DNA of 64,000 bases from an uncultured Lentisphaerota bacterium (GTDB taxonomy: Bacteria; Verrucomicrobiota; Kiritimatiellia; CAIQIC01), in assembly GCA_903889245.1 (NCBI GenBank), contig CAISWQ010000028.1, positions 1-64,000 of the forward strand. Direction: 5' to 3'. Shown piece after piece: positions 1 to 64,000 of this stretch; position 1 is the first letter of the stretch, and every line of letters starts with the position of its first letter. The translations under genes and the position numbers were made by a program. Below the pieces are notes generated by a model, which ran no database searches, was not told the origin of the DNA, and saw only the letters and a program-made list of their open reading frames with translations.

Positions 1-75
1 ATTCAGCTGCACCTCGCTGACGGACCACGGACTCGTCTCGCCAAGAATCTGCTGATAAAGGGAAGTGTCTTTCAT
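1..75 (-). CDS. ISL3-type transposase, N-terminal fragment (cut by window edge)
   Basis: Twenty-five codons read leftward from an ATG at 73-75 and run off the left edge. The peptide starts MKDTSLYQQILGETSPW, which resembles the conserved N-terminus of ISL3-family transposases (a short leader followed by ILG.xSPW and a metal-binding region). The rest of the protein lies outside the window, so integrity cannot be judged. No terminal inverted repeat could be identified in the 76-312 gap, so the end of the element is not placed. An intact transposase would be about 400 residues. Confidence 0.6.
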   Translation of the reverse strand, partial: MKDTSLYQQILGETSPWSVSEVQLN

Positions 76-312
76 GCCTGCATCCTACCTGAATCCTCAC
101 CTTTTGCTCGAAATATTCCCCTCATTAACCCAGTAGCGCCGTGTTGCTGCTCAAGAGTAGGGGACGCGTCAGTTTGTTCTATTTCTCGCACTGAATCATG
201 ACCACCCTAAAGCCACAGGGTTGCAGCATGGGTCCCGGCACACCCTCCTGAGCGCCCATATGCGCCATAATCGGCGCGTTCCAGACCAGCCATTTCTGTA
301 CCGCCTGTTCTC

Positions 313-1101
313 TTACCCTTCTGGCAAATCGGTAAAGGGTCGCCGTTCGCGCAAGGTCAGCTCCCAAAGCTTGGCGTACTTCATGTAAGCGCCGCAGGCG
401 CTGGCGAGCGCGATGATGAAACCGTGAACACCGTCGAGGAAACCGGCGCGCAGAAAGTAGCCGCGCAGGAAACGCAGCGGAGGCCGGAAGAGCAGGTCCC
501 GCCACCGGTAGCGGCCGCCCTGCACAAACTTTTGTTGCGCGGTGATGCTGGAGAACCGGTTCAGCGTTTCGAAATGATCGCGCAAGTCGTCATAGGTGTA
601 ATGCCAGATGGCGTTCTTCAGGCGCAGGATGGGACCATGGACGACGACCTTGTCGTGCGGTTCCTGCCCCTCGGTGCGGCCGCACTCCTTGCGGAAGAGG
701 CGCAACTTGACGTCGGGATACCACTCGCCATGTCGGATCCAGCGGCCGAGGTAATAGACCTGCCGAGGAAATTCATAGCCGACGATGCCGTCGTGCCCGC
801 GTTCGAAGGCGGCCAGGATTTCCTCACGCAGGCCCGGCGAGACTTCTTCGTCGGAATCAAGGAATAAAATCCACGGATGCTGTGCGAGTTCGCGGACGGT
901 GTTGCGTTGGCCGACGTAGCCGAGCCATTCGCGCTGGTAGACACGGTCGGTGAACGTCCGGCAGATCTCGACGGTCCGATCTGTGCTAAAACTGTCCACG
1001 ACGACAAGTTCGTCGCACCAGGTCAGGCTCTGTAGGCAACGGCGGATTTTATGTTCCTCATTAAAGGCGATGACGCAGGCTGAAATTTTATCACGCGGCA
1101 T
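313..1101 (-). CDS. Family 2 glycosyltransferase, LPS-core type
   Basis: A 262-residue GT-A glycosyltransferase of the beta-1,4-glucosyltransferase (WaaE/KdtX) type. The nucleotide-sugar fold starts at residue 6 (ACVIAFNEE), with VVVDSFSTDRT at 33-43 and the metal-binding LDSDEE at 81-86. It is expected to add a hexose to a lipopolysaccharide core or another surface glycan at the inner face of the membrane. It is the last gene of a leftward run with the FHA protein (3 bp away) and a polysaccharide flippase, which supports a role in surface glycan assembly. The acceptor and sugar cannot be read from sequence. Confidence 0.85.
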   Translation of the reverse strand: MPRDKISACVIAFNEEHKIRRCLQSLTWCDELVVVDSFSTDRTVEICRTFTDRVYQREWLGYVGQRNTVRELAQHPWILFLDSDEEVSPGLREEILAAFERGHDGIVGYEFPRQVYYLGRWIRHGEWYPDVKLRLFRKECGRTEGQEPHDKVVVHGPILRLKNAIWHYTYDDLRDHFETLNRFSSITAQQKFVQGGRYRWRDLLFRPPLRFLRGYFLRAGFLDGVHGFIIALASACGAYMKYAKLWELTLRERRPFTDLPEG

Positions 1102-1104
1102 AGG

Positions 1105-2217
1105 TCATGGCCTCCTTTCCAACAGCCACGCCGGAGCCACAGTCTCGGCGTGCAGCACACCGGCCACATAGAGGCGGACGCGGTAGCCGGCATAGCGCAT
1201 CCGCCGACCATCAAGCAGTTGACGGTCGCGCAAACCGGCGGGCACGGCATAACTGGCGGTCAACGTAATCGGCGTTGCGCCACGCCAGGCCTCGGGTCGC
1301 AACTCGGCACGTGGTGTCAACGCCTCCGTGGGCGCCACTCGTCCTGTGTATTGATCTTCATCAAAAAATTCCGTCCTCACACTAACCTCATGGGCCGGCG
1401 GCGCGTTGCTGCCAGCCGGGACCAAAGCGATGTGCACCATGCGCAATTCATCAAACTGCGGTTGCTGCAGCAGTCGTTGTGGTTCCGTCGCCGCAATCCT
1501 GACCAGCGGTTGCGCCACCACTTGCTCCCGCACCAGCGGAGACGGCTTGGCCAACACCAACTGCTGTGTGGCAGTGCGTGCCATCTGCGCGTGTACAGGC
1601 GGGTTGGCGGTCACGGTGATCATGACCGGCGGCGCGGCCGTACGCGCCGCGGCAAGCCGCAGGGCCTCGCGCACGATCTCAATTTCCGCACGCATCTTAC
1701 GCAGTTCGTCAGCCGGCGGCGCGGCAGTGACGACCATGATGACAGGCAAAGCCATGTTCGTGATGACGCGCGGGGATGGTTCAAACGTAGCCTGGGCTTT
1801 TCGACGGAATGGCGGAAAGAGGAATAAACCGGTCAGCAGTGCCACGATCAACATGGTCCACAGCGCCAGCCAGCGCGCGATGCGCTTTTCGCGCTTCACT
1901 TGCGCTGGCGCGGGCGACTCGGCCTGCACCACCACTTGGACGAGCAGGCGCGTACGCGCCAACTCGACGATGTCGCCATGCTTGAGTCTGGCCTCGCGCT
2001 GCTCGCGGCGGTTGACCAGCACGCGACCCATCGCGCCGAGATCGCGCACGAACAAGCCCGCCTCGCGTTGTTCAAAGACGGCATGATGCAACGCCACCTC
2101 GGAATCGGGAATGACGAGCGCGCAATCCTCGCCACGGCCGACCAGCAAGGCTTCCGGCGGTACGGTGACCTGCTGTCCGCGCAGCGGCCCGCTCAAAATA
2201 TGGAGGCGGAAATGCAT
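1105..2217 (-). CDS. FHA-domain single-pass membrane protein
   Basis: A 370-residue protein. Residues 1-95 form a forkhead-associated domain with GRGEDCALVIPD at 27-38, the S/HH pair at 39-45 and N69, the usual phosphothreonine-binding positions. A transmembrane helix follows at about 117-136, then a poorly conserved proline- and alanine-rich region and a C-terminal beta-rich domain of unknown function. The start at 2217 is preferred over an ATG at 2265, because the FHA domain begins at once and the longer form would overlap the flippase gene. The ligand is probably a phosphorylated protein, but no kinase is encoded nearby. It is co-oriented with flippase and GT2. Confidence 0.75.
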   Translation of the reverse strand: MHFRLHILSGPLRGQQVTVPPEALLVGRGEDCALVIPDSEVALHHAVFEQREAGLFVRDLGAMGRVLVNRREQREARLKHGDIVELARTRLLVQVVVQAESPAPAQVKREKRIARWLALWTMLIVALLTGLFLFPPFRRKAQATFEPSPRVITNMALPVIMVVTAAPPADELRKMRAEIEIVREALRLAAARTAAPPVMITVTANPPVHAQMARTATQQLVLAKPSPLVREQVVAQPLVRIAATEPQRLLQQPQFDELRMVHIALVPAGSNAPPAHEVSVRTEFFDEDQYTGRVAPTEALTPRAELRPEAWRGATPITLTASYAVPAGLRDRQLLDGRRMRYAGYRVRLYVAGVLHAETVAPAWLLERRP

Positions 2218-2230
2218 GGCGTTGGGGGAC

Positions 2231-3529
2231 TCACGGTTGCGCCAGCGGCACGGCGTTGCGGGCATCGGCGCGCAGCAGGCTCCCTGTCAGCCAGCCCAGC
2301 AGCATCACGGCCAGCGTACCGCCGGCGAGCACGCAAAGGATCATCTGCTGCGGGCTCTGGTGGCAGAGGAACAGCGCGACGAGATAGAGGAGGCAGGCCG
2401 GCACCAGCCAGAGCGTGCGCACGGTTTCGTGGCGGGCCCATAGGTAGGGTGCCAGCAAATTGATCAAGGCGAGCGGAATTGCGGCCCAGACATACCCGCG
2501 CGTCAGTGTCAGGTAAAGTTCGCCGCGCTCACCATAGAGCAACTGCATCGGCAGTTCCGGCCAGAGTGTCATGAAGCCCGCGGCAACCAGACAGACGGCC
2601 AGCGTGAGCAACACGGGCCCGAGGATCAGGCGCGGATTGGCCGAGGTTACCGCGCGCGGAAACATCGCCGCCGCCAACGGCATCGGCAGGAAAAAGACCA
2701 CACGCGAAAGCTGGGCGGCCTTGCCGTAGGCCGCCAGTTCCTGCCCATCGAGGAAGCGCGCCATCAGGATCATATCGGCATTGACCAGCAGGAACAGGGC
2801 ACCCTGCGCCAGCAGCACATTCCAGAAATAACCTTGAATGGCACGGGCCGGCGGCAAGTCGGTCACGGCGTCGGACACCCCCTGCCAGGCGCGGCGCAAC
2901 GGCCACCAAGCCAGCCCTACGCCCAAGGCCAAACTCGCTGCGACGCCGCCCAGCAACCAGGTGACGCCCAAGCCAAGCACGGCCAGTACTGCGCCAAACA
3001 CCAAACGCCCGGCGGCCACTCCCAGACCGGAGAGCGCACCCCAGCCGAACCGGCGGCTGCCCTGCAAGGCGCCACCCAGCAACGGACTAAACAGGCCGAC
3101 AAAAGCACACACGCCCACCATGATCAACGCCGCCACCGAAGGCGCCTGCAATTCGGCGCGGAACCACGGCGCGGCCAGGCACCACATCAACAGGATAATC
3201 AAAGCCACCGGCGTGGTCACTTTCAGACCCCGTTGCACGAGCTGCCGCCAGGTCGCCGTGTCGTTGCGGTGTACGAACTCGGCCACATAACGCGCCATGG
3301 TCGTGGAGATCACACCCGCCGGCACATTCAGGACGTTCAACAGCGCGATCAGCGCGACCAGTGCCGCATAGGCCTCCTGGTCCATCACCCGGCCCACCAC
3401 CCCATGGAAAAGCGCGTAGCACAAGCCGATCAGCCCGCTGCCGGTAAAGACGACGAACGAGTCGTAGGCAAAATGCCAACCCTCGTGCTGGCGGAGTCGT
3501 CCCAATAAATTATTCCAAGGTGCTGGCAT
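2231..3529 (-). CDS. Polysaccharide flippase (MOP/PST family)
   Basis: A 432-residue integral membrane protein with about 12-14 predicted hydrophobic segments, in the Wzx/PST branch of the MOP flippase superfamily. It should move lipid-linked oligosaccharide across the inner membrane. The first helices contain GSGLIGLCYALFHGVVG and the conserved region AGVISTTMARYVAEF near residue 80. The start at 3529 is chosen because the eight codons upstream to 3553 run into a palindromic repeat pair and look non-coding. Codons 2-7 (PAPWNN) themselves resemble a decayed repeat unit. With the FHA protein and GT2 it makes a leftward surface-glycan operon. Confidence 0.8.
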   Translation of the reverse strand: MPAPWNNLLGRLRQHEGWHFAYDSFVVFTGSGLIGLCYALFHGVVGRVMDQEAYAALVALIALLNVLNVPAGVISTTMARYVAEFVHRNDTATWRQLVQRGLKVTTPVALIILLMWCLAAPWFRAELQAPSVAALIMVGVCAFVGLFSPLLGGALQGSRRFGWGALSGLGVAAGRLVFGAVLAVLGLGVTWLLGGVAASLALGVGLAWWPLRRAWQGVSDAVTDLPPARAIQGYFWNVLLAQGALFLLVNADMILMARFLDGQELAAYGKAAQLSRVVFFLPMPLAAAMFPRAVTSANPRLILGPVLLTLAVCLVAAGFMTLWPELPMQLLYGERGELYLTLTRGYVWAAIPLALINLLAPYLWARHETVRTLWLVPACLLYLVALFLCHQSPQQMILCVLAGGTLAVMLLGWLTGSLLRADARNAVPLAQP

Positions 3530-3546
3530 GGTCGCGTGGCGCAGAG

Positions 3547-3596
3547 TTTCCAAGGTTTGGAAGAGTTTGCGAGCCTTTTTCCAAGCCTTGGAAAAG
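3547..3596. repeat. PAL-31 palindrome pair
   Basis: Two copies of the TTTTCCAAGSCTTGGAAAA palindrome, centred at 3555 and 3586, 31 bp apart. They lie between the end of the HTH-EIIA gene and the start of the flippase gene, which run in the same direction. The first copy has one changed arm (AAG/TTT). Confidence 0.9.
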
Positions 3597-3602
3597 CCGG
3601 GA

Positions 3603-4322
3603 TCAAAGCTGGCGGATGACTTCCTGCTCCGCGGCGAGCAGGGCGGCGAACAGCGCGGGCGCGGCGGCGACCTCGCGCAGTTTCATCAGCAGATCGGTGT
3701 GGTGGCACATCATGCAGATGCGCGCGAGCACATGCAGATGCAGCCGGTCGTTCTGGCAGCCGACGAGGAAGAACAAATCCGTGGTCGAGCCATCGGGCGA
3801 GCCGAAGGGCAGCGGCTGGACGGCGCGGCCGAGGACGATGAACGAGTCGTTGAAGCGGTAGGCGTCGTGCGTCATCGGGTGCAGCAGCGCGACGCCACCG
3901 GGCAGCGCGGTCGTGCAAAGCCGCTCGCGTTCCTCGAGGCTCTTCACAAGGTCGGCGGCGTCGTTGACCATGCCGGTGCTGTCGGCCAGCGCGGCCATAT
4001 CGCGGATGACCGACGCTTTCGTGCGCGACTTCAGCGCCGCCTCGATGAACTCCGCGCGCAACAGATCCGGCATGATCGCGTGTTCCTTCGAGAGATCCAG
4101 CATGCGCTCGGTGCTTTGCCGGTGGTAGGACTTGAGCCGCTTCTCGCTCGCGCCAAGGATGCGCCGCGACGCCCACGAATCAATCTCGCTGCGTTTGAAG
4201 GTCAGCCGGCCGCCACGTTCCTCAAAGGGAATGACGCGTTCACGCACGTAGTTCTGCACCTCCTCCACCGTCAGGTGCAGGTAGTGCGCCACCTCGTCCA
4301 GATTGAAGGTTTTGTGCGGCAT
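3603..4322 (-). CDS. HTH domain fused to a PTS EIIA-Ntr-like domain
   Basis: A 239-residue regulator. Residues 5-55 are an excisionase/MerR-type helix-turn-helix (FNLDEVAHYLHLTVEEVQNYVRE, then a wing ending at W50). Residues 85-239 are a PTS EIIA type-2 domain, as in PtsN. H148 in GGVALLHP sits where PtsN has its phosphorylated histidine (GVAIPH), and HLHVLARI at 195-202 matches the second conserved histidine region. The fusion suggests a DNA-binding or targeting module controlled by phosphotransfer from HPr-like proteins. No other PTS gene is nearby. It is the first gene of the leftward glycan run, divergent from avtA. Confidence 0.8.
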   Translation of the reverse strand: MPHKTFNLDEVAHYLHLTVEEVQNYVRERVIPFEERGGRLTFKRSEIDSWASRRILGASEKRLKSYHRQSTERMLDLSKEHAIMPDLLRAEFIEAALKSRTKASVIRDMAALADSTGMVNDAADLVKSLEERERLCTTALPGGVALLHPMTHDAYRFNDSFIVLGRAVQPLPFGSPDGSTTDLFFLVGCQNDRLHLHVLARICMMCHHTDLLMKLREVAAAPALFAALLAAEQEVIRQL

Positions 4323-4429
4323 TCACCCTCGCTAAACTGCGTGGGGAATATAAGTGACGGCCCGCAGTCCTGACAAGCGCAATGCGCGGCGTTGCCGCCG
4401 CCGCGCCGATGACCTAGACTCGCGCCCGC

Positions 4430-5695
4430 ATGGACCGCAAGCTCAAGCTGGAACTCTCGGACTTCGGGTGCAAACTCGGCGGGCACACGGGCATCAGCGA
4501 GCTGATGCACGACCTCGGCGAGGCGCTGGCGATCAGCCCGCATCTGCTGATGATGGGCGGCGGCAATCCCGGCCGCATCCCCGCGCTGGAGGCGGTCTGG
4601 CGGCGGCGCATGACCGAACTGCTGGCGCACGGCGACGCGTTCGAGCGGATGCTCGCTCACTATGACCAGCCGCGCGGCTCGCCGGACTTCATCGCCGCGC
4701 TCGTCCACTGCCTCAACCACCAGTTCGGCTGGCAACTGACGGCGCGCAACGTCTGCGTGACCAACGGCAGCCAGAACTCCTACTTCTTCCTCTTCAACAT
4801 GCTCGCCGGTCGCGCCGGTGGACGCCATCGCAAAATTCTGCTGCCACTGGCGCCCGAATACATCGGCTACGCCGACCAAGGGCTTTCTTCCGATCTCTTC
4901 GTTTCGTGCCGCCCGCTGATCGAGGAACTCGACGCGCACACGTTCAAGTACCGGATTGATTTCGATGCGCTCCCGCTCGGTGATGACCTCGCCGCAATCT
5001 GTGTCTCGCGTCCGACCAACCCGACCGGCAATGTCCTGACCGACGCCGAGATGCGCCACCTCGCCGCGCTCGCGAAGAAACGCGGCCTGTTCTTCCTGGT
5101 GGATGGCGCCTACGGCGCGCCGTTCCCCAACATCATCTTCAGCGAGGTTGAACCCTTCTGGGATGAGCACATCATCCTGACCTTGAGCCTCTCCAAGCTC
5201 GGCTTGCCCGGCACGCGCAACGGCATCATCATCGCGCGCGAGGACGTGATCGAGGCGGTGAGTGCGATCAACGCCGTCGTCAGCCTCGCCAACGGCAACC
5301 TCGGCCAGGCGCTCGTCGCGCCGCTGCTCCAGAGCGGCGAGTTGCTGCGGTTGAGCCGCGAGGTGATCCGCCCCTACTACGAGCAGCGCGCGCGGCAGGC
5401 GCTCGGCTGGTTGCATGCCGCGCTCGGCGACCGCGTGGATTATCGCCTGCACGCCGCCGAGGGCGCGCTTTTCCTCTGGCTCTGGCTGCCGGGCTTGCAC
5501 GGCACCTCGCAGGAACTCTACCGCCGCCTCAAGGCGCGCCATCTGCTCGCCGTCTCCGGCCACCACTTTTTCTACGGCCTGAACGATCCCCGATGGTCTC
5601 ACCAGCACGAATGCCTGCGCCTGACCTACTCGCAGTCGGAAAAAATTGTCCGGGCCGGTATCGAAATCCTCGCCGCCGAACTCGCCCGCGGCTGA
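4430..5695 (+). CDS. avtA: Valine-pyruvate aminotransferase
   Basis: A 421-residue PLP-dependent fold-type I aminotransferase of the AvtA branch, which interconverts valine and alanine with their 2-oxo acids. Visible are NPTGN at 197-201, the cofactor-binding D225 in LVDGAYG, and the Schiff-base lysine K256 in LSLSKLGLPGTRNG. Length fits the family (about 415-430). The gene is divergent from the HTH-EIIA gene with a short promoter gap and converges with the PAP2-type gene 11 bp downstream. No other branched-chain amino acid gene is in the window. Confidence 0.9.
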   Translation: MDRKLKLELSDFGCKLGGHTGISELMHDLGEALAISPHLLMMGGGNPGRIPALEAVWRRRMTELLAHGDAFERMLAHYDQPRGSPDFIAALVHCLNHQFGWQLTARNVCVTNGSQNSYFFLFNMLAGRAGGRHRKILLPLAPEYIGYADQGLSSDLFVSCRPLIEELDAHTFKYRIDFDALPLGDDLAAICVSRPTNPTGNVLTDAEMRHLAALAKKRGLFFLVDGAYGAPFPNIIFSEVEPFWDEHIILTLSLSKLGLPGTRNGIIIAREDVIEAVSAINAVVSLANGNLGQALVAPLLQSGELLRLSREVIRPYYEQRARQALGWLHAALGDRVDYRLHAAEGALFLWLWLPGLHGTSQELYRRLKARHLLAVSGHHFFYGLNDPRWSHQHECLRLTYSQSEKIVRAGIEILAAELARG

Positions 5696-5706
5696 ACCGG
5701 CTGTGC

Positions 5707-6345
5707 TTATTTGAGCCACGCATCCACGCACGGCGCGGCCCAGCGGGAGAAGACCGCCGCGCACCACGCGGCGCAGGCGGCGGCAAGGACATCCATCGTG
5801 TAGTGCGCGCGGAGGATCAGCACCGTCGCGGCTTCGAGCACGGCGAGCACCGCCGCCGCGATCGTCAGCGCCGGCCAGCCCCACTGCGCCAGCTCGATCG
5901 CGCCGATGACCGCGATGGCCGTGTGGCCGGAGAAGAAGAAGTCGTTGCTCGTGCCGTAGGTGACGAAGAGCGACGGGAAGCCCGGCCGCCGCCAGATCAT
6001 GCCCGGCGGAATCGGCAACGTGCAGATCGCCTGACAGACCTGCCGCAGCGCGTAGAGCGAGAACATCGCGATGAACGGCCGCAACGTGGGGCCGAAGATG
6101 GAGACGGCGATCAGGTAGAGGCCGAAGAGGTCAATGAACCCGGAACTGATGATCAGCACGCGGTCGGCGGCGCGCGGGTGCGCGGCGAGCCAGCCGTGCA
6201 GCGGCGCGGTCCAGTCGTGGATGGCGTCGCCCAGACCGGTGCGGTGCGCGGTCTTGCGCGCGATCAGCGCCTGCGTCCAGAACCAGAGGAACAGCGCCAC
6301 GGCGATCAGCGCGACGCGCAGGCCATAGTGCCAGGCCACATCCAT
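5707..6345 (-). CDS. PAP2-type (sphingomyelin-synthase-like) membrane enzyme
   Basis: A 212-residue membrane protein with about six hydrophobic segments. The catalytic signature of the PAP2_C group is present: SGHT at 139-142 and HYTMDV at 181-186, giving the His-His-Asp set used by sphingomyelin-synthase-like transferases and lipid phosphatases. It probably transfers or removes a phospho-headgroup on membrane lipids. It begins 2 bp after the acyltransferase gene ends, so the two are likely co-transcribed and act in phospholipid making or remodelling. Phosphatase versus headgroup transferase cannot be decided from sequence. Confidence 0.75.
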   Translation of the reverse strand: MDVAWHYGLRVALIAVALFLWFWTQALIARKTAHRTGLGDAIHDWTAPLHGWLAAHPRAADRVLIISSGFIDLFGLYLIAVSIFGPTLRPFIAMFSLYALRQVCQAICTLPIPPGMIWRRPGFPSLFVTYGTSNDFFFSGHTAIAVIGAIELAQWGWPALTIAAAVLAVLEAATVLILRAHYTMDVLAAACAAWCAAVFSRWAAPCVDAWLK

Positions 6346-6347
6346 GA

Positions 6348-7553
6348 TTACGCCTGCCTCCGCTGGCCTTTGGTTTCCTCCAGCATGGCTTCGAGCTGCC
6401 GCCGGATTTCGGCGACGAGCGGATCGCCGTCGGCGCTCTTCTCGCGCGTGGCGGCGACCTCGATGGCCGTGCCGATGCTGACGACGGCGCGGAGCGGTGC
6501 ATGCACGCGGACGTTGTCGGTCAGGTCCTCCTCGAAGCGCTCCACCGTCTCCAGCAGCCGCTCCGGCGTGGGCGCGGGGGCAAAGTAGTTCGGCGGATAA
6601 TTATGGAGCTGCTGCGCGAGATAGACATCGGCCAGTTGCCGCCAGCGCCGCGCGCGCTCGGCCTCCGGCAATTCGCCGGCGACCATGTCCGGCAGGATCG
6701 CGATGCGCAGCAGCTTGACGCGCTCGACCGTGGTCTCGGCGCGGCGGCCCTTGAGCCACTCCTTTTCCAGCGGCGCGAGCAGCGCATCCATCAGGCGTTG
6801 CAACCGCTCGTCGAACGCGCCCGGCTGCGGCGCGCCGAGATACTCGGCCTCCTTCAGCGCCAGGAGCGTATCGCCAATCTTGAGGATGCGCGCGGTCAGC
6901 GCGAGCTGCCGCTGGGGTTGCCACGTGAGCCGCTGCTCGATCTCCTCCAGCACCGGCGCGAGCGCCGCCACGAGGTCGCCCTCGAAGAAATAGCGCAGCG
7001 CCACCGGGTGCACCACGACACGGCCCGGCGGCGTCGCCGCCGCACGCTGCTTCGCCGCGCCGCGCGCCATCAGCGCGACGCCTTCCATCAGGTTGTTCAG
7101 CCGGTCGTTGCTGCGCGAGATCAAACCTTCCGGGAAAATGACCAGCGGGCGTTGCGCCGTGGCGAGAATCTGCACCGCACACTTGAGCGCCTCGCGGTCG
7201 AGCCCCTCGCGATAGACGCTGAAGACGCCGACGCGCGGCAGCGAAAAGCGCTGAAAACGCGACTGCATGAACAGGTGCCAGCTCGCCATGATATTCAGCG
7301 GCCGGCCGATTTGGTGGCCCAGCTTCATCAGCACCATCGGGTCCGACGGCCGGCAGTGGTTCGGCGCGAGCATCACACCGTGCCCGGCGGCGAGCGACGC
7401 CTGCAACCGGTCGAGGTGCAGGCACTCCACCGCCGCGATGCCCTGGTCTTTCCGCAGGTAGCGGTTGAGGAAGAGCATATAGACGCGATGCCAGAACAGG
7501 CTCTGGATCGGCGGCACGAAACGATACGGTTTGTCTATGACGATGTTTTGCAT
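6348..7553 (-). CDS. PlsC-like 1-acyl-glycerol-phosphate acyltransferase
   Basis: A 401-residue protein whose first 240 residues are a PlsC/LPLAT acyltransferase domain. The HX4D box is HCRPSD at 66-71, and FPEG at 140-143 binds the glycerol phosphate. The C-terminal 160 residues, rich in Arg and Glu, go beyond the usual family length and have no domain that I recognise. It is expected to acylate lysophosphatidate or a similar acceptor at the inner membrane. The tight link with the PAP2-type gene supports a lipid role. The first codons lie just after a repeat pair at 7611-7657. Confidence 0.85.
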   Translation of the reverse strand: MQNIVIDKPYRFVPPIQSLFWHRVYMLFLNRYLRKDQGIAAVECLHLDRLQASLAAGHGVMLAPNHCRPSDPMVLMKLGHQIGRPLNIMASWHLFMQSRFQRFSLPRVGVFSVYREGLDREALKCAVQILATAQRPLVIFPEGLISRSNDRLNNLMEGVALMARGAAKQRAAATPPGRVVVHPVALRYFFEGDLVAALAPVLEEIEQRLTWQPQRQLALTARILKIGDTLLALKEAEYLGAPQPGAFDERLQRLMDALLAPLEKEWLKGRRAETTVERVKLLRIAILPDMVAGELPEAERARRWRQLADVYLAQQLHNYPPNYFAPAPTPERLLETVERFEEDLTDNVRVHAPLRAVVSIGTAIEVAATREKSADGDPLVAEIRRQLEAMLEETKGQRRQA

Positions 7554-7610
7554 GCGGCGTGGTCAGGTTCCCATATTCGCCCCACCCCGACAAGCCTATG
7601 CGCGCTGCCG

Positions 7611-7657
7611 TCCAAGGCTTGGAAAAACCGGCCTTGGCTTTTCCAAATCTTGGAAAA
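7611..7657. repeat. PAL-31 palindrome pair
   Basis: Two palindrome copies centred at 7617 and 7648, 31 bp apart, in the gap between two leftward genes (phospholipase-C-like protein and acyltransferase). A separate short inverted sequence, TTTGTGCACACTTTGC with its near copy CTTTGCAAAGTGTGCAC, follows at about 7678-7702. Confidence 0.9.
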
Positions 7658-7747
7658 GTTTCCGTCCCACACCTGCTTTGTGCACACTTTGCAAAGTGTG
7701 CACAGGCCGTGGAGGGCGAAGGCTTGGGTGGCGTGTTTTACGGATGG

Positions 7748-9139
7748 TCAGTCGCCGGCCGGGGCCAGCGCAAGATGGCGGCAGATTTTTTCCGGCGGCC
7801 CATCACCAAAGATGACCACCTGCGCGTAAGGCGTCTCGGCGGTGGCGGCAAAATCAAGTTGCGTCTCGCCGGGCGCGATGGGCGTCAGTTCCGTCGCGGG
7901 CTTCTTGGGATCCCTGGCCGGCAGCCGCACACCCACCTTGCCGGCGGCCTTGTCCTGCCATGCAACCTGCAACCGGTATTGCTTGCCGGCGGCCAGCGGC
8001 AGCAGGTCGCCTTCCCAGGTTTTCTTCGCGGGCTTGGTGCGCGTGGACGCGGGATACCAGCCCTCGGCACGATCGGGCGCGAGCCAGTGCAGGCTGAACG
8101 CGGGATTGCGCACGAGATTGCCGGCGACGGCGTCGCGCGCCAGTTGGATCGTTTTCGTGGTCGCGCGACCGCTTGCAAGCGTCACAGCCGCCGTGGCGAC
8201 GGCGCTGCCGGGGCGCAGCACGGCGAGCGTGTAGGTGCCCGGCGGCAGATGCCTGCATTCGAAGCGGCCCGCGGCGTCCGCCAGCGTCGAGAATTTTGTT
8301 TCCAGCAACATGAGCTTGGCCGGCAACTGCTCCAGGCCGGGCGCGGCCTGCGAAACCACCGTACCGGTCAGCGTGGCGTTCTGGTCGGCGGGAATTTTCG
8401 CGGCAAGCTGGCCGAGCGTCAGGAGCACATCGGCGACGACGCGCGCGCATTCCGCCGCGCTCTCGATCAGGATCGGATCGGCCTGGGCGCGGTCGCCACT
8501 CACGGCCAGCGGTTTCGCGCGCTCAAAGCGCGGCTTGGAAAATTCAATCAAGCCCTCCAGGCGCTGCCGCAGGCCGGCGACGGCCTCATCATCGGTACGG
8601 CCGAGCAGGCGCGGGCGATAGCCGGTGAGGTGGAGCTTGTCGGGGTTGGCGAAATTTTCCGTCTTGCCGTGCAGGTCGCCGCCGACGATGGCGGCGTGCG
8701 GCGGCGCGCCGGTGTCCTCGACGAAATGCACCAGCGAGCCGGTCCAGCGGCAGGCGTTGAAGGCGCTCTCGGTGCGTAGCGCCTGCAGCGCGCGGCGGAA
8801 GAACGGCTCGTAGGTGGTCCGCACCTCCGGGCACATGTGGCCGACGTGCGTGGGCAGGCCGGGTAGCAGCAGGAAGTCATCGGAGTAGAACCACGCCGTC
8901 TTGTCGCGCCGCAGCGAGCGCCGCCAGTCGGGCATCAACGAGCTCTCGCGCAGGTTCGGCACTTCGGGGCCGAGCAGCTTGAGGATGGGCGCGTCCGCGT
9001 CGAGGGCCGCCACCGCGGCGCGCGTGATGTCGGGATGCGGATGCCACGCCAGCGCGGGCAGCGACAACCAACCGGCACACACCAGCCAGGCCCAAACCAG
9101 CTCCGCACCTCGGTTTCGCCTTTGATGTTCACGATGCAT
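7748..9139 (-). CDS. Secreted zinc-dependent phospholipase C / S1-P1 nuclease-like protein with C-terminal beta domains
   Basis: A 463-residue exported protein. A signal peptide (hydrophobic core at 12-30, cut after ALA31) exposes a mature N-terminal Trp-His (WHPHPD). This is typical of the zinc PLC/S1-P1 fold, where the N-terminal Trp ligates zinc. Further likely ligands are H138 and ED in LVHFVEDTGAPPH at 136-148. About residues 275-360 form a carboxypeptidase-regulatory-like beta domain (GRFECRHLPPGTYTLAV). The last 110 residues look like a carbohydrate-binding beta sandwich (LVRNPAFSLHWL). The start at 9139 gives a compact signal peptide; an upstream ATG at 9172 adds 11 residues. Substrate unknown. 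Confidence 0.7.
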   Translation of the reverse strand: MHREHQRRNRGAELVWAWLVCAGWLSLPALAWHPHPDITRAAVAALDADAPILKLLGPEVPNLRESSLMPDWRRSLRRDKTAWFYSDDFLLLPGLPTHVGHMCPEVRTTYEPFFRRALQALRTESAFNACRWTGSLVHFVEDTGAPPHAAIVGGDLHGKTENFANPDKLHLTGYRPRLLGRTDDEAVAGLRQRLEGLIEFSKPRFERAKPLAVSGDRAQADPILIESAAECARVVADVLLTLGQLAAKIPADQNATLTGTVVSQAAPGLEQLPAKLMLLETKFSTLADAAGRFECRHLPPGTYTLAVLRPGSAVATAAVTLASGRATTKTIQLARDAVAGNLVRNPAFSLHWLAPDRAEGWYPASTRTKPAKKTWEGDLLPLAAGKQYRLQVAWQDKAAGKVGVRLPARDPKKPATELTPIAPGETQLDFAATAETPYAQVVIFGDGPPEKICRHLALAPAGD

Positions 9140-9291
9140 AACCACAGCCTTTCTCGCGCACAGCTCCGGCAACGGAGCGGATGTCGCACGGCGCTATCTA
9201 GCACCGCCGCCGCCAAAAGAAAAGTGCGGTGGAAAAATCTTGTCACGCTCCGCGCTGCGCCTACACTGGCGGCGCACATGAGGAGCAAACC

Positions 9292-9969
9292 ATGAACGGA
9301 AGCAAACTGGACCGCCGCTCGCTGTTGACCCTGCTGGCCGCCACGCCGGCCGCGCTCGCCGCCACACTCTCCACCCGCGCCGCCGAAGGCCAGCCCACCG
9401 GCGGCAAAGTGCTGATGCCGCTTGGCGACGCGACCGAGGCGATGGATACGCTCTATCCGTTCTTCCGCATCGCCGAGGACGGCTTCCAAGTGGTCGTGGC
9501 CGGTCCCGAGGCGCGGCTCTATAACATGGTCGCGCACGAAGTCCCGCCCAACTCCGACGTGAAGTGGGACATTACGCAGGAACGGCCCGCCTATCACATC
9601 CAGGCCAACATCGCCTTCCGCGATGTGAAGCCGGAGGACTACGTCGGCGTCTTCGTCTCCGGCGGCCGCGCGCCGGAATATCTCCGCTACGACAAGGACC
9701 TGCTGCGCATCATGAAACATTTCGGCGACGCGAAGAAGCCGATCGGCTTCACCTGCCACGGCGTCGAGATCGTCAGCGTCGCCGGCGTCATCCAGGGGCG
9801 CAAGGTCACGACCGTCGCCAAGTGCCAGCTCGATGCCGAGCAGGGCAGCGCCATCTACCTGAACCAGCCGGTGGTCGAGGACGGGCACATCATCAGTTGC
9901 CGTACGTGGCACGACTACGCGCCGTTCTTCCCGCTGTTCATGAAGCGGCTCAACGCCGCGCGCAAGTGA
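9292..9969 (+). CDS. Exported DJ-1/PfpI-family protein
   Basis: A 225-residue protein of the DJ-1/PfpI superfamily (class I glutamine amidotransferase-like fold). The nucleophile elbow is FTCHG with C155, and the acid loop GGRAPEYL is at 124-131. The N-terminus has a twin-arginine-type leader (LDRRSLLTLLAATPAALAA), so the protein is probably exported folded. The start at 9292 has a strong GAGGAG ribosome site six bases upstream; a longer frame from 9229 lacks one. It lies 12 bp before the histidine kinase gene. Members act as chaperones, glyoxalases or peptidases; which applies here is unknown. Confidence 0.8.
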   Translation: MNGSKLDRRSLLTLLAATPAALAATLSTRAAEGQPTGGKVLMPLGDATEAMDTLYPFFRIAEDGFQVVVAGPEARLYNMVAHEVPPNSDVKWDITQERPAYHIQANIAFRDVKPEDYVGVFVSGGRAPEYLRYDKDLLRIMKHFGDAKKPIGFTCHGVEIVSVAGVIQGRKVTTVAKCQLDAEQGSAIYLNQPVVEDGHIISCRTWHDYAPFFPLFMKRLNAARK

Positions 9970-9981
9970 GGGGCGCCCGCC

Positions 9982-11259
9982 ATGCGCATCGAGCTCAGCC
10001 TTAGCCGGAAAATCGCGATCGCGATCGCCATCGGCCTGCTGGTGTTGATTGCGATTGGCGTGGTCTCCTACCGCAGCATCCATGAGTTTGTCCGCTCGGC
10101 GGCCATCGTGACGCAATCGCAGGCCATCCTGACCTTTCTCGGCCAGGTGGAAAGCGACATCGTGACGGCGGAGAGCGAGGCCCGCGGTTACGTGATCTCC
10201 GGCGACGAGCGCTACCTGACGCTCTACCAGACCGCCCGGGACGAGGTGGAGAGCGACCTGCGCCAGTTGCAGCAACTGGTCATTGATCCGGAGATTCGGC
10301 GTCTGGTCAACGAGATGGAGCGGCTGATTCGTGAACGCCTGGAGCGCCTCAAGAAGACCGTGGCCATCCGAAAACTGGAGGGCATTGAGGCCGTGGTGGT
10401 GGTCGCCGGCCCCGGCAAGAAAGTCATGGATGAAGTCCGGCGCGTCATCATGTCCATCGAGGATAAAGAGGAGAAACTTCTGAAGGACCGTGATCAGCAA
10501 GCCCGGATGATGGCCAACCGCACCACCCTGATCATCGTGCTGGGCAGTCTGCTGGCCATCCTGCTGGCCGCCTTCAGCACGATCATCATCATCGCGGATA
10601 TCGCGCACCGGGAACGCCTGGAGCGCGAGGTGTTGGAGATCAGCGAGCGCGAGCAACGGCGCATCGGCCAGGATTTGCACGATGGCGTCTGCCAGCATCT
10701 GACCGGCATTTCGTTGCTCTGCCGGAGCCTGCAACAGAAACTGGGCGAGCGCGCCGCGGCCGAGGCCGCCGCCGCGGAGCGGATCACCCACCTGATCAAC
10801 GAAGGCATCGAGCAGACCCGGCGCGTCACGCAAGGCCTCCACCCCGTCGCCAGCGAACCCGGCGGCCTGATGCTGGCGCTGCAAGCGCTGGCCGCGAGTG
10901 TCCATGGCGTGGACCAACTGACCTGCACGTTTGACTGCCCGGCCCCGATCGCCATACCCGACCAGATGATCGCCACGCATCTGTACCGGATTGCGCAGGA
11001 GGCGGTGCAGAATGCGATTCGCCATGCCCGGCCCAACACGATCATCATCCGGCTGCTCGCCGATGAGGAACGCATCGCCATGCTCGTGAGTGATGATGGG
11101 CTGGGCCTGCCGGCCGAGCGCCCCCGGAAGGGTCTGGGGTTGGAGATCATGGCCTATCGCGCCAACACCCTGGGCGCCCGGCTGGAAATCCGGCCCGGCG
11201 CGGAGCGCGGCACCGTGGTGCGTTGTATTCTGCCTAGGGAGGCGCTGCTGGGCCCATGA
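9982..11259 (+). CDS. CHASE3-type sensor histidine kinase (NarX-like catalytic core)
   Basis: A 425-residue membrane kinase. The first transmembrane helix is at 10-29. An extracytoplasmic all-helical CHASE3-like sensor region (residues 30-180, with ESEARGYVISGDERYL) follows, and the second helix is at about 182-206. HisKA_3 begins near 215, with the phospho-acceptor H233 in GQDLHDGVCQHLTG. The HATPase domain has N-box QEAVQNAIRHA and G-box DDGLGLP/GLGLEIM. Its stop overlaps the start of the response regulator gene in ATGA, so the two are coupled. The signal is unknown. Confidence 0.9.
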   Translation: MRIELSLSRKIAIAIAIGLLVLIAIGVVSYRSIHEFVRSAAIVTQSQAILTFLGQVESDIVTAESEARGYVISGDERYLTLYQTARDEVESDLRQLQQLVIDPEIRRLVNEMERLIRERLERLKKTVAIRKLEGIEAVVVVAGPGKKVMDEVRRVIMSIEDKEEKLLKDRDQQARMMANRTTLIIVLGSLLAILLAAFSTIIIIADIAHRERLEREVLEISEREQRRIGQDLHDGVCQHLTGISLLCRSLQQKLGERAAAEAAAAERITHLINEGIEQTRRVTQGLHPVASEPGGLMLALQALAASVHGVDQLTCTFDCPAPIAIPDQMIATHLYRIAQEAVQNAIRHARPNTIIIRLLADEERIAMLVSDDGLGLPAERPRKGLGLEIMAYRANTLGARLEIRPGAERGTVVRCILPREALLGP

Positions 11260-11930
11260 CCGAGCGTAAAGCCAAAGGCAAGAAGCGCCTCCTGCTGGTG
11301 GATGATCATCCCCTGTTGCGCGAGGGCATCGCGCAGCTCATCAACGAGCAGACTGATTTGCAGGTGTGTGGCGAGGCCGAGGATCGCCAGAGCGCCCTGG
11401 CCGCGCTGGACGCGACCCGGCCGGACCTGGCCATCGTGGATATTTCGCTCAAGGACCAGAGCGGGCTGGAATTGATCAAGGACTTTCAGGCACGCGCGCC
11501 CGGATTGTTGGTGCTGGTGCTCTCGATGCACGACGAGGCGCTGTATGCCGAGCGCGCCCTGCGCGCCGGCGCCCGCGGCTACATCATGAAGCGCGAAGCC
11601 GCCTACCGCGTCCTCGACGCCATCCGGCTGGTCCTCTCCGGCGGCACCTACGTCAGCGAAAAGATGATGGCCTCCATCCTCGACAAAGTCAGCGGGCGGG
11701 CGCCGACGACCCGGCCGGCCGCGCTCGCCGCGTTGAGCGACCGGGAGTTGGACGTGTTGCTGCTGATCGGGCAAGGCTATGGCGCGCAGCAGATGGCCGC
11801 GCGGCTGCACATCAGCACCAAGACCATCGAGACCCACCGCGCCAACCTCAAGCTCAAACTCAAGCTGGGCTCCAGCGGCGAGCTGCTCCAACAGGCCATC
11901 CGCTGGGCGCACGAACTCGGCACGGGCTGA
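11256..11930 (+). CDS. NarL/FixJ-family response regulator
   Basis: A 224-residue regulator. The receiver domain spans residues 10-130, with the acidic pocket DD at 16-17, phospho-acceptor D62 (LAIVDISLKD) and the switch Ser/Lys region near 113. A LuxR-type HTH fills residues 155-220 (LSDRELDVLLLIGQGYGAQQ, then STKTIETHRANLKLKL). It is the cognate partner of the kinase just upstream by ATGA overlap. No operator repeated nearby could be tied to it. Confidence 0.92.
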   Translation: MTERKAKGKKRLLLVDDHPLLREGIAQLINEQTDLQVCGEAEDRQSALAALDATRPDLAIVDISLKDQSGLELIKDFQARAPGLLVLVLSMHDEALYAERALRAGARGYIMKREAAYRVLDAIRLVLSGGTYVSEKMMASILDKVSGRAPTTRPAALAALSDRELDVLLLIGQGYGAQQMAARLHISTKTIETHRANLKLKLKLGSSGELLQQAIRWAHELGTG

Positions 11931-12385
11931 CGCCCGCCGCGCTCACAGTGGCAGTTCCACGGTGGCGCCCGGCGCGGCCTCGTGCGCATGGCCATGCTCC
12001 TCTCCGGCCTCGGCGGCATCCGCAACCGCTACGAGAGCGACGCCCGCTTCCTCGCGCAGTGCGCCTGAAGTGTAGTCACTGCCTGCCGCCCACGGAACCA
12101 TGGACTTTATGGACGCCATGGACCACACGGACACCCCGCCCGTCCATCAAGTCCATTTTGTCCAAGCTTGGCCGCGCCCTTGTTATACAAATTGTCTTTC
12201 GCAGGCGCAGTGGCCGCCGCATAAAGACAACTTCGCCCGCCAGCGGAAAACCGTCGTCTCGCCCAACTGATTCCAAAGCAAGCTGTTTTTCCGCTTGTCA
12301 TGTCACTTCCTCCTCCCTAACGTGCCGCCGTGACGAAAAATACAAGGCTGCATAAAGACAACTTTTAGTTCGTTCAATAATACTG
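11931..12385. other. Gene-free stretch with repeats and a possible gene remnant
   Basis: 455 bp without a convincing gene. At 11960-12068 one plus frame reads GGARRGLVRMAMLLSGLGG and ends in a stop after LAQCA. It looks like the C-terminal tail of a lost protein, but I cannot name a family. Position 12090-12175 holds TGGAC-rich short repeats. A 15-mer GCATAAAGACAACTT occurs twice (12219-12233 and 12350-12364), with a near inverted copy at 12189-12200, suggesting a small non-autonomous element. Confidence 0.5.
12090..12175. repeat. TGGAC-type short tandem repeat
   Basis: Irregular direct and inverted repeats of ATGGAC/GTCCAT (CCATGGACTTTATGGACGCC, then GTCCATCAAGTCCATTTTGTCC). Low-complexity DNA between the response regulator and the zinc-ribbon gene. 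It ends in CCAAGCTTGG at 12163-12172, a perfect 10-mer that resembles the core of the dispersed palindrome. Confidence 0.7.
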
Positions 12386-12589
12386 TTAGCCATTGTGGAT
12401 ACAATACTCGTGCCCGCAGTCTGGGCAACGGATCACCGTGTAGTAGGAGCCTTGCCCCACTTCCAACGTGGTCCGACCGCATCTGGCGCACTTGACTTGC
12501 TTTGTGTCGCCCGGCTTCTCGTAGCATTGATGAAGCGCGAACGGCCTTTCTGGCTCGTTCCCGAAACTGAATCCTTCGTTCTCTTCCAT
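12386..12589 (-). CDS. Small zinc-ribbon protein, function unknown
   Basis: A 67-residue protein with two CxxC knuckles (VKCARCGRT and IRCPDCGHEYC), predicted to bind one zinc. The ATG at 12589 is supported by AGGAGG ten bases upstream; an in-frame ATG at 12613 lacks a ribosome site. The N-terminal part is acidic and aromatic (EENEGFSFGNEPERPF). It sits alone in a repeat-rich stretch. Such small ribbons often bind nucleic acid or act as accessory subunits, but no function can be assigned here. Confidence 0.6.
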   Translation of the reverse strand: MEENEGFSFGNEPERPFALHQCYEKPGDTKQVKCARCGRTTLEVGQGSYYTVIRCPDCGHEYCIHNG

Positions 12590-12959
12590 CGCTAATCCTC
12601 CTATGGCTAACAACCGCTTTCACTCTTACAAGGTTCCGCTGGCGCTCCACCTTGAAGGTGAAGCGGGGTGTTCAGCGCGCGCCCTTCATTCCGCGCCCAT
12701 CTGCGTGAATCCGCGTCCAACTCTTCTCTGCGCCTTCCGGCTTTCCTTTGCGCCTTTGCGTTAACTTCTTCCTCTGCGCCTTCCGGCTTACCTCTGCGCC
12801 TTTGCATTTTGGCTCCGGCTGCTTCCGGCGCGCACGGAGTGCGCGCCCCACCCTCCGTGCCAATCCGTGTTCATCCGTGGCTAACTCTTTTCCGGTCTTG
12901 GTGACTTTGTGTCTTGGTGGTTAAAAGCTTCCTTCAGCAACTTTCATCTGTCCCGTTTT
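12590..12959. repeat. Intergenic low-complexity repeats (TGCGCCTTYSG / CCGTGTTCATCCGTGGCT types)
   Basis: 370 bp without a gene. It contains several copies of CTCTGCGCCTTCCGGCTT and TGCGCCTTTGCGTT, then CCGTGTTCATCCGTGGCTAA at about 12866-12885. The same motifs recur at 15835-15905, so they belong to a dispersed family. A strong hairpin, arm GGCGCGCAC with a 3-base loop, lies at 12827-12847. Confidence 0.75.
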
Positions 12960-13877
12960 TCAGAGCTGGATTTCCACGGTCGGGCTGGGGGCAGCCTCGC
13001 CCGTCGCGTTCGCGGCCAGGATAAAGATGCGCACCAGGTCCCCGGCGGCAAAACCCGTCAGGTAGATGCGCGGATCATAGACCGCCGGCCGCGCCCGCGG
13101 TTCGGGATCCTGCCCCGCCACCTGTACAAACACCCGATAGCGCGTCGCCCGCGGCGCCCGGTCCCAGCTCGCCTCGAGCAGCCCCGGCCCCGGCGACCGC
13201 AGCTTGAGCTCCGCGACGCGCTCCGGCACGTGCGGATCGGCGGGCGCGTTCAAACCAAAGCGCGCCCACCGCGCATCCGCGGGCGCCAGCGCGCCGCCCA
13301 GCACCACCAGGGCGTACTTCATTTCCCGCTTGAGCTGGTCGAACGCGGCGTCGCGCGCTTTGAGTTTGGCCCCCTGCTCGGCCGTCGCTGCGTTCACCGC
13401 GTGACGCGCCTGCCGGAGGGCGTTGAAATGCGCGCCCGCCTGCGCGCCCGTCACCTCCAGCGCGGCGTTCTCGAACTGCGGATGTTCTGGAAGATAGTGC
13501 TGGAGGCGCGCGCACAGTTCAAAGCGCTGGACTTGCCGCCGCGGAATCTCCGTGGATTGAGCGGGGAAACCCGTCACCTCCCACTCCGCGTTCCACCGGT
13601 CGCCCAGGAAACACGCCAGCATCTTTTTGGCTCGCACGATAAACGCCCGCGCCGCGGCGTCGGCCGCCTGCAACGCGCGCTCGGCGTGGAACCGCTGGAC
13701 CTTGGCCGCGCGGGCCGCGGTGTCCGCCGCCCTATACGCCGCCACCAGCGCCTGCACCTCGGCCCCGCTGGTCCCTGTAATGCCCAACTCCGCCGCCAGC
13801 GCCTCCAGACCACGCGCCATTTGATTCGCCAGCGCCAAAAACGGCGCCTCCTCCCGCGGTATCCTGTTGCCTCTCAT
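12960..13877 (-). CDS. Fibronectin type III-like protein with helical N-terminal region
   Basis: A 305-residue protein without a signal peptide. Residues 1-210 are alanine-rich and probably helical (repeated RAL/RAA, KVQRFHAERALQAADAAARAF). Residues 222-305 look like a fibronectin type III beta sandwich (PERVAELKLRSPGPGLLEASWD, then YRVFVQVAG and VRIFILAANATG). It is flanked by repeat arrays on both sides and has no linked partner. Function unknown; the FN3 fold suggests protein or glycan contact. Confidence 0.65.
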   Translation of the reverse strand: MRGNRIPREEAPFLALANQMARGLEALAAELGITGTSGAEVQALVAAYRAADTAARAAKVQRFHAERALQAADAAARAFIVRAKKMLACFLGDRWNAEWEVTGFPAQSTEIPRRQVQRFELCARLQHYLPEHPQFENAALEVTGAQAGAHFNALRQARHAVNAATAEQGAKLKARDAAFDQLKREMKYALVVLGGALAPADARWARFGLNAPADPHVPERVAELKLRSPGPGLLEASWDRAPRATRYRVFVQVAGQDPEPRARPAVYDPRIYLTGFAAGDLVRIFILAANATGEAAPSPTVEIQL

Positions 13878-14129
13878 GCTGCGCCTCTCCTTTCTTCAGG
13901 GTTTGCAACGCTCGCGCAGTGGCCCGCTTCCTCCACTGGCCGTCCACGCCCCCTCCGTCCACTTTTCGCGCTCATAAACACCCGCCACTTCCCCGCCCCC
14001 TGCCCAACCCGAAACATTCTTCCGACCCTTGCCCTGCCGCCCCAAGCGCAGACCAGCCCCAAGGCAGGGAAAGCACTTGTCCCCTGCTCAACCAGGAACA
14101 AATTTCCCGGCGTGGCCATCCCGCCCCAG

Positions 14130-14606
14130 TTGCGGAGCCTCCAGAAACACAGGAAACCATCTTTGCGCCGCCCAACGAGAACATTTTTGCCCCGCTTCTT
14201 TCCCGCAGCCCACAAAATGACACTCATTTTCCCCAGCCATTTCGCCGCAACCAATCCGGGAGATTCTCCCTGACCGGTCGCAACGAAAACAGACTACTAC
14301 ACACCTTTCTAAACTAACAGTATTTTCGTAACAACCCAGCGCGGAGAATCTCCCGCACAGGCTACAACCCTACCTGCAAGCCTGAACGCTCCGTTAAACA
14401 TGCCCAGCATCATCGCGGGTGACTGCGGAGAAGCTCCCTGATGACCCGCAACGCTGTTTGCAAGCTGGAAGACTCCTTGAAAGTACTGCTCCGCTTTGCT
14501 CACCGGAAAAATGACAACCGGAAAACGCCCCGTCAACGCAGCATCCCATCAGGGAGATTCTCCCTGATGACCTGCAACGCAAACACTGGGAAAAGAGCTT
14601 CTCCTT
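14130..14606. repeat. GGGAGA/TCTCCC palindromes on a 42-bp lattice
   Basis: Clear palindromes with core GGAGA/TCTCC are centred at 14264, 14348, 14432 and 14558, so the gaps are 84, 84 and 126 bp, multiples of 42. The copy at 14558 has perfect 11-bp arms (CATCAGGGAGA). Shorter, unrelated inverted sequences fall on the same lattice: GGAG/CTCC at 14138, AAAATGA/TCATTTT at 14222, CGAAAA/TTTTCG at 14306, AACG/CGTT at 14390, AAAAG/CTTTT at about 14600. No dyad was seen at 14180, 14474 or 14516. After several copies the sequence TGATGACC and GCAACG recurs. Confidence 0.75.
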
Positions 14607-14647
14607 TTAGGGCTCTCCGAAAGAAACCGCACAAAAACATGCACCAC

Positions 14648-14948
14648 TTCCAGGTCTCGGAAACATTGACCGGGAAAAGCGCTCAACATTTCCGGGCCTT
14701 GGCAAGAACGCCGGAGCAAACGACGCTGTTTTTCCAAGCCTCGGAACAAACACCTGGATGCTGGACTCATTTTTTCCAAGCCTCGGAACAAACACCCGGA
14801 AAAACCCCTCTCCCTTTCCGGGCCTCGGAAAAAACCCATGGGAAAAGCGCTCCCTTTTCCCAAGCCCCGGAAACAAAACGGGGCTATAGACCAAGTTTTT
14901 TCCAAGACCTGGAACTTTTGCCAAAAAATTTTCCAACCCTTGGGAAAG
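14648..14948. repeat. PAL palindrome array, 42-bp period (8 units)
   Basis: Eight diverged copies of the dispersed palindrome are centred at 14655, 14697, 14739, 14781, 14823, 14865, 14907 and 14938. Six consecutive gaps are exactly 42 bp and the last is 31 bp. Since 42 is divisible by three, the plus strand reads as a degenerate 14-residue repeat (FFQASEQTPG type), but the spacer sequences and poor protein character argue against coding. Confidence 0.9.
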
Positions 14949-15022
14949 GCAGACGGCGCGCCGACGCCGGGCGCAGCCCTCCGCTCCAGCCCCCAAGCCT
15001 CTGCCCTCTGACCTCTGACTTC

Positions 15023-15050
15023 CGCTTTCTGCTTTCTGCTTTCTGCTTTC
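15023..15050. repeat. CTTTCTG heptamer tandem repeat
   Basis: About four tandem copies of CTTTCTG, just upstream of the DUF1801 gene. A simple-sequence tract. Confidence 0.8.
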
Positions 15051-15097
15051 CCAAACTTTCCCTTGCCCCGCCGCCTGTTCCCTTTAGACTGCCGCCC

Positions 15098-15481
15098 GTG
15101 AAAGCAAAAACCGCCCGGCAAGGATGCCAAGCCCCGCGCTTCCCTTCCATCGCCGACTACCTCGCCGCCCAAGACCCGGTAAAGGCCCGGACCATCCAGG
15201 CGGTCGTGGCTTTGATCCTCGCCGAATTCCCGGAACTGGAAGCCAAAATTTCCTGGAACGTGCCGACCCTCCACCGGAACGGGAAATATGTCGCCGGCCT
15301 CGCCGCCTACAAAAACCACCTGACCTTTGCCCCGTGGAGCCCGCACGTCATGGCAGCCTTCCAGCCGCGGCTGACCCGGTTTGTCCGCTTCAAGAACTGC
15401 TTCCAGATTCCCGTGGACTGGGAACCCGACCGGGAATTGCTGATAGCCATGGTCCGCGCCCGCCTCGCCGAGCTGGCTTAA
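15098..15481 (+). CDS. DUF1801 (YdhG-like) protein
   Basis: A 127-residue protein of the DUF1801/YdhG group, recognised by the pattern IADYLAAQDPVKARTIQAVV near the start, the central ISWNVPTLHRNGKYVAGLAAYKNHLTFAPW, and a C-terminal basic region with FKNCFQIPVDWEPD. Members are small alpha-beta proteins, some proposed as iron chaperones; the role here is unknown. A GTG at 15098 is chosen as start, because the open frame upstream consists only of repeats. The gene is monocistronic. Confidence 0.7.
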   Translation: MKAKTARQGCQAPRFPSIADYLAAQDPVKARTIQAVVALILAEFPELEAKISWNVPTLHRNGKYVAGLAAYKNHLTFAPWSPHVMAAFQPRLTRFVRFKNCFQIPVDWEPDRELLIAMVRARLAELA

Positions 15482-16015
15482 AGGCTGACCACCATCCGCC
15501 TTGCTTGGAGGGCGCAGCGTCGCTGCGCCGCTCCCCACGCTCGCGCCGCCCACGGCCCCAAAAAACCACGGCGGGCTGCGCGCGTCCGGCTGACTGGGAG
15601 CGGCGGCTTGCCAGCCGCCGCACGATCAACGCCAAGTGCGGGCCTGGTTCGTCTGGCGCGCCAAGAGATGAGCTTGGGCTGGGCTTCCATGTCGGTTATC
15701 AGGGGGGCGGCGCGCCGCACTCTCACGAGTGCGGCTACGGAAACGTTGTTCCTCTGCGGCTGCTCCCTCCTTGGTGACTCCTCTCCTGCTTCTTCGTTGC
15801 TTCGTTGCCTTCTGTTCCAACTCTGCTCCGTGTGTTTCCGTGTTCATCCGTGGCTGCTCTTCCTTTGCGCCTTCCATTTTTCCTCGGCGTCTTTGCGTTC
15901 AACTCTTCCGCATCCTTCTTCCATCTCCCATCTCCACCTCTTACATCTCACCTCTCACCTCTCCTCATCTCGCCTTTGCACCGCCGCCAAAACTTTGTAG
16001 CATTCCCGCGCCATC
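15482..16015. repeat. Gene-free stretch with three strong hairpins and low-complexity repeats
   Basis: 534 bp without a gene. Perfect hairpins: arms GGCGCAGCG at 15511-15529 (1-base loop), GCGGCGGCT at 15600-15621 (4-base loop) and GCCGCACTC at 15714-15735 (4-base loop), the last followed by CTACGG as in the paired-hairpin elements at 23.1 and 33.8 kb. From about 15780 to 15970 there are CT-rich short repeats, including a second CCGTGTTCATCCGTGGCT and runs of CATCTC/CACCTC. Promoter elements for opgH were not recognised. Confidence 0.75.
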
Positions 16016-18166
16016 ATGAGCGAACTCCACGTCATCGCCCGTACGCCGCTACGCCGCTCCGCGCGCCGCCAGTTCCTGTTCTTCTCCGCCGTGGTCGCGC
16101 TGACGGGGTTCGCGACGTGGGTGATGGCCGATATTCTCTGGCGGGGCGGGTTGACGGGGCTCGAGACGGCGTTGCTGCTTTTGTTCGTGCCGATGTTCGG
16201 CATGGTCGCCCTGGGCTTCACGCAGGCGTTGTTCGGCTTCATCATCCTGCTGTGGAACCGCGACCCCTACAGCATCAGCCGGACGCTGCCGGAACAGCCG
16301 CCCAAGCCGGAGGAACTGCCGGCGACCGCGATCGCGCTGCCGATCTATAACGAGGACGTCGGCCGCGTCTATGAGGGCTTGCGGACGATGTACCTCGATC
16401 TCGCGCGCGCCGGTGTCGCGGGCCGCTTCGATTTCTTCATCCTCTCCGACTCCACCGACCCGAACAAGTGGATCGAGGAGGAGGTCGCGTGGCTCGACCT
16501 CTGCAAACAGCTCAAGGGCTTCGGCCGGATTTTCTACCGCAAGCGCGCCGCCCCGCTGAACCGGAAGAGCGGGAACATCAGCGACTTTCTCCGGCGCTGG
16601 GGCCGGAAGTATCGCTACATGGTCGTCCTCGACGCCGATTCCCTGATGGAAGCCGCGACGCTGACGCGGCTGGTGCAGCTCATGGAGGCGAATCCGCAGG
16701 CGGGTTTAATCCAGACCGTGCCCGCGCCGATCCAGGCGAAGACCTTCTTTGCCCGCTTGATGCAGTTTGCCGGGACGCTCTATGGCCCGGTGTTCCAGGC
16801 GGGGCTGAACTACTGGCAGGCGGGCAGCGGCAACTTCTGGGGGCACAATGCGATCATCCGCGTCGCGCCGTTCATGGAGCATTGCGGGCTGCCGCCGCTG
16901 CGGACGGCGCGCGTGCGGTTCATGAGCCACGATTACGTCGAGGCCGCGCTGATGCGCCGCGCCAACTTCGAGGTGTGGATGGCCTATGAACTCGGCGGTT
17001 CCTTCGAGAGCCTGCCGCCGACGCTGGTGGACCACACCGCGCGCGACCGCCGCTGGTGCCGCGGCAATCTCCAGCACTCGTGGCTGCTCGCCGCGCAGGG
17101 GTTCCATCCCATCAACCGCCTCCATCTGCTGCTCGGCATCCTCTCCTATGTTTCCTCGCCGCTCTGGCTGATCTTCCTCGTGCTCGGCACGCTTCAATGC
17201 TGGCTCTATTGGTCGAGCAACGAGCCGCTGCGCTTCGATGCGGACGTGGGCATCTCGTCGTTCCTCGATATCGGCGGCAACAAGCTGGCGCTGATCCTGT
17301 TCTTCGTCACGCTGGGCCTGCTGACCATCCCGAAGCTGCTCGCCGTCCTGCTGGCGCTGCGCGAGGGCGCGCGCCGCCGCGCGTTCGGCGGCACGGCCGC
17401 CCTCGTCGCTGGCTTTGCGTTCGAGCATCTGCTCTCGGCGGTCCTCGCGCCGATCTTCATGCTGTTCAACTCGCGGTGGGTCATCGAGATCATGCTCGGC
17501 CGCAGCGTCCCGTGGAATCCACAGCGGCGCGACGCCGGCGGCGGCGCGGATTGGGGCGGCCTTTTGCTCGCGCATACGTGGCAGACGCTGCTCGGCTGCA
17601 CATGGGCGCTGGCGGCCTGGAAGATCAACCCGGCGTTCTTTTGGTGGATCAGCCCGATCACCTTCGGCCTGATCGCCTCGCTGCCGCTCTCCGCGCTCTT
17701 GAGCTACGCGGGCCTCGGCGACGCGCTCAAGCGTATCGGCCTGTTCCGTACGCCGATGGAGATCGCGCCGACCTCGGTCGTGACGCACCTGGCGAAGAAC
17801 CTCGAAGCCGCCGAGCGCCGCCATCTCCACGCGCCCGACTGGCTTGCGCCGCAGAACGGCATCATGCAGGTCGTGCTCGATCCCTACATCAACGCCGCGC
17901 ACGTCTCCCTGCTGCGCCAGAAACGCCGCCTGCCGCATGCGGTGACGAACTATCTGCATCAGTTACAGGACCGCCTTGTGCAGAAGGGTCCCGCCGACCT
18001 CAAGCGCCGCGAGCAGCTCGCGCTCCTGATGAACGCCGACGCGATCACCAGCCTGCATCACCGCATCTGGCACGAGCCGGAGGCGCACCTCGCCCCGTGG
18101 TGGAAGCTCGCCATGCGCCACTACAACACCCTCACCGACCGCCCCCAGACCGCGCTCTACCGCTGA
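16016..18166 (+). CDS. opgH: Glucan biosynthesis glucosyltransferase H
   Basis: A 716-residue multi-spanning processive family 2 glucosyltransferase, the inner-membrane enzyme that polymerises glucose from UDP-glucose into osmoregulated periplasmic glucans. Two N-terminal helices lie at about 19-42 and 50-80. The catalytic domain shows LPIYNED at 109-114, SDSTDPN at 144-150, the DADS metal motif at 206-209, and DRRWCRGNLQH near 345, which carries the Q/RxxRW-type product-binding site. Several C-terminal helices follow. Length is close to short OpgH forms. The usual partner opgG is absent, so this is an orphan copy; the product may be a different beta-glucan. Confidence 0.9.
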   Translation: MSELHVIARTPLRRSARRQFLFFSAVVALTGFATWVMADILWRGGLTGLETALLLLFVPMFGMVALGFTQALFGFIILLWNRDPYSISRTLPEQPPKPEELPATAIALPIYNEDVGRVYEGLRTMYLDLARAGVAGRFDFFILSDSTDPNKWIEEEVAWLDLCKQLKGFGRIFYRKRAAPLNRKSGNISDFLRRWGRKYRYMVVLDADSLMEAATLTRLVQLMEANPQAGLIQTVPAPIQAKTFFARLMQFAGTLYGPVFQAGLNYWQAGSGNFWGHNAIIRVAPFMEHCGLPPLRTARVRFMSHDYVEAALMRRANFEVWMAYELGGSFESLPPTLVDHTARDRRWCRGNLQHSWLLAAQGFHPINRLHLLLGILSYVSSPLWLIFLVLGTLQCWLYWSSNEPLRFDADVGISSFLDIGGNKLALILFFVTLGLLTIPKLLAVLLALREGARRRAFGGTAALVAGFAFEHLLSAVLAPIFMLFNSRWVIEIMLGRSVPWNPQRRDAGGGADWGGLLLAHTWQTLLGCTWALAAWKINPAFFWWISPITFGLIASLPLSALLSYAGLGDALKRIGLFRTPMEIAPTSVVTHLAKNLEAAERRHLHAPDWLAPQNGIMQVVLDPYINAAHVSLLRQKRRLPHAVTNYLHQLQDRLVQKGPADLKRREQLALLMNADAITSLHHRIWHEPEAHLAPWWKLAMRHYNTLTDRPQTALYR

Positions 18167-18237
18167 TACGGAAGATACGTGCTTCGGGATGCGGGTGGGT
18201 GGAACGCGACCTCCGGGCGCGTTCTTTGGCCGACCGT

Positions 18238-18310
18238 GGTGGACAGAAAAACAGGCTACAGAAAAACCAGCCCCTTCCCCATTTTTCTGTCTCCTGTTTT
18301 TCTGTCCACC
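18238..18310. repeat. Perfect 18-bp inverted repeat of the GACAGAAAAA type
   Basis: The arms at 18238-18255 and 18293-18310 are exact reverse complements (GGTGGACAGAAAAACAGG). Inside, CAGAAAAA and TTTTTCTG form a second, inner inverted pair. There is no T-run after the stem on either strand, so it is a poor intrinsic terminator; it looks like a small non-autonomous element. Confidence 0.85.
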
Positions 18311-18325
18311 CTCTTTCTGTCCGCG

Positions 18326-18406
18326 TTTCCAAGGCTTGGAAAATTCTCCGCGATTTTTTCCAAGCCTTGGAAAAAGTCCCCTGCGCTCGTTCCCATCCTT
18401 GGAAAA
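18326..18406. repeat. PAL-31 palindrome trio
   Basis: Three copies centred at 18334, 18365 and 18397 (gaps 31 and 32 bp). The third ends five bases before the -35 box of the promoter of the sugar module. Confidence 0.92.
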
Positions 18407-18410
18407 TGGT

Positions 18411-18439
18411 TTGACACGCTTGCGCGGCAGTCCTATGGA
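18411..18439 (+). promoter_or_regulatory. Predicted sigma-70-type promoter of the sugar module
   Basis: -35 TTGACA (18411-18416), 17-bp spacer, -10 TATGGA (18434-18439), about 50 bp before the start codon at 18491. The closest palindrome lies directly upstream, where an activator would sit. Confidence 0.6.
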
Positions 18440-18490
18440 GAGCGTCATGCAAAAGCGCCGCGCGAGGGTCCAACCAGAAGGGAGTTCGCC

Positions 18491-19357
18491 ATGAGAATCG
18501 GGTTCCATACGGATGCGTTCAATTCGAGCTACAAAAGTTTCGAGGGCTGCCTGCAATGGGCGCAGGCCAACGGCGTCCATTTCATCGAATGCGGGCTGAT
18601 TGATGGTGTGAGCTGGATTCACGGGCTGGGCTACCAGCCGCACGTGGCGCTCTATGAGGACCCGGAGCTGCTGCGGCGGAAGATGGAAAAGTACGGCGTG
18701 CAGTTTTCGCAGGTGGACGCGGCCTATCCGCTCTCCGGCAAGGACGGTCCACTGCGCGGCGTGCCCTACGTGATGAAGTCCATCGCATGGGCCAAGCTCG
18801 CCGGCGCGCCGAGCGTGGATACGACCGATGGGCTCCACGCACCGGAGGGGCTCAAGGATCCGCAGGCGCTCGACCTGATGAAGGGCGAGTACGAGCAGAT
18901 CATCGAGGTCGCGGCGGCGCACAAGATTTTCGTCAACATCGAGCCGCACGGCTACTTCACGACGAAGCCGGAGATGATGGAGCGGATGCTCGCGTTCTGC
19001 GATAGCCCGTGGCTGCGGATGAACATGGATACGGGCAACACGTTCATCGCCGGGCAGGACCCGGTGGCGTTCCTCAAGAAATTCATCGGCAAGGTCAATC
19101 ATGTCCACACGAAGGATGTCTCGGAGAGCCTCGCGCGCGCGGTGCGCGGCGGGCAGACCGGCATCGCCGTCAGCCAGTGCGCGCTCGGCGATGGCGTCAA
19201 TGCGGGGAACATCAAGCAGTGCCTCGCGCTGCTGCGCGACCACGGCTACGCGGGCACGTTGAGCATCGAGTGCGAAGGCCAGGGCGGCCCGATGATCGAG
19301 CAGAGCCTCGCGTGGCTGCGCCAGACGGTCAAGGAACTGGGCATCGCGGCGGAATAA
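18491..19357 (+). CDS. Sugar phosphate isomerase/epimerase-like TIM barrel
   Basis: A 288-residue xylose-isomerase-like TIM barrel. The metal-binding set typical of this group is visible: E151 (VNIEPHG), D180 (MNMDTGN), H206 (HVHTKD) and E260 (LSIECEG). The start at 18491 follows a GGGAG ribosome site; the open frame upstream runs through repeats. It heads a run with a transporter, a second TIM-barrel epimerase, an exported Gfo/Idh oxidoreductase and a ThuA protein. It probably isomerises or epimerises a keto-sugar made by the oxidoreductase. The exact substrate cannot be read. Confidence 0.8.
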   Translation: MRIGFHTDAFNSSYKSFEGCLQWAQANGVHFIECGLIDGVSWIHGLGYQPHVALYEDPELLRRKMEKYGVQFSQVDAAYPLSGKDGPLRGVPYVMKSIAWAKLAGAPSVDTTDGLHAPEGLKDPQALDLMKGEYEQIIEVAAAHKIFVNIEPHGYFTTKPEMMERMLAFCDSPWLRMNMDTGNTFIAGQDPVAFLKKFIGKVNHVHTKDVSESLARAVRGGQTGIAVSQCALGDGVNAGNIKQCLALLRDHGYAGTLSIECEGQGGPMIEQSLAWLRQTVKELGIAAE

Positions 19358-19369
19358 GGAGACCCACCC

Positions 19370-20902
19370 ATGAGCAGCCATGCCGATGCGACCGCGTCCG
19401 TCTCCACCGCCGACCGCCGCGCGCTGTTCTGGGCGTGCTTCATGGCGATTGCCGCCACCGCGGCGATCTTCGCCGTGCGCGGGCAGGTGATCGGCGACTG
19501 GGCGCGCGAGTTCAGCCTGACCGAAACGCAGAAGGGCGAAATCCTCGGCGTCGGCCTCTGGCCGTTCGCCGCGGCGATTGTGCTGGTGAGCCTCGTCGCC
19601 GACCGCATCGGCTACGGCAAATGCCTGTTCTTCGCCTTTTCCTGCCACGTGGCGTCCACCATCATCCTGCTGTTCGCAAAGGGCTACAGGTGGCTTTATA
19701 TCGGCACGTTCCTCGTCTCGGTGGGCAACGGCTCGGCGCAGGCGATTGCCGATCCGTTGGTCGCCTCGCTCTACCGCCACAACAAGACGACATGGCTGAA
19801 CATCCTGCACGCAAGCTGGCCGGCGGGCATGGTCGCCGGCGGCATCGCGGGCATCGCGCTTGGCGTCGGCGGCGGGCTCGACTGGCGCTGGCGCATCGGG
19901 ATGCTGCTCGTGCCCATCGTCGCCTACGGCATCCTGATGCTCGGCCACCGCTTCCCGGTGCATGAGCGCATCGAGGCCGGCGTCAGCGACCGCGAGATGT
20001 TCCGCGAGACCGGCGCGGTCGGGTTGCTGCTCGTGCTCGTGTTCCTGTTCGGCGAGTTCGCGCGGCTGCTCGCGCTGCCGTGGTACGCGGGCGTGCTCGC
20101 GGCGCTGGTCTGCGCGGGCGTCTTCGGCGCGTTCACCCGCTCGCTCGGCCAGCCGATGTTCCTGATTTTGCTGGTGCTGATGATTCCGCTGGCGACGACG
20201 GAACTGGGCACCGATAGCTGGATCACCTCGCTGATGGAAGGGCCGATGCAGGCGCTGAACCTCAACGCCGGCTGGGTGCTGGTCTATACCTCCTTCATCA
20301 TGATGCTGCTGCGGTTCGGCGCGGCGCCGGTGGTGAAGCTGCTGACGCCGCTGGGCGTGCTGATCGCGAGCTGCGTACTGGCCGCGGCCGGTCTCATCGC
20401 GTTGAGCCACGCGACCGGCCTGGCGATCCTGCTGGCGGCAACCCTCTACGGCGCGGGCAAGTGCTACCTCTGGCCGACGATGCTCGGCATCGTCGCCGAA
20501 CGGTTCCCGAAAGGCGGCGCGCTCGCGATGAACGCGACCAGCGCGGTCGGCATGATGAGCGTCGGCATCCTCGGCACGGTCTTCCTCGGCCTGATCCAGG
20601 ACCGCGCCGTCGAGACGCGCCTGCAAAAGGAACAGCCCGCGCTGCACGAGCAGGTCGTCATCACCAAGCAGAGCGTGCTCGGCGATTACCGCGCGGTGGA
20701 TCCCGACAAGGTCAAGACGCTGGCCGCGCCGCAGCAGGGCGTCATCAAAACCCTGACCGACGCCGCGAGCAAGGGCGCGCTGACGACCACCGCGATCTTC
20801 CCGACCGTGATGCTCGTCGCCTATATCGGCCTGTTCCTCTACTTCCGTTTCCGCGGCGGCTATCGTGCCGTCGCGCTTGCCCCGCCACCCATCAACAAAT
20901 GA
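19370..20902 (+). CDS. Major facilitator superfamily sugar transporter
   Basis: A 510-residue protein with about 12 membrane helices. After the second helix, VADRIGYGK matches the MFS loop motif (D-R-x-G). The second half contains DSWITSLMEGPMQ and WPTMLGIVAERFPKGGALAM, as in transporters of the nucleoside/sugar-type MFS group. An unusually long hydrophilic insert (about residues 410-470, RAVETRLQKEQPALHEQ and onward) lies before the last helix. It sits 12 bp after the isomerase gene and probably imports the sugar or keto-sugar handled by the module. Confidence 0.8.
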   Translation: MSSHADATASVSTADRRALFWACFMAIAATAAIFAVRGQVIGDWAREFSLTETQKGEILGVGLWPFAAAIVLVSLVADRIGYGKCLFFAFSCHVASTIILLFAKGYRWLYIGTFLVSVGNGSAQAIADPLVASLYRHNKTTWLNILHASWPAGMVAGGIAGIALGVGGGLDWRWRIGMLLVPIVAYGILMLGHRFPVHERIEAGVSDREMFRETGAVGLLLVLVFLFGEFARLLALPWYAGVLAALVCAGVFGAFTRSLGQPMFLILLVLMIPLATTELGTDSWITSLMEGPMQALNLNAGWVLVYTSFIMMLLRFGAAPVVKLLTPLGVLIASCVLAAAGLIALSHATGLAILLAATLYGAGKCYLWPTMLGIVAERFPKGGALAMNATSAVGMMSVGILGTVFLGLIQDRAVETRLQKEQPALHEQVVITKQSVLGDYRAVDPDKVKTLAAPQQGVIKTLTDAASKGALTTTAIFPTVMLVAYIGLFLYFRFRGGYRAVALAPPPINK

Positions 20903-20909
20903 GGTAATC

Positions 20910-21767
20910 ATGAAAGTCGGTATCAACATGCTGCTCTGGGCCACGCAGGTCACACGCCGCCACGCAGCCCAGCTCAAGCAGATCAAGGCCGCGGGCGCCG
21001 ATGGCGTGGAAATCCCGCTCTTTGAAGGCCAGGTGGCGCATTTCCGCCAACTCGGCCTGCTGCTTGATGATCTCGGCCTGGAGCGGACCACCGCGATGGC
21101 GCTGGTCTCGCCGGACGCCAATCCGGTCAGCGACGATGCGAAAATTCGCCAGGCGGCGACCGACCAGATGAAATGGCTCATCGAGTGCGCCGCCGCACTC
21201 GGCGCGCCGGTGATCTGCGGCCCGATGTTCCAGACGCTCGGCGTCTTCACCGGCTGCGCCCCGACGGAAACCGAGAAAAAGCGTGTGGTCGCGATGCTGC
21301 ACGAGGTCGCACCACTCGCCGCGCAGGCGGGCGTGACGCTCGCGGTCGAGCCGCTCAACCGTTTCGAGGCGCACATGGTCAACACCACGGCCGATGGCGC
21401 GGCGCTCGTCAAGCGCATCGGCCACCCGAACGTCGGCCTGCTCTACGACACCTTCCACGCAAACATCGAGGAGGCCGATCCGGTCGGCGCGATTCGCAAA
21501 CACGGCAAGTGCATCCGGCATTTCCACTGCAGCGCCAACCACCGCGGTATCCCTGGTCAGGACCATGTGCCGTGGCTGGAATCCTTCCGCGCCCTGCGCA
21601 CCGTGGGCTACGATGGCTGGCTGATGATCGAGTCCTTCGGACGCGCGCTACCCGGCCTCGCCGCCGCCACGAAAATCTGGCGCGACCTGTTCCCATCGAA
21701 CATCGCCGTCGCCAAGCAAGGCATTCCGTTTATCCGCAAGACGTGGCAGGCCAGCGCCCGCAGATAG
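20910..21767 (+). CDS. D-tagatose/D-psicose 3-epimerase-like protein
   Basis: A 285-residue TIM barrel with the ligand spacing of ketose 3-epimerases: E147 (AVEPLNRFE), D180 (LYDTFHANIEE), H206 (HFHCSANHRG) and E241 (MIESFG), with R212 where the substrate phosphate/hydroxyl contact lies. Agrobacterium D-psicose epimerase has nearly identical spacing. The ATG at 20910 has a GAGG site and is seven bases after the transporter stop. It probably epimerises C3 of a ketose or keto-acid; related proteins act on other sugars. Confidence 0.8.
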   Translation: MKVGINMLLWATQVTRRHAAQLKQIKAAGADGVEIPLFEGQVAHFRQLGLLLDDLGLERTTAMALVSPDANPVSDDAKIRQAATDQMKWLIECAAALGAPVICGPMFQTLGVFTGCAPTETEKKRVVAMLHEVAPLAAQAGVTLAVEPLNRFEAHMVNTTADGAALVKRIGHPNVGLLYDTFHANIEEADPVGAIRKHGKCIRHFHCSANHRGIPGQDHVPWLESFRALRTVGYDGWLMIESFGRALPGLAAATKIWRDLFPSNIAVAKQGIPFIRKTWQASARR

Positions 21768-21776
21768 GAGTACCCC

Positions 21777-23057
21777 ATGCACCAGTTCAGTCGCAGAAAG
21801 TTCCTCGCCACGGCAGGCGCGCTCGCCGCGCCGCTGCTGCTCCCATCGCGGGTTCTCGGCCGCGCGGGCAACATCGCGCCGGGTGACAAAATCAACGTCG
21901 GCTTCATCGGTCTCGGCAGTCGCGGCAGCGACCACCTGCGCACCCTGCTGCCGCGCCCCGATGTGCAGGTGCTCGGCGTCTGCGAAGTCTTCCGCTCCAA
22001 GGCCGAGAAGGCCAAGCAGAAGGTGGACGAGCACTACGGCACGAAGGACTGCCTCGTCACGCAGGATTTCCGCGAACTGCTCGCGCGGCCCGACCTCGAC
22101 GCGGTCGTCATCGCCGCGCCGGAGAACTGGCACGCGCTCATGTCCCTCGCCGCGTTGCGGGCGGGCAAGGATGTCTATTGCGAGAAGGCGCTCTCGCTGA
22201 CCGTGGCCGAAGGCCGCGCCGTTTGCGACGCCGTCGCGCGCCACGGCCGCGTCTTCCAGGCCGGCACGCAGCAGCGCTCCGACCGCAACTTCCGCTTCGC
22301 CTGCGAGCTCGCGCGCAACGGCTACCTCGGCAAATTGCAGACCGTCACGGTCGGCGTGCCGAGCGGGCGGCGCGTGCTGCACCTGCCGGTGACGCCGCCG
22401 CCGGCCGACCTCGACTATGAACTCTGGCTCGGCCCGGCCCCGTTCAAGCCGCACCGCGACAACCTCTGCAATTACAACTGGTATTTCCTCACTGACTACT
22501 GCGCCGGCTGGATCCAGAGCTGGGGCGTGCACCACATGGATATCGCGCTCTGGGGCGCGCCTGCGCTGACCGCCTCGACGCTCACGGCGGAGGGCACGGC
22601 GGACTTTGTGACCGAGGGCGATGCCGATGTCTCCTTCGGCTGGTCGGTGAACTTCACCACGCCCGACGGCCTGCGCCTGCAATTCCACGACGACGGCAGC
22701 TCGCCGTTCGGCCACGGCTGCCGCTTCGCCGGCGACCGCGGCTGGGTCCATGTGGTCCGCGGCGGCATCAAGGCCGAGCCGGCCGACCTGCTCCAGACCG
22801 TGCTCAAACCGACGGACGAACATCTCTACGTCTCGCGCGAGCACCAGTCGAACTTCCTCGACTGCATCCGCAGCCGGCGCGAGCCCGCCGCGCCCGCGCG
22901 CGTCTGCCACGCCGCCACCACCGCGACGCTCGTCGCCGACATTGCCACGCGCCTCGGCCGCAAGGTGACGTGGGACTGGAAGACCGAACGCTTCGTCGCC
23001 GATCCCGCCGCCGACCGCCTGCTCAACCGCACCATGCGCAGCCCGTGGCACGTCTAA
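21777..23057 (+). CDS. Tat-exported Gfo/Idh/MocA-family oxidoreductase
   Basis: A 426-residue NAD(P)-dependent sugar oxidoreductase with a twin-arginine leader (SRRKFLATAGALAAPLLL). The Rossmann motif GFIGLGSRG is at 42-50, EKA at 136-138 replaces the usual EKP with the catalytic lysine kept, and the C-terminal domain has WIQSWGVHHMDIALWG. The Tat signal means that folded, cofactor-loaded enzyme acts outside the cytoplasm, as in glucose-fructose oxidoreductase. In this context it could oxidise a glycoside to a 3-keto sugar for the TIM barrels and the ThuA protein. Confidence 0.88.
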   Translation: MHQFSRRKFLATAGALAAPLLLPSRVLGRAGNIAPGDKINVGFIGLGSRGSDHLRTLLPRPDVQVLGVCEVFRSKAEKAKQKVDEHYGTKDCLVTQDFRELLARPDLDAVVIAAPENWHALMSLAALRAGKDVYCEKALSLTVAEGRAVCDAVARHGRVFQAGTQQRSDRNFRFACELARNGYLGKLQTVTVGVPSGRRVLHLPVTPPPADLDYELWLGPAPFKPHRDNLCNYNWYFLTDYCAGWIQSWGVHHMDIALWGAPALTASTLTAEGTADFVTEGDADVSFGWSVNFTTPDGLRLQFHDDGSSPFGHGCRFAGDRGWVHVVRGGIKAEPADLLQTVLKPTDEHLYVSREHQSNFLDCIRSRREPAAPARVCHAATTATLVADIATRLGRKVTWDWKTERFVADPAADRLLNRTMRSPWHV

Positions 23058-23116
23058 GCGGAAATCCCGAAATCCAAAACTCGAAATCCGAAACAAATTC
23101 AAAGCCGGAAATTCAA
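23058..23116. repeat. AAATCC/AAATTC low-complexity tract
   Basis: Short irregular repeats (GAAATCCGAAA, GGAAATTCAAA) between the oxidoreductase gene and the HEAT/ThuA gene. Simple-sequence type. Confidence 0.6.
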
Positions 23117-26100
23117 ATGAAGACAATCAATACCGCCACGACGCCGCGTGAGGTCACGCGGCCTACAAATTATGCGCCGAGATTGTCGTCTTTCTTCTGT
23201 AGGCCGGGTCACCGACCCGGCGGATCAGTTCGCCATCAAACCTTTACATTCATCGCGACGTTTTTGGGTTTGGGTATGTTCCTGGCATCCACCGCCGCGC
23301 CGTTGCCAGATGACGTCACGACCGCGCTGCAGACGCTGCAGAAATATGACTATGGCCAGCCGCGCCAGCCGCTCTTCGCGCTCGAGGCCTTTTCCGGGCG
23401 CGCCACCGCCCAGCCGGAACAGCAGCAGGCGCTGGCCGCGGCCTATCTCAAGATCGTCACCGCATCGGACTCGACCGCGGCGGCCCGCATCTTCGCCTGC
23501 CAGCAACTCGCGCTCGTCGGTGGCGCTGCGGAAGTGTCGGCGCTGGCCGCCTTGCTCCATCAGCCGGAGCAGGCCGATTTCGCACGCGTCGCGTTGCAGT
23601 CCATGCCTGCGCCAGAAGCCGGCGCGGCGTTGCGTAGCGCGCTGGAAAAGCTCACCGGCCAGCCGCTGATTGGCGTAATCAATTCGCTCGGCGAACGGCG
23701 CGACGCGCAAGCTGTGCCCGCGCTTGCCAAGTTATGCGGCCAAGGCGAGGCTGCGGTGCGCGCTGCCGCGTGTCTCGCGCTCGGCAAGATCGGCACCGCC
23801 GCAGCCGCCGCCGCGCTGCCCGCCGAGGCCATCGAAGCTCGACTGACGTGCGCGGAACGCGCCGGCGGCAAAATCGCAGCGGACATCTACGCCTCCTTGT
23901 GCTCGACGCAGCAACCGGCACTGCGCCTCGCCGGGCTGCGCGGACTGGCGCGCCTCGATGACGCGCAAGCGGCTCCGCTGCTGGCCAAGGCGATCCACGA
24001 TACCGATGCCACGCTTGCCTTGAGCGCGCTGCAAATCCTTGGCGAGCTCAAGGGTGATGCCATCAGCGCGACGCTGACAGCAGAACTGCCGAAACTCGAC
24101 GCCACGCGCCAGGTCACGCTGCTCGCGATTCTCGCGGAACGTCGCGCCACGTGTGCGCGCGAAGCCGTCACTGCGCTGGCCAAGAATGATGATGAAGTTG
24201 TTCGTGTTGCTGCACTCGAAGCGCTGGGCACGCTCGGCGATGCCAGCAGCCTCCCCACCCTGCTCCAAGCCGCGGCGGGCAAGAAGGGCGCGGTCAAAAC
24301 TGCCGCCGAAGCCGCGCTCGTCCAGATCGCTGCACCGGGCATAGACGAAGCACTCATTAAGGCCATCGCCGATGGCGCGAGCGGCGAACGCGTCGCGGCG
24401 ATAAATGCGGCCGCCTCGCGAACACTCGCAGGCGCGCAGCCCGCGCTGTTCGCGTCCGCGCGCGATGCCGATGAAGCGGTCCGCGCCGCCGCCGCGAAGA
24501 CGCTTGGCAAAATCGGGATGACCGAAAGTTATCCGCAGCTCGTCGCGCTGCTTGGCGCGGTTCAGAACGAGGAACTGGAAGCGGCCATCGCAGCGGTGGG
24601 GCATCGCGTGAGCGAGCCGCAGGCGCGCGTTGCGCCGCTGCTCGCGCTGCTCAAGCGCGACGGCGCGTCGCCCGCGACGCAGGCGGCGGTGTTGCGTACG
24701 CTCGCCGGACTCGGCGGCAAAGAAGCCCTCGCCGCTGTCCGCGAACGCCTCACGGCAAAAGACGCCGCGCTGCAAGACGCCGCCATCCGCGCACTGGCTG
24801 GCTGGCCGGATGTCGAGGCGCTGGAGGCGCTCGCAAACCTCATCTGTAACTCGGCTAACCCAACCCACAAGGCGTTGGCCATGCGTGGTCTTTTCCGGCT
24901 GGCGCCGACGGCAGACAATGGCGCTTGCTGGTTCCGCGGCCCCGTCCTGGCCGCGATGAAATCCGATGACGAAAAACGGCAATGGTTGGGCGCACTGGGG
25001 AATGTACACAGTTTCGATGCGTGGGGTGTCGGCGATACGCTACTGAAAGACCCTGCTGTCAAAAAAGAAGCGGCCTTGGCGATGGCCCAAGTCGGCAAGG
25101 CCTTGCTCGCGAAAAATCCCGACGAAGTTCTCGATGAAATGAAGGCAGTGCTGGCAGCAGTGCCCGACTCCACCGCAGCCAAAACGGTTCTCGCCGAGGC
25201 GCAGGCAGCGCTCGGTATCAAGTCGGCGTTCAGCGATGCGCGGAAAAAGGAACTCGCGGCGAAGCTGCCGGCGGGCGCGCGCATCGCCGCCTATCTCGAC
25301 TGCGGCGCCGAGAAACAGGACAAGGCGGCGGGCGGCATCATGCTGCGCGAACTTAACGGGAAAAACTGGACGTGGCATGGACAATCGGAAAATCCGGCGG
25401 CGCTGACCGCGGCGTTCGCCGGCGGCCATCTGAAATTCGAGGCCAGCGGCTTGAAGCCGAAGCTGCATTACCAGGTCGGCTTCACGTGGTGGGACTTTGA
25501 CGCGAACGGCCGCGAGCAGTCGGTGTGGCTCGGCGGCAAGCAGGTGTTGCCCAAGACCGCGCTGCCCGCGTGGCAGGGCAAGCAGCAAGGCCCGGCGATG
25601 TTGTCCGTGGCGGTTCCGCCCGACGCGATCAAGAATGGCAAGGTCGCCATCGAGTTCCACGGCGAAGGCAAGAGCAACGTCGTCTGCTCGGAAATCTGGC
25701 TGGTCGAATCCGCGACGCCGGTGTTGCTCGCGACCGCCTCGGCGGCGATCACCATCGCACCTGCACCGAAGGCGACCAAGCCGGAAGTGCGCGCGAATGC
25801 CGGCGCGCAGAAGAAAATCCTGATCGTCACCGGCTGCGATTATCCCGGCCACAAGTGGCAACTGACGACGCCGGCGCTGACTGCGGCACTGGCGAAGGAC
25901 AAGCGGCTGGAGATCAGCGTGGTCGAGGACGCCAACTTCCTCGGCTCACCGGAGTTGAAGAACTACGACGCGGTGGTCCTGCACTACCAGAACCACGAAG
26001 TGCCCGCGCCCGGTCCGGCGGCGCTCGCCAACTTCCGGCAGTACGTCGAGGGCGGACACGGCTTGGTGATGGTGCACTTTGCCTGCGGCGCGTTCATTGA

Positions 26101-26485
26101 TTGGAGCACGAAGACCGTATCGCGCGCTTTCCTGCCGATCGCCGGGCGCGTCTGGAATCCCAAGCTGCGCGGCCATGATCCGCGCGGCCCGTTCACCGTC
26201 CGCATTACCGATTCATCGCATCCGATCACCGCCGGCCTGAAAGACTTCGAGACTACCGACGAACTTTATACCTGCCTTGAAGGTGATGTGCCGGTCCAGG
26301 TGCTCGCGCAGGCGACCTCGAAGGTGGACAAGAAAGACTACGCGCTGGCGTTCGTGTTCACGCCCGGCAAGGGCCGCGTCTTCCACTGTCCGCTCGGGCA
26401 CGATGTACAGGCGTTCAACGAAGCGGTCGGCGCGCTCTTCCGCCGCGGCGCGGCGTGGGCCGCCGGTCTCGCCCCATCCGAATAA
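23117..26485 (+). CDS. HEAT-repeat protein with C-terminal ThuA domain
   Basis: About 1122 residues if the ATG at 23117 is used. A hydrophobic segment near residues 42-58 (TFTFIATFLGLGMFLASTAA) looks like a signal peptide, though the part before it is unusually long and encodes a paired hairpin element. HEAT-like helical repeats fill about residues 100-680 (repeated VRAAACLALGKIG, VRVAALEALGTLG, VRAAAAKTLGKIG). A beta domain spans roughly 715-880, and a ThuA/glutamine-amidotransferase-like domain runs from KKILIVTGCDYPGH near 899 to the end, with LVMVHFACGAF. ThuA proteins are linked to oxidised disaccharide use, fitting the module. The true start is uncertain. Confidence 0.75.
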   Translation: MKTINTATTPREVTRPTNYAPRLSSFFCRPGHRPGGSVRHQTFTFIATFLGLGMFLASTAAPLPDDVTTALQTLQKYDYGQPRQPLFALEAFSGRATAQPEQQQALAAAYLKIVTASDSTAAARIFACQQLALVGGAAEVSALAALLHQPEQADFARVALQSMPAPEAGAALRSALEKLTGQPLIGVINSLGERRDAQAVPALAKLCGQGEAAVRAAACLALGKIGTAAAAAALPAEAIEARLTCAERAGGKIAADIYASLCSTQQPALRLAGLRGLARLDDAQAAPLLAKAIHDTDATLALSALQILGELKGDAISATLTAELPKLDATRQVTLLAILAERRATCAREAVTALAKNDDEVVRVAALEALGTLGDASSLPTLLQAAAGKKGAVKTAAEAALVQIAAPGIDEALIKAIADGASGERVAAINAAASRTLAGAQPALFASARDADEAVRAAAAKTLGKIGMTESYPQLVALLGAVQNEELEAAIAAVGHRVSEPQARVAPLLALLKRDGASPATQAAVLRTLAGLGGKEALAAVRERLTAKDAALQDAAIRALAGWPDVEALEALANLICNSANPTHKALAMRGLFRLAPTADNGACWFRGPVLAAMKSDDEKRQWLGALGNVHSFDAWGVGDTLLKDPAVKKEAALAMAQVGKALLAKNPDEVLDEMKAVLAAVPDSTAAKTVLAEAQAALGIKSAFSDARKKELAAKLPAGARIAAYLDCGAEKQDKAAGGIMLRELNGKNWTWHGQSENPAALTAAFAGGHLKFEASGLKPKLHYQVGFTWWDFDANGREQSVWLGGKQVLPKTALPAWQGKQQGPAMLSVAVPPDAIKNGKVAIEFHGEGKSNVVCSEIWLVESATPVLLATASAAITIAPAPKATKPEVRANAGAQKKILIVTGCDYPGHKWQLTTPALTAALAKDKRLEISVVEDANFLGSPELKNYDAVVLHYQNHEVPAPGPAALANFRQYVEGGHGLVMVHFACGAFIDWSTKTVSRAFLPIAGRVWNPKLRGHDPRGPFTVRITDSSHPITAGLKDFETTDELYTCLEGDVPVQVLAQATSKVDKKDYALAFVFTPGKGRVFHCPLGHDVQAFNEAVGALFRRGAAWAAGLAPSE
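23143..23221. repeat. Paired-hairpin (REP/BIME-like) element
   Basis: Hairpin one has 9-bp arms GCCGCGTGA (23143-23151) and TCACGCGGC (23154-23162), followed by CTACA. Hairpin two has arms GCCGGGTC (23203-23210) and GACCCGGC (23214-23221), preceded by TGTAG. The two halves face each other through CTACA/TGTAG. The same layout occurs at 33817-33880. The element lies inside the open frame of the HEAT/ThuA gene. Confidence 0.85.
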
Positions 26486-26489
26486 TCAT

Positions 26490-26534
26490 TCCCAAGGATT
26501 GGACAAGCGGGGACTGTTTTTTCCAAACTTTGGA
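26490..26534. repeat. PAL-31 palindrome pair
   Basis: Copies centred at 26497 and 26528, 31 bp apart, in the 244-bp gap between the HEAT/ThuA gene and rpsP. Arms are partly decayed (AAG/ATT and AAA/TTT). Confidence 0.8.
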
Positions 26535-26625
26535 TGGGTTCGCACACCCCCGTTCAATACTGGAAGAGGAATGCGTTGGATATTGGCCTGGCAAGGGCCG
26601 CAAGAAGAACAGCCATAAAAAGGGT

Positions 26626-26654
26626 TTGCGGGCGCGGGGGGAATAGGCTATAGA
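26626..26654 (+). promoter_or_regulatory. Predicted promoter of the rpsP operon
   Basis: -35 TTGCGG (26626-26631), 17-bp spacer, -10 TATAGA (26649-26654), about 75 bp before the rpsP start. Confidence 0.5.
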
Positions 26655-26729
26655 ACCGCGCTCGTTTGTCCGGCGGCGACGGTCGCGTGTGCGGCGCGCC
26701 GGCCGGTTGGTTGAGTCTGGAGGCACGTT

Positions 26730-27014
26730 ATGGCAGTCATAGTCAGGTTGCGGCGGATGGGCGGAAACAAGAAGCCGTTCTTCCGCATTGTGGCGACCGA
26801 TTCGCGGTGCTCGAATACCGGGCGCTTTTTGGAAGCGCTGGGCTGGTATGACCCGAAAAAGAAGGGCACCAACTTCGAGTTGAAGACCGACCGCGTGGAA
26901 TACTGGGTCAGCAAGGGCGCCCAACTCTCGGATACCGTGAACAGCCTGATGCGCAAGCTGCGCAAGACGGCGGCGAAAGCCGCGGCCAAGGCCGCCGCGC
27001 CGGCGCAGGCCTGA
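26730..27014 (+). CDS. rpsP: 30S ribosomal protein S16
   Basis: A 94-residue S16 protein. The N-terminal VIVRLRRMGGNKKPFFRIV and the central GRFLEALGWYDP are the family signature, and an alanine/lysine tail ends the protein. S16 binds 16S rRNA in small-subunit assembly. It is preceded by GGAGG and starts the operon rpsP-khpA-trmD-rplS-rnhB. The canonical order in many bacteria has rimM between the KH gene and trmD; here rimM is missing. Confidence 0.97.
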   Translation: MAVIVRLRRMGGNKKPFFRIVATDSRCSNTGRFLEALGWYDPKKKGTNFELKTDRVEYWVSKGAQLSDTVNSLMRKLRKTAAKAAAKAAAPAQA

Positions 27015-27027
27015 ACGGGATAGCCGC

Positions 27028-27258
27028 ATGAGAGAGTTTGTGGAACAAATTTTGCGCGCGCTCGCCGATCATCCCGAGCAAATCCGGCTCGCGGAACTGG
27101 CGGGCGAGCAGACGACCGTGTTCGAGCTGCGCTGCCACAAGGAAGACCTGGGCAAGCTGATCGGCAAGAGCGGCCGCACCGTCGGCGCGGTCCGCGTGCT
27201 GTTGAGCGCGTTCGCCGCCAAGCATGGCCGGCGCGCGATGCTCGAAATCGTCGAGTGA
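27028..27258 (+). CDS. khpA: KH-domain RNA-binding protein KhpA
   Basis: A 76-residue single KH domain (formerly YlqC). The GKLIGKSGRTVGAVRVLL loop at about 49-66 carries the GxxG RNA-binding motif (GKSG). In Gram-positive bacteria KhpA works with KhpB as an RNA chaperone affecting cell division and small RNAs. It lies 13 bp after rpsP and 13 bp before trmD, the usual place for this gene. Confidence 0.92.
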   Translation: MREFVEQILRALADHPEQIRLAELAGEQTTVFELRCHKEDLGKLIGKSGRTVGAVRVLLSAFAAKHGRRAMLEIVE

Positions 27259-27271
27259 GGCCGGGCGCGCC

Positions 27272-27982
27272 ATGCGCACGCCGCTGCAGATTGAGGTCAT
27301 CACCATCTTCCCGGAGATGCTGGATGGCTTTCTCGGCGCGAGCATGATGAAGCGCGCGGCGCAGTTGGGCGCGGTGCAGTTCCGCGCGGTCAACCTGCGG
27401 GACTTCACGAGCGATGCGCACCGGACGACCGATGACCGCCCGTTCGGCGGCGGTCCGGGCATGGTGCTCAAGTGCGAGCCGGTCTTCGCCGCGGTGGAAA
27501 AGCTGCGGCAGCCGGACGCGAAGGTGATTTTGATGACGCCGCAGGGCCGGCCCTTCCGGCAGGCCACGGCGCAGCGGTTGGCGGGCGAACGGCATCTGAT
27601 CTTTGTCTGCGGCCACTATGAGGGCGTGGACGAGCGGATCCGGGCGACGCTGGTGGACGAGGAAATCTCCATCGGCGACTATGTGCTGACCAACGGCGTG
27701 CTGCCGGCGGCGGTGGTGATTGATGCGGTGGTGCGGCTGCTGCCGGACGTGCTCGGCGGCGAGGGCGCCACGCAGGAAGAATCGTTTGCGGCGGGGCAAC
27801 TGGAATACCCGCACTATACGCGGCCGGCGGAGTTCCGCGGCATGGCGGTGCCGGATGTGCTGATGTCCGGCAACCACGCCGCGATCGCCAAGTGGCGGGC
27901 GGAGCAGGCGCTCCGCCGCACGCGCGAGCGGCGGCCGGATATGTTGAAAGAGGAAGGACAGAAGCATGAGCAAGATACTTGA
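27272..27982 (+). CDS. trmD: tRNA (guanine-N1-)-methyltransferase
   Basis: A 236-residue SPOUT methyltransferase that makes m1G37 in tRNAs with a G36 and so prevents frameshifting. Family marks are ITIFPEML near the start, [14 protein letters not shown] at about 50-63, the trefoil-knot SAM loop with [11 protein letters not shown], and [12 protein letters not shown]. The C-terminal domain has [10 protein letters not shown]. The start at 27272 is chosen at the conserved N-terminus. Its last 17 bases overlap the start of rplS, indicating translational coupling. Confidence 0.95.
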
Positions 27983-28346
27983 AAAGATACGTCAGGAGCA
28001 GGCGAAGAAGGAAGGCGTGCCGGAATTCACCATCGGCGACACCGTCCACGTCCACGTGAAGATCAAGGAAGGCGACAAAGAGCGCGTCCAACTCTTCACC
28101 GGCACCGTCATCGCCCGCAACGGCCGCGGCGCCACGGAAACCTTCACCGTCCGCCGCATCAGTTACGGCGAAGGCGTCGAGCGCGTGTTCCCGGTGCATG
28201 CCCCGTGCCTCGCCAAGGTCGAGGTCGAGAAGTCCGGCCGCGTCCGCCGCGCAAAGCTCTATTACCTGCGCAAGCGCACCGGCAAGGCGACGAAACTCGA
28301 TGAGGGCGCCGAGGCCGAGACGCCCGCCGCCAAGGCGAAGGCCTGA
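27966..28346 (+). CDS. rplS: 50S ribosomal protein L19
   Basis: A 126-residue L19 protein, located at the subunit interface. [21 protein letters not shown] and [18 protein letters not shown] are the conserved core, followed by the [15 protein letters not shown] signature. An extra C-terminal Ala/Glu/Lys tail of about 15 residues is present. It overlaps trmD by 17 bp, and rnhB follows after 13 bp. Confidence 0.97.
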
Positions 28347-28359
28347 CCGGGAGCCCGCC

Positions 28360-28998
28360 GTGCTCGACCACGAGCGCGCCTGCTGGAGCGCCGGTATCCA
28401 ACGCCTCGCCGGCGTGGATGAAGCCGGGCGTGGTCCGTGGGCCGGTCCTGTGGTCGCCGGTGCGGTGGTGATCCTCCCCGTGTTTGCCAGCGCCGAGGCC
28501 GGGGGCTTCTTCCGCGGCCTCACCGATTCCAAAAAACTCACGCCCGCGCGGCGTGAGTTTTTCTTTGAACAGCTCCGCAGCCGCCCGGAAATTTCCTGGG
28601 CCACCGGCCAGGCTGACGTTGGCGAAATTGATGCGCTGAACATCCTGCGCGCGACGCACCTGGCGATGGCGCGCGCGCTCGCCGCGCTCCAGCCGCCGCC
28701 CGAATTCGCGCTCGTGGATGGCCTGCCGGTCAAGGGCCTCCCCTGCCCCCACCGTGCCATTGTCCGTGGCGACTCGTTGAGCCTCTCCATCGCCGCCGCC
28801 AGCATCATCGCCAAGGTCACGCGCGACCACCAGATGCTCGAACTCGACCGCCAGTTCCCCGGTTACGGCTTCGCCAGGCACAAAGGTTATGGCACCGCCG
28901 CGCACCAGCGCGCACTGCGCTCGCTCGGCGCGACGCCGCAGCACCGCCGCAGCTTCCGGCCCATCCGCGAGCTGCTCGGCATTGAAAATCCAAGCTGA
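28360..28998 (+). CDS. rnhB: Ribonuclease HII
   Basis: A 212-residue RNase HII that removes ribonucleotides from RNA-DNA hybrids. Catalytic residues are in GVDEAGRGPWAGPVVAGAV (DE at about 19-20), the acidic FALVDGLPV near 120, and SIIAKVTRDHQM near 150. The C-terminal FPGYGFARHKGYGTAAHQRAL is the family signature. The GTG at 28360, with a GGGAG site, fits the conserved N-terminus. It sits in the rpsP operon as in many bacteria. Confidence 0.95.
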   Translation: MLDHERACWSAGIQRLAGVDEAGRGPWAGPVVAGAVVILPVFASAEAGGFFRGLTDSKKLTPARREFFFEQLRSRPEISWATGQADVGEIDALNILRATHLAMARALAALQPPPEFALVDGLPVKGLPCPHRAIVRGDSLSLSIAAASIIAKVTRDHQMLELDRQFPGYGFARHKGYGTAAHQRALRSLGATPQHRRSFRPIRELLGIENPS

Positions 28999-29015
28999 AC
29001 CGGTAGGCTTCCACC

Positions 29016-29519
29016 ATGAATACGAAATTCCTTGTCCCCTGCATGATCATCCTCGCCGGTTGCACCGCCCAGCCGCCGGCCCAGGCGCCGGAATCCGCGC
29101 CGGCGAAAGGAGCCGCCGTCATGAAGAAAGTGGTGAAGACCGAGGCCGAGTGGCGCGCGCAGTTGACGCCGGAACAATATCGCGTCACCCGCGAGCGCGG
29201 GACCGAGCGCCCCTTCTGCGGTCTGATGCACGAGAGCAAGGAGCCGGGCACCTACATCTGCATCTGCTGCGGCCTGGAGCTGTTCAGTTCCGCCAACAAA
29301 TTCAAATCCGGGACCGGCTGGCCGAGCTTCTACCAGCCCGTCGCCGCCGACCACCTCCAGTGCCTGGACGACCGCAGCCACGGCATGGTGCGCACGGAAA
29401 TCCAGTGCGCGCGCTGCGACGCGCACCTCGGCCACGTCTTTGATGATGGCCCGCCGCCGACCGGCAAACGCCACTGCCTCAACGAAGTCTCGCTGAAGTT
29501 TGTGCCGGATAAGAAATAG
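29016..29519 (+). CDS. msrB: Lipoprotein peptide-methionine (R)-S-oxide reductase
   Basis: A 167-residue MsrB with a lipoprotein signal (MIILAGC; lipid on C16), so it repairs oxidised methionine outside the cytoplasm. Zinc cysteines are CICC and CARC, the substrate region is SGTGWPSFY, and the catalytic cysteine is in [11 protein letters not shown] near the end. A second ATG at 29121 would give a cytosolic form but is less likely, since the lipobox is well formed. Last gene of the rightward run; converges with glgP. Confidence 0.92.
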
Positions 29520-29567
29520 GACCCAGCCGGCCGATGGGTCCCCTTCGCTGAAATTCCGCAGCCCGTG

Positions 29568-29700
29568 TTTTCCTAGCCTTGGAAAATATCGGGCGGATTT
29601 TTCCAGGGCTTGGAAAAAGTTCCGCGAGATTCCTTGTGGCGCGCTTCGCGCCATCCAATCCTTGAAAAAAACGGCCTGCCGTTTTCCAATCATTGGAAAA
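29568..29700. repeat. PAL palindrome array (4 units), gaps 31/52/31 bp
   Basis: Copies centred at 29577, 29608, 29660 and 29691 between the convergent genes msrB and glgP. The 52-bp gap contains a GGCGCG/CGCGCC hairpin near 29640. The last copy, TTTTCCAATCATTGGAAAA, has both arms changed in a matching way (AAT/ATT instead of AAG/CTT), a compensated change that keeps the dyad. Confidence 0.9.
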
Positions 29701-29779
29701 CCGGCGCGGCTGGAACCACGCCTACCAAGCCGCCTCCGTATCTGTAGCGGCAACCTGTGGTCGCCGCTACAGCAACCGG

Positions 29780-32257
29780 TCAGTCGTGGTTCATCTTGAT
29801 CGGGATGGGCTTGAGGTCCCAGATTTTCTCGGCGTACTCGCGGATGGAGCGGTCGCTGGAGAAGAAGCCCATGCGCGCGACGTTGAGCACGGCCTTCTCC
29901 GCCCAGGCGTCGCGCTGCTGGAACAGCCCCGAGACCTTGTCCTGGGTGTTCACGTAGTCGCGATAGTCGGCGATGTGGAAGAAGTGGTCGCCCCACTCGG
30001 TCAGCAACCGGTACAGGTCGGCGAACAGCTCCGGCTGCGACGGGATGAACGGGTTGTGCTGGAGCGCGCCGATGACGCGGTAGAGCTCCTCGTCGCTTTT
30101 GACCCACTCGCGCGGCCAGTAGCCCTGGTTGCGCAGCTCGATGAGTTCCTCGGCGCGTTTGCCGAAGATGAAGATGTTGTCGAGCCCGACGTGCTCGGCG
30201 ATCTCGATGTTGGCGCCATCCCACGTGCCGATGGTCAGCGCGCCGTTGAGCGAGAGTTTCATGTTGCCGGTACCGGAGGCCTCCCAGCCCGCGGTGGAAA
30301 TCTGCTCGGAGAGGTCGGCGGCAGGCATGATCATCTCGGCCAGCGAGACGTTGTAGTCGGGCAGGAAGACGATCTTCAGCCGCCCCGCCACGTCGCGGTC
30401 GTGGTTGATCACACTGCCGAGCGTGTTGATGAGCTTGATGATGAGTTTGGCGGTGGTGTAGCTCGGCGCGGCCTTCGCGCCAAAGATGAACGTGCGCGGC
30501 ACGAAGTCCTGGCCGGGATGGGCCTTGAGGCGGTAGAACTGCGTGATGATGTTGAGCGCGTTGAGCAACTGCCGCTTGTACTCGTGCAGTCGCTTAACCT
30601 GCACATCGAAGAGCGAGTTGGGGTCCACCATCTGCCCGGTCAGGTCGCGGATCACCTCGGCGAGCCGGGCCTTGTTCGCGCGCTTGACGTCCAAAAACGC
30701 CTGGCGGAAGCCCGCGTCCGCGGCGTGCGGCTCCAGCCCGCGCAACTGGTCGAGGTCGTGGACCCATGTGTCGCCGATGGTGTCGGTGATGAGTGCGGCC
30801 AGTTGCGGGTTGCACTGGATCAGCCAGCGGCGGTGCGCGACGCCGTTGGTGACGTTGATGAACTTCTCCGGCTCCACCGCCGCAAAATCCGGCGCGAGCC
30901 GCTGCTTGAGCAGATCGGAGTGCAGCGCGCTGACGCCATTGACGCGGTGGCTGCCGATCATTGCGAGGTTCGCCATGCGCACCTGCTTGACGTCCCCCTC
31001 TTCGATCAACGACATGCGCTGGACACGATCGAGGCCGTTGGTGGAGGAAAGCCGGATCTTCTGGAGGAACTGCTCGTTGATGTCGTAGATGATCTGCAGG
31101 TGCCGCGGCAACACCTTTTCCATCAGCGGCACGGGCCACTTCTCCAGCGCCTCCGGCATCAGCGTGTGGTTGGTGTAGTTGAGCGACCGCGTGGTCATCT
31201 CCCACGCTTTCTCCCACGGGATATTCGCCTCGTCCACGAGGTAGCGCATCAGCTCGGCCACCGAGAGCGCCGGATGGGTGTCGTTCATTTGCAGCGTCAC
31301 CTTGTCGGCAAAGCTGTCAAAATTTTTGTGGTTCTTCAGGTAGCGGCGGATGATGTCGCGGATCGTGCAGGTGACGAGGAAATATTCCTGGATCAGCCGC
31401 AGTTCCTTGCCGGCGTGCGTGCTGTCGGAGGGATAAAGCACCTTGGTGATGTTCTCGGCCCAGTTCTTTTCCTCGACAGCCTTGACGTACTCGCCCTTGT
31501 TGAAGACGTCGAGCCGGAAACCCTCGGTTGCGCGAGAACTCCAGAGCCGCAGCACGTTGACCGTGTTGCAACCGTGGCCGATCACCGGCATATCGAACGG
31601 CACGCCTTCGAGCATCTGCCAATCCACCCACACGCCGCGGCGGCGGCCGTCATAGTGCACGTCTTCGAGCCGGCCATAGACGACCACGGGCACGGTGTAT
31701 TCGGGGCGGACCATCTCCCACGGATTGCCATACTTCATCCAATCGTCGGGCCGCTCCGCCTGCCAGCCGTTGTCAAATTCCTGCCGGAACATGCCGTGCT
31801 CGTAACGGAGGCCATAGCCATAGGCGGGATATTCCAGCGTCGCGAGCGAATCGAGGTAGCACGCCGCCAGCCGGCCGAGACCGCCATTGCCGAGCCCGGC
31901 ATCCATCTCGAAGCTGACGAGTTGCTCCAGCGTCAGGCCCAGTTCTTCCAGCGCCTGCTTCGTCGCCTCCAGAATACCCAGCGACAGGATGTTGCTGTGC
32001 AACAGCCGGCCGATCAGGAATTCCATTGAGAGGTAGTAGATGCGGCGCGCATCCTGGTCGAGGTAGGCCGACTGCGTCGCGATCATCCGGTCCACCGCCA
32101 GATCGCGGACGGCCATCGAGAGACTGATCAGCTTGTCATACTCCGTCGCCGACCGCACATCCTTGCAGCGCGAGTAGCGCAGATGACTTTCGTAGCGCCG
32201 CTTGATGTCACGCGCCGTGATGACCGTGTCCTTTGTCGCCGTCGTGCTTTTTGCCAT
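29780..32257 (-). CDS. glgP: Glycogen (alpha-glucan) phosphorylase
   Basis: An 825-residue GT35 phosphorylase that releases glucose-1-phosphate from alpha-1,4-glucans. N-terminal YYLSMEFLIGRLL and GLGNGGLGRLAACYLDSLATL are conserved, and EASGTGNMKLSLNGALTIGTWDGANIEI holds the PLP lysine. The start at 32257 follows a GGGAG site. The open frame continues upstream to 32593 but without family similarity. Full length for the maltodextrin/glycogen type. It is monocistronic and divergent from the TA/hypB region; other glycogen genes are outside the window. Confidence 0.96.
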   Translation of the reverse strand: MAKSTTATKDTVITARDIKRRYESHLRYSRCKDVRSATEYDKLISLSMAVRDLAVDRMIATQSAYLDQDARRIYYLSMEFLIGRLLHSNILSLGILEATKQALEELGLTLEQLVSFEMDAGLGNGGLGRLAACYLDSLATLEYPAYGYGLRYEHGMFRQEFDNGWQAERPDDWMKYGNPWEMVRPEYTVPVVVYGRLEDVHYDGRRRGVWVDWQMLEGVPFDMPVIGHGCNTVNVLRLWSSRATEGFRLDVFNKGEYVKAVEEKNWAENITKVLYPSDSTHAGKELRLIQEYFLVTCTIRDIIRRYLKNHKNFDSFADKVTLQMNDTHPALSVAELMRYLVDEANIPWEKAWEMTTRSLNYTNHTLMPEALEKWPVPLMEKVLPRHLQIIYDINEQFLQKIRLSSTNGLDRVQRMSLIEEGDVKQVRMANLAMIGSHRVNGVSALHSDLLKQRLAPDFAAVEPEKFINVTNGVAHRRWLIQCNPQLAALITDTIGDTWVHDLDQLRGLEPHAADAGFRQAFLDVKRANKARLAEVIRDLTGQMVDPNSLFDVQVKRLHEYKRQLLNALNIITQFYRLKAHPGQDFVPRTFIFGAKAAPSYTTAKLIIKLINTLGSVINHDRDVAGRLKIVFLPDYNVSLAEMIMPAADLSEQISTAGWEASGTGNMKLSLNGALTIGTWDGANIEIAEHVGLDNIFIFGKRAEELIELRNQGYWPREWVKSDEELYRVIGALQHNPFIPSQPELFADLYRLLTEWGDHFFHIADYRDYVNTQDKVSGLFQQRDAWAEKAVLNVARMGFFSSDRSIREYAEKIWDLKPIPIKMNHD

Positions 32258-32379
32258 GGTGGTCTCCCAATGAGTTGGCCGGAATATGCCAGAAACCGCC
32301 CGCTTTGCCAAAGGTTTCCCCCTCCTGCGGTTTGCGCGCAGGCGGGGGGCATGATAGTGTCCGCGCGCGAGAATAAACC

Positions 32380-32490
32380 ATGTGCGAGACCTGCGGCTGC
32401 GGCGGGAAGCAACCGCAGCATCACCACGACGAAGCGGAGCAAAAAATCCGATTGTCCATCCGCGGAAAGGGCGGTAGGTTTCCCCCGTGA
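32380..32490 (+). pseudogene. Duplicated 5' end of hypB (36-codon relic or leader ORF)
   Basis: From the ATG at 32380 the frame reads [20 protein letters not shown] and stops at 32488-32490. The first 31 bases (32375-32405, with five bases before the ATG) are identical to the start of hypB (33022-33052), and the His-rich part after it is similar; the GTPase domain is absent. Its stop overlaps the GTG start of the antitoxin gene in GTGA. It is either a remnant of hypB cut by arrival of the toxin-antitoxin cassette or a duplicated leader now serving that cassette. Confidence 0.75.
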
Positions 32491-32705
32491 ATACAGCCTT
32501 ACAAGAATTAGAAACGTTGTCGGTGCCGGAGCGCGTGCAAATCGTGGAGGATTTATGGGACAGCATTGCGCGCAGTAATGCCAACGTGCCCATCCCTCAA
32601 TGGCAAAAGGATGAACTGGCGCGACGGAAGCAGCGTTATCTTCAGCAACCTGATTCCGGCCTGACGTGGGAACAAGTCAAGCAGTCCATCCTGCAAACGC
32701 CATGA
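32487..32705 (+). CDS. Addiction-module antitoxin-like protein (CHP02574 type)
   Basis: A 72-residue protein of the small putative addiction-module component family. The pattern ELETLSVPERVQIVEDLWDSI at 7-27 is the hallmark, and WEQVKQSIL closes the protein. It starts at a GTG overlapping the stop of the hypB-like leader, and its stop overlaps the toxin ATG (ATGA). It is expected to bind and neutralise the downstream ParE/RelE toxin and to repress the operon; no operator palindrome was recognised. Confidence 0.8.
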   Translation: MNTALQELETLSVPERVQIVEDLWDSIARSNANVPIPQWQKDELARRKQRYLQQPDSGLTWEQVKQSILQTP

Positions 32706-33010
32706 CGGAACGCCCCATCCTGCTGCCTGATGCCAAGGCGGACGTTGCGGATGCCTACCTCTGGTACGAGGAACAAGTACTCGGCCTTGGAATGGATTTT
32801 CTGCGTTGCGTTGAAGCCGCCCTGTTGGCGATACAACGCGCGCCCTTATGCTATCCCATCATCCACGAGAACTATCGCCGTACGTTGGTCCGTCGCTTCC
32901 CCTTGGCCATTTTCTTTGAATTCATACCCGAGCAAAACCGGTGTGTGATTTACGCCGTCTTCCATTGCTCCCAAGATCCGGAGAAATGGCGCGGCCGATT
33001 GCCAACCTAG
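32702..33010 (+). CDS. ParE/RelE-superfamily toxin
   Basis: A 102-residue toxin of the RelE/ParE fold. The N-terminal helix pair has [22 protein letters not shown] and the core [17 protein letters not shown], followed by [16 protein letters not shown], the strand pair typical of the group. ParE members poison gyrase and RelE members cut mRNA; which applies here cannot be decided. It is coupled to the antitoxin by ATGA and ends 16 bp before the intact hypB. Confidence 0.82.
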
Positions 33011-33026
33011 AACCATTAAACAAACC

Positions 33027-33815
33027 ATGTGCGAGACCTGCGGCTGCGGCGGTAATCAGCAGCATCAGCACCACGCTCACGAGGACGAGGCGGCCCACCG
33101 GCGCGCCCACGAGCTTGGTCTGCCCCACGAACATCATCATCACGATGTTCCCAATCCGGCGGTTGCCATCATCCTGAAGGAGAATGACCGGCTGGCCGAA
33201 CGTAATCGCGGTTTCTTTCTCGCCAGGAAATTGCTCGTCCTGAATTTGATCTCCGCCCCCGGCGCGGGCAAGACCGCGCTCCTCGAAGCCACCTTCCGGG
33301 CCGCCCAAAAGAAATTCTGTTGCGCCGTCATCACCGGCGATCTGCAAACCGATAACGACGCGCAGCGCCTGCGCGCCGCCGGTGGACCCGCGATCCAGAT
33401 CACCACCGGCACCGCGTGCCACCTCGACGCTCACATGATTCAACACGCGCTGGAACAGCTCGACCTCGATGCGCTCGATGTGTTGTTCATCGAGAACGTC
33501 GGCAACCTTGTCTGCCCCACCCTGTTCGATCTCGGCGAAGACGCGCGCGTCGCGCTCTGGTCGGTGACCGAAGGCGACGACAAGCCGCTGAAGTATCCGC
33601 AGATTTTCCAGAGCGCCGCGTTGACGGTGGTGACCAAGAGCGACCTTGCCGCCGCGACGGAATTTCCGCGCGCTGCCGCGCTCGCATATTTGCGGCAGGT
33701 CGCGCCGCAGGCCGAGGTCATCGAACTTTCTGCGCAGAACGGCGCCGGCCTCGAGGCCTGGCTCGGCTGGGTCGAGGCACGCCTCGCGGCCAAACGCGCC
33801 CGCAAGTTCCACTGA
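33027..33815 (+). CDS. hypB: Hydrogenase nickel-incorporation GTPase HypB
   Basis: A 262-residue G3E GTPase that loads nickel into [NiFe] hydrogenase (or urease). The N-terminus has the high-affinity metal motif CETCGCGG and a His-rich stretch (residues 12-41). Walker A is [11 protein letters not shown] near 76, the switch/metal region has [11 protein letters not shown], and [10 protein letters not shown] and [11 protein letters not shown] contain the C/H nickel site and Walker B. No hydrogenase structural gene or other hyp gene is in the window. Confidence 0.93.
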
Positions 33816-33816
33816 C

Positions 33817-33880
33817 GCCGACTCGGAGAGTCGGCCTACAGAATTCCGTTCAGTTTTGTAGGCCGGGTCTCCGACCCGGC
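33817..33880. repeat. Paired-hairpin (REP/BIME-like) element
   Basis: Hairpin one: arms GCCGACTC/GAGTCGGC (33817-33824, 33828-33835), then CTACA. Hairpin two: TGTAG, then arms GCCGGGTC/GACCCGGC (33862-33869, 33873-33880). It starts two bases after the hypB stop codon and could also end its transcript. Second member of the family at 23143-23221. Confidence 0.88.
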
Positions 33881-33913
33881 GAAAAAACGATGTCAGCTCA
33901 TCACGGTCTGAAA

Positions 33914-33932
33914 TTTTCCAAGCCTTGGAAAA
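33914..33932. repeat. Single PAL palindrome
   Basis: One perfect copy, TTTTCCAAGCCTTGGAAAA, centred at 33923, 31 bases before the start codon of the sulfatase maturase gene. Confidence 0.9.
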
Positions 33933-33962
33933 CGCCTCGCGTTTGGCGTAAGCTCCGCGCCG

Positions 33963-35198
33963 ATGCGCAACGCCTCGTCCAGTTTCCGCGGCCGGCCCTT
34001 CCACGTGATGGTCAAACCCATCGGTCCGGCCTGCAACCTGGACTGCCGCTACTGCTTCTACTTGGAAAAAGCACGGTTGTTTGCCGGCGAACATTCGCCG
34101 CGCATAAGCGATGCGGCGCTGGAGAGCTTCGTGCAGCAATACATCGCCGCGCTGCCGGATGCGCCAGAAATCAACTTCGCCTGGCAGGGCGGCGAGCCGA
34201 CGCTGATGGGGCTGGATTTCTTCCGCAAGGTGGTCGCGCTGCAAAAGCAACACAGCGGCGGCAAAAAGATCACCAACGCTTTCCAAACCAACGCGACGCT
34301 GCTCGATGACGAATGGTGCGCCTTCCTCGCCGCCAATCAATTCCTCACCGGCGTCAGCCTGGATGGACCGCGAGAACTGCACGATGCCTACCGCCTTGAT
34401 AAGCAGGGCCGCTCGACGTTCGAGACTGTCATCGCCGCCGTTGAACGCCTCAAGCGGCACGGCGCGCCGTTCAACACGCTGACCGTGGTTAATCGGATTA
34501 ACTCGAAGCAGCCGCTCAAGGTCTATCGTTTCCTCAAGGAACTCGGCAGCACGTTTCACCAATACATCCCGATTGTCGAACGCGTCGCGAATCCGGCGGC
34601 CCAGGCGCTCGGCCTGCCGCTGGCCACGCCGCCGAGCGCGGGCGCCGAGGATATCGCGGTGACGGAATGGAGCGTCCGGCCCGGCGACTACGGCAAGTTC
34701 CTGATTGCCATCTTTGATGCATGGGTCCGGCAGGACGTCGGCAAGATTTTCGTGCAACTGTTCGACGCCGCGCTCGCCGCGTGGGTCGGGCAGAGCGGCA
34801 CGGTCTGCGTCTATGCCGAGGAATGCGGCAACGCCATCATCCTGGAGCACAACGGCGAGGTCTATGCCTGCGATCACTTCGTCTATCCGCAATACCTGCT
34901 CGGCAATTTGAAAGACACGCCGCTGACCGAGTTGGCGTGGAGTGCGGCGCAGGAAAGATTTGGCCGGAACAAGCAGGCGCTGCTGCCAACCTATTGCCGG
35001 AAGTGCGGGTTTCTGTTTGCCTGCAACGGCGAATGCCCGAAACATCGCTTCGCCAAGACACCCGACGGCGAACCCGGTCTGAACTATCTCTGCCCCGGCC
35101 TGAAGAAATTCTTCCAGTACGCCACACCCAAACTCGACGCCATGGCCCGCCTTGTCCAGGCCCGCCGCCCCGCCGCGGACATCATGCAGAAGGGCTGA
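33963..35198 (+). CDS. Anaerobic sulfatase-maturating radical SAM enzyme
   Basis: A 411-residue radical SAM/SPASM protein of the anSME type, which turns a Cys or Ser of sulfatases into formylglycine. The cluster motif is C24xxxC28xxC31 (CNLDCRYC). WQGGEPTLMG near 65 is the family GGE motif. The C-terminal SPASM region has CxxxxxCG, ACDHF, and CRKCGFLFACNGECPKHR for two auxiliary clusters. No sulfatase gene is present here, so targets are elsewhere in the genome; PVC bacteria often have many. A toxin-antitoxin-like pair follows. Confidence 0.92.
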   Translation: MRNASSSFRGRPFHVMVKPIGPACNLDCRYCFYLEKARLFAGEHSPRISDAALESFVQQYIAALPDAPEINFAWQGGEPTLMGLDFFRKVVALQKQHSGGKKITNAFQTNATLLDDEWCAFLAANQFLTGVSLDGPRELHDAYRLDKQGRSTFETVIAAVERLKRHGAPFNTLTVVNRINSKQPLKVYRFLKELGSTFHQYIPIVERVANPAAQALGLPLATPPSAGAEDIAVTEWSVRPGDYGKFLIAIFDAWVRQDVGKIFVQLFDAALAAWVGQSGTVCVYAEECGNAIILEHNGEVYACDHFVYPQYLLGNLKDTPLTELAWSAAQERFGRNKQALLPTYCRKCGFLFACNGECPKHRFAKTPDGEPGLNYLCPGLKKFFQYATPKLDAMARLVQARRPAADIMQKG

Positions 35199-35282
35199 CT
35201 GAAGGGCCGCGGCAGAGAGCGCTGTCGGTCTTGGAACGCAGCCGCCGTTGTGTTAGCGTGCGGCCACGAAAGCTGTGCCGAC

Positions 35283-35564
35283 ATGAGTGCAGAGCAATAC
35301 AGTTGGCTTTGGGATGTGGACATGGACGCCGCGCGCTTCCAACGCACACTCGCCGGTTTGGAACAGCACAAGGATTTCGATCAGCCATGGGCCCTGATCC
35401 GGCTGATTGATTACGCCCCGTACCACGACATTCTGCGCCTGCTGCCGCGCCGCGACTTCGTCAGACTCTGGCCCCAGATTGAAGGTCGCATCCGTTCGGC
35501 CACGCGGCGCGAGGGCATGGCGTTTGTGCGAGAGCAGTTGTTACGGCATGAGATGGCGGCCTAA
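35283..35564 (+). CDS. DUF6922-like protein, putative antitoxin partner
   Basis: A 93-residue protein with SWLWDVDMDAARFQRTLAG at the start and LIDYAPYHDILRLLPRRDF in the middle. This resembles DUF6922, which is often encoded just before AbiEii-like nucleotidyltransferases. The ATG at 35283 gives a compact protein. Its stop lies one base before the ATG of the next gene, so the two are coupled and are probably a toxin-antitoxin pair. No DNA-binding domain is obvious. Confidence 0.6.
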   Translation: MSAEQYSWLWDVDMDAARFQRTLAGLEQHKDFDQPWALIRLIDYAPYHDILRLLPRRDFVRLWPQIEGRIRSATRREGMAFVREQLLRHEMAA

Positions 35565-35565
35565 G

Positions 35566-36222
35566 ATGCAACCGAACTGGAGCCCACTCTATGCCATGCA
35601 GGACGCCGTGTTGGCCAACTTGCGCACGGTGGACCATGGTTTCCATCTCACTGGCGGCACCGCCTTGGCGCGCGGCTATTATCAGCACCGCTATTCCGAA
35701 GATCTGGATTTTTTTTCCAATGACCGGCCCGAATTCGAGCTTTGGCGTGATCGGTGCCTGGAGGTCTTGCGGCAGCAGTTGCCTGACGGGCACAGGCTGG
35801 ACATTGTGTTACGCGAAACCCGGTTCGGTCGCGCGGTGCTTCACGGCCCCGTGGATTTGAAATTGGAATTCATCAACGACGTGCCCAGCCGGGTGGGCAT
35901 ACCTTGGGCGCATCCCCAACTCGGTCGGTTGGACACCAAGGAGAACATCCTCGCCAACAAGCTCTCCGCCTTGATGGATCGCGGCGCACCCAAAGATGTC
36001 GCCGATATCTTCTGGCTCTGTTGTCGCGACACGCTGGACATCCGTCAGGCGCTGGATGATGCCACCGGTAAAGCCGCGGGACTGTTTCCGCCGCTGGTCG
36101 CCAAGCGTCTCGCGGAAGCCGCCGCACACGGGTTGCCGCCAGTCTGGTGGGTCACGCCACCACCTCTCCATGAATTCCGTGAGGGGCTGCTACGCTTGGG
36201 CAACTCCCTGCTGGGCCTCTGA
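35566..36222 (+). CDS. AbiEii/AbiGii-type nucleotidyltransferase toxin
   Basis: A 218-residue DNA polymerase beta-like nucleotidyltransferase of the AbiEii group. The signature FHLTGGTALARGYYQHRYSEDLDFFSND (residues 26-53) contains GGTALA and the catalytic DLD-type acids, and a later TKENILANKLSALMDR (about 123-138) is the conserved helix with the basic residue. In type IV-like systems these enzymes modify tRNA or protein targets and cause growth arrest, including during phage infection. A second toxin module lies only 2.3 kb upstream. Confidence 0.8.
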   Translation: MQPNWSPLYAMQDAVLANLRTVDHGFHLTGGTALARGYYQHRYSEDLDFFSNDRPEFELWRDRCLEVLRQQLPDGHRLDIVLRETRFGRAVLHGPVDLKLEFINDVPSRVGIPWAHPQLGRLDTKENILANKLSALMDRGAPKDVADIFWLCCRDTLDIRQALDDATGKAAGLFPPLVAKRLAEAAAHGLPPVWWVTPPPLHEFREGLLRLGNSLLGL

Positions 36223-36224
36223 CC

Positions 36225-37034
36225 TCACTCGAACCGCAAGACCCCGAATTTATCCGGGCGGTGGAAACCGCCGGCGAAGTCGGGATCGAGCGGCGCCCAC
36301 GTGGCCCAATGCGGATGGCTGGATTCATCGGCGCACTTAAAGAAGTTCGCTCGCCACGTCTGGCCCGCGACCTTGCCGAGCGGCCCCACATAGCGCTCAA
36401 AGAAGCTGAACGGGATGAAATACTCCAGCCGCCACTCGACCGGTCTGACCTGTTCTGGATCAATGCGCGACGGCAGCGAATGGAAACGCTGCACGAGCGC
36501 ATCCATCTCCGGCGGCAGTTCGGTATATTTCACAAAGCCGGTCGGCGTGCGCCGCGCATCCTCGATATAGGTCACGAGCAGCGATCCGCCGCAGTTCATC
36601 TCGAAATTGAAGTAGCCCTGACCCGCCTTGGGCTGGACAAAGAACTCGGCACAGGAATCCTTATAGACCCGCGCTTGGAAGCCAACATGGCGGCAGACGA
36701 CGTAATGGTCGCTGACCTTGAAGAAGACAAACAAGCCTTCGTCGGTGTAGGTCACCTTGGCCTGTGTTGCCGGGCGGTGATCGGTCGCCTTGGGCGCGGC
36801 CATGAAGCGGTCCACACGCAGAACGTTCGCGTTGCGCCACGCGGGCGCGGCCCAGTTGCCGTCGAGCGCGGGCCGTTCCGGCGCGCGTTTCACCACGTAG
36901 GTTGCTTCCATGTGCCTATCTCCCCCACTCACACAACCCGCCGCCAGCAGAACCACCGCCGCTGCGGCATGGCCCGTGATCGCGAAGATCTGTTGCCGCA
37001 ATGCGCCCCGCATCCCGTCTCCCACCTCGCTCAT
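36225..37034 (-). CDS. Lipoprotein with CBM9-like carbohydrate-binding domain
   Basis: A 269-residue protein with a lipoprotein signal (LLAAGC, lipid on about C34). The rest resembles the family 9 carbohydrate-binding/DOMON-like beta sandwich: ERPALDGNWAAPAWRNANVL, then LFVFFKVSDHYVV, SCAEFFVQPK and YFNFEMNCGGSLL, ending WRANFFKCADESSHPHWATWAPLD. It probably binds sugar at the outer membrane surface. Its ATG overlaps the stop of the upstream lipoprotein gene (TCAT on the plus strand), so both are co-translated. It converges with the AbiEii-like gene. Confidence 0.75.
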   Translation of the reverse strand: MSEVGDGMRGALRQQIFAITGHAAAAVVLLAAGCVSGGDRHMEATYVVKRAPERPALDGNWAAPAWRNANVLRVDRFMAAPKATDHRPATQAKVTYTDEGLFVFFKVSDHYVVCRHVGFQARVYKDSCAEFFVQPKAGQGYFNFEMNCGGSLLVTYIEDARRTPTGFVKYTELPPEMDALVQRFHSLPSRIDPEQVRPVEWRLEYFIPFSFFERYVGPLGKVAGQTWRANFFKCADESSHPHWATWAPLDPDFAGGFHRPDKFGVLRFE

Positions 37035-37597
37035 TTCGCCGGTAGCTTCGTCATCGTCACCGGCTCGCCGAAAAAGTCTTTCAACTCGCTGGCGGCGAGG
37101 AAGGCTTGCAAGTCCTTCGGCGCGGCGGTCAGGAGAATGCCGTCCTTGATCCTCTCGTGTTTCAACTTCGTGGGTTGATCAGCGAGCAGTTTCTTGATGG
37201 CGTCGGGATTCATCAGCGTCATCTCCAGCGTCCCGCCCAGCTTGGGCACCCAGAGGAAGGTATGGGCCGGCACCATGTGAACGGCGAACAGATCGTTCAG
37301 CTTGGCGTCGGAATCTTCGGGATAGAGGTCGAGGAAGAGCCGGTCCTTGACCTTGACGAGGTAGGCGGTGAACTCGGCACTACGCTTCTCCTTGTCGGTG
37401 TGCGTCAGCTTATAGTGGTCGTCGCCGGCCTTGGCGAACTCCCAGCGCTCCTCCTTGTTGGTCTGGGACCAGGTTCCGATCAAGGCGGGATCGAACGTGA
37501 GGGTGTCCGGCGTGTAGAGCGGCTGCAGCGAGGGTACGCAGCCGGCGGCGAGCACGAGCAGGCCCGCGAATCCCAACCAGCGAACGCAACTTTTCAT
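37031..37597 (-). CDS. Small lipoprotein, function unknown
   Basis: A 188-residue lipoprotein (LVLAAGC, lipid on C20). The mature part PLYTPDTLTFDPALIGTWSQ and EERWEFAKAGDDHYKLTHTD reads like a lipocalin-type beta barrel found in many short bacterial lipoproteins. No catalytic residues are evident. It is the first gene of a two-gene leftward operon with the CBM9-like lipoprotein and is divergent from aroE across a palindrome pair. Confidence 0.65.
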   Translation of the reverse strand: MKSCVRWLGFAGLLVLAAGCVPSLQPLYTPDTLTFDPALIGTWSQTNKEERWEFAKAGDDHYKLTHTDKEKRSAEFTAYLVKVKDRLFLDLYPEDSDAKLNDLFAVHMVPAHTFLWVPKLGGTLEMTLMNPDAIKKLLADQPTKLKHERIKDGILLTAAPKDLQAFLAASELKDFFGEPVTMTKLPAK

Positions 37598-37682
37598 GAT
37601 TATTCTCCAGCGGCGGTGTGTCCCGCCAGCGGCCGGAGTCTAGCACCGGGCGGCGGCGGGGCGAGGAAAAAGCTGGCGAAAG

Positions 37683-37731
37683 TTTCCAAACCTTGGAAAA
37701 CTCCCGCCGCTGTTTTCCAAGGCTTGGAAAA
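37683..37731. repeat. PAL-31 palindrome pair
   Basis: Copies centred at 37691 and 37722, 31 bp apart, in the divergent gap between a lipoprotein gene and aroE. A gap between divergent genes does not need a terminator, which argues against a terminator role. Confidence 0.92.
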
Positions 37732-37740
37732 GAGCGCTTA

Positions 37741-37803
37741 GGGAAGAGTTAAGATTAGGATTACGAGTTAGGATTAAGATTAAGAGTTACGATTAGGATT
37801 AAG
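37741..37803. repeat. GATTAAGATTAGGATTACGA tandem tract
   Basis: Irregular repeats of six- to seven-base units (GATTAG, GATTAA, GAGTTA) running up to the aroE start. A simple-sequence tract that may also affect aroE translation start choice. Confidence 0.8.
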
Positions 37804-37815
37804 ATGGGAAGACAC

Positions 37816-38694
37816 ATGGAGATCGGCAGCAAGACCAAGATTTTCGCGGTGCTGGGGCATCCGATCGGCCACACCTTCTCGCCGGCGATGCATAACGCGG
37901 CGCTGGCCGCGTTGAAACTCGACGCGCTCTACTGCGCCTTCGATGTCGCACCGGAGCAGTTGTTGAGCGTCCTCGCGGCAATGCGGGCGATGGGCCTCGG
38001 CGGCGTCAACCTGACCGTGCCGCTCAAGGAAGTCGCCTTCCGCGGCCTGACCAGCCTCGACGCCTCCGCCCAGCGGCTGGGCGCGGTCAACACGATCGAG
38101 TTCACGGCCGACGGCATGACCGGCCACAACACCGATGGCTACGGTTTTCTGAAAGCGCACGAGGAGGCGTTCGGTCGTCCGCTCCAGGGCGAGCGCGTGT
38201 TCGTGCTCGGTTCCGGCGGCGCAGGCCGCGCGGTCGCGCTGATGTGTGGCGAGGCCGGCGCGCAGTCGGTGACGCTCGCCGATCTCGAACTCGAACGCTG
38301 TCAGAAGGTCGCCGCTGAAATCCGCGCGGCCTTCCCCGCGTGCGCGGTGCAGCTTGCCGCCGGCCAGGCGCAGTGGCCCGCCGCTATCCGCGCCAGCGAC
38401 CTGATCGTACAGGCGACGCCGGTCGGCATGAAGGCCGGCGATGCCGCGCTGCTCCAGCCCGGCGCGTTCCGCGCCGGCCAGCGGTTGCTGGATCTGATCT
38501 ACTGGTTCCCGGAGACCATCCACATGGCGGTGGCAAAGGCCGGCGGCGCGCAAACCGCCAACGGCCTCGGCATGTTGCTGCACCAGGGTGCGCGGGCGTT
38601 TGAAATTTGGACGAAACAACCCGCGCCGGTCGCCGTGATGCGCGCGGCGCTGGAGGCGGAATTGGCGGCGCGGAAGGCCGCCCTGCAAGGCTGA
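37816..38694 (+). CDS. aroE: Shikimate dehydrogenase
   Basis: A 292-residue shikimate dehydrogenase (3-dehydroshikimate to shikimate, NADPH). The substrate domain has GHPIGHTFSPAMHNAAL and NLTVPLKE with the catalytic lysine, and NTDGYGF follows. The cofactor domain has VLGSGGAGRAVAL. The C-terminal NGLGMLLHQGARAFEIW is conserved. The ATG at 37816 has GGAAG upstream; an in-frame ATG at 37804 would add four residues and lies in the tandem tract. Two further genes follow in the same direction. Confidence 0.93.
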   Translation: MEIGSKTKIFAVLGHPIGHTFSPAMHNAALAALKLDALYCAFDVAPEQLLSVLAAMRAMGLGGVNLTVPLKEVAFRGLTSLDASAQRLGAVNTIEFTADGMTGHNTDGYGFLKAHEEAFGRPLQGERVFVLGSGGAGRAVALMCGEAGAQSVTLADLELERCQKVAAEIRAAFPACAVQLAAGQAQWPAAIRASDLIVQATPVGMKAGDAALLQPGAFRAGQRLLDLIYWFPETIHMAVAKAGGAQTANGLGMLLHQGARAFEIWTKQPAPVAVMRAALEAELAARKAALQG

Positions 38695-38696
38695 CC

Positions 38697-39263
38697 ATGC
38701 TCCGACGCTGGCTGTCAGGTTCGTTGTGCCTTCTGGCGCTCGCCGCCGGCGCGGCGGAATTCAAGTCCTTCGTTCTCAAGATGAGCGTGGATGACACGTT
38801 CACCGTTGCCGAGACGCGCGCATGGGCAGTCAAGGTGGAGCGCTTCACGACCCTGCGCCATGCCGACGTACGCGTCACCCCGAAAATCGGCGCAGCCTTC
38901 AGCCTGCTGCTCTACTTCAAGTGCGACACGCCCGACCTCGGTAACTTCGACACGGCGGAGAAAATGAAACAGGTCGTGCTGCTCTCGTCGCAGAAATACC
39001 TGACCAACTGCGTGGAGAAAACCGTGACGCTGCAACCGCTCAACCACCGCGGCCGTTATGGTTGCTATACCGTGCTTTCCGACGCGCGGCTGGCCGAGGT
39101 GAGCCAGGTGCCGGCCGGCCAGTTCAAGTTCATCACGCGCGGCATGATGCGGCTCTCGACCGACTCCGCGCTCGGTTTCAGCTTGATGACCAACGAGGTG
39201 ACCTCCAAGGATTACAAGGCGCTGCTGGACTACGTGCTCGGCTTTGTCCAGCCGACCGGATGA
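38697..39263 (+). CDS. Secreted protein of unknown function
   Basis: A 188-residue protein with a signal peptide (LRRWLSGSLCLLALAAGAA, cut near residue 20). The mature part has alternating beta-type segments (FKSFVLKMSVDDTFTVAE, VTPKIGAAFSLLLYFKCDT) and three cysteines. No family was recognised. It begins two bases after the aroE stop, and its own stop overlaps the start of the prepilin peptidase gene, so it is part of that operon and could be linked to cell-surface assembly. Confidence 0.6.
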   Translation: MLRRWLSGSLCLLALAAGAAEFKSFVLKMSVDDTFTVAETRAWAVKVERFTTLRHADVRVTPKIGAAFSLLLYFKCDTPDLGNFDTAEKMKQVVLLSSQKYLTNCVEKTVTLQPLNHRGRYGCYTVLSDARLAEVSQVPAGQFKFITRGMMRLSTDSALGFSLMTNEVTSKDYKALLDYVLGFVQPTG

Positions 39264-40090
39264 ACATCATGAACGAAGCTTTCTTCCACGGATACCTCAC
39301 GTTCATCGTCTTTGCCTTCGGCGCGTGCTGGGGCAGTTTCCTCAACGTCTGCATCTGGCGCATCCCGCGCGAGGAGTCGGTGGTCCACCCGCGCTCGCAC
39401 TGCCCCAAGTGCAACACCCTGATCGCGTGGTTCGACAACATCCCGCTGGTCAGCTACCTCGCCCTCAACGCCCGCTGCCGGCACTGCGGCACGCACATCT
39501 CCGCGCGCTACTTCATCGTCGAGCTGCTGACCGCCATCCTCTTCACGCTCATCTGGATCAAATATGGCATCAGCCTGCTGACGCCGATCTACTGGCTGCT
39601 GGCCTTCGGCCTGATCATGGGTACGTTCATTGATTGCGATCATCTGATCATTCCCGACCGCGTCACCTTCGGCGCGTGGGTGGCCGGCCTGCTCTTGAGC
39701 CCGCTTGTGCCGGAGCTGCATGACCAGCAGACCGTGTGGGGCGGCCTCCGTTCCGCCCTGATCGGGCTGGCCGTCGGCGGCGGCCTGCTGTATGCCGTCA
39801 GCCTGATCGGCCGCCTGATTTTCCGCAAGGATGCGATGGGGCTGGGCGACGTGAAATTGCTCGGCGGCCTCGGCGCGCTACTCGGGTGGCAGGCGGTGCT
39901 GTTCATCGTCATGGCCGCCTCGTTCCTCGGTTCGTTCGTCGGCCTCTACCTGATCATCCGCCGCGGCCGGCGCTGGCGCAGCCGCATTCCGTTCGGGCCC
40001 TACCTCGGTCTCGCGGCGGGGGTGTGGGTGCTCGGCGGCAAGGAACTCTGGCTGGCCTACCTCCGCTGGCTCGCCGGTGGGATGTTTTGA
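39260..40090 (+). CDS. pilD: Type IV prepilin peptidase / N-methyltransferase
   Basis: A 276-residue aspartic membrane peptidase of the PilD/GspO family, which cuts prepilins or pseudopilins and methylates the new N-terminus. The N-terminal cytosolic loop has two CxxC pairs (CPKC and CRHC), typical of the bifunctional type. The catalytic aspartates are in FIDCDHLIIPD and AMGLGDVKLLG. It starts at an ATGA overlap with the secreted protein. Its stop directly abuts the stop of the opposing site-2 protease gene. Pilus genes are not in the window. Confidence 0.92.
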   Translation: MNIMNEAFFHGYLTFIVFAFGACWGSFLNVCIWRIPREESVVHPRSHCPKCNTLIAWFDNIPLVSYLALNARCRHCGTHISARYFIVELLTAILFTLIWIKYGISLLTPIYWLLAFGLIMGTFIDCDHLIIPDRVTFGAWVAGLLLSPLVPELHDQQTVWGGLRSALIGLAVGGGLLYAVSLIGRLIFRKDAMGLGDVKLLGGLGALLGWQAVLFIVMAASFLGSFVGLYLIIRRGRRWRSRIPFGPYLGLAAGVWVLGGKELWLAYLRWLAGGMF

Positions 40091-41014
40091 TCAACAGCCC
40101 GATGAGTCCGGCAACGCCGGCACACGTACCGGCCACGCGCTCATTGCGTGCGCCTGACCACAGGCTGTGCAACGCGTGAGGTCAAAAAGGGCGCCGCAAC
40201 CGGGGCAACGCGCGCCGGTGGCGAACGTATCGAATTTCGTCCGGCACTGGCCGCACTGCCAGGCGGGATAAACGCGCGGCGCCGCGCCACAACCGGGGCA
40301 GGCAAAGCCGGCGTGCCGCGGGGCCTTGGCCATCCGCAGCATCGCAAGGCCTTGCTGCAAACCCTGCCAGCAACTGAACAGCACAAAGACGCACAGGATG
40401 CCCGTCCAGACCGATTGCATCCAGAGTGCGAGCAGAATCAACAAACCGACGCCGACAAAGCCCATGATGGAGGCAACGATCAGGCTGGTGCTGGGTCCGA
40501 GAAAGAACCACAGTATCGCGCGTAGAATCTGTCCGCCATCGAGCGGATAAACCGGCAGCAGATTGAAGATCAGCAGGACGAGATTGATGAGGGCCACCAT
40601 CGTAAACAGCTTGGCCAGATCAGGGTGAGCGACGAGCGCGCCCGTCATGTGCGCCACCAAGCCCACCCCGAAGAACAAGACGGCCAGCATGACATTCACC
40701 AGCGGGCCCGCCGCCAAGCACCACAGGTTCGCACCGGGCCGCGGCGGCGGGCTGACCATGGCGACGCCGCCCAGCGGCCACAGCAGGATCGTATGCGCCT
40801 GCCCACCGACCGAGCGGCACGCCAGCGCGTGCCCGAACTCGTGCAACAGCACGATCAGGAACAGTGCCAGATACTCCAGCACATTCCAGGCAAGTGAATT
40901 GTAGCTCTGCGCCCGATGTTGAATCTGGATAAGCGCCACCAAAAACCAGGTCCAGTGCAACAGCACGTCTATGCCCGCCACCCGGAACAATCGGAACGCG
41001 CCCTTGATTTGCAT
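40091..41014 (-). CDS. Site-2 protease (M50) with C-terminal zinc ribbons
   Basis: A 307-residue intramembrane metalloprotease. HEFGH at 58-62 and NLLPVYPLDGG at 151-161 (the NPxDG-type third ligand) form the active site; there are about six membrane helices and no PDZ or CBS domain. Residues 240-295 hold four CxxC-type knuckles (CPGCG, CGQC, CPGCG, CTACG), a double zinc ribbon in the cytosol. It probably cuts a membrane-bound regulator. The start at 41014 is chosen since the open frame upstream runs into the palindrome array. Confidence 0.85.
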   Translation of the reverse strand: MQIKGAFRLFRVAGIDVLLHWTWFLVALIQIQHRAQSYNSLAWNVLEYLALFLIVLLHEFGHALACRSVGGQAHTILLWPLGGVAMVSPPPRPGANLWCLAAGPLVNVMLAVLFFGVGLVAHMTGALVAHPDLAKLFTMVALINLVLLIFNLLPVYPLDGGQILRAILWFFLGPSTSLIVASIMGFVGVGLLILLALWMQSVWTGILCVFVLFSCWQGLQQGLAMLRMAKAPRHAGFACPGCGAAPRVYPAWQCGQCRTKFDTFATGARCPGCGALFDLTRCTACGQAHAMSAWPVRVPALPDSSGC

Positions 41015-41037
41015 CGTTGCTTCCTTCCGCGCCGCCC

Positions 41038-41178
41038 TTCCAAGGTTTGGAAACCGATCAGCCGGTTTTTCCAAGGCTTGGGAAATTTCGCGGCCGGAGT
41101 TTCCAGCGTTTGGAAAAAGAGCGCAACGTTTTTCCAAGGCGCGGAAAAAATCCGCCGCGCTTTTCCAAGCCTTGGAAA
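41038..41178. repeat. PAL-31 palindrome array (5 units)
   Basis: Five copies centred at 41045, 41076, 41108, 41139 and 41170 (gaps 31, 32, 31, 31 bp), filling almost the whole gap between the DUF3999 stop (41181) and the site-2 protease start. Spacer sequences differ from each other; some units carry arm changes (AGC/TTT, AAG/CGC). Confidence 0.95.
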
Positions 41179-41180
41179 GG

Positions 41181-42566
41181 TCAGCCGCCGGGCTTGGTAT
41201 CGTCGAGGTGCTGGCCGGCGGTTTTGCCGGCGCGCAACAGCAGCGCGCCGAGCACGAGCAGCATCAACACAATCGCCGCGCCGAACGTCCACGAACTGTT
41301 CAGCCAGCCAAGCGGCGCGCCTGCGGGTTTGTAGGTTTTGTTCTCCACCGGCGCGCCGAGCTTCCACTCAACCGGCTTGAGCCCGCGCCGCGCCGGGGCG
41401 AGGACGGCATCGAGGTCATAGCGTGGCGCGTCGAGCTCCGCCGCGCCGTAAAGCAGGCGGTAGCCGCGGCCGGGCTCGGCGAGGAACAGCGCGCGCCACG
41501 TCGGGCCGGAGCCGGTGACGGCCTTGAGCGTCAGCGGCGGGTTATCGCCATCGTGCAACACGAGCCGGATTTTTTCGGCGCGCACTTCGCCGAAGTTGAT
41601 TTCGAGGTCGCGCTTGGCGTAGCCGGGCAATTCCACGTTGAGCAGGTGCGCGGAGCCGCAGCCGCTCCACGCGGCGACGCCGTTGCGCACGGCCGGCAAC
41701 TCCACGCTGACCGCGCGGCTGAAGTTGCGCTCGGCAAACTCCAGCGTCAGCCGGTTCAGCGGCAGGCGGCCGGTCGGAATGGTAACCAGCGTCGTGCGCT
41801 CCTTGGCATCGCGCTCAACGGTGAAGCCGGTCAGCGGCCAGTCGGTGCGGACCTCCTCGGCGGCGCCATCCACGGTCTCGTTGCGCCAGAAGCTGACGCG
41901 GTCCACGCGGAAGGTCTGCCGCTTCACATCCACTGTGCGCTGCTCCAGGCTGCCGCCCGCGCCGCCGGTCTGCGTCATCAGGCGCGTCAGCGGCAGCGCC
42001 TGCTCGCCGGTGATGTTGCTGATGGTCAGGCGAAAGCGGCGGCAGGCGCTGGCGGGCAGCTTGACCTCGAGCTGGCGCAAATCCATGTAGCGCGAGTAAT
42101 CGAACAGCGGCGCATCCGCGACGAGCGCGGTCCACTCCGCGCCGTCGCGGCTGCCCTCGACCCTGATGGTGTGCTGGAAGTCGCGCAGCGGCGTCGCGAC
42201 GGCGAGGCCATCGGCGACGGCGTTGGTCGCGGTCAGCTCGAACTCGGCCTCGATGCGGTTCTCCGGCAGTTCCTTGAGCGCGATGAGTTGCGCGGCGACG
42301 GGACGCCGGACGACGTGCTGGCGTACGGCGCGGACTTTCTCGACCGCGCGCGCGGTCTCGCCGCCGGCGTCGTTCAGCAGGCGCAGGTCGCGGAAGTCGT
42401 CGGCCGTCGCGGCGAAGAGGCCGGCATCGAGCGGCACGGCGGCGACGGTCGTCTGCGTCACCGGCGCGCCCTCGAGCGGGCGCGACCAGTGGAAGTTTTC
42501 AGCCGTAATGGCGGCCAGCGCGAGCACAGGCGCGCCCAGCGCAAGCATGGTCAGCAGACGTTTCAT
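41181..42566 (-). CDS. DUF3999-family periplasmic protein
   Basis: A 461-residue protein with a signal peptide (MKRLLTMLALGAPVLALA) and a C-terminal anchor helix near residues 425-445, fitting DUF3999. The body is beta-rich, with FRDLRLLNDAGGE near 58 and FDYSRYMDLRQLEVKLP near 155. Its start overlaps the stop of the DUF2339 gene (ATGA). DUF3999 and DUF2339 genes are often adjacent, so they probably form one membrane complex, role unknown. Confidence 0.85.
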   Translation of the reverse strand: MKRLLTMLALGAPVLALAAITAENFHWSRPLEGAPVTQTTVAAVPLDAGLFAATADDFRDLRLLNDAGGETARAVEKVRAVRQHVVRRPVAAQLIALKELPENRIEAEFELTATNAVADGLAVATPLRDFQHTIRVEGSRDGAEWTALVADAPLFDYSRYMDLRQLEVKLPASACRRFRLTISNITGEQALPLTRLMTQTGGAGGSLEQRTVDVKRQTFRVDRVSFWRNETVDGAAEEVRTDWPLTGFTVERDAKERTTLVTIPTGRLPLNRLTLEFAERNFSRAVSVELPAVRNGVAAWSGCGSAHLLNVELPGYAKRDLEINFGEVRAEKIRLVLHDGDNPPLTLKAVTGSGPTWRALFLAEPGRGYRLLYGAAELDAPRYDLDAVLAPARRGLKPVEWKLGAPVENKTYKPAGAPLGWLNSSWTFGAAIVLMLLVLGALLLRAGKTAGQHLDDTKPGG

Positions 42567-45112
42567 GGCTGGTCTCCTTTCGGCGGCTCGCTCTGGAACC
42601 GCTGGCGGAACTTGAGGTAGATGAGCGCCGCGCCCAGCAGGATCAGGCCGAGCACGATGAAGGCGATGATGCGGTAGAACGCGTCGAGGTGCGCGAGGTC
42701 CACGAAGAAGACCTTGAAGACCACCACGCCGAAGATCGCGAGGCCGATGTAGCGCAGGCTACGGAGCGCGCGGGCGAGGCCCACGAGCAGGAGCGCCAGT
42801 GCGTAGGCCGCCCAGAGCACGGTGATGCCACCGGCGCGCGCGGTGGGCGCGAAGTGCGCGAGCGCGGTGCTGGTCTCCAGCGTCAGATACATCAGCAGCA
42901 GCGCCAGGCCGCCGTAACCGGCGGTCAGGCCGATGGGTTTGCCGACCTCGTGGCCGCGCAGGTAGGCATAGACGACGCCGAGCAGGCCGAGGCAAAGCAC
43001 GAAGTCCATCAGGCGGATCAACACGGGACCGGCGGCATAGGTGGCACCGTAGATCCACGTGGTGGCGTTCAGGTCCCAGCCGAGCAGGTCCACCGTCATC
43101 AGCTTGCACACAGCGCCGATGCTGGCGATGGCAAGCAGCGCGTAGGCCCAGAAGCCGCAGCCTCGCAGCACGAGCGAGAGCAGGAAGAGGCCCAGCCCGA
43201 ACCACGCGAAGGTCATTGCGGGCACGGCCAGCGGCGGATGGAAGAAATGGAAGGTGTGGTAGAGCTCGAACTGCGCGTAGATGAAGAGCACGACCACGCC
43301 CATGGTCGCGGCGACGGCGGCGGCCGCCGGCTGCCAAGCCTCGTCCGCGACATCGCCGGCGCGCTCCACCGCGAGGCCGCCCTTAGCCGGCGGCAGCCGC
43401 AGCAGCTTCCACGCGCCGCCGATCGCGGCAATCGGCACGCCCATCTCGAACAGGCGCTCGCCGAGGATCTTCAGGTAGTCGAGCCACGTGGTGGTGGGCG
43501 CGAGGCTGCCGGAGAACTGGCGGTAGAAATCCAGCCCCATGAGCCGCATGACCGCGAGCAGGTAGGCGGCGCACGCGAGCAGGCGCAGGAACTGGCTGTT
43601 GAGCTTGCCGCCGAGCCAGAGCATGACCAGCCCTTGCAGCGCCCAGCTCGCGGTGATCCATTCCTTCGTGAACGCCAGCGGCGGCGTCAGCGCCAGGAAG
43701 AGCGAGGCGAGCGCGAGGAACAGGCAGAGCAGCCCGCGGTCGTTCTGCCGGCGCACGAGCATCCAGTAGGCGAGCGCGATGTGCAGCGCGGCCAGCGCGA
43801 GGGTCAGCAGCGCCGCGTATTTCGCCGCGTGGTCGTGCGTCACCACGTGATAGGCGAGGCCGAAGAACATCAGCGTGTTGGCCAGGCTGCCGAGCAGTTC
43901 GAGCACGGTGATCTGCTCGCGTTCGACGAGGTTGCGCCACACCATCACCGCCGCGTAGAGCAGATAGAAGCCGGCGAGGAAGGCGAGCACGACCGCGAAG
44001 TCGGCGGCGGTGTAGTGTTTGGCGACCGCGCCCAGCGCGAGGAAGTAGGTCAGCACCATGCCCAGATAGTTGAGCAGCGGCCACGCGCGCAGGCGGGAGA
44101 TGCCGAGAATGCCGAGGCCCAGCAGCAGCAGATAGCCGAACAGGCCGGGGAAATTCACCGTGCCGGTGCTCAACATGAGCGGCGTGCCGTAGCCGCCGAG
44201 GATGCCGAGGATCGCGATCAGCAGCGAGTTGAACCGCACCGCCAGCACGCCGGCGGTCAGCGTCACCACCGCCATCAGCGCGAACGCGACCACCATGCCG
44301 ATCAGGTGATAGAAATTGAACGCCGCGAACATGCTGAAGTAGAGGACCGCGAGACCGCCGCCGATCAGCCCCTGCCCAAGCAGATGATACGGTTTTTGCA
44401 GCAGACGCGCGCCGCCCGCCAGCATCACGACGCCGGTGACGACGCTCATAGCCACGCGCGCCGTCGGCCCAATCCAGCCGTGCTCGATGGAATACTTCAG
44501 GAAGAAGCCGACGCCGATGACAGCGATGACGATGCCGAGCCGCAGCAGCCAGTTCGTCGCGACGGCGAATTCCCACGACATGCCGGGCGTCCGGTATTCC
44601 TCGCCGATGACGATCCAGTTCCAAATGCGCTGGAGAATCTGCTCCACCTTGCCGGGTGCCTCCGTTTGCGGCGCTGCGGGCGGAGGAGGCGGCGGGGGCG
44701 GCGGAGCCTGATCGAACTCCGGCACTGGCGGCGGAATCCCACGCCACACATGGGCTGATGCGGCCGCCTCGGACGGGAACGGCGCTGTGGTTTCCTTCGG
44801 CGCTTCCATCATCACTGGAATCGGCGGCGGCTCGGCGCGCGTGGGCGCCTCCATGACCACAGCAGGCGCCGGCTCGACCACCGGCGTAATCACCGGTTGC
44901 GGCTCCGGCGTAGCTTCCGGTTCTGGCGCGGAAGCGGGCGGCGGCTCCGCGGCTGCGGGGCGTGACTCGCTCCGTAGCAACAGCAAATCCATCAACTGCC
45001 GCTGTTCACGCTGCTCGCTGCGCACGTTCAGGACAAAGATGAACGTCAGGATCGGCAGGATGAGCAACGCCAACGCGACCACGATTGCCAGCAAAGCGCC
45101 CAGTGCTTCCAT
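42563..45112 (-). CDS. DUF2339-family multi-spanning membrane protein
   Basis: An 849-residue protein. Helix one is at 8-27 (LLAIVVALALLILPILTFIFVL), then a Pro/Glu-rich soluble region to about residue 165, followed by roughly 25 hydrophobic segments, as in DUF2339. WEFAVATNWLLRLGIVIAVIGVGFFLKYSIEHGWIGPTAR at 180-220 is the typical entry into the membrane part. First gene of the two-gene operon with DUF3999. Function unknown; the size and helix number suggest transport or envelope assembly. Confidence 0.88.
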   Translation of the reverse strand: MEALGALLAIVVALALLILPILTFIFVLNVRSEQREQRQLMDLLLLRSESRPAAAEPPPASAPEPEATPEPQPVITPVVEPAPAVVMEAPTRAEPPPIPVMMEAPKETTAPFPSEAAASAHVWRGIPPPVPEFDQAPPPPPPPPPAAPQTEAPGKVEQILQRIWNWIVIGEEYRTPGMSWEFAVATNWLLRLGIVIAVIGVGFFLKYSIEHGWIGPTARVAMSVVTGVVMLAGGARLLQKPYHLLGQGLIGGGLAVLYFSMFAAFNFYHLIGMVVAFALMAVVTLTAGVLAVRFNSLLIAILGILGGYGTPLMLSTGTVNFPGLFGYLLLLGLGILGISRLRAWPLLNYLGMVLTYFLALGAVAKHYTAADFAVVLAFLAGFYLLYAAVMVWRNLVEREQITVLELLGSLANTLMFFGLAYHVVTHDHAAKYAALLTLALAALHIALAYWMLVRRQNDRGLLCLFLALASLFLALTPPLAFTKEWITASWALQGLVMLWLGGKLNSQFLRLLACAAYLLAVMRLMGLDFYRQFSGSLAPTTTWLDYLKILGERLFEMGVPIAAIGGAWKLLRLPPAKGGLAVERAGDVADEAWQPAAAAVAATMGVVVLFIYAQFELYHTFHFFHPPLAVPAMTFAWFGLGLFLLSLVLRGCGFWAYALLAIASIGAVCKLMTVDLLGWDLNATTWIYGATYAAGPVLIRLMDFVLCLGLLGVVYAYLRGHEVGKPIGLTAGYGGLALLLMYLTLETSTALAHFAPTARAGGITVLWAAYALALLLVGLARALRSLRYIGLAIFGVVVFKVFFVDLAHLDAFYRIIAFIVLGLILLGAALIYLKFRQRFQSEPPKGDQP

Positions 45113-45392
45113 AATGCCCTCGCTCGTTAGACCGTCTGTTTATAGCCGTTTGCCCGCACACCAACAAGCTGCGCCTTGTCCCATTGCAAGTGATGTGCCA
45201 GCACCACGCACCGTCGTAAAACTGGCGGAATCCTTCGGCTTTTGACGAACATCCGAAATCACCCCGCAGCACCGCCGGACATTTCCCGTCATCCTCGCCG
45301 ACATTTTCTGCGCGCCCGCTCCCTCCGCCACGGAGGGCGCCGCGTTGCGGCGCCAGCACCATGCACCCGCGTTGCCCCTGCGCCGCGCAGCC
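45113..45392. other. Intergenic region with a GC hairpin
   Basis: 280 bp between prmC (leftward, ends at 45393) and the DUF2339 gene. It holds a hairpin with arms GGCGCCGC/GCGGCGCC at about 45337-45354 preceded by CCTCCGCCACGGAGG. No promoter was recognised with confidence. Confidence 0.4.
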
Positions 45393-46241
45393 TTACCTCA
45401 CGCCGGTGACGATACGATCCCAGCCGGCAAAATCCTTTTTCACGACGACGTTCACGAAGCCCGCGGCTTTCAGCAACGCCGCCACACGCCGGCCCTGATC
45501 CTCGCCGATCTCCAACGCCAGCGCGCCGCCGGGCGCGAGTTTCGCCGCCGCTTGCGCCACGAGCCGGCGGATCACGTCGAGCCCATCCGTACCGCCATCG
45601 AGCGCACCGCGCGGCTCGCAGTCGCGGATGGTGCGGTCGAGCGTCGCCCATTCCGCCGTCGGCACATAGGGCGGATTACTGACGATCAAATCCAGTTCGC
45701 CATCAGCAAACGGTGCGAGCAGATCGGCCTGCATGAACGCCATCTTGTGGGCGACGCCGTGCCGCGCCGCGTTCTGCCGCGCCAGCGCGAGCGCGTCGGG
45801 GCTGATATCCACGGCAAAAATCCGCGCGTGCGGCCGGGCCAGCGCCAGCGTGATGGCGAGGCAGCCGGTGCCGGTTCCAAGGTCTGGAACTTTCGGGTGC
45901 TGCTTTTTCCAAACCTTGGAAAAATCCAGCGCCGCCTCGACCAGCAGTTCCGTCTCCGGTCGCGGAATCAACGCGCGCGCATCGCAGACGAAGACGCGCC
46001 CGCAGAATTCAACTTCGCCGAGGACGTAGTGCAGCGGCTCGCCGGCCTCCAGCCGCTGCGTCTGCGTCTTCAACTGCGCGAGTTGCGCGGGCGTCAGCTT
46101 CCGCTCGCCGTGCAGATAGACCTCCAGCCGGCGGCAGCCGAACAGATGGGCCAGCAACGACTCGGCCTCCGCCGTGGCCTCCTCGCGCCCCGCCGCCTTC
46201 AGCGTCACGATCAACCGCTTGAGTTCGCCGCCCGCGTCCAT
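45393..46241 (-). CDS. prmC: Release factor glutamine methyltransferase PrmC with repeat-derived insertion
   Basis: A 282-residue HemK/PrmC that methylates the GGQ glutamine of release factors. The N-terminal helical domain spans about 1-75 and ALIPRPETELLVE is at 90-102. SAM motif I is DLGTGTG at 120-126, and the catalytic NPPY lies in VSNPPYVP near 188. Residues 107-120 (FSKVWKKQHPKVPD) are encoded by two dispersed palindromes, centres 45914 and 45882. The usual hydrophobic VLD before LGTG is replaced by VPD. The frame is intact, so the enzyme may still work. Confidence 0.9.
   Translation of the reverse strand: MDAGGELKRLIVTLKAAGREEATAEAESLLAHLFGCRRLEVYLHGERKLTPAQLAQLKTQTQRLEAGEPLHYVLGEVEFCGRVFVCDARALIPRPETELLVEAALDFSKVWKKQHPKVPDLGTGTGCLAITLALARPHARIFAVDISPDALALARQNAARHGVAHKMAFMQADLLAPFADGELDLIVSNPPYVPTAEWATLDRTIRDCEPRGALDGGTDGLDVIRRLVAQAAAKLAPGGALALEIGEDQGRRVAALLKAAGFVNVVVKKDFAGWDRIVTGVR
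45875..45923. repeat. PAL palindrome pair inside prmC
   Basis: Copies centred at 45882 and 45914, 32 bp apart, within the coding region. In the coding sense they give FSKVWKK and KVPDLGT. This is the only pair found inside a conserved gene. Confidence 0.92.
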
Positions 46242-46281
46242 GCGCGCACCGTAGAGCGTCGCCGCCGCCGGCGCAATCCGC

Positions 46282-46303
46282 TTTTTCCAAGGGCTTGGAA
46301 AAA
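46282..46303. repeat. Single PAL palindrome
   Basis: One copy with an extra central base (CCAAGGGCTTGG), in the divergent gap between prmC and a small membrane-protein gene. Confidence 0.85.
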
Positions 46304-46339
46304 CTTGCGACGGCGCGCCGCGCCGCTACACTGCCGGCC

Positions 46340-46534
46340 ATGCGCAACACGACCAACGGCACGGTCAATCCGATCAGCGAGACCTGCGATCCGCGCCAGC
46401 ACACGCGCGATGAGCGGGCCTTCGTCGAAATGGTCGTGCTGTGCCTCGTGCTGTGGATCGCGTGGCGCATCTTCCGCTACTGGCGCGACCGGCGCGGCCC
46501 GCCGCGTTATCGCCGGAAGCCACCGGGAGCCTGA
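46340..46534 (+). CDS. Small single-pass membrane protein
   Basis: A 64-residue open frame with one hydrophobic helix (FVEMVVLCLVLWIAWRIF, about residues 28-45) and a strongly basic C-terminus (RDRRGPPRYRRKPPGA), predicted to stay in the cytosol. The four bases between its stop and crcB suggest an operon. No family was recognised and no strong ribosome site is seen, so it is a tentative call. It may be an accessory of the fluoride channel or unrelated. Confidence 0.4.
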   Translation: MRNTTNGTVNPISETCDPRQHTRDERAFVEMVVLCLVLWIAWRIFRYWRDRRGPPRYRRKPPGA

Positions 46535-46537
46535 ACC

Positions 46538-46918
46538 ATGGACGCGCAGAAACTCATCTGGCTGGCGGTGGCGGGCGCGGCGGGCACGCTGGCGCGCTAC
46601 GGCATGGGCGGGCTTGTCCATCGCCTCCTCCCCTCGACGCTGCCGTGGGGGACGCTGGTCATCAACGGCACCGGCTGCCTGCTCTTCGGCTTGGTGTGGT
46701 CGGCGACGGCCGAGCACTTGAGCCTGCGCGCCGACATGCGCACCTATGTGCTGATCGGCTTCATGGGCGCTTACACAACGTTTTCCACCTTCGCGTTCGA
46801 GACGGCGGCGCTGCTGCGCGACGGCGAGTGGCTGCTCGCCTTCGGCAACTGCGCCGCGCAAAATCTGCTGGGCTTGGCGTTGATGTTCGTCGGCCTGGCG
46901 CTGGGGCGGCTGCTCTAA
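46538..46918 (+). CDS. crcB: Fluoride channel CrcB/FluC
   Basis: A 126-residue four-helix membrane protein of the FluC family, which exports fluoride as a dual-topology dimer. GTLARYGMGGL at 16-26, WGTLVINGTGCLLFG near 38-52 (pore Asn) and GFMGAYTTFSTFAFET near 73-88 (Phe box and sodium-site region) are family marks. No fluoride riboswitch consensus was seen upstream. A DUF190 gene follows after a strong ribosome site, a common pairing. Confidence 0.93.
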   Translation: MDAQKLIWLAVAGAAGTLARYGMGGLVHRLLPSTLPWGTLVINGTGCLLFGLVWSATAEHLSLRADMRTYVLIGFMGAYTTFSTFAFETAALLRDGEWLLAFGNCAAQNLLGLALMFVGLALGRLL

Positions 46919-46929
46919 AGGAGGCGGTC

Positions 46930-47277
46930 ATGGAACTACCCAAGGAAGCGGAACTGCTGTGCATCTTCATCGGCGAAAGCGATAAGCACCACGGCCGCCC
47001 GCTCTACGAGGTGCTCGTTGAACTCGCGCGCCAGCGCGGGCTGGCCGGCGCGACCGTGCTGCGTGGGCTGATGGGCTTCGGCGCGCACAGCCGCCTGCAC
47101 ACGGCGAAAATTCTGCGCCTCTCCGAGGACCTGCCGATTGTCATCGAGATCGTGGACAAGCCCGAACGCATTGCCGCGTTCCTGCCGGAGCTCGATGGCT
47201 TGATCGAGGAGGGCCTCGTGACGCTGGAAAAAGTCCGCGTCCTCGCCTACCGCCACGGCACGCCGCCCGCGCCATGA
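46930..47277 (+). CDS. DUF190 family protein
   Basis: A 115-residue small alpha-beta protein of DUF190, which resembles PII-like folds. Marks are LCIFIGESDKHHGRPLYEVLVE, GLAGATVLRGLMGFGAHS and DLPIVIEIVDKPERI. The start has AAAGGAGG eight bases upstream. DUF190 genes often sit next to crcB, and a role in control of fluoride export has been proposed by association. Its stop overlaps the next gene by ATGA. Confidence 0.9.
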   Translation: MELPKEAELLCIFIGESDKHHGRPLYEVLVELARQRGLAGATVLRGLMGFGAHSRLHTAKILRLSEDLPIVIEIVDKPERIAAFLPELDGLIEEGLVTLEKVRVLAYRHGTPPAP

Positions 47278-48275
47278 AGCTGGGATCTCTCAAGACGGCC
47301 CTGCGTACCCTGACCGTGGTGTTGCTCCTGCTCGCCGGCTTCGTCGCCTTCATGACGGTGATGCCCGGCCGGTCCTTCTCCGGCCCGCTTCCGCCGCTGA
47401 CCAGTCTGGAAAAGCCACTCGCCGCCGCGCTGGAAAACCACGTGCGCCAGCTCGCTGAAAAAATCGGCGGCCGCAGCGTGGTCGCGGAGCGCGGCCTGGC
47501 CCAAGCCGTTGACTATATCGGCGCGCAATTCTCTTCCGCGGGCTTTGCCTGCCGCACGCAAACATTTGAAGTACACGGCGTGCCCTGTCGCAATCTGGAG
47601 ATCGAGCTTGCCGGCGGCGCGCTTTCAAACGAGATCGTCGTCATCGGCGCGCACTACGACAGCGTCCTCGCGGAACCCGCCGCGAACGACAACGCCTCCG
47701 GCGTCGCCGTGCTACTCGAACTCGCGCGCCTGTCCGCGGATATGCATCCCGCGCGCACGCTGCGCTTCGTCGCGTTTGTGAACGAAGAGCCACCGTATTT
47801 CCAGACGGAGCAGATGGGTAGTCTTGTCTATGCCCGCGCCTGCCAGGCACGCGGCGAGCGCATCACGGCGATGCTCGCGCTGGAGACGATGGGTTGCTAC
47901 TCCGAGGCGGAAAACAGCCAGCACTACCCCCCACCCTTTCACCTGCTCTATCCAGACCGCGGCAACTTCATCGGGTTCATCGGCAACCTTGGCTCGCGCT
48001 CGCTCGTGCGCCAGTGCGTGCGCAGCTTCCGCGCCCACGCGCAATTTCCGAGCGAGGGCGGCGCGCTCCCCGGCTTCATCACCGGCGTCGGCTGGTCCGA
48101 CCATTGGGCGTTCTGGCAGGTCGGCTATCCCGGCGTGATGGTCACCGACACCGCGCCCTTCCGCTATCCGCATTATCATCTGGCTTCCGACACGCCCGAC
48201 AAGCTTGACTATGCGCGGCTGGCCCGCGTCACGCTGGGCTTGCGGGCAGTCATCGAGGACCTCACCCAACCATGA
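47274..48275 (+). CDS. M28-family membrane-anchored peptidase
   Basis: A 333-residue protein with an N-terminal anchor helix (LRTLTVVLLLLAGFVAFMT) and an M28 zinc aminopeptidase domain. Metal ligands are H in VIGAHYDSV, D in ANDNASG, E in VNEEPP (catalytic Glu and ligand), the acid in LALETMGCY, and H in YHLASDTPDKLDY. It probably acts in the periplasm on peptides. It starts by ATGA overlap with DUF190 and ends by the same overlap with a methyltransferase gene. Confidence 0.88.
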   Translation: MKLGSLKTALRTLTVVLLLLAGFVAFMTVMPGRSFSGPLPPLTSLEKPLAAALENHVRQLAEKIGGRSVVAERGLAQAVDYIGAQFSSAGFACRTQTFEVHGVPCRNLEIELAGGALSNEIVVIGAHYDSVLAEPAANDNASGVAVLLELARLSADMHPARTLRFVAFVNEEPPYFQTEQMGSLVYARACQARGERITAMLALETMGCYSEAENSQHYPPPFHLLYPDRGNFIGFIGNLGSRSLVRQCVRSFRAHAQFPSEGGALPGFITGVGWSDHWAFWQVGYPGVMVTDTAPFRYPHYHLASDTPDKLDYARLARVTLGLRAVIEDLTQP

Positions 48276-48904
48276 CAACCTCACCCAATCGTTTCGATCA
48301 ACAGGCGGCGGAGTGGGACAACAATCCCGGCCGACTCGCCACGGCCAAGAACATCGCCGACGCGATGCTGAAGGCGGTTCCGTTTTCGCGGGCGTGGCGC
48401 GCGCTCGACTGCGGCGCGGGCACCGGCCTGCTGACGTTGAACCTGCTGCCGCATGTCGCGGAAATCTGCGCGACAGATTCCTCGCGCGGCATGTTGGAGC
48501 AACTCCAGAAGAAAATTCTCGCCGCGAAAATCCAGAACGTCAGCACGCTGCTGTGGGATGCGGAGGCCGAGCCGTGTCCGCAAACGGGTTTCGCTCTCGT
48601 GTGCAGTTCGATGGTGCTGCATCACCTGCGCGACGTACCCGCCGCGCTGCAACGCCTGGCGCAAGCCGCGCGACCCGGCGGCTGGCTCGCCCTCGCCGAC
48701 CTCGAAACCGAGGACGGCTCGTTCCATCCCGACCCGGCCGGCGTCCAGCACCACGGCTTTGCGCCAGCGGACCTCGCGCGCTGGCTCGCCGACGCCGGCT
48801 GCCACGACATCGCCACGCGCACCGCCTACACCATCACCAAGCCCGACGCCACCGGCCGCGACCACCATTACCCGCTCTTCCTCGCCACCGCCCGCCGCAC
48901 CTGA
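48272..48904 (+). CDS. Class I SAM-dependent methyltransferase
   Basis: A 210-residue methyltransferase. Motif I is ALDCGAGTGLLTLNLLP near 44-60, motif II ICATDSSRGMLEQLQKK, and the later SSMVLHHLRDVPAAL and RPGGWLALADLETEDGSFH are of the UbiE/small-molecule type. The substrate is unknown. It is translationally coupled to the peptidase gene and followed by a 199-bp gap without visible features, then the radical SAM gene. Confidence 0.85.
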   Translation: MTTSPNRFDQQAAEWDNNPGRLATAKNIADAMLKAVPFSRAWRALDCGAGTGLLTLNLLPHVAEICATDSSRGMLEQLQKKILAAKIQNVSTLLWDAEAEPCPQTGFALVCSSMVLHHLRDVPAALQRLAQAARPGGWLALADLETEDGSFHPDPAGVQHHGFAPADLARWLADAGCHDIATRTAYTITKPDATGRDHHYPLFLATARRT

Positions 48905-49103
48905 TGCGGCGATGAGGGGCCTGTCCTCCGCCCTACCATGGACGAGCCACCAAGGTTGTCTTCCCTATCCTCTTGGCGTATGGTTGCCCGCGCAAAAGCA
49001 CCACCGCCATGATTACTCACAGAAAGAACAAAGGGGGATGTGGGCTAGACCAGCCTGCCCACCCATGTTGCCCCGTCCCATCACAACGAGCCCGCCTCCC
49101 ATC

Positions 49104-50501
49104 ATGAAAGTTCTTTTCGTCTACACCGACATCAATGTCCGCGGCGGTGCGCTGAGCTACCAGTTCGGCCTCGGCATGTTAAGCGCCGTGCTCAAGCGCG
49201 CCGGCCACCAGACCCAGCTCTGTTACATCTACGGCCAGTACGACGCTGAACCATTGCGTAAACAGATCGCGGGGTGGCAGCCCGACGTCGTCGCCTTCTC
49301 CGGCGTCTCGCCGCAGTTCCGCTACATCAAGAAGCTAATCGAGGAACTCGCGCCCATCCCCGCGTTCACGATCTACGGCGGCGTGCACCCGACGCTCGAC
49401 CCCGGCTGCCTCGAAAAAGTGCGCGGCCTCGACTCCATCTGCGTCGGCGAAGGCGAGTATCCGCTGCTCGAACTCGTCGAGGCGCTGCGCGATGGCAAGA
49501 CCGTGGACACCATCCGCAACCTGCACCTCAAGCGCAAGGATGGCAGTATCATCAAGAACCCGACACGGCCATTCCACGCCAAGCTCGATGAGTTGCCCTT
49601 CCCCGACCGCGAGCTGTTCGACTTCCAGAAGATCGTGGACAGCGACTTCAACACCGCGCTGTTCATGTTCACGCGCGGCTGTCCCTATAACTGCACGTTC
49701 TGCAGCAACCACGCGCTGCGCTCGCAACAGGAAGGCTGCTATGTCCGCTCCCGCAGCGTGGATAACTGCCTCGCCGAAATCCGCGAGGTCGTCGCCCGGT
49801 ATCGCGTCGGCGCTTTCTACTTCAACGACGACTGTTTCACGGCGAACCGCAAGTGGTGGCAGGAGTTTTGCGAGAAATATAAAAAGGAATTCCAGACGCC
49901 GTTCGACATCAACACGCGGCCCGAAACGCTCAACGACGACGTGTGCGCGAAGCTCAAGGACGCCGGTTGCCGCCGCGTCTCCATCGGCATCGAGAGCGGC
50001 TCGGAGAGCTTCCGCGCGCAACTACTCGGCCGCCGCCAGTCGAACGACCGCATCATCACCGCGTTCGAGGCCTGCCGCCGCACCGGCATCAAGACCAAGA
50101 GCTTCAACATCGTCGGCTTCCCGTTCGAGACGCCGGAGATTTTCCAGGAGACGGTCAGACTCAACGCGCGCGTCAATCCCGATAGCGTCATCATCGGCAT
50201 CTTCGAGCCCTATCCCGGCACGCAGCTCGCGCAGGTCTGCCTGAAGGAGGGCTGGATTGACGAGGCGCGCCTGCTGAACGTCGAGTTCGTCGGCCGGACC
50301 GACACAGTGCTGCACATGCCACAGTTCACGCGCGAGCAAATCCGCCAAGCCTACAAGACGTTTGCCTACCACGTCTATAAGCAGCACTCCTTCAAGAAGG
50401 CCTGGATGCTGCGCATCTACTACTCCGACTACGGCCAGTCCCTGCTCTGGTTGCTGACGCCGTTCCGCAGCCTGCTCCGCAAGGCGACGATGGGCGTTTA
50501 G
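49104..50501 (+). CDS. B12-binding-domain radical SAM protein
   Basis: A 465-residue protein. Residues 1-130 form a cobalamin-binding Rossmann-type domain (VLFVYTDINVRGGALSYQFGLGML, then PDVVAFSGVSP and IYGGVHPTLDP); a DxHxxG motif is not evident. The radical SAM core starts near residue 190 with CPYNCTFC, and SIGIESGSESF and FNIVGFPFETPEIFQETV are typical of the BchE-like group. Members make methyl transfers or ring closures in lipid, hopanoid or cofactor synthesis. The start at 49104 is chosen at the conserved fold start. Confidence 0.85.
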   Translation: MKVLFVYTDINVRGGALSYQFGLGMLSAVLKRAGHQTQLCYIYGQYDAEPLRKQIAGWQPDVVAFSGVSPQFRYIKKLIEELAPIPAFTIYGGVHPTLDPGCLEKVRGLDSICVGEGEYPLLELVEALRDGKTVDTIRNLHLKRKDGSIIKNPTRPFHAKLDELPFPDRELFDFQKIVDSDFNTALFMFTRGCPYNCTFCSNHALRSQQEGCYVRSRSVDNCLAEIREVVARYRVGAFYFNDDCFTANRKWWQEFCEKYKKEFQTPFDINTRPETLNDDVCAKLKDAGCRRVSIGIESGSESFRAQLLGRRQSNDRIITAFEACRRTGIKTKSFNIVGFPFETPEIFQETVRLNARVNPDSVIIGIFEPYPGTQLAQVCLKEGWIDEARLLNVEFVGRTDTVLHMPQFTREQIRQAYKTFAYHVYKQHSFKKAWMLRIYYSDYGQSLLWLLTPFRSLLRKATMGV

Positions 50502-50519
50502 CCGGCGGCGCAGACCAGC

Positions 50520-51164
50520 TCACTCCTCCTTCAACGAGGCGATGAACTTGTCGGCCTGGGCGACGGACGCATCAAGGTCGCGCACCAGACTATCCACGTT
50601 GGTCTGCACGTTGACGAGTTCCTCACTCAAGCCCGCGATAGCCTTGGCGTTCAAGTTGTGCTTCATAAAGAGCACCTGGTCGCGCAGCGGCGCAAGCGCG
50701 GGCTCCAGTTTGGCCTCGGCCTTTTTCATGGCCCCGATCAGGTCCCGGTATTTGTCCGTGGCCAGGTCGAACTTCCGCTGGCTCGACCGGCGCAGCGCAT
50801 CGCTGGAGTATTGCTTGATTTCATCACGCCACTCGCGGAAGAGCGCGTCCGAGACATCCTCGACCGACCGGATGCGGTTACGGACCTCGGTGGCCCGGGC
50901 CTCGCTCCGCTTCAGGGTGGCATTGAGCTTGTTATATTCGTCCTCCAGGTCGCCGCCCTTGAAGTTGACAACGCTCTTGAACTGCTCCATCGCCGTCAGG
51001 AACTGCTGTTTCGCCTCGCCCTGCGCATCGCGCGCCTCCTTGACGCGGTCCTGCATGATATCGCGCTTGTGCACGCCCAGTTTTTCCATGGTGCCGTAAT
51101 AGATGGTACTGCACCCGCACACACCGCACAGCAAAGCCAACCCCAGCATCATACGCTTCTTCAT
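50520..51164 (-). CDS. DUF2959-family coiled-coil lipoprotein
   Basis: A 214-residue lipoprotein (LALLCGVCGCS, lipid on about C18). The mature part is helical and charged, with YYGTMEKLGVHKRDIM at the start and long heptad-like stretches (LEDEYNKLNATLKRSEARATEV). This matches DUF2959. An AGGAGA ribosome site precedes the ATG at 51164. It has its own promoter with phased direct repeats upstream. The function of the family is unknown. Confidence 0.82.
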   Translation of the reverse strand: MKKRMMLGLALLCGVCGCSTIYYGTMEKLGVHKRDIMQDRVKEARDAQGEAKQQFLTAMEQFKSVVNFKGGDLEDEYNKLNATLKRSEARATEVRNRIRSVEDVSDALFREWRDEIKQYSSDALRRSSQRKFDLATDKYRDLIGAMKKAEAKLEPALAPLRDQVLFMKHNLNAKAIAGLSEELVNVQTNVDSLVRDLDASVAQADKFIASLKEE

Positions 51165-51217
51165 GGTTCTCCTTTCGCCGGTCATGTACCACCGGCCGAC
51201 CGCGACAGCACGGCGGC

Positions 51218-51245
51218 ATTGTCGCGGGGTCCGCAGGGAAGTCAA
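51218..51245 (-). promoter_or_regulatory. Predicted promoter of the DUF2959 gene
   Basis: On the minus strand: -35 TTGACT (51240-51245), 16-bp spacer, -10 GACAAT (51218-51223), 54 bases before the ATG. The -35 is in register with the direct repeats just upstream. Confidence 0.6.
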
Positions 51246-51279
51246 GACCCGTGACAGACCCGTGACAGACCCGTGACAC
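51246..51279 (-). promoter_or_regulatory. Tandem 11-bp direct repeats with Pho-box geometry
   Basis: On the minus strand CTGTCAC occurs at 51251-51257 and 51262-51268 with GTGTCAC at 51273-51279, each 11 bp apart with GGGT between. The next unit in register is the -35 box (CTTGAC). PhoB-type regulators bind 11-bp direct repeats with a CTGTCAT core and 4-bp linkers that replace the -35. The similarity is in core and spacing; the GC linker differs from the known AT-rich one. Confidence 0.55.
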
Positions 51280-51296
51280 CTACCCCGCTGCAAGAG

Positions 51297-51345
51297 TTCC
51301 AAGCCCCCGGGATAAAAACACCGCCCTTCGTCCAAGCCTTGGAAA
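51297..51345. repeat. PAL palindrome pair (first copy decayed)
   Basis: A decayed copy near 51304 and a good copy centred at 51337, about 33 bp apart. Confidence 0.7.
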
Positions 51346-51389
51346 ACCGCCGCCAAGGCATCGAAAAACATGGCTGCCCTTTGTCCCAG

Positions 51390-51565
51390 CTTGGCAGCGG
51401 CGGGCGTACCGCTGCCAAGACCTCCGGTTTCCTGTCCTGGCCGGTGCGTTCGACTGTCAAGGCGCGGTGTTTTTGGGCAGCGGTACGGCTGAGGCTGCCA
51501 AGGCACGACGTTCCGCTGCCAAGGAATCCAATTTTTAGCCCAGAAATCCATTTTCGCTGCCAAGG
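51390..51565. repeat. GCTGCCAAGG dispersed decamer
   Basis: GCTGCCAAGG or GCTGCCAAGA begins at 51411, 51494, 51515 and 51556, with an inverted CTTGGCAGC at 51390-51398. The spacings 83, 21 and 41 bp are close to eight, two and four helical turns. Two copies continue as GAATCCAA. Possibly a half-site relative of the large palindrome family. Confidence 0.6.
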
Positions 51566-51854
51566 AATCCAAAATCTTGCCTTAGGAATTAGAAAAAACT
51601 GTCAAGAAATTGAAAAACTAAACACTCCCCCACAAAATAAACGCTCATTGTTGCCAAAAAATGCATGTTTTCTTGAAACTGGGGCGCCTGTGGACGTTGG
51701 ACGGCTTGGCGTGAGATCTTCTCCGGCAGACGTACGCAAAGGCGCGAAGCCGGCTGCTGCGCTCCTGCCCGCCGGCCCTGTTCACCGCCCTTCTTTCCCA
51801 GCCTTCCTGCCTTCCACATTCAAGCCGCTTATTGGGAGCGCAGGAACGACGCAG

Positions 51855-51921
51855 AAAAAAAGGGACGCCGCACGCCAAGGAGGTCGGGATGAGGAATCCC
51901 ATAGGTTGCGTGCGACGTCCC
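51855..51921 (-). terminator. Intrinsic terminator of the PEP-CTERM gene
   Basis: The arms 51862-51875 and 51908-51921 pair at 13 of 14 positions (GGGACG..CGCACGC). An inner hairpin GGGAT/ATCCC lies at 51886-51900. On the minus strand the stem is followed by seven T residues (51855-51861). It is about 100 bases after the PEP-CTERM stop codon. Confidence 0.85.
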
Positions 51922-52022
51922 ATGCGATTTATACCGCACACCACGCCCGCACACAAGACCCGAAAAGAAAATTTTCAACGAACCTTGGAGCCAGCGACGG
52001 GCAGGGCGCAGGCACGCGGCGA

Positions 52023-54758
52023 TCAGCGGTCGTTCATGCGCGGGAAGCGGCGGCGCAACAGGAAGACGAACCCGAAGATAAACAACAGTCCCAGTGATGC
52101 CGGTTCGGGGATGGAGACGTAATTCAACAGGAGATTATCCGCGCCATCGTTGCTGGTGTAGAAATAGGCCCGCGGACGCACCGTGGTCAGGGCAACCGCA
52201 TTGGTATCCAGTCCCACGTTGATCACGTCGAAAATTCCGTTCAGATTGCCGCCACCGGTGTTGTAGAGCACCAGCCAGGTCTGGTTGCTGTCCCAGAAGC
52301 TGTTGTTCCAATCCACCAGCGAGCCGGCGCTGGAGAAATCCAGATCCATGATCGCCAGACTGGCGATATCCGCGTTGCCACCGGTCAGGTTGAGGCCATC
52401 ATAGGCCACGCCGCGCAGCGCGGGACCGTTGGTATTATCCGTCAACTCCCAGGCCAGATGCGCGCCGTTACTGAAGGCCACCCCGTTGGTGAAGGTCAGG
52501 ATACCCGGGGAGTTGCCCGGCGCCAGCGTACCGCCCGCGAGGATGGTGGTGGCGCCGGCAATCGTGCCGGTGCCGCCGAGGAAGGCATCGCTGCTCACAA
52601 TCAAGGCCGCGGATTGCAGCCGGCCATTGACGCTCAACAGGCCGCCGTTGACCAAGGTGGTGCCCAGATAGGTGTTGGCAGCGGTCAGGTTGAGTCGGCC
52701 CGGCCCGGTCTTGGTTACCTGCCCGCTGGCGCCACTGATGATGCCGGACACCAGCAACGTGTCGTTGGTCCGCGTCACACTCACCAGCAGATTGTTCCCC
52801 AACCCGAGGTTCGCGGCGAGGGTGTGGTTGCCCTCCTCATCGGTGAGAGAACCCGTGTAGCCCGCCGACCCGATGGTGAGGCTGCCACCAGAACCCGTGG
52901 CGATTTCATAGGAGGAGGCCGCGTTGGAAAAAACCATGACGCGCACGGAGGGACTGGCGCCGTCCAGATTGATCGTGGTCGTGCCGCTCGTCGGACCGGC
53001 GGCAAAGGTCGCCGCGTCGTTCGTACTCAAACTGCCGTCCAAACCGGGCGTACCGCCCGCCACGTCCCAGTTGGTGTAATTATTCCATGTGCCGCTGGCA
53101 TTGGTGTTCCAGAGGCTGCGACCGGTATAAACAAAGCCGGCGACCGTGACGCCCTGCCCCGCCACACCCGTATAACCCAAGCCGCTGCCATTGACTTCGC
53201 GCGACGTGGCGTTGATTTGCAACGTGCCCAGCTTGTCGCCCGCCGTGTTATCGTTCAGGCCCGCCAGCAAGCTGCTGCTGTTGACGCTGCCGGCGACAAT
53301 ATTGCTCGCGGAGCCCGTGCCCGTCGCGCCGCCTGTCGCGGCCCCAAAGGTGGCCACCAGCGATTCCGAGAACGTGCCGGCCGGCGCCGTATTGGTGAGC
53401 ACCAAATATTGCCCCGTGAACGTACCGTTCTCATGAATGCGCCCCAAGTTGACGTTGGTAGTCTGCATGCCCATGGCGGCAAGCTGATAGCCGACCCCGA
53501 TGACGTTCACCACCTGATTGCCGAGGTTGGAGGCCACCAAGCCGCTCGTGCCGGCGCCATCCGAGGCATACCCCAGCGTGAACGAACCGCTGTTCGTGCC
53601 CACGCTGGCCGAGTTCAGACCCACCGTGATATTGCTGCGCACCTGCGCCCCCAACAAACCGATGGGTACGCCGCCGATCGTCAGATTGGCGCTGACGTCA
53701 TTGGTGCTGACGCTCAATTTTTCTGAATAACCATCGTTGGCGGCCGTGTTGGTCAAACCCAAGCTGGCGTTCAACGCATCATTAAGGTGATAGCTGCCGA
53801 AGTTGATGTTGGTGCCCGACAGCCCCGCCGCCGCCAGACGATAACCGACGCCACTGACGTTGATCACCCCGCTGGCGATATTGGTGGGACCGCCGGGAGC
53901 GCGGCTGGCTTTCGTCCCGTTCGTGTAGGAAGCAAACGTCAACGACACGCTGCCCGAGTTGGTGCCAACGCTGGCGCTGTTCATGCCCACCGAGAAATTG
54001 GTGTAGGTGTTGACGGCCAGCAGGTCCGTGGTCAGACCACTCAACACCGCCTGCCCGCTGCTGACGCCGGTGGAGTACAGCTTTTCCGTCGTATTGCTGG
54101 CCGTGAACATGGCCGCATTGGTCAGCCCGATCTGCGTGCTAAGCGTGCTGTTGATGCGGAAATTTCCGTAGCTGATGTTGGTGCCGCTCAATCTGAAATC
54201 GGCGAAGACATCCGTCGAGTTGAAATTCGTGGAGGCCGAGCCATCCGTCGTCTGGTCTTGCGCCCAGTAGAGCCCTTCCACCGGGACACCGCCGGAGTCA
54301 AGCGCCGTCGGACCGCCCTTGAAACGGTAGATATCGTTGCCCGTGCCCGGGGCCGTGGTCGAGAAACGCACCGAATAGCCGCCGGCGTCCAGCAGCGTAC
54401 TGGGGATGGCGACGTTCAGCAGATAATAGGCCGCGCCCTGTTGGAAGGCCGTGTAGGGGATATTGGTGGTGTACAGCGCCGTGCCCGTGCCGCCCAGACC
54501 ACTATAGAGAGTCAACGTGACCGGGGCTGTGGCGCCGTTGCCGATGTTCACGGTCAAACCAATGTTGGTGATCGTAAGCCCCGATTGAGCGCCGGCCGAG
54601 GTGACGCCAAAATTCCATGTGTTGGTATGCATGGTGATGTTGGCGGTCTGCCCCACGCCCACATTGATGCCTGCGTTACCGCCCCAAGCCACCAGCCAAC
54701 CGCCGCAGAGCCCGACGGCCAACCATCCAACCAGCCCTTGTCCCCGCATTTCTTTCAT
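52023..54758 (-). CDS. PEP-CTERM surface protein with autotransporter-type repeat
   Basis: A 911-residue exported protein. A signal peptide (GLVGWLAVGLCGGWLVAWG) starts it; the ATG at 54758 has AGGAG nine bases upstream and is preferred over those at 54785 and 54773. About residues 150-520 contain diverged repeats of 110-120 residues, marked by NSASVGTNSGS, VGYRLAAAGLSGTNINFG and LGLTNTA. A PATR-type autotransporter repeat lies near 690 (NTYLGTTLVNGGLLSVNG). The C-terminus has IPEPASLGLL, a helix and RRRF, the sorting tail cut by an exosortase. No exosortase is in the window. Confidence 0.9.
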   Translation of the reverse strand: MKEMRGQGLVGWLAVGLCGGWLVAWGGNAGINVGVGQTANITMHTNTWNFGVTSAGAQSGLTITNIGLTVNIGNGATAPVTLTLYSGLGGTGTALYTTNIPYTAFQQGAAYYLLNVAIPSTLLDAGGYSVRFSTTAPGTGNDIYRFKGGPTALDSGGVPVEGLYWAQDQTTDGSASTNFNSTDVFADFRLSGTNISYGNFRINSTLSTQIGLTNAAMFTASNTTEKLYSTGVSSGQAVLSGLTTDLLAVNTYTNFSVGMNSASVGTNSGSVSLTFASYTNGTKASRAPGGPTNIASGVINVSGVGYRLAAAGLSGTNINFGSYHLNDALNASLGLTNTAANDGYSEKLSVSTNDVSANLTIGGVPIGLLGAQVRSNITVGLNSASVGTNSGSFTLGYASDGAGTSGLVASNLGNQVVNVIGVGYQLAAMGMQTTNVNLGRIHENGTFTGQYLVLTNTAPAGTFSESLVATFGAATGGATGTGSASNIVAGSVNSSSLLAGLNDNTAGDKLGTLQINATSREVNGSGLGYTGVAGQGVTVAGFVYTGRSLWNTNASGTWNNYTNWDVAGGTPGLDGSLSTNDAATFAAGPTSGTTTINLDGASPSVRVMVFSNAASSYEIATGSGGSLTIGSAGYTGSLTDEEGNHTLAANLGLGNNLLVSVTRTNDTLLVSGIISGASGQVTKTGPGRLNLTAANTYLGTTLVNGGLLSVNGRLQSAALIVSSDAFLGGTGTIAGATTILAGGTLAPGNSPGILTFTNGVAFSNGAHLAWELTDNTNGPALRGVAYDGLNLTGGNADIASLAIMDLDFSSAGSLVDWNNSFWDSNQTWLVLYNTGGGNLNGIFDVINVGLDTNAVALTTVRPRAYFYTSNDGADNLLLNYVSIPEPASLGLLFIFGFVFLLRRRFPRMNDR

Positions 54759-54864
54759 AACCCCACTCCTCATATCAACAGCCAACTATGCGCGGAGACT
54801 GACTGGGAGCCGCCGTGTTGTCAAACTTTATTACCAGCCGAAAACGGCCGTCCCTGCGCAATTT

Positions 54865-54893
54865 TTTATAGCCGGGCGATGTTTTCCGTGTAA
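54865..54893 (-). promoter_or_regulatory. Predicted promoter of the PEP-CTERM gene
   Basis: Minus strand: -35 TTACAC (54888-54893), 17-bp spacer, -10 TATAAA (54865-54870), about 107 bases before the ATG at 54758. The gap is shared with the divergent nfeD-like gene. Confidence 0.55.
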
Positions 54894-54905
54894 GCTGACG
54901 CCGCC

Positions 54906-55397
54906 ATGAGCCAAGAACCTATACTTTATGCGGTGCTGTTGCTGGCCGGGCTGTTCCTGCTCGGCGCGGAAATCTATCTGCCGGGCGGCATCGTCGGCTT
55001 CCTCGGCGCGCTGGCGCTGCTGGGGGCGGCGGTGGTCGCCACACAGTTTCCCGCGCCGTGGAATATCCTCGGCGTGTTGTTGGTACTCCTCCTCTCGGCC
55101 CTCTGCATCTGGCTCTGGATCCGTTTTTTTCCACGCTCGAAAGTGGGCCGCAAGTTGACCTTGGAAGCCGATGGCAGCGCCTTCAAGGCTGCGGAGTCCG
55201 GCGCGATCCAGGTCGGCGCCGAGGGCAAGGCGCTCACCGCGCTGCGCCCCGCCGGACTGGCGCTGCTGAACGGCCAGCGTGTGGACGTGGTCGCAGAGAG
55301 CAGTTGGATTCAGGCGGGCGCGCGCGTCAAGGTCCTCGAGGTCGCCGGCAACCGGATCGTCGTCCGCCAGTTCGTCCCGCCGAAGGATGCCGCGTGA
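54906..55397 (+). CDS. NfeD-like membrane protein
   Basis: A 163-residue short NfeD protein without protease domain. Three hydrophobic helices (7-26, 28-46, 54-73) precede a C-terminal OB-fold domain with GAEGKALTALRPAGLALLNGQRVDVVAE and GARVKVLEVAGNRIVVRQ, the family signature. Short NfeD proteins partner flotillins in membrane microdomains; a floA gene is two genes downstream. The stop overlaps the next start (TGATG). Confidence 0.88.
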   Translation: MSQEPILYAVLLLAGLFLLGAEIYLPGGIVGFLGALALLGAAVVATQFPAPWNILGVLLVLLLSALCIWLWIRFFPRSKVGRKLTLEADGSAFKAAESGAIQVGAEGKALTALRPAGLALLNGQRVDVVAESSWIQAGARVKVLEVAGNRIVVRQFVPPKDAA

Positions 55398-56572
55398 TGA
55401 AGCGCCTGCTGCTGCCTCTGCTCGGAATCCTCGCCGGCTCGCTCACCGCGTCCGCCATCGAGTGGCGCGCCGTGCAGCACTTCGACCTGCCCGCCGGCCA
55501 GACCATGAGCAACGAGCTATGGCTGGTCGCCGACAGCCTCAAATGGGAGGGCCTCGCCGACCGCACCCTCTTCCTGCAAGCCCAACAAGTGGACCTCGCC
55601 GGCCAGTTCCAGCGCGACGTGTGGGCGCTGGCCGATACGCTGACCTTTGCCGGCCAAGCCCGGCAAGCTCTGCGGGTGGCGGCCAAGCGCAGCACGCAGA
55701 TCAACGGCCAAGTCGCCGGCACGCTGCTGGCGGCGGGCGAGACTGTGCAACTTCAAAAGGGCGCGCGTGTCGCGGAGGATGCGGTACTGCTCGGTCAGGA
55801 CATCATGATCGAGGGCGCGGTCAGCAACCGGCTCTGGGCGCTCGGCAACAAGGTCACGCTGGCCGGCCATATCGGCGGGACGGCGCGCATCGTCGCCGAG
55901 GACATCACCCTGATGCCCGGCGCGGTGATCGAGGGCGATCTGCGGTACAGCGCGGAGAAGGAATTGATCGCGCCGGAAGGCCTGTTGATCAAGGGCAAGC
56001 TTGAGCGCGTCCCCCGGCCGGACTTTGGCCTCTCGCTGTCGCCGCTGACGCTGGCGCAGACGGTCGCCATGCAGTTCGCGCTGTTCCTCGCCGCCTTGCT
56101 GGCCGGCCTGCCTTTCGTCGCGCTGTTCCCCTCGTTCACCACGCGCGCGGTCGCGCAACTGCGGACGCAGCCGGGCAAGTGCCTGCTGGCGGGCGGCATT
56201 GCGCTGGCGTTGCTGCCAATGCTGGCGGTGATGGCCGCCCTGACCTGGATCGGCCTGCCGCTCGGCGCGCTGTTGTTGGGCCTGTGGGCGACGCTGCTCT
56301 ACCTCGCAAAATTTATTGTTGCGATTGCGCTGGCGGTGCGGCTGCTCACGCTGCGCGGCCAGCCGACGCGGCCGCTCGGCGCGCTGCCGGTGCTGGTCGT
56401 CGGGCTCTTTTTGCTGTATGTTGGCGCCGCGTTGCCGGTCATCGGCTTCGCGGTCCAGTTGGTGGCGGCGTTGTATGGCCTGGGCGCGTTGGTGCTCACG
56501 TTGTTCTATGGCGAGCGGGGCGCGCTGGTGCGCGGAACCGAACCGCCGCCGTTGGGCGGCTTGAGTTCATGA
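55397..56572 (+). CDS. Membrane protein with bactofilin-like beta-helix domain
   Basis: A 391-residue protein with a signal peptide (LLLPLLGILAGSLTASA). Residues 30-200 form short beta repeats (LWLVADSLKWEGLADRTL, VWALADTLTFAGQAR, RLWALGNKVTLAGHIGG), like the polymer-forming beta helix of bactofilins but facing the periplasm. About five membrane helices fill residues 225-375. It sits between the NfeD-like gene and floA and is probably part of the same membrane assembly. Function unknown. Confidence 0.7.
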   Translation: MKRLLLPLLGILAGSLTASAIEWRAVQHFDLPAGQTMSNELWLVADSLKWEGLADRTLFLQAQQVDLAGQFQRDVWALADTLTFAGQARQALRVAAKRSTQINGQVAGTLLAAGETVQLQKGARVAEDAVLLGQDIMIEGAVSNRLWALGNKVTLAGHIGGTARIVAEDITLMPGAVIEGDLRYSAEKELIAPEGLLIKGKLERVPRPDFGLSLSPLTLAQTVAMQFALFLAALLAGLPFVALFPSFTTRAVAQLRTQPGKCLLAGGIALALLPMLAVMAALTWIGLPLGALLLGLWATLLYLAKFIVAIALAVRLLTLRGQPTRPLGALPVLVVGLFLLYVGAALPVIGFAVQLVAALYGLGALVLTLFYGERGALVRGTEPPPLGGLSS

Positions 56573-56611
56573 AGGTGAGCGGTTGAACAAGTCAAAGCAA
56601 AGGAGCTAACC

Positions 56612-57637
56612 ATGCTGGGTAACATTGGACTGATTCTGTTGGCGGCGCTGGCGATCCCGATCCTGATCGTCCTCGGCCTGATCTTCTACTTCCTGAAAAT
56701 TTGGATTCAGGCGCTGACCTCCGGGGCGCGCGTCAGCTTCTTCACGCTGATCGCCATGAAACTGCGCCGCGTGCCGCCCTCGCTGATCGTCGAGGCGCGC
56801 ATCCGGCTCGTCAAGGCCGGCATCGCCCTCGATACCCCGCCCCTCGAAGCCCACTACCTCGCCGGCGGCGACGTCATCCAGGTCGTCAACGCGCTGATCG
56901 CCGCCGACAAGGCCGGCATCCCGCTCGCGTTCCAAACCGCCTGCGCGATCAACCTCGCCGGCCGCGACGTCCACGCCGCCGTCCAGACGAGCGTCAACCC
57001 CAAAGTCATTGACTGTCCGGATCCCGCCCGCGGCTCCACGCTGCTCGACGCCGTTGCCAAGGATGGCATCCGCCTGCTCGTCAAGGCGCGCGTCACGGTG
57101 CGCACGAACCTCAAGCAGCTCGTCGGTGGCGCGACCGAGGAGACGATCATTGCCCGCGTCGGTCAGGGCATCGTCAGTGCCATTGGCTCCTCCGCCAGCT
57201 ATAAGGACGTGTTGGAAAACCCCGACAAGATCAGCCGCAAGGTGCTCGATAGCGGCCTCGACTCGCAGACCGCGTTCGAGATCGTCTCGATTGATATCGC
57301 CGATGTCTCCGTCGCCGGCGTCAGCGGCGCGCGCGAAGTTGCCAATGTCGGTGCGCTGCTGGAGACCGAGCGCGCCGAGGCCGATAAGAAGCTGCGCCAG
57401 GCCGAGGCCGAGGGCCGCCGCGTCATGGCCGTCGCCGCCGAGCAGGAAATGCGCGCGCGGACGCAGGAGATGCAGGCCAAGCTCGTCGAGGCGCAGGCGC
57501 AGATTCCTATCGGCATCGCGCAGGCGCTGAAGGAAGGCAAGCTCGGCGTCATGGATTATCTGCGGATGCAGAACCTGATGGCCGATACCTCGATGCGCGA
57601 GTCGCTCTCCGGCGGCGAGGAGCAGCCCAAGACCTGA
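56612..57637 (+). CDS. floA: Flotillin-like protein FloA
   Basis: A 341-residue FloA (YqfA/UPF0365) protein. An N-terminal membrane hairpin (residues 3-35) precedes an SPFH-like core with [46 protein letters not shown] and [27 protein letters not shown] charged coiled coil at about 245-300 is [18 protein letters not shown]. Flotillins order lipid microdomains and, in Bacillus, affect fluidity and secretion. The NfeD-like gene in this operon is the usual partner. A four-unit palindrome array follows. Confidence 0.93.
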
Positions 57638-57641
57638 TGTG

Positions 57642-57750
57642 TTCCAAGCCTTGGAAAAATCCGCGCGGAAAGTTCCAAGGCTTGGAAAAAAATCCATGAA
57701 ATTTTCCCATGCCTGGAAAAAACCATAGTCCGCGGTTCCCATCCCTGGAA
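57642..57750. repeat. PAL-31 palindrome array (4 units)
   Basis: Copies centred at 57649, 57680, 57711 and 57743 (gaps 31, 31, 32 bp). The array fills the gap from the floA stop to the ATG of the next gene; the last unit ends two or three bases before that ATG. Confidence 0.95.
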
Positions 57751-57752
57751 AC

Positions 57753-58397
57753 ATGACGCTGCCGCTGCCAGTCCATGTGGCCGCCTCCGGCTTCGAGCTG
57801 CTGGTGTGGCTGATCGTCGGCCTGATCTGGCTGGTCTTCCAGGGGCTCGCGGCGGCGAAGAAGAAGTCGTCGCAAGGGGAGGGCGAGGAGCAGCCGCCGC
57901 TGCGCCCGCCGCCGCACAAGGAAGAAGTCCCCGGCGATGAGCTGCGCGAATTGATCGAAACGCTCACCGGCCGCAAACCGCCGATGCAGGCCGAGGATGA
58001 CGAAGAAGCGGAGCCGCCCGCGCTGCCACGGCCCGCGCCCAGGCCGGTGATCGTCCGCAAGATGACGCTGCCGCCGCAGCGTCGTACGGCCGTAGCCGCG
58101 GCGCGACCGGCGCCGCCCCCGATTCCGCCCCCCGTCCCGGAGCTGGTCGCAACACCGGAGCCCGCGCCGGTACTGACCGCGCAGATGGTGTTTGCGCAGG
58201 CGGAGATGACGCGCGAGGCGTTGCGGCTCGCACCGTTGATGAAGATGAAGTGGCCGCGCAGCCAGCTTCAGCGCCTCGGCGGCGCGGCCAAACGCACCGC
58301 CGACGCCGCCCGCCTCAAGCGCCAGCTGCTCGGCCACGCCGCCCTGCGGCAGGCGATGGTCAGCCGCATCGTCCTCGGCCCGCCGGGCGGACGTTAG
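57753..58397 (+). CDS. Single-pass membrane protein with proline-rich linker
   Basis: A 214-residue protein of unknown family. One hydrophobic helix lies at about 10-32 (GFELLVWLIVGLIWLVFQGL). A cytosolic segment with DELRELIETLTGRKPP follows, then a proline-rich linker (about 85-135), and a helical C-terminal part with LGGAAKRTADAARLKRQLLG. The start codon stands directly after the palindrome array and lacks a clear ribosome site. It may belong to the floA operon. Confidence 0.6.
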   Translation: MTLPLPVHVAASGFELLVWLIVGLIWLVFQGLAAAKKKSSQGEGEEQPPLRPPPHKEEVPGDELRELIETLTGRKPPMQAEDDEEAEPPALPRPAPRPVIVRKMTLPPQRRTAVAAARPAPPPIPPPVPELVATPEPAPVLTAQMVFAQAEMTREALRLAPLMKMKWPRSQLQRLGGAAKRTADAARLKRQLLGHAALRQAMVSRIVLGPPGGR

Positions 58398-58480
58398 CGG
58401 CATGTGCCAGCGTGATTTTTATTTGAACATTCCCGCCCGAAAAACAGTCCAACCGCATACAATCTGCGCAAAGGAGCAAC

Positions 58481-59470
58481 ATGAGCAACGGCATCGGGAT
58501 CATTAACGAGCAGGTGAAGGCGGAGAGCGCGTGGATTACGGCGCTCCGCATGGAGATCGGCAAGGTCATCATCGGCCAGAAATACCTGGTGGACCGGCTG
58601 CTGGTCGGCCTGTTGGGCAACGGCCATATTTTACTCGAAGGCGTGCCGGGCCTCGCGAAGACGCTGTCGGTCAAGACGCTGGCCGCCGCCATCCAGACCA
58701 GTTTCCAACGCATTCAATTCACACCCGATCTGCTGCCTGCCGACCTGCTGGGCACGCAGGTGTACAGCCCGAAGGATGGCACCTTCTCGACCAAGCGCGG
58801 CCCGATCTTCACCAACGTGCTGCTCGCCGATGAGATCAACCGTGCGCCGGCCAAGGTCCAGAGCGCGCTGCTGGAGGCGATGCAGGAGCGGCAGGTGACG
58901 ATCGGCGGCGAGACACACAAGCTGCCCAATCCCTTCCTTGTGCTCGCCACGGAAAACCCGATCGAGCAGGAGGGCACCTATCCACTCCCAGAGGCGCAGG
59001 TTGACCGCTTCATGCTCAAGCTGCGCATCACCTATCCGGTCATCGAGGAGGAGAAACAGATCCTTGAAATGATGGCCGTCACCGACAAAACCTTTGCGGT
59101 TTCGCCGGTGGTGACGCCGGAAACAATTGCCCGCGCCCAGCAGGTTGTGAACGAAATCTACATGGACGACAAGATCAAGGACTACATCCTGAGCATCGTC
59201 TTTGCCACGCGCGAGCCGGAGAAGTACAAGCTGGCGCTCAAGGACTACCTGCGCTACGGCGCCTCGCCGCGCGCGACCATCTACCTCGCCGTCGCCGCCC
59301 GCGCGCAGGCGTTCCTGCAAGGGCGCGGCTACGTGACGCCGCAGGACGTGAAGACCATCGCGCCCGACGTGCTGCGCCACCGCCTCATCGCCTCCTATGA
59401 GGCGGAAGCGGAGGAACTCACCACCGATGACCTGATCGGGCGCATCTTGAGCGAGCTGCCGGTCCCCTGA
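58481..59470 (+). CDS. MoxR-family AAA ATPase
   Basis: A 329-residue AAA+ ATPase of the MoxR group, thought to act as a chaperone for metal or complex assembly with VWA proteins. Walker A is GVPGLAKT at 54-61, Walker B LLADEINRAPAKVQ near 110-123, the sensor ATENPIEQEGTYPLPEAQ near 150-167, and a C-terminal lid. An AAAGGAG ribosome site and a TACAAT -10-like box (58458-58463) precede it. It heads the Bat operon. Confidence 0.93.
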   Translation: MSNGIGIINEQVKAESAWITALRMEIGKVIIGQKYLVDRLLVGLLGNGHILLEGVPGLAKTLSVKTLAAAIQTSFQRIQFTPDLLPADLLGTQVYSPKDGTFSTKRGPIFTNVLLADEINRAPAKVQSALLEAMQERQVTIGGETHKLPNPFLVLATENPIEQEGTYPLPEAQVDRFMLKLRITYPVIEEEKQILEMMAVTDKTFAVSPVVTPETIARAQQVVNEIYMDDKIKDYILSIVFATREPEKYKLALKDYLRYGASPRATIYLAVAARAQAFLQGRGYVTPQDVKTIAPDVLRHRLIASYEAEAEELTTDDLIGRILSELPVP

Positions 59471-59617
59471 AGCATGTCTGATTTGATGATTTACGATTTA
59501 TGATTTGCCGATAACCATGGCGGACAATTCCACACCTCGTAATCCTTCAAATCATCGGGACCGCCCGGCGAAAAATCATCAAATCACAAATCATCAAATC
59601 TTAAATATCCCGCCGCC
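59471..59617. repeat. AAATCAT/TGATTT low-complexity tract
   Basis: Repeats of ATTTATGATTTG and AAATCATCAAATC between moxR and the DUF58 gene. A related tract is at 62453-62486. Simple-sequence DNA within an otherwise compact operon. Confidence 0.75.
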
Positions 59618-60502
59618 ATGACTCCCCGCGACATCATCAAAAAGGTCCGCCAGATCGAGATCCGCACGCGGCATCTCGTGAACGATGTCTTTGCGGGCGA
59701 GTATCACAGCGTGTTCAAGGGCCGCGGCATGGAGTTCCAGGAGGTCCGCGAGTACGAGCCGGGCGACGACATCCGCTCGATTGACTGGAACGTCACCGCG
59801 CGCATGGGCCATCCGTTCATCAAGAAGTTCAGCGAGGAGCGCGAGCTGACGGTGATGCTGCTGGTGGATATCAGCGGCTCGAACCTGTTCGGCTCCGGCG
59901 CGCAACTGAAGAAGGACCTCGCGGCTGAACTCGCGGCCGTGCTCGCGTTCGCCGCGATCCGCAACAACGACCGCGTCGGGCTGATCCTGTTCAGCGACGA
60001 GGTCGAGCACTACCTGCCGCCCAAGAAGGGCAGCAGCCACGTCCTGCGCGTCGTGCGCGACGTGCTTGGCTGCAAGCCGCAACGCCGCGGCACGGCGCTG
60101 GCGCCCGCCCTCGATTTCCTCAACCACATCACCACGCGCAAGACCGTCAGTTTCCTCATCAGCGACTTCCTGACCGGCGAGGACCTCAAGGCCGCGCTGC
60201 GCGTCAGCGCCGCGCGCCACGACCTTGTCGCCATCGTCGCCGCCGACCGGCGCGAGCGCGACTGGCCCGCGGCGGGCCTCGTGGAGTGGCGCGACCCGGA
60301 GACCGGGCGGCGGCAGATGGTGGATACCTCCGACGCGCGCGTCCGGCGCGCGCTGGCTGGCTTGCAGGAGCAGCGGCGCGCCGACCTCAAGCAGCGGCTG
60401 GCACGGACCGGGCTCGACGTGGTCGAGGTCTGGGCGGGCGAGGCCTATGACCGTGAACTGGTCCGTTTCTTCAAGCAGCGGGAACGGCGGTTGCGCACAT
60501 GA
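59618..60502 (+). CDS. DUF58 protein of the Bat operon
   Basis: A 294-residue DUF58 protein with a degenerate VWA-like fold. The hallmark is REYEPGDDIRSIDWNVTARMG near 46-65, followed by VMLLVDISGSNLFG, which keeps a DxSxS metal site. Members work with MoxR ATPases. It overlaps the next gene by ATGA. Cytosolic, without a signal peptide. Confidence 0.92.
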   Translation: MTPRDIIKKVRQIEIRTRHLVNDVFAGEYHSVFKGRGMEFQEVREYEPGDDIRSIDWNVTARMGHPFIKKFSEERELTVMLLVDISGSNLFGSGAQLKKDLAAELAAVLAFAAIRNNDRVGLILFSDEVEHYLPPKKGSSHVLRVVRDVLGCKPQRRGTALAPALDFLNHITTRKTVSFLISDFLTGEDLKAALRVSAARHDLVAIVAADRRERDWPAAGLVEWRDPETGRRQMVDTSDARVRRALAGLQEQRRADLKQRLARTGLDVVEVWAGEAYDRELVRFFKQRERRLRT

Positions 60503-61494
60503 AACGCGAGTTCCTCCAACTGCTGTTCGGTTTGCTGGTGGCCGCTATCATCGGCTGCCAGCGCGCCGCCACGCCCTTGCCGCAAAGCTCCTCGCTCGCG
60601 GTGACCATCAGCACCAACCGGATCCGCATCGGCGATCCGCTCCACCTGCGCCTGACCTCGATCCATCCGACCAATCTCCACCTGCGGCCGCCGGAATTGG
60701 CGCAGGACAAGAAGATCATCGTCCGCAACCGCCGCGAGCTGGCCGAACCCCTGCCGGGAGGCCGCGTGCGCGAGGTCGTGGACTACGCCATCACCTCGCT
60801 CGTGACCGGCAACCATATCATCGGCAGCAGTCCCGGTGTGGTCTGGGCGCGACCCGATGGCACCACGACGCAGGCGCCGTTCCCCTTCGTCTCCTTCAAC
60901 GTGCAGAGCATGCTCACCGGCACCAATGCCGACTGGAGCCAGATGCGCGACCTCCACGACCTCGCCCGCTGGCCCGACCGTTTCCCGCGCTGGCTGCTCG
61001 TGCTGCTGGTGTCCGCCGTGGCGGTCGGCCTCGGCGCGTGGCTGCTGCGCCTCTACCTGGCGCGCGCGCGCCGGCTGGCGGCGCAGGCTCCGCGGATTCC
61101 GCCGCACGAGGCGGCGTTGCTGGCCTTGCGCATGTTGCGGGAGAAGCCCTGGATCGAGGAGGAGAATTATCGTCCCTTCTACTGGGAACTGACAGATATT
61201 CTCCGCCGTTTTGTTGAAAGTCGTTTCGGGCTCCACGCGCCGGAACGCACCACCGAGGAATTTCTCACCGAGGCCACCCAGTCCAAGCAGCTCCACTTCC
61301 GGACCCAGAATCAGTTGTTCGCCATCCTCGATTTTGCCGACCGCGTCAAGTTCGCCAAGCATCTGCCGAAGCAGGACGACATGCGCGCCGCCCTGGACAC
61401 CGCCGAGACACTCGTGCGCGAGACCATCCCGGCTGTGCCGGAACCGGCGGCCAGGGTGGCCGAGCCCCGGCCACACAGCACCCACCCGTCATGA
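60499..61494 (+). CDS. DUF4381-like membrane lipoprotein of the Bat operon
   Basis: A 331-residue protein with a lipoprotein-like N-terminus (LLVAAIIGC). A periplasmic beta domain (about 30-160, ISTNRIRIGDPLHLRLTSIHP) is followed by a membrane helix near 175-195 and a cytosolic helical domain with FYWELTDILRRFVESRFGLHAPERTTEEFL. This second half is like DUF4381 proteins that sit between DUF58 and VWA genes in Bat operons. Coupled on both sides by ATGA. Confidence 0.75.
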   Translation: MKREFLQLLFGLLVAAIIGCQRAATPLPQSSSLAVTISTNRIRIGDPLHLRLTSIHPTNLHLRPPELAQDKKIIVRNRRELAEPLPGGRVREVVDYAITSLVTGNHIIGSSPGVVWARPDGTTTQAPFPFVSFNVQSMLTGTNADWSQMRDLHDLARWPDRFPRWLLVLLVSAVAVGLGAWLLRLYLARARRLAAQAPRIPPHEAALLALRMLREKPWIEEENYRPFYWELTDILRRFVESRFGLHAPERTTEEFLTEATQSKQLHFRTQNQLFAILDFADRVKFAKHLPKQDDMRAALDTAETLVRETIPAVPEPAARVAEPRPHSTHPS

Positions 61495-62447
61495 CCCTGG
61501 CCCATCCATGGCTGTTGGCGGTTGCGGTGCTGATCCCCGCGCTGCTCTGGTTGCGGTACGCCCGGCGGCGCGGGCCGGCGCTCAACTACAGCGACGGCGC
61601 GCTGCTCGCGCAACTGCCGCGCGGCTGGGCCGTGCGCCTGCAACCGCTGCTACCCACCCTGTATGGCCTCGGACTCGCCTGCCTGGTGGTGGCCCTGGCG
61701 CAACCGCAGAAGGGCCTGGAGGAAAGCCGCGTCCGCACCGAGGCCGTGGATATCGTGCTGCTGGTGGATGTCTCGCCCTCGATGGCCGCGCCGGATTTTT
61801 CCACGCCGCTGCGCACGCTCAACCGCCTCGACGCCGCCAAGATGGTGCTGGAGAAGTTCATCACCACCCGCGTCCATGACCGGCTCGCGATGATCGGTTT
61901 CTCCGCCTATCCCTACACCATGTGCCCGCTGACGCTGGACCACGGCTGGCTGCTGGAGCGGATGCGCAACCTGCAACCCGGCATGCTCGGTGATGCGACT
62001 GGCATCGGTGACGCGATGGCCTCGGCCATCAACCGGCTCCGCGACAGCCAGGCCAAAAGCAAAGTCGTCGTGCTGCTGACCGATGGGCAGAGCAACTGTG
62101 GCCTCCTCACGCCGGACAATGCGGCGCGCGCGGCCAAGGCGCTCGGCATCAAGATGTACACCGTCGGCGCCAGCGGCATCGAGTCCGGGCCCGGCTCACG
62201 TGACGGCGTGGACGAGGGCTCGCTCAAGCGCATCGCCGAAACCACCGGTGCCGCCTACTTCCGCGCCTCCAACCTCGCCGGACTCCAGCGCATCTATGAG
62301 CAGATTGACAAACTGGAGAAGACCGACATCCAGGTGGACCACTTCACGCGCTACCAGGAATTGTTCCTGCCGTGGCTGCTGGTGGGGCTGGCGCTGGTGG
62401 GCTTGGAAAAACTGCTCGCAGTGACGCGGCTGGGGCGGTCGCCGTGA
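61491..62447 (+). CDS. batA: VWA-domain membrane protein BatA
   Basis: A 318-residue aerotolerance-type protein. Helices at about 4-22 and 53-72 precede a von Willebrand A domain with MIDAS DVSPSMA at 93-99, TDGQSNCGLL and a third site near GDATGIGDAMASAI. A C-terminal helix (about 288-308) ends it. It is expected to expose the VWA domain to the periplasm or cytosol and to bind partner proteins under MoxR control. Confidence 0.9.
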   Translation: MTLAHPWLLAVAVLIPALLWLRYARRRGPALNYSDGALLAQLPRGWAVRLQPLLPTLYGLGLACLVVALAQPQKGLEESRVRTEAVDIVLLVDVSPSMAAPDFSTPLRTLNRLDAAKMVLEKFITTRVHDRLAMIGFSAYPYTMCPLTLDHGWLLERMRNLQPGMLGDATGIGDAMASAINRLRDSQAKSKVVVLLTDGQSNCGLLTPDNAARAAKALGIKMYTVGASGIESGPGSRDGVDEGSLKRIAETTGAAYFRASNLAGLQRIYEQIDKLEKTDIQVDHFTRYQELFLPWLLVGLALVGLEKLLAVTRLGRSP

Positions 62448-62496
62448 GGAAATTTATGATGTATGATTTGAGATTTATGATTTTGGGTCCGGGACA

Positions 62497-62610
62497 TTTT
62501 CCAGGGATTGGAAAAGCCGGGATGCTGTTTTTCCAAGCCTTGGAAAGTTTCACCAGTCACTTCTCCAAGATTTGGAAAAAGCGGGCCGGAGTTTTCCAAG
62601 GCTTGGAAAG
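62497..62610. repeat. PAL palindrome array (4 units)
   Basis: Copies centred at 62506, 62538, 62570 and 62601 (gaps 32, 32, 31 bp) between batA and batB, inside an operon, after a short ATTTATGAT tract (62453-62486). A terminator here would split the operon, so another role is likely. Confidence 0.95.
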
Positions 62611-62632
62611 TTTCAGGTTTCAGGTTTAGCTG

Positions 62633-63646
62633 ATGCAATTCGGTAATCCAGAGTGGCTGCACGTACTGTGGGGCTTGCTCCCGCTGGCGGGATTGCTGTT
62701 CGCGCTGCTACGGTGGCGCGAGCGGCGGCTGGCACAGTTCATCGCGCCGGACTTGTGGCCGGTGCTGGCGCCGGAGCGCAGCCGCGCGCGGCCGCGCTGG
62801 CGGCTGGCCTGCTGGCTGCTGGCGCTGGCACTGCTGATCGTCGCGCTGGCCCGGCCGCAGTGGGGCTTCCGCTGGGAGGACGTCAAGCGCCGCGGGCTGG
62901 ACCTCCTCGTGGTGCTGGACACCTCGCGTAGCATGGCGGCCAGCGACATCAAGCCGCACCGCCTGCAACGTGCCAAGTGGGGCGTGCGTGATCTGCTCGG
63001 CAAGCTTCAGGGCGACCGCGTCGGCCTGATCGCGTTTGCGGGCGCGAGTTATGCGGCCTGCCCGCTGACGATTGATTATGCCGCTTTCTCCGCCATGCTC
63101 GAGGACGTCTATGTGGGCTTCGTGCCGCGTGGCGGCACGGCGATCGCGCAGGCCCTGCAAACCGCCATCCGCAGTTTCGAGACCGGCGGCGTCGCCGATC
63201 GCGCGATCGTGCTCGTCACCGATGGCGAGGATCACGAGGGCGACCCGCTCGCGCTGCTCCCGGAACTGAAGGCCAAGAACATCCGTGTGTTTGCGGTCGG
63301 CATCGGCACGCCGGAAGGCGAACTGCTGCCCGGCGAGACCGCCAACAACGCGGGCTTCTTCAAGGACCGGCAGGGTCATGTGGTCAAGAGCGCCCTGCGC
63401 GAGGATGTGTTACGGCGGCTGGCGCTGGAGACCGAGGGAGCCTACGTCCGCGCCACGCCGGCCGACTTCGGGCTGGAGCGCATCTATGACCAGGGCATCG
63501 CCCGGCTCAAGCGCGCGGAATTGGAGGGCCGCATCTCCAAGATTTTTGAGGAGCGCTTCGGGTGGTTCATCGGGGCGGCGCTGTTGCTGTTGCTGGTCGA
63601 GGCGCTGATTGACCTGCGCCAGCGCCGGCGGGAGGTGGCGGCATGA
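62633..63646 (+). CDS. batB: VWA-domain membrane protein BatB
   Basis: A 337-residue paralogue of BatA. Helices at about 9-27 and 57-74, VWA MIDAS DTSRSMA at 96-102, the threonine site in PRGGTAIAQAL and the acid in VTDGEDHEGD, then a C-terminal helix (FIGAALLLLLVEALI). It overlaps the TPR gene by ATGA. The 185-bp gap to batA is filled by repeats, while every other junction from DUF58 on is an overlap. Confidence 0.92.
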   Translation: MQFGNPEWLHVLWGLLPLAGLLFALLRWRERRLAQFIAPDLWPVLAPERSRARPRWRLACWLLALALLIVALARPQWGFRWEDVKRRGLDLLVVLDTSRSMAASDIKPHRLQRAKWGVRDLLGKLQGDRVGLIAFAGASYAACPLTIDYAAFSAMLEDVYVGFVPRGGTAIAQALQTAIRSFETGGVADRAIVLVTDGEDHEGDPLALLPELKAKNIRVFAVGIGTPEGELLPGETANNAGFFKDRQGHVVKSALREDVLRRLALETEGAYVRATPADFGLERIYDQGIARLKRAELEGRISKIFEERFGWFIGAALLLLLVEALIDLRQRRREVAA

Positions 63647-64000
63647 AGCGGTCCCTCTTCGGCCTGGGCGCACTGTTACTCTCCACGACCGTCCACGCCA
63701 CCGATCCGCGCGCGGCGCTGGACACCGGCGCGGAGGCCTATCGCGCACAACAGTTCGACGCGGCGAAGAAGGCGTTCTTCGCGGCCGGCACCAATGCCGC
63801 CAGTGCGCAGCTTGACCCGGCGGTGGCCAAGTATAATGAGGGGTCCGCCGCCTACCGGGTGGGCCGGCTGGACGAGGCCGCCGAGCGGCTGGCCGAGGCG
63901 CTGCGTACCGGCAACCTGCCGCTCCAACAACGGGCATGGTATAACCGCGGCGACACGCTGCTGGGCCAGATGGCGACGCAGGAAAAGCAGGGCAAGTTCG
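63643..64000 (+). CDS. batC: TPR protein BatC, N-terminal part (cut by window edge)
   Basis: 119 codons before the window ends. A signal peptide (FGLGALLLSTTVHA) is followed by TPR-type helices (ALDTGAEAYRAQQFDAAKKAFF, then YNEGSAAYRVGRLDEAAERLAEAL and AWYNRGDTLL). In Bat operons the VWA genes are followed by one or two TPR genes of this kind, which scaffold the complex in the periplasm. The C-terminal part lies outside. Confidence 0.85.
   Translation, partial: MKRSLFGLGALLLSTTVHATDPRAALDTGAEAYRAQQFDAAKKAFFAAGTNAASAQLDPAVAKYNEGSAAYRVGRLDEAAERLAEALRTGNLPLQQRAWYNRGDTLLGQMATQEKQGKF

Follow-up and report, generated by a model that had tools for sequence, protein, structure and literature searches.

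Uptake sequences (USS and DUS) are known to originate by point mutation, to prefer non-coding DNA and to be evenly spaced (PMC1939737; PMC7811141), and DUS form lineage dialects around a fixed core (PMC3630211). Sites of Lrp-family regulators have their centres two or three helical turns apart (PMC2995911), while the HIP1 octamer is tied to DNA methyltransferases (PMC4390886). Here we describe a dispersed palindrome, TTTTCCAAGSCTTGGAAAA, of which two in-frame units lie in prmC, the gene for the release factor N5-glutamine methyltransferase, within a 64,000-nt stretch of DNA (the window), and we compare it with these systems. The source genome of the window is designated G000 (assembly of 5.26 Mb) and its congeners G001 to G003; the genomes compared were mostly MAGs.

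The palindrome pair in prmC and its origin

The open reading frame that carries the pair (Table 1) matched TIGR03534 in a profile search with 281 bits versus a cut-off of 199, and its product matched the structures 2b3t and 1t43 (E. coli HemK/PrmC); both DLGTGTG, the D-x-G-x-G SAM loop, and SNPPYVP, with the NPPY motif, are present in the translation. A first-pass annotation had reported two palindrome units 32 bp apart in this frame, encoding FSKVWKK and KVPDLGT, and the codons read as claimed. The upper unit, TTTCCAAACCTTGGAAA, differs at one position from the 17-mer TTTCCAAGSCTTGGAAA and reads TTT TCC AAG GTT TGG AAA AAG on the coding strand (FSKVWKK, residues 107 to 113), while the lower unit, GTTCCAAGGTCTGGAAC, is a weak match with 4 of 17 positions off and reads AAA GTT CCA GAC CTT GGA ACC (KVPDLGT, residues 117 to 123), the two being 32 bp apart from start to start. 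When 30 PrmC proteins of the class were aligned, the further remark that a proline stands where a hydrophobic residue is usual was borne out: P119 directly precedes D120 of the SAM loop in G000, the relatives mostly have V, A, I or L at this position (S in G002, A in G003, and L in the E. coli protein 2b3t), and P was found only in G000 and G001. Direct reading likewise confirmed that the palindrome unit is open in all six frames.

Table 1. Palindrome units and arrays in the window, with the gene that carries the in-frame pair (spacings in bp, start to start; a dot marks features listed without a strand)
Feature	Position	Strand	Remarks
prmC, release factor N5-glutamine methyltransferase gene, carries pair	45393..46241	-	282-aa ORF; TIGR03534; 2b3t/1t43
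Upper palindrome unit	45905..45923 (17-mer 45906-45922)	.	1 mismatch, 0 in G001; FSKVWKK
Lower palindrome unit	45873..45891 (17-mer 45874-45890)	.	4 mismatches; KVPDLGT of SAM-binding loop
Weaker single unit	46285..46301	.	3 mismatches; divergent region upstream of prmC
Intergenic pair	3547..3594	.	Spacing 31
Intergenic pair	7609..7656	.	Spacing 31
Intergenic array, eight units	14647..14946	.	Spacing 42 (x6), then 31
Intergenic array, three units	18326..18405	.	Spacings 31 and 32
Intergenic pair	26489..26536	.	Begins 4 nt past stop codon
Four-unit array	29569..29699	.	Convergent region; spacings 31, 52, 31
Single perfect intergenic unit	33915..33931	.	
Intergenic pair	37683..37730	.	Spacing 31; divergent region
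Five-unit array	41037..41178	.	Spacings 31, 32, 31, 31; fills intergenic region
Single intergenic unit	51329..51345	.	
Four-unit array	57641..57751	.	Begins 4 nt past stop codon
Intergenic array, four units	62498..62609	.	Spacings 32, 32, 31

The prmC palindromes arose through point substitutions, with no insertion. The pair region was of equal length in all four genus members, and the alignment of 30 PrmC proteins needed zero insertions there. Insertion into the gene, one of the two origins put forward in the first-pass annotation, was therefore refuted, and the prmC of relatives showed no length change that could be counted as its length. The framework F-S-x-V-W-x-K and K-V-x-D-L-G is already present in palindrome-free congeners: the prmC genes of G002 and G003 are without palindromes and read FSTVWEKSQPKVSDLGTG and FSQVWKKPRPKVADLGAG, respectively, in the pair region, and most of the residues are therefore older than the palindrome. 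An ancestral protein sequence, shared with palindrome-free relatives, is what had been named as speaking against the earlier proposal, and this applies to most of the residues, with K109 and P119 being new. These two (T or Q replaced by K at 109, S or A by P at 119) are the only protein changes clearly tied to the site, and the changes linked to it were mostly synonymous (GTG to GTT, TTG or CTG to CTT, and GGC to GGA).

Mismatches of the lower unit to the motif numbered 12 in G004 and G007, 10 in G002 and G003 and 4 in G000 and G001, and those of the upper unit 5 to 8 (G004, G007), 4 to 5 (G002, G003), 1 (G000) and 0 (G001). In the prmC tree, G002 and G003 grouped together (91/93), while G000 and G001 had no resolved placement relative to them; the gain may therefore have been one event common to G000 and G001 or may be older than the split. 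Origin in place was also found in other genes. The insertion comparison covered coding units, and those compared outside prmC aligned to orthologues without an indel at the site; the sole gap seen, for the unit at G001:C5 32052, was a single residue where the N-terminus aligned poorly.

A chance origin of the prmC pair is excluded. When each gene was recoded synonymously 5,000 times with the genome's own codon usage and scored for a pair at 31/32 bp, 0 of 5,000 recodings gave a pair as good as that observed in prmC of G000 and of G001. The palindrome-free prmC genes were unremarkable, their own observed level being reached by 576 (G002) and 1,165 (G003) of 5,000 recodings. Elsewhere in G001, G002 and G003, five more gene cases gave 0 of 5,000 each (seven gene cases in all); one of these, located in the gene at G001:C47 44932-45783, is common to G001 and G002 and partly present in G003. 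Since the protein was fixed in these recodings, the signal lies on the DNA. Across the window, 36 units with at most 3 mismatches were found, versus 1 in the reversed sequence.

Abundance, helical phasing and chromosomal placement

Genome statistics were compiled from about 0.54 Mb of G000 and about 0.42 Mb of G001 contigs (about 0.96 Mb), with simple hexamer-based gene calls made for this analysis, and were complemented by whole-genome pattern counts. The exact 17-mer occurred 691 times in G000, 379 times in G001, 213 times in G002 and 62 times in G003, and the reversed pattern 0 times. Units were mostly intergenic, amounting to 104 of 113 in the initial sample of G000 and 133 of 166 in that of G001, and to 220 of 259 and 181 of 231, respectively, in the larger sample, with intergenic DNA making up 10 to 16% of the sequence. 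At the locus of the last array in Table 1, G001 instead carries a pair within the final part of the upstream gene's orthologue.

The array spacings are whole helical turns. Unit distances in G000 were concentrated at 31/32, 42, 62/63, 83/84, 93/94 and 125/126 bp, and those in G001 mostly at 32 bp; an offset scan with a weight matrix yielded these peaks again, with weak additional ones at 21/22, 53 and 73 bp. Phase concentration was R = 0.92 at 10.5 bp and was still 0.89 when the 31/32-bp class was left out, and spacings of 22, 30 to 32, 42, 52/53 and 63 bp recurred in other families. The spacers themselves are unrelated between copies, and their positions carry little information. The centres of partner units are preferentially ordered G then C, most clearly in G001, and pairs therefore tend to be inverted. 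Inverted shared deviations between partners numbered 11 versus 17.5 expected in G000 and 12 versus 10.2 in G001, and this lack of compensatory covariation argues against an RNA or cruciform stem. Direct-orientation shared deviations, in turn, reached 37 versus 17 expected in G000, so part of the array growth in this genome is local duplication. The stretch 14647-14899, with seven units at exactly 42-bp spacing and partly shared flanks, looks like such a case and is probably a local tandem expansion.

Clusters in G000 occurred once per 4.9 kb on average, and their gaps were more even than those of simulated random intergenic placement (CV 0.54 versus 0.80, p < 0.001). Of three G001 contigs tested singly, two were significantly even, and the pooled G001 data were not significant because of one 22-kb hole. 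This hole (G001:C18 41119-63412, L044-L045) is site-free, has a lower G+C content and contains glycosyltransferase and ABC-transporter genes; it is probably an acquired surface-polysaccharide island. Convergent intergenic regions were the most occupied (22 of 32 versus 87 of 205, p = 0.007), and in tandem regions the median distance of clusters was 25 nt from the preceding stop codon and 75 nt to the following start. This placement is unlike that expected of promoter operators.

Several other repeats were noted in the window, where the search against Rfam gave no match above the gathering score. A near-perfect inverted repeat at 18238-18310, with 29-nt arms and a 15-nt loop and rich in ACAGAAAAA / TTTTTCTGT, is located directly upstream of a palindrome array and could be a terminator or a separate element. 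The segments 32372-32428 and 33019-33075 form a 57-nt direct repeat, 88% identical, each with an ATG opening MCETCGCGG..., which suggests a duplicated gene start. Direct repeats around GGGAGATTCTCCC at 14243-14585 represent a second short palindrome family in an intergenic region, and three CCGCTGCCAAGGAATCCAA-like copies are present in the intergenic region at 51407-51581.

Distribution across the class and candidate binders

The exact 17-mer was detected in 19 of the 388 genomes of a phylum sample, all in the class of the window; among them, two genera of another family had 84 and 114 copies, also with 31/32-bp pairs. The generic form TTTTCCA-N5-TGGAAAA was present in 14 to 718 copies in every sampled member of the order and in 20 to 200 copies in several other families of the class, where its occurrence is patchy; other classes of the phylum had 0 to 2 copies, rarely 4 to 7, with 0 to 1 for the reversed control. 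The centre differs as dialects do, being AGSCT in this genus and ATGRT in others, with, for example, CGCCG in one family. Motif-rich genera include motif-free members, as in a single genus in which G081, G190, G252 and G270 have 96 to 157 generic sites and G094 and G126 have 0 to 1 (0 in G094 versus 147 in G252). Low-copy genomes, inspected in search of an ancestral regulon, hold many degenerate sites, and no core regulon therefore emerged.

The class that bears the motif is probably Kiritimatiellia, and G121, probably the cultured Tichowtungia aerotolerans, has 202 generic sites. Open-access literature yielded no paper for the exact motif strings and nothing relevant for Kiritimatiellia together with palindrome, and Pontiella papers, for the few terms checked, contained no mention of such a motif.

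ParB, HU and Lrp were checked as binders of the palindrome, and none was supported. ParB was rejected, as G000 and G001 have one clear ParB and the genus retains canonical parS, which is kept in G001 to G003 and most of the class, with no exact copy found in G000. Loss and replacement of HU was discarded because HU is universal. For Lrp/AsnC the geometry fits, but neither its presence nor its HTH tracks the motif, and no consistent array was found at lrp. Of 72 genomes, 69 have Lrp, and these include motif-free genomes whose Lrp has a similar HTH. Nearly every genome of the class encodes a single full-length Lrp, and the three that lack it (G028, G047 and G143) are also motif-free. ComEC was present in 35 of 37 genomes, motif-bearing and motif-free alike, and was not found in G003 or G004; as a sign of uptake it is uninformative.

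Explanations of the sites and comparison with known systems

The exact three-helical-turn pairing suggests that these many sites are landing pads for a putative DNA-binding protein across the class. We lean toward the reading that the prmC units are one copy of genome-wide sites for a cooperative, probably architectural, putative DNA-binding protein. Such a sequence-specific protein, probably a dimer on each 17- to 19-bp palindrome, would bind cooperatively to sites on one face of the helix, and this would hold neighbouring sites at distances of two, three or four turns (about 22, 31/32 or 42 bp). The sites stand every few kb, mostly just downstream of genes and between convergent genes, a placement more readily expected of an architectural or chromosome-organising protein than of a promoter operator, although the 3'-end bias also fits a role in termination, which counts against the architectural reading. 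Sites come and go by point substitution, with selection probably acting on the DNA; wherever a coding sequence was motif-like beforehand, as in prmC, codons changed, mostly synonymously, until the motif was complete. The broader proposal, which we make tentatively, is that the class (probably Kiritimatiellia) may have an undescribed chromosome-organising system with hundreds to thousands of phased palindromes, one every few kb, a cooperative putative protein, lineage dialects and an effect strong enough to reshape codons of conserved genes such as prmC.

Among the explanations weighed, a protein-binding array ranks first, uptake-like drive second and a promoter regulator third. The second would make the sites a self-DNA signal, an uptake or recombination-preferred sequence spread by molecular drive as with DUS/USS and with no structural role. 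The palindrome shares point-mutation origin, non-coding preference and even spacing with USS/DUS, and its lineage dialects surround a fixed core, as in DUS (PMC3630211); furthermore, sites are absent from the low-GC glycosyltransferase island in G001 and ComEC exists in nearly all genomes. However, uptake sequences are not 19-bp palindromes arrayed at exact helical multiples, one unit per fragment should suffice, and ComEC occurs just as widely in motif-free genomes and was not detected in G003, a genome with 96 generic sites. We regard this explanation as unlikely.

That the sites are operators of one global regulator, of Lrp type or similar, at promoters, is a distinctly doubtful alternative, given that convergent regions, where promoters should be lacking, are the most occupied, that clusters hug stop codons, that the same Lrp, with a similar HTH, persists in motif-free genomes (compare G094 and G252, with 0 and 147 sites) and that lrp itself has no consistent array; its merits are the two- or three-turn centre spacing known for Lrp-family sites (PMC2995911), the near-universality of Lrp and the motif-free state of all three Lrp-less genomes. 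It is very unlikely that the paired units act as an RNA-level element, either a terminator or a 3'-end stabilising hairpin. Sites do occur directly past stop codons and between convergent genes, and pairs can base-pair, with the G..C centre order favoured, but partners lack compensatory covariation, a loop length need not give 31/32, 42, 63 or 94 bp, sites such as those in prmC lie mid-gene, and no U-tract follows the stem.

The second origin offered in the first-pass annotation, in which a similar native sequence was converted toward the motif, stood as gradual substitution, in line with the mismatch series 12 to 10 to 4 and 5-8 to 4-5 to 0-1, but not as copying by gene conversion. Although native prmC sequence was already similar, short-tract conversion would be expected to produce tracts of more than 17 bp with flanks, whereas the 15-bp spacer and both flanks in prmC stayed native and spacers are unrelated genome-wide; on these grounds it is hardly credible that the palindrome was copied into the gene. 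A mobile palindrome of REP, REPIN or MITE type, inserted into prmC and tolerated as stop-free, would match the high copy number, mostly intergenic location and inverted-pair tendency but was ruled out by the lack of any empty-site length change in prmC or the other compared genes, the intermediate states in relatives and the spacers that differ between copies.

Returning to the putative protein-binding array, the prmC pair offers a clean case in which DNA-site selection or drive changed the codons of a conserved enzyme, and it draws attention to an extensive, unstudied collection of putative protein-recognition sites across a bacterial class. As this class seems to include cultured members (probably T. 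aerotolerans), the binder can be sought directly, and if the protein is architectural, the evenly spaced, phased sites would be a tractable model of bacterial chromosome organisation.

Compared with described systems, the palindrome resembles HIP1 (GCGATCGC) of cyanobacteria as a highly iterated palindrome with uneven copy number in a large clade, but it is longer, degenerate, mostly intergenic and paired, and on direct reading it contains no GATC or CGATCG. Its half-site resembles TGTTCCAC of parS, the ParB site; canonical parS, however, coexists in a few copies, and the palindrome, present in hundreds of copies, is longer by 3 central bases. With REP, BIME and REPIN elements it has in common intergenic palindromes at gene 3' ends, many copies and inverted pairing, and it differs from them in having no conserved spacer, a strict 31/32-bp spacing, an in-place origin and a unit that is a full palindrome. 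Operators of Lrp/AsnC proteins (archaeal Lrp-like regulators) likewise have their sites aligned on one helical face at intervals of two or three turns; the sites described here differ in numbering hundreds genome-wide and in lying at gene ends, and Lrp does not track the motif. DUS (Neisseriaceae) and USS (Pasteurellaceae) are alike in hundreds of copies, non-coding preference, even spacing, point-mutation origin, dialects and absence from an apparently acquired island, whereas the palindrome described here is 19 bp long, forms whole-turn arrays and has no known link to uptake. DUS/USS are the nearest precedent for the evolutionary behaviour of these sites, and Lrp is the nearest for their geometry.
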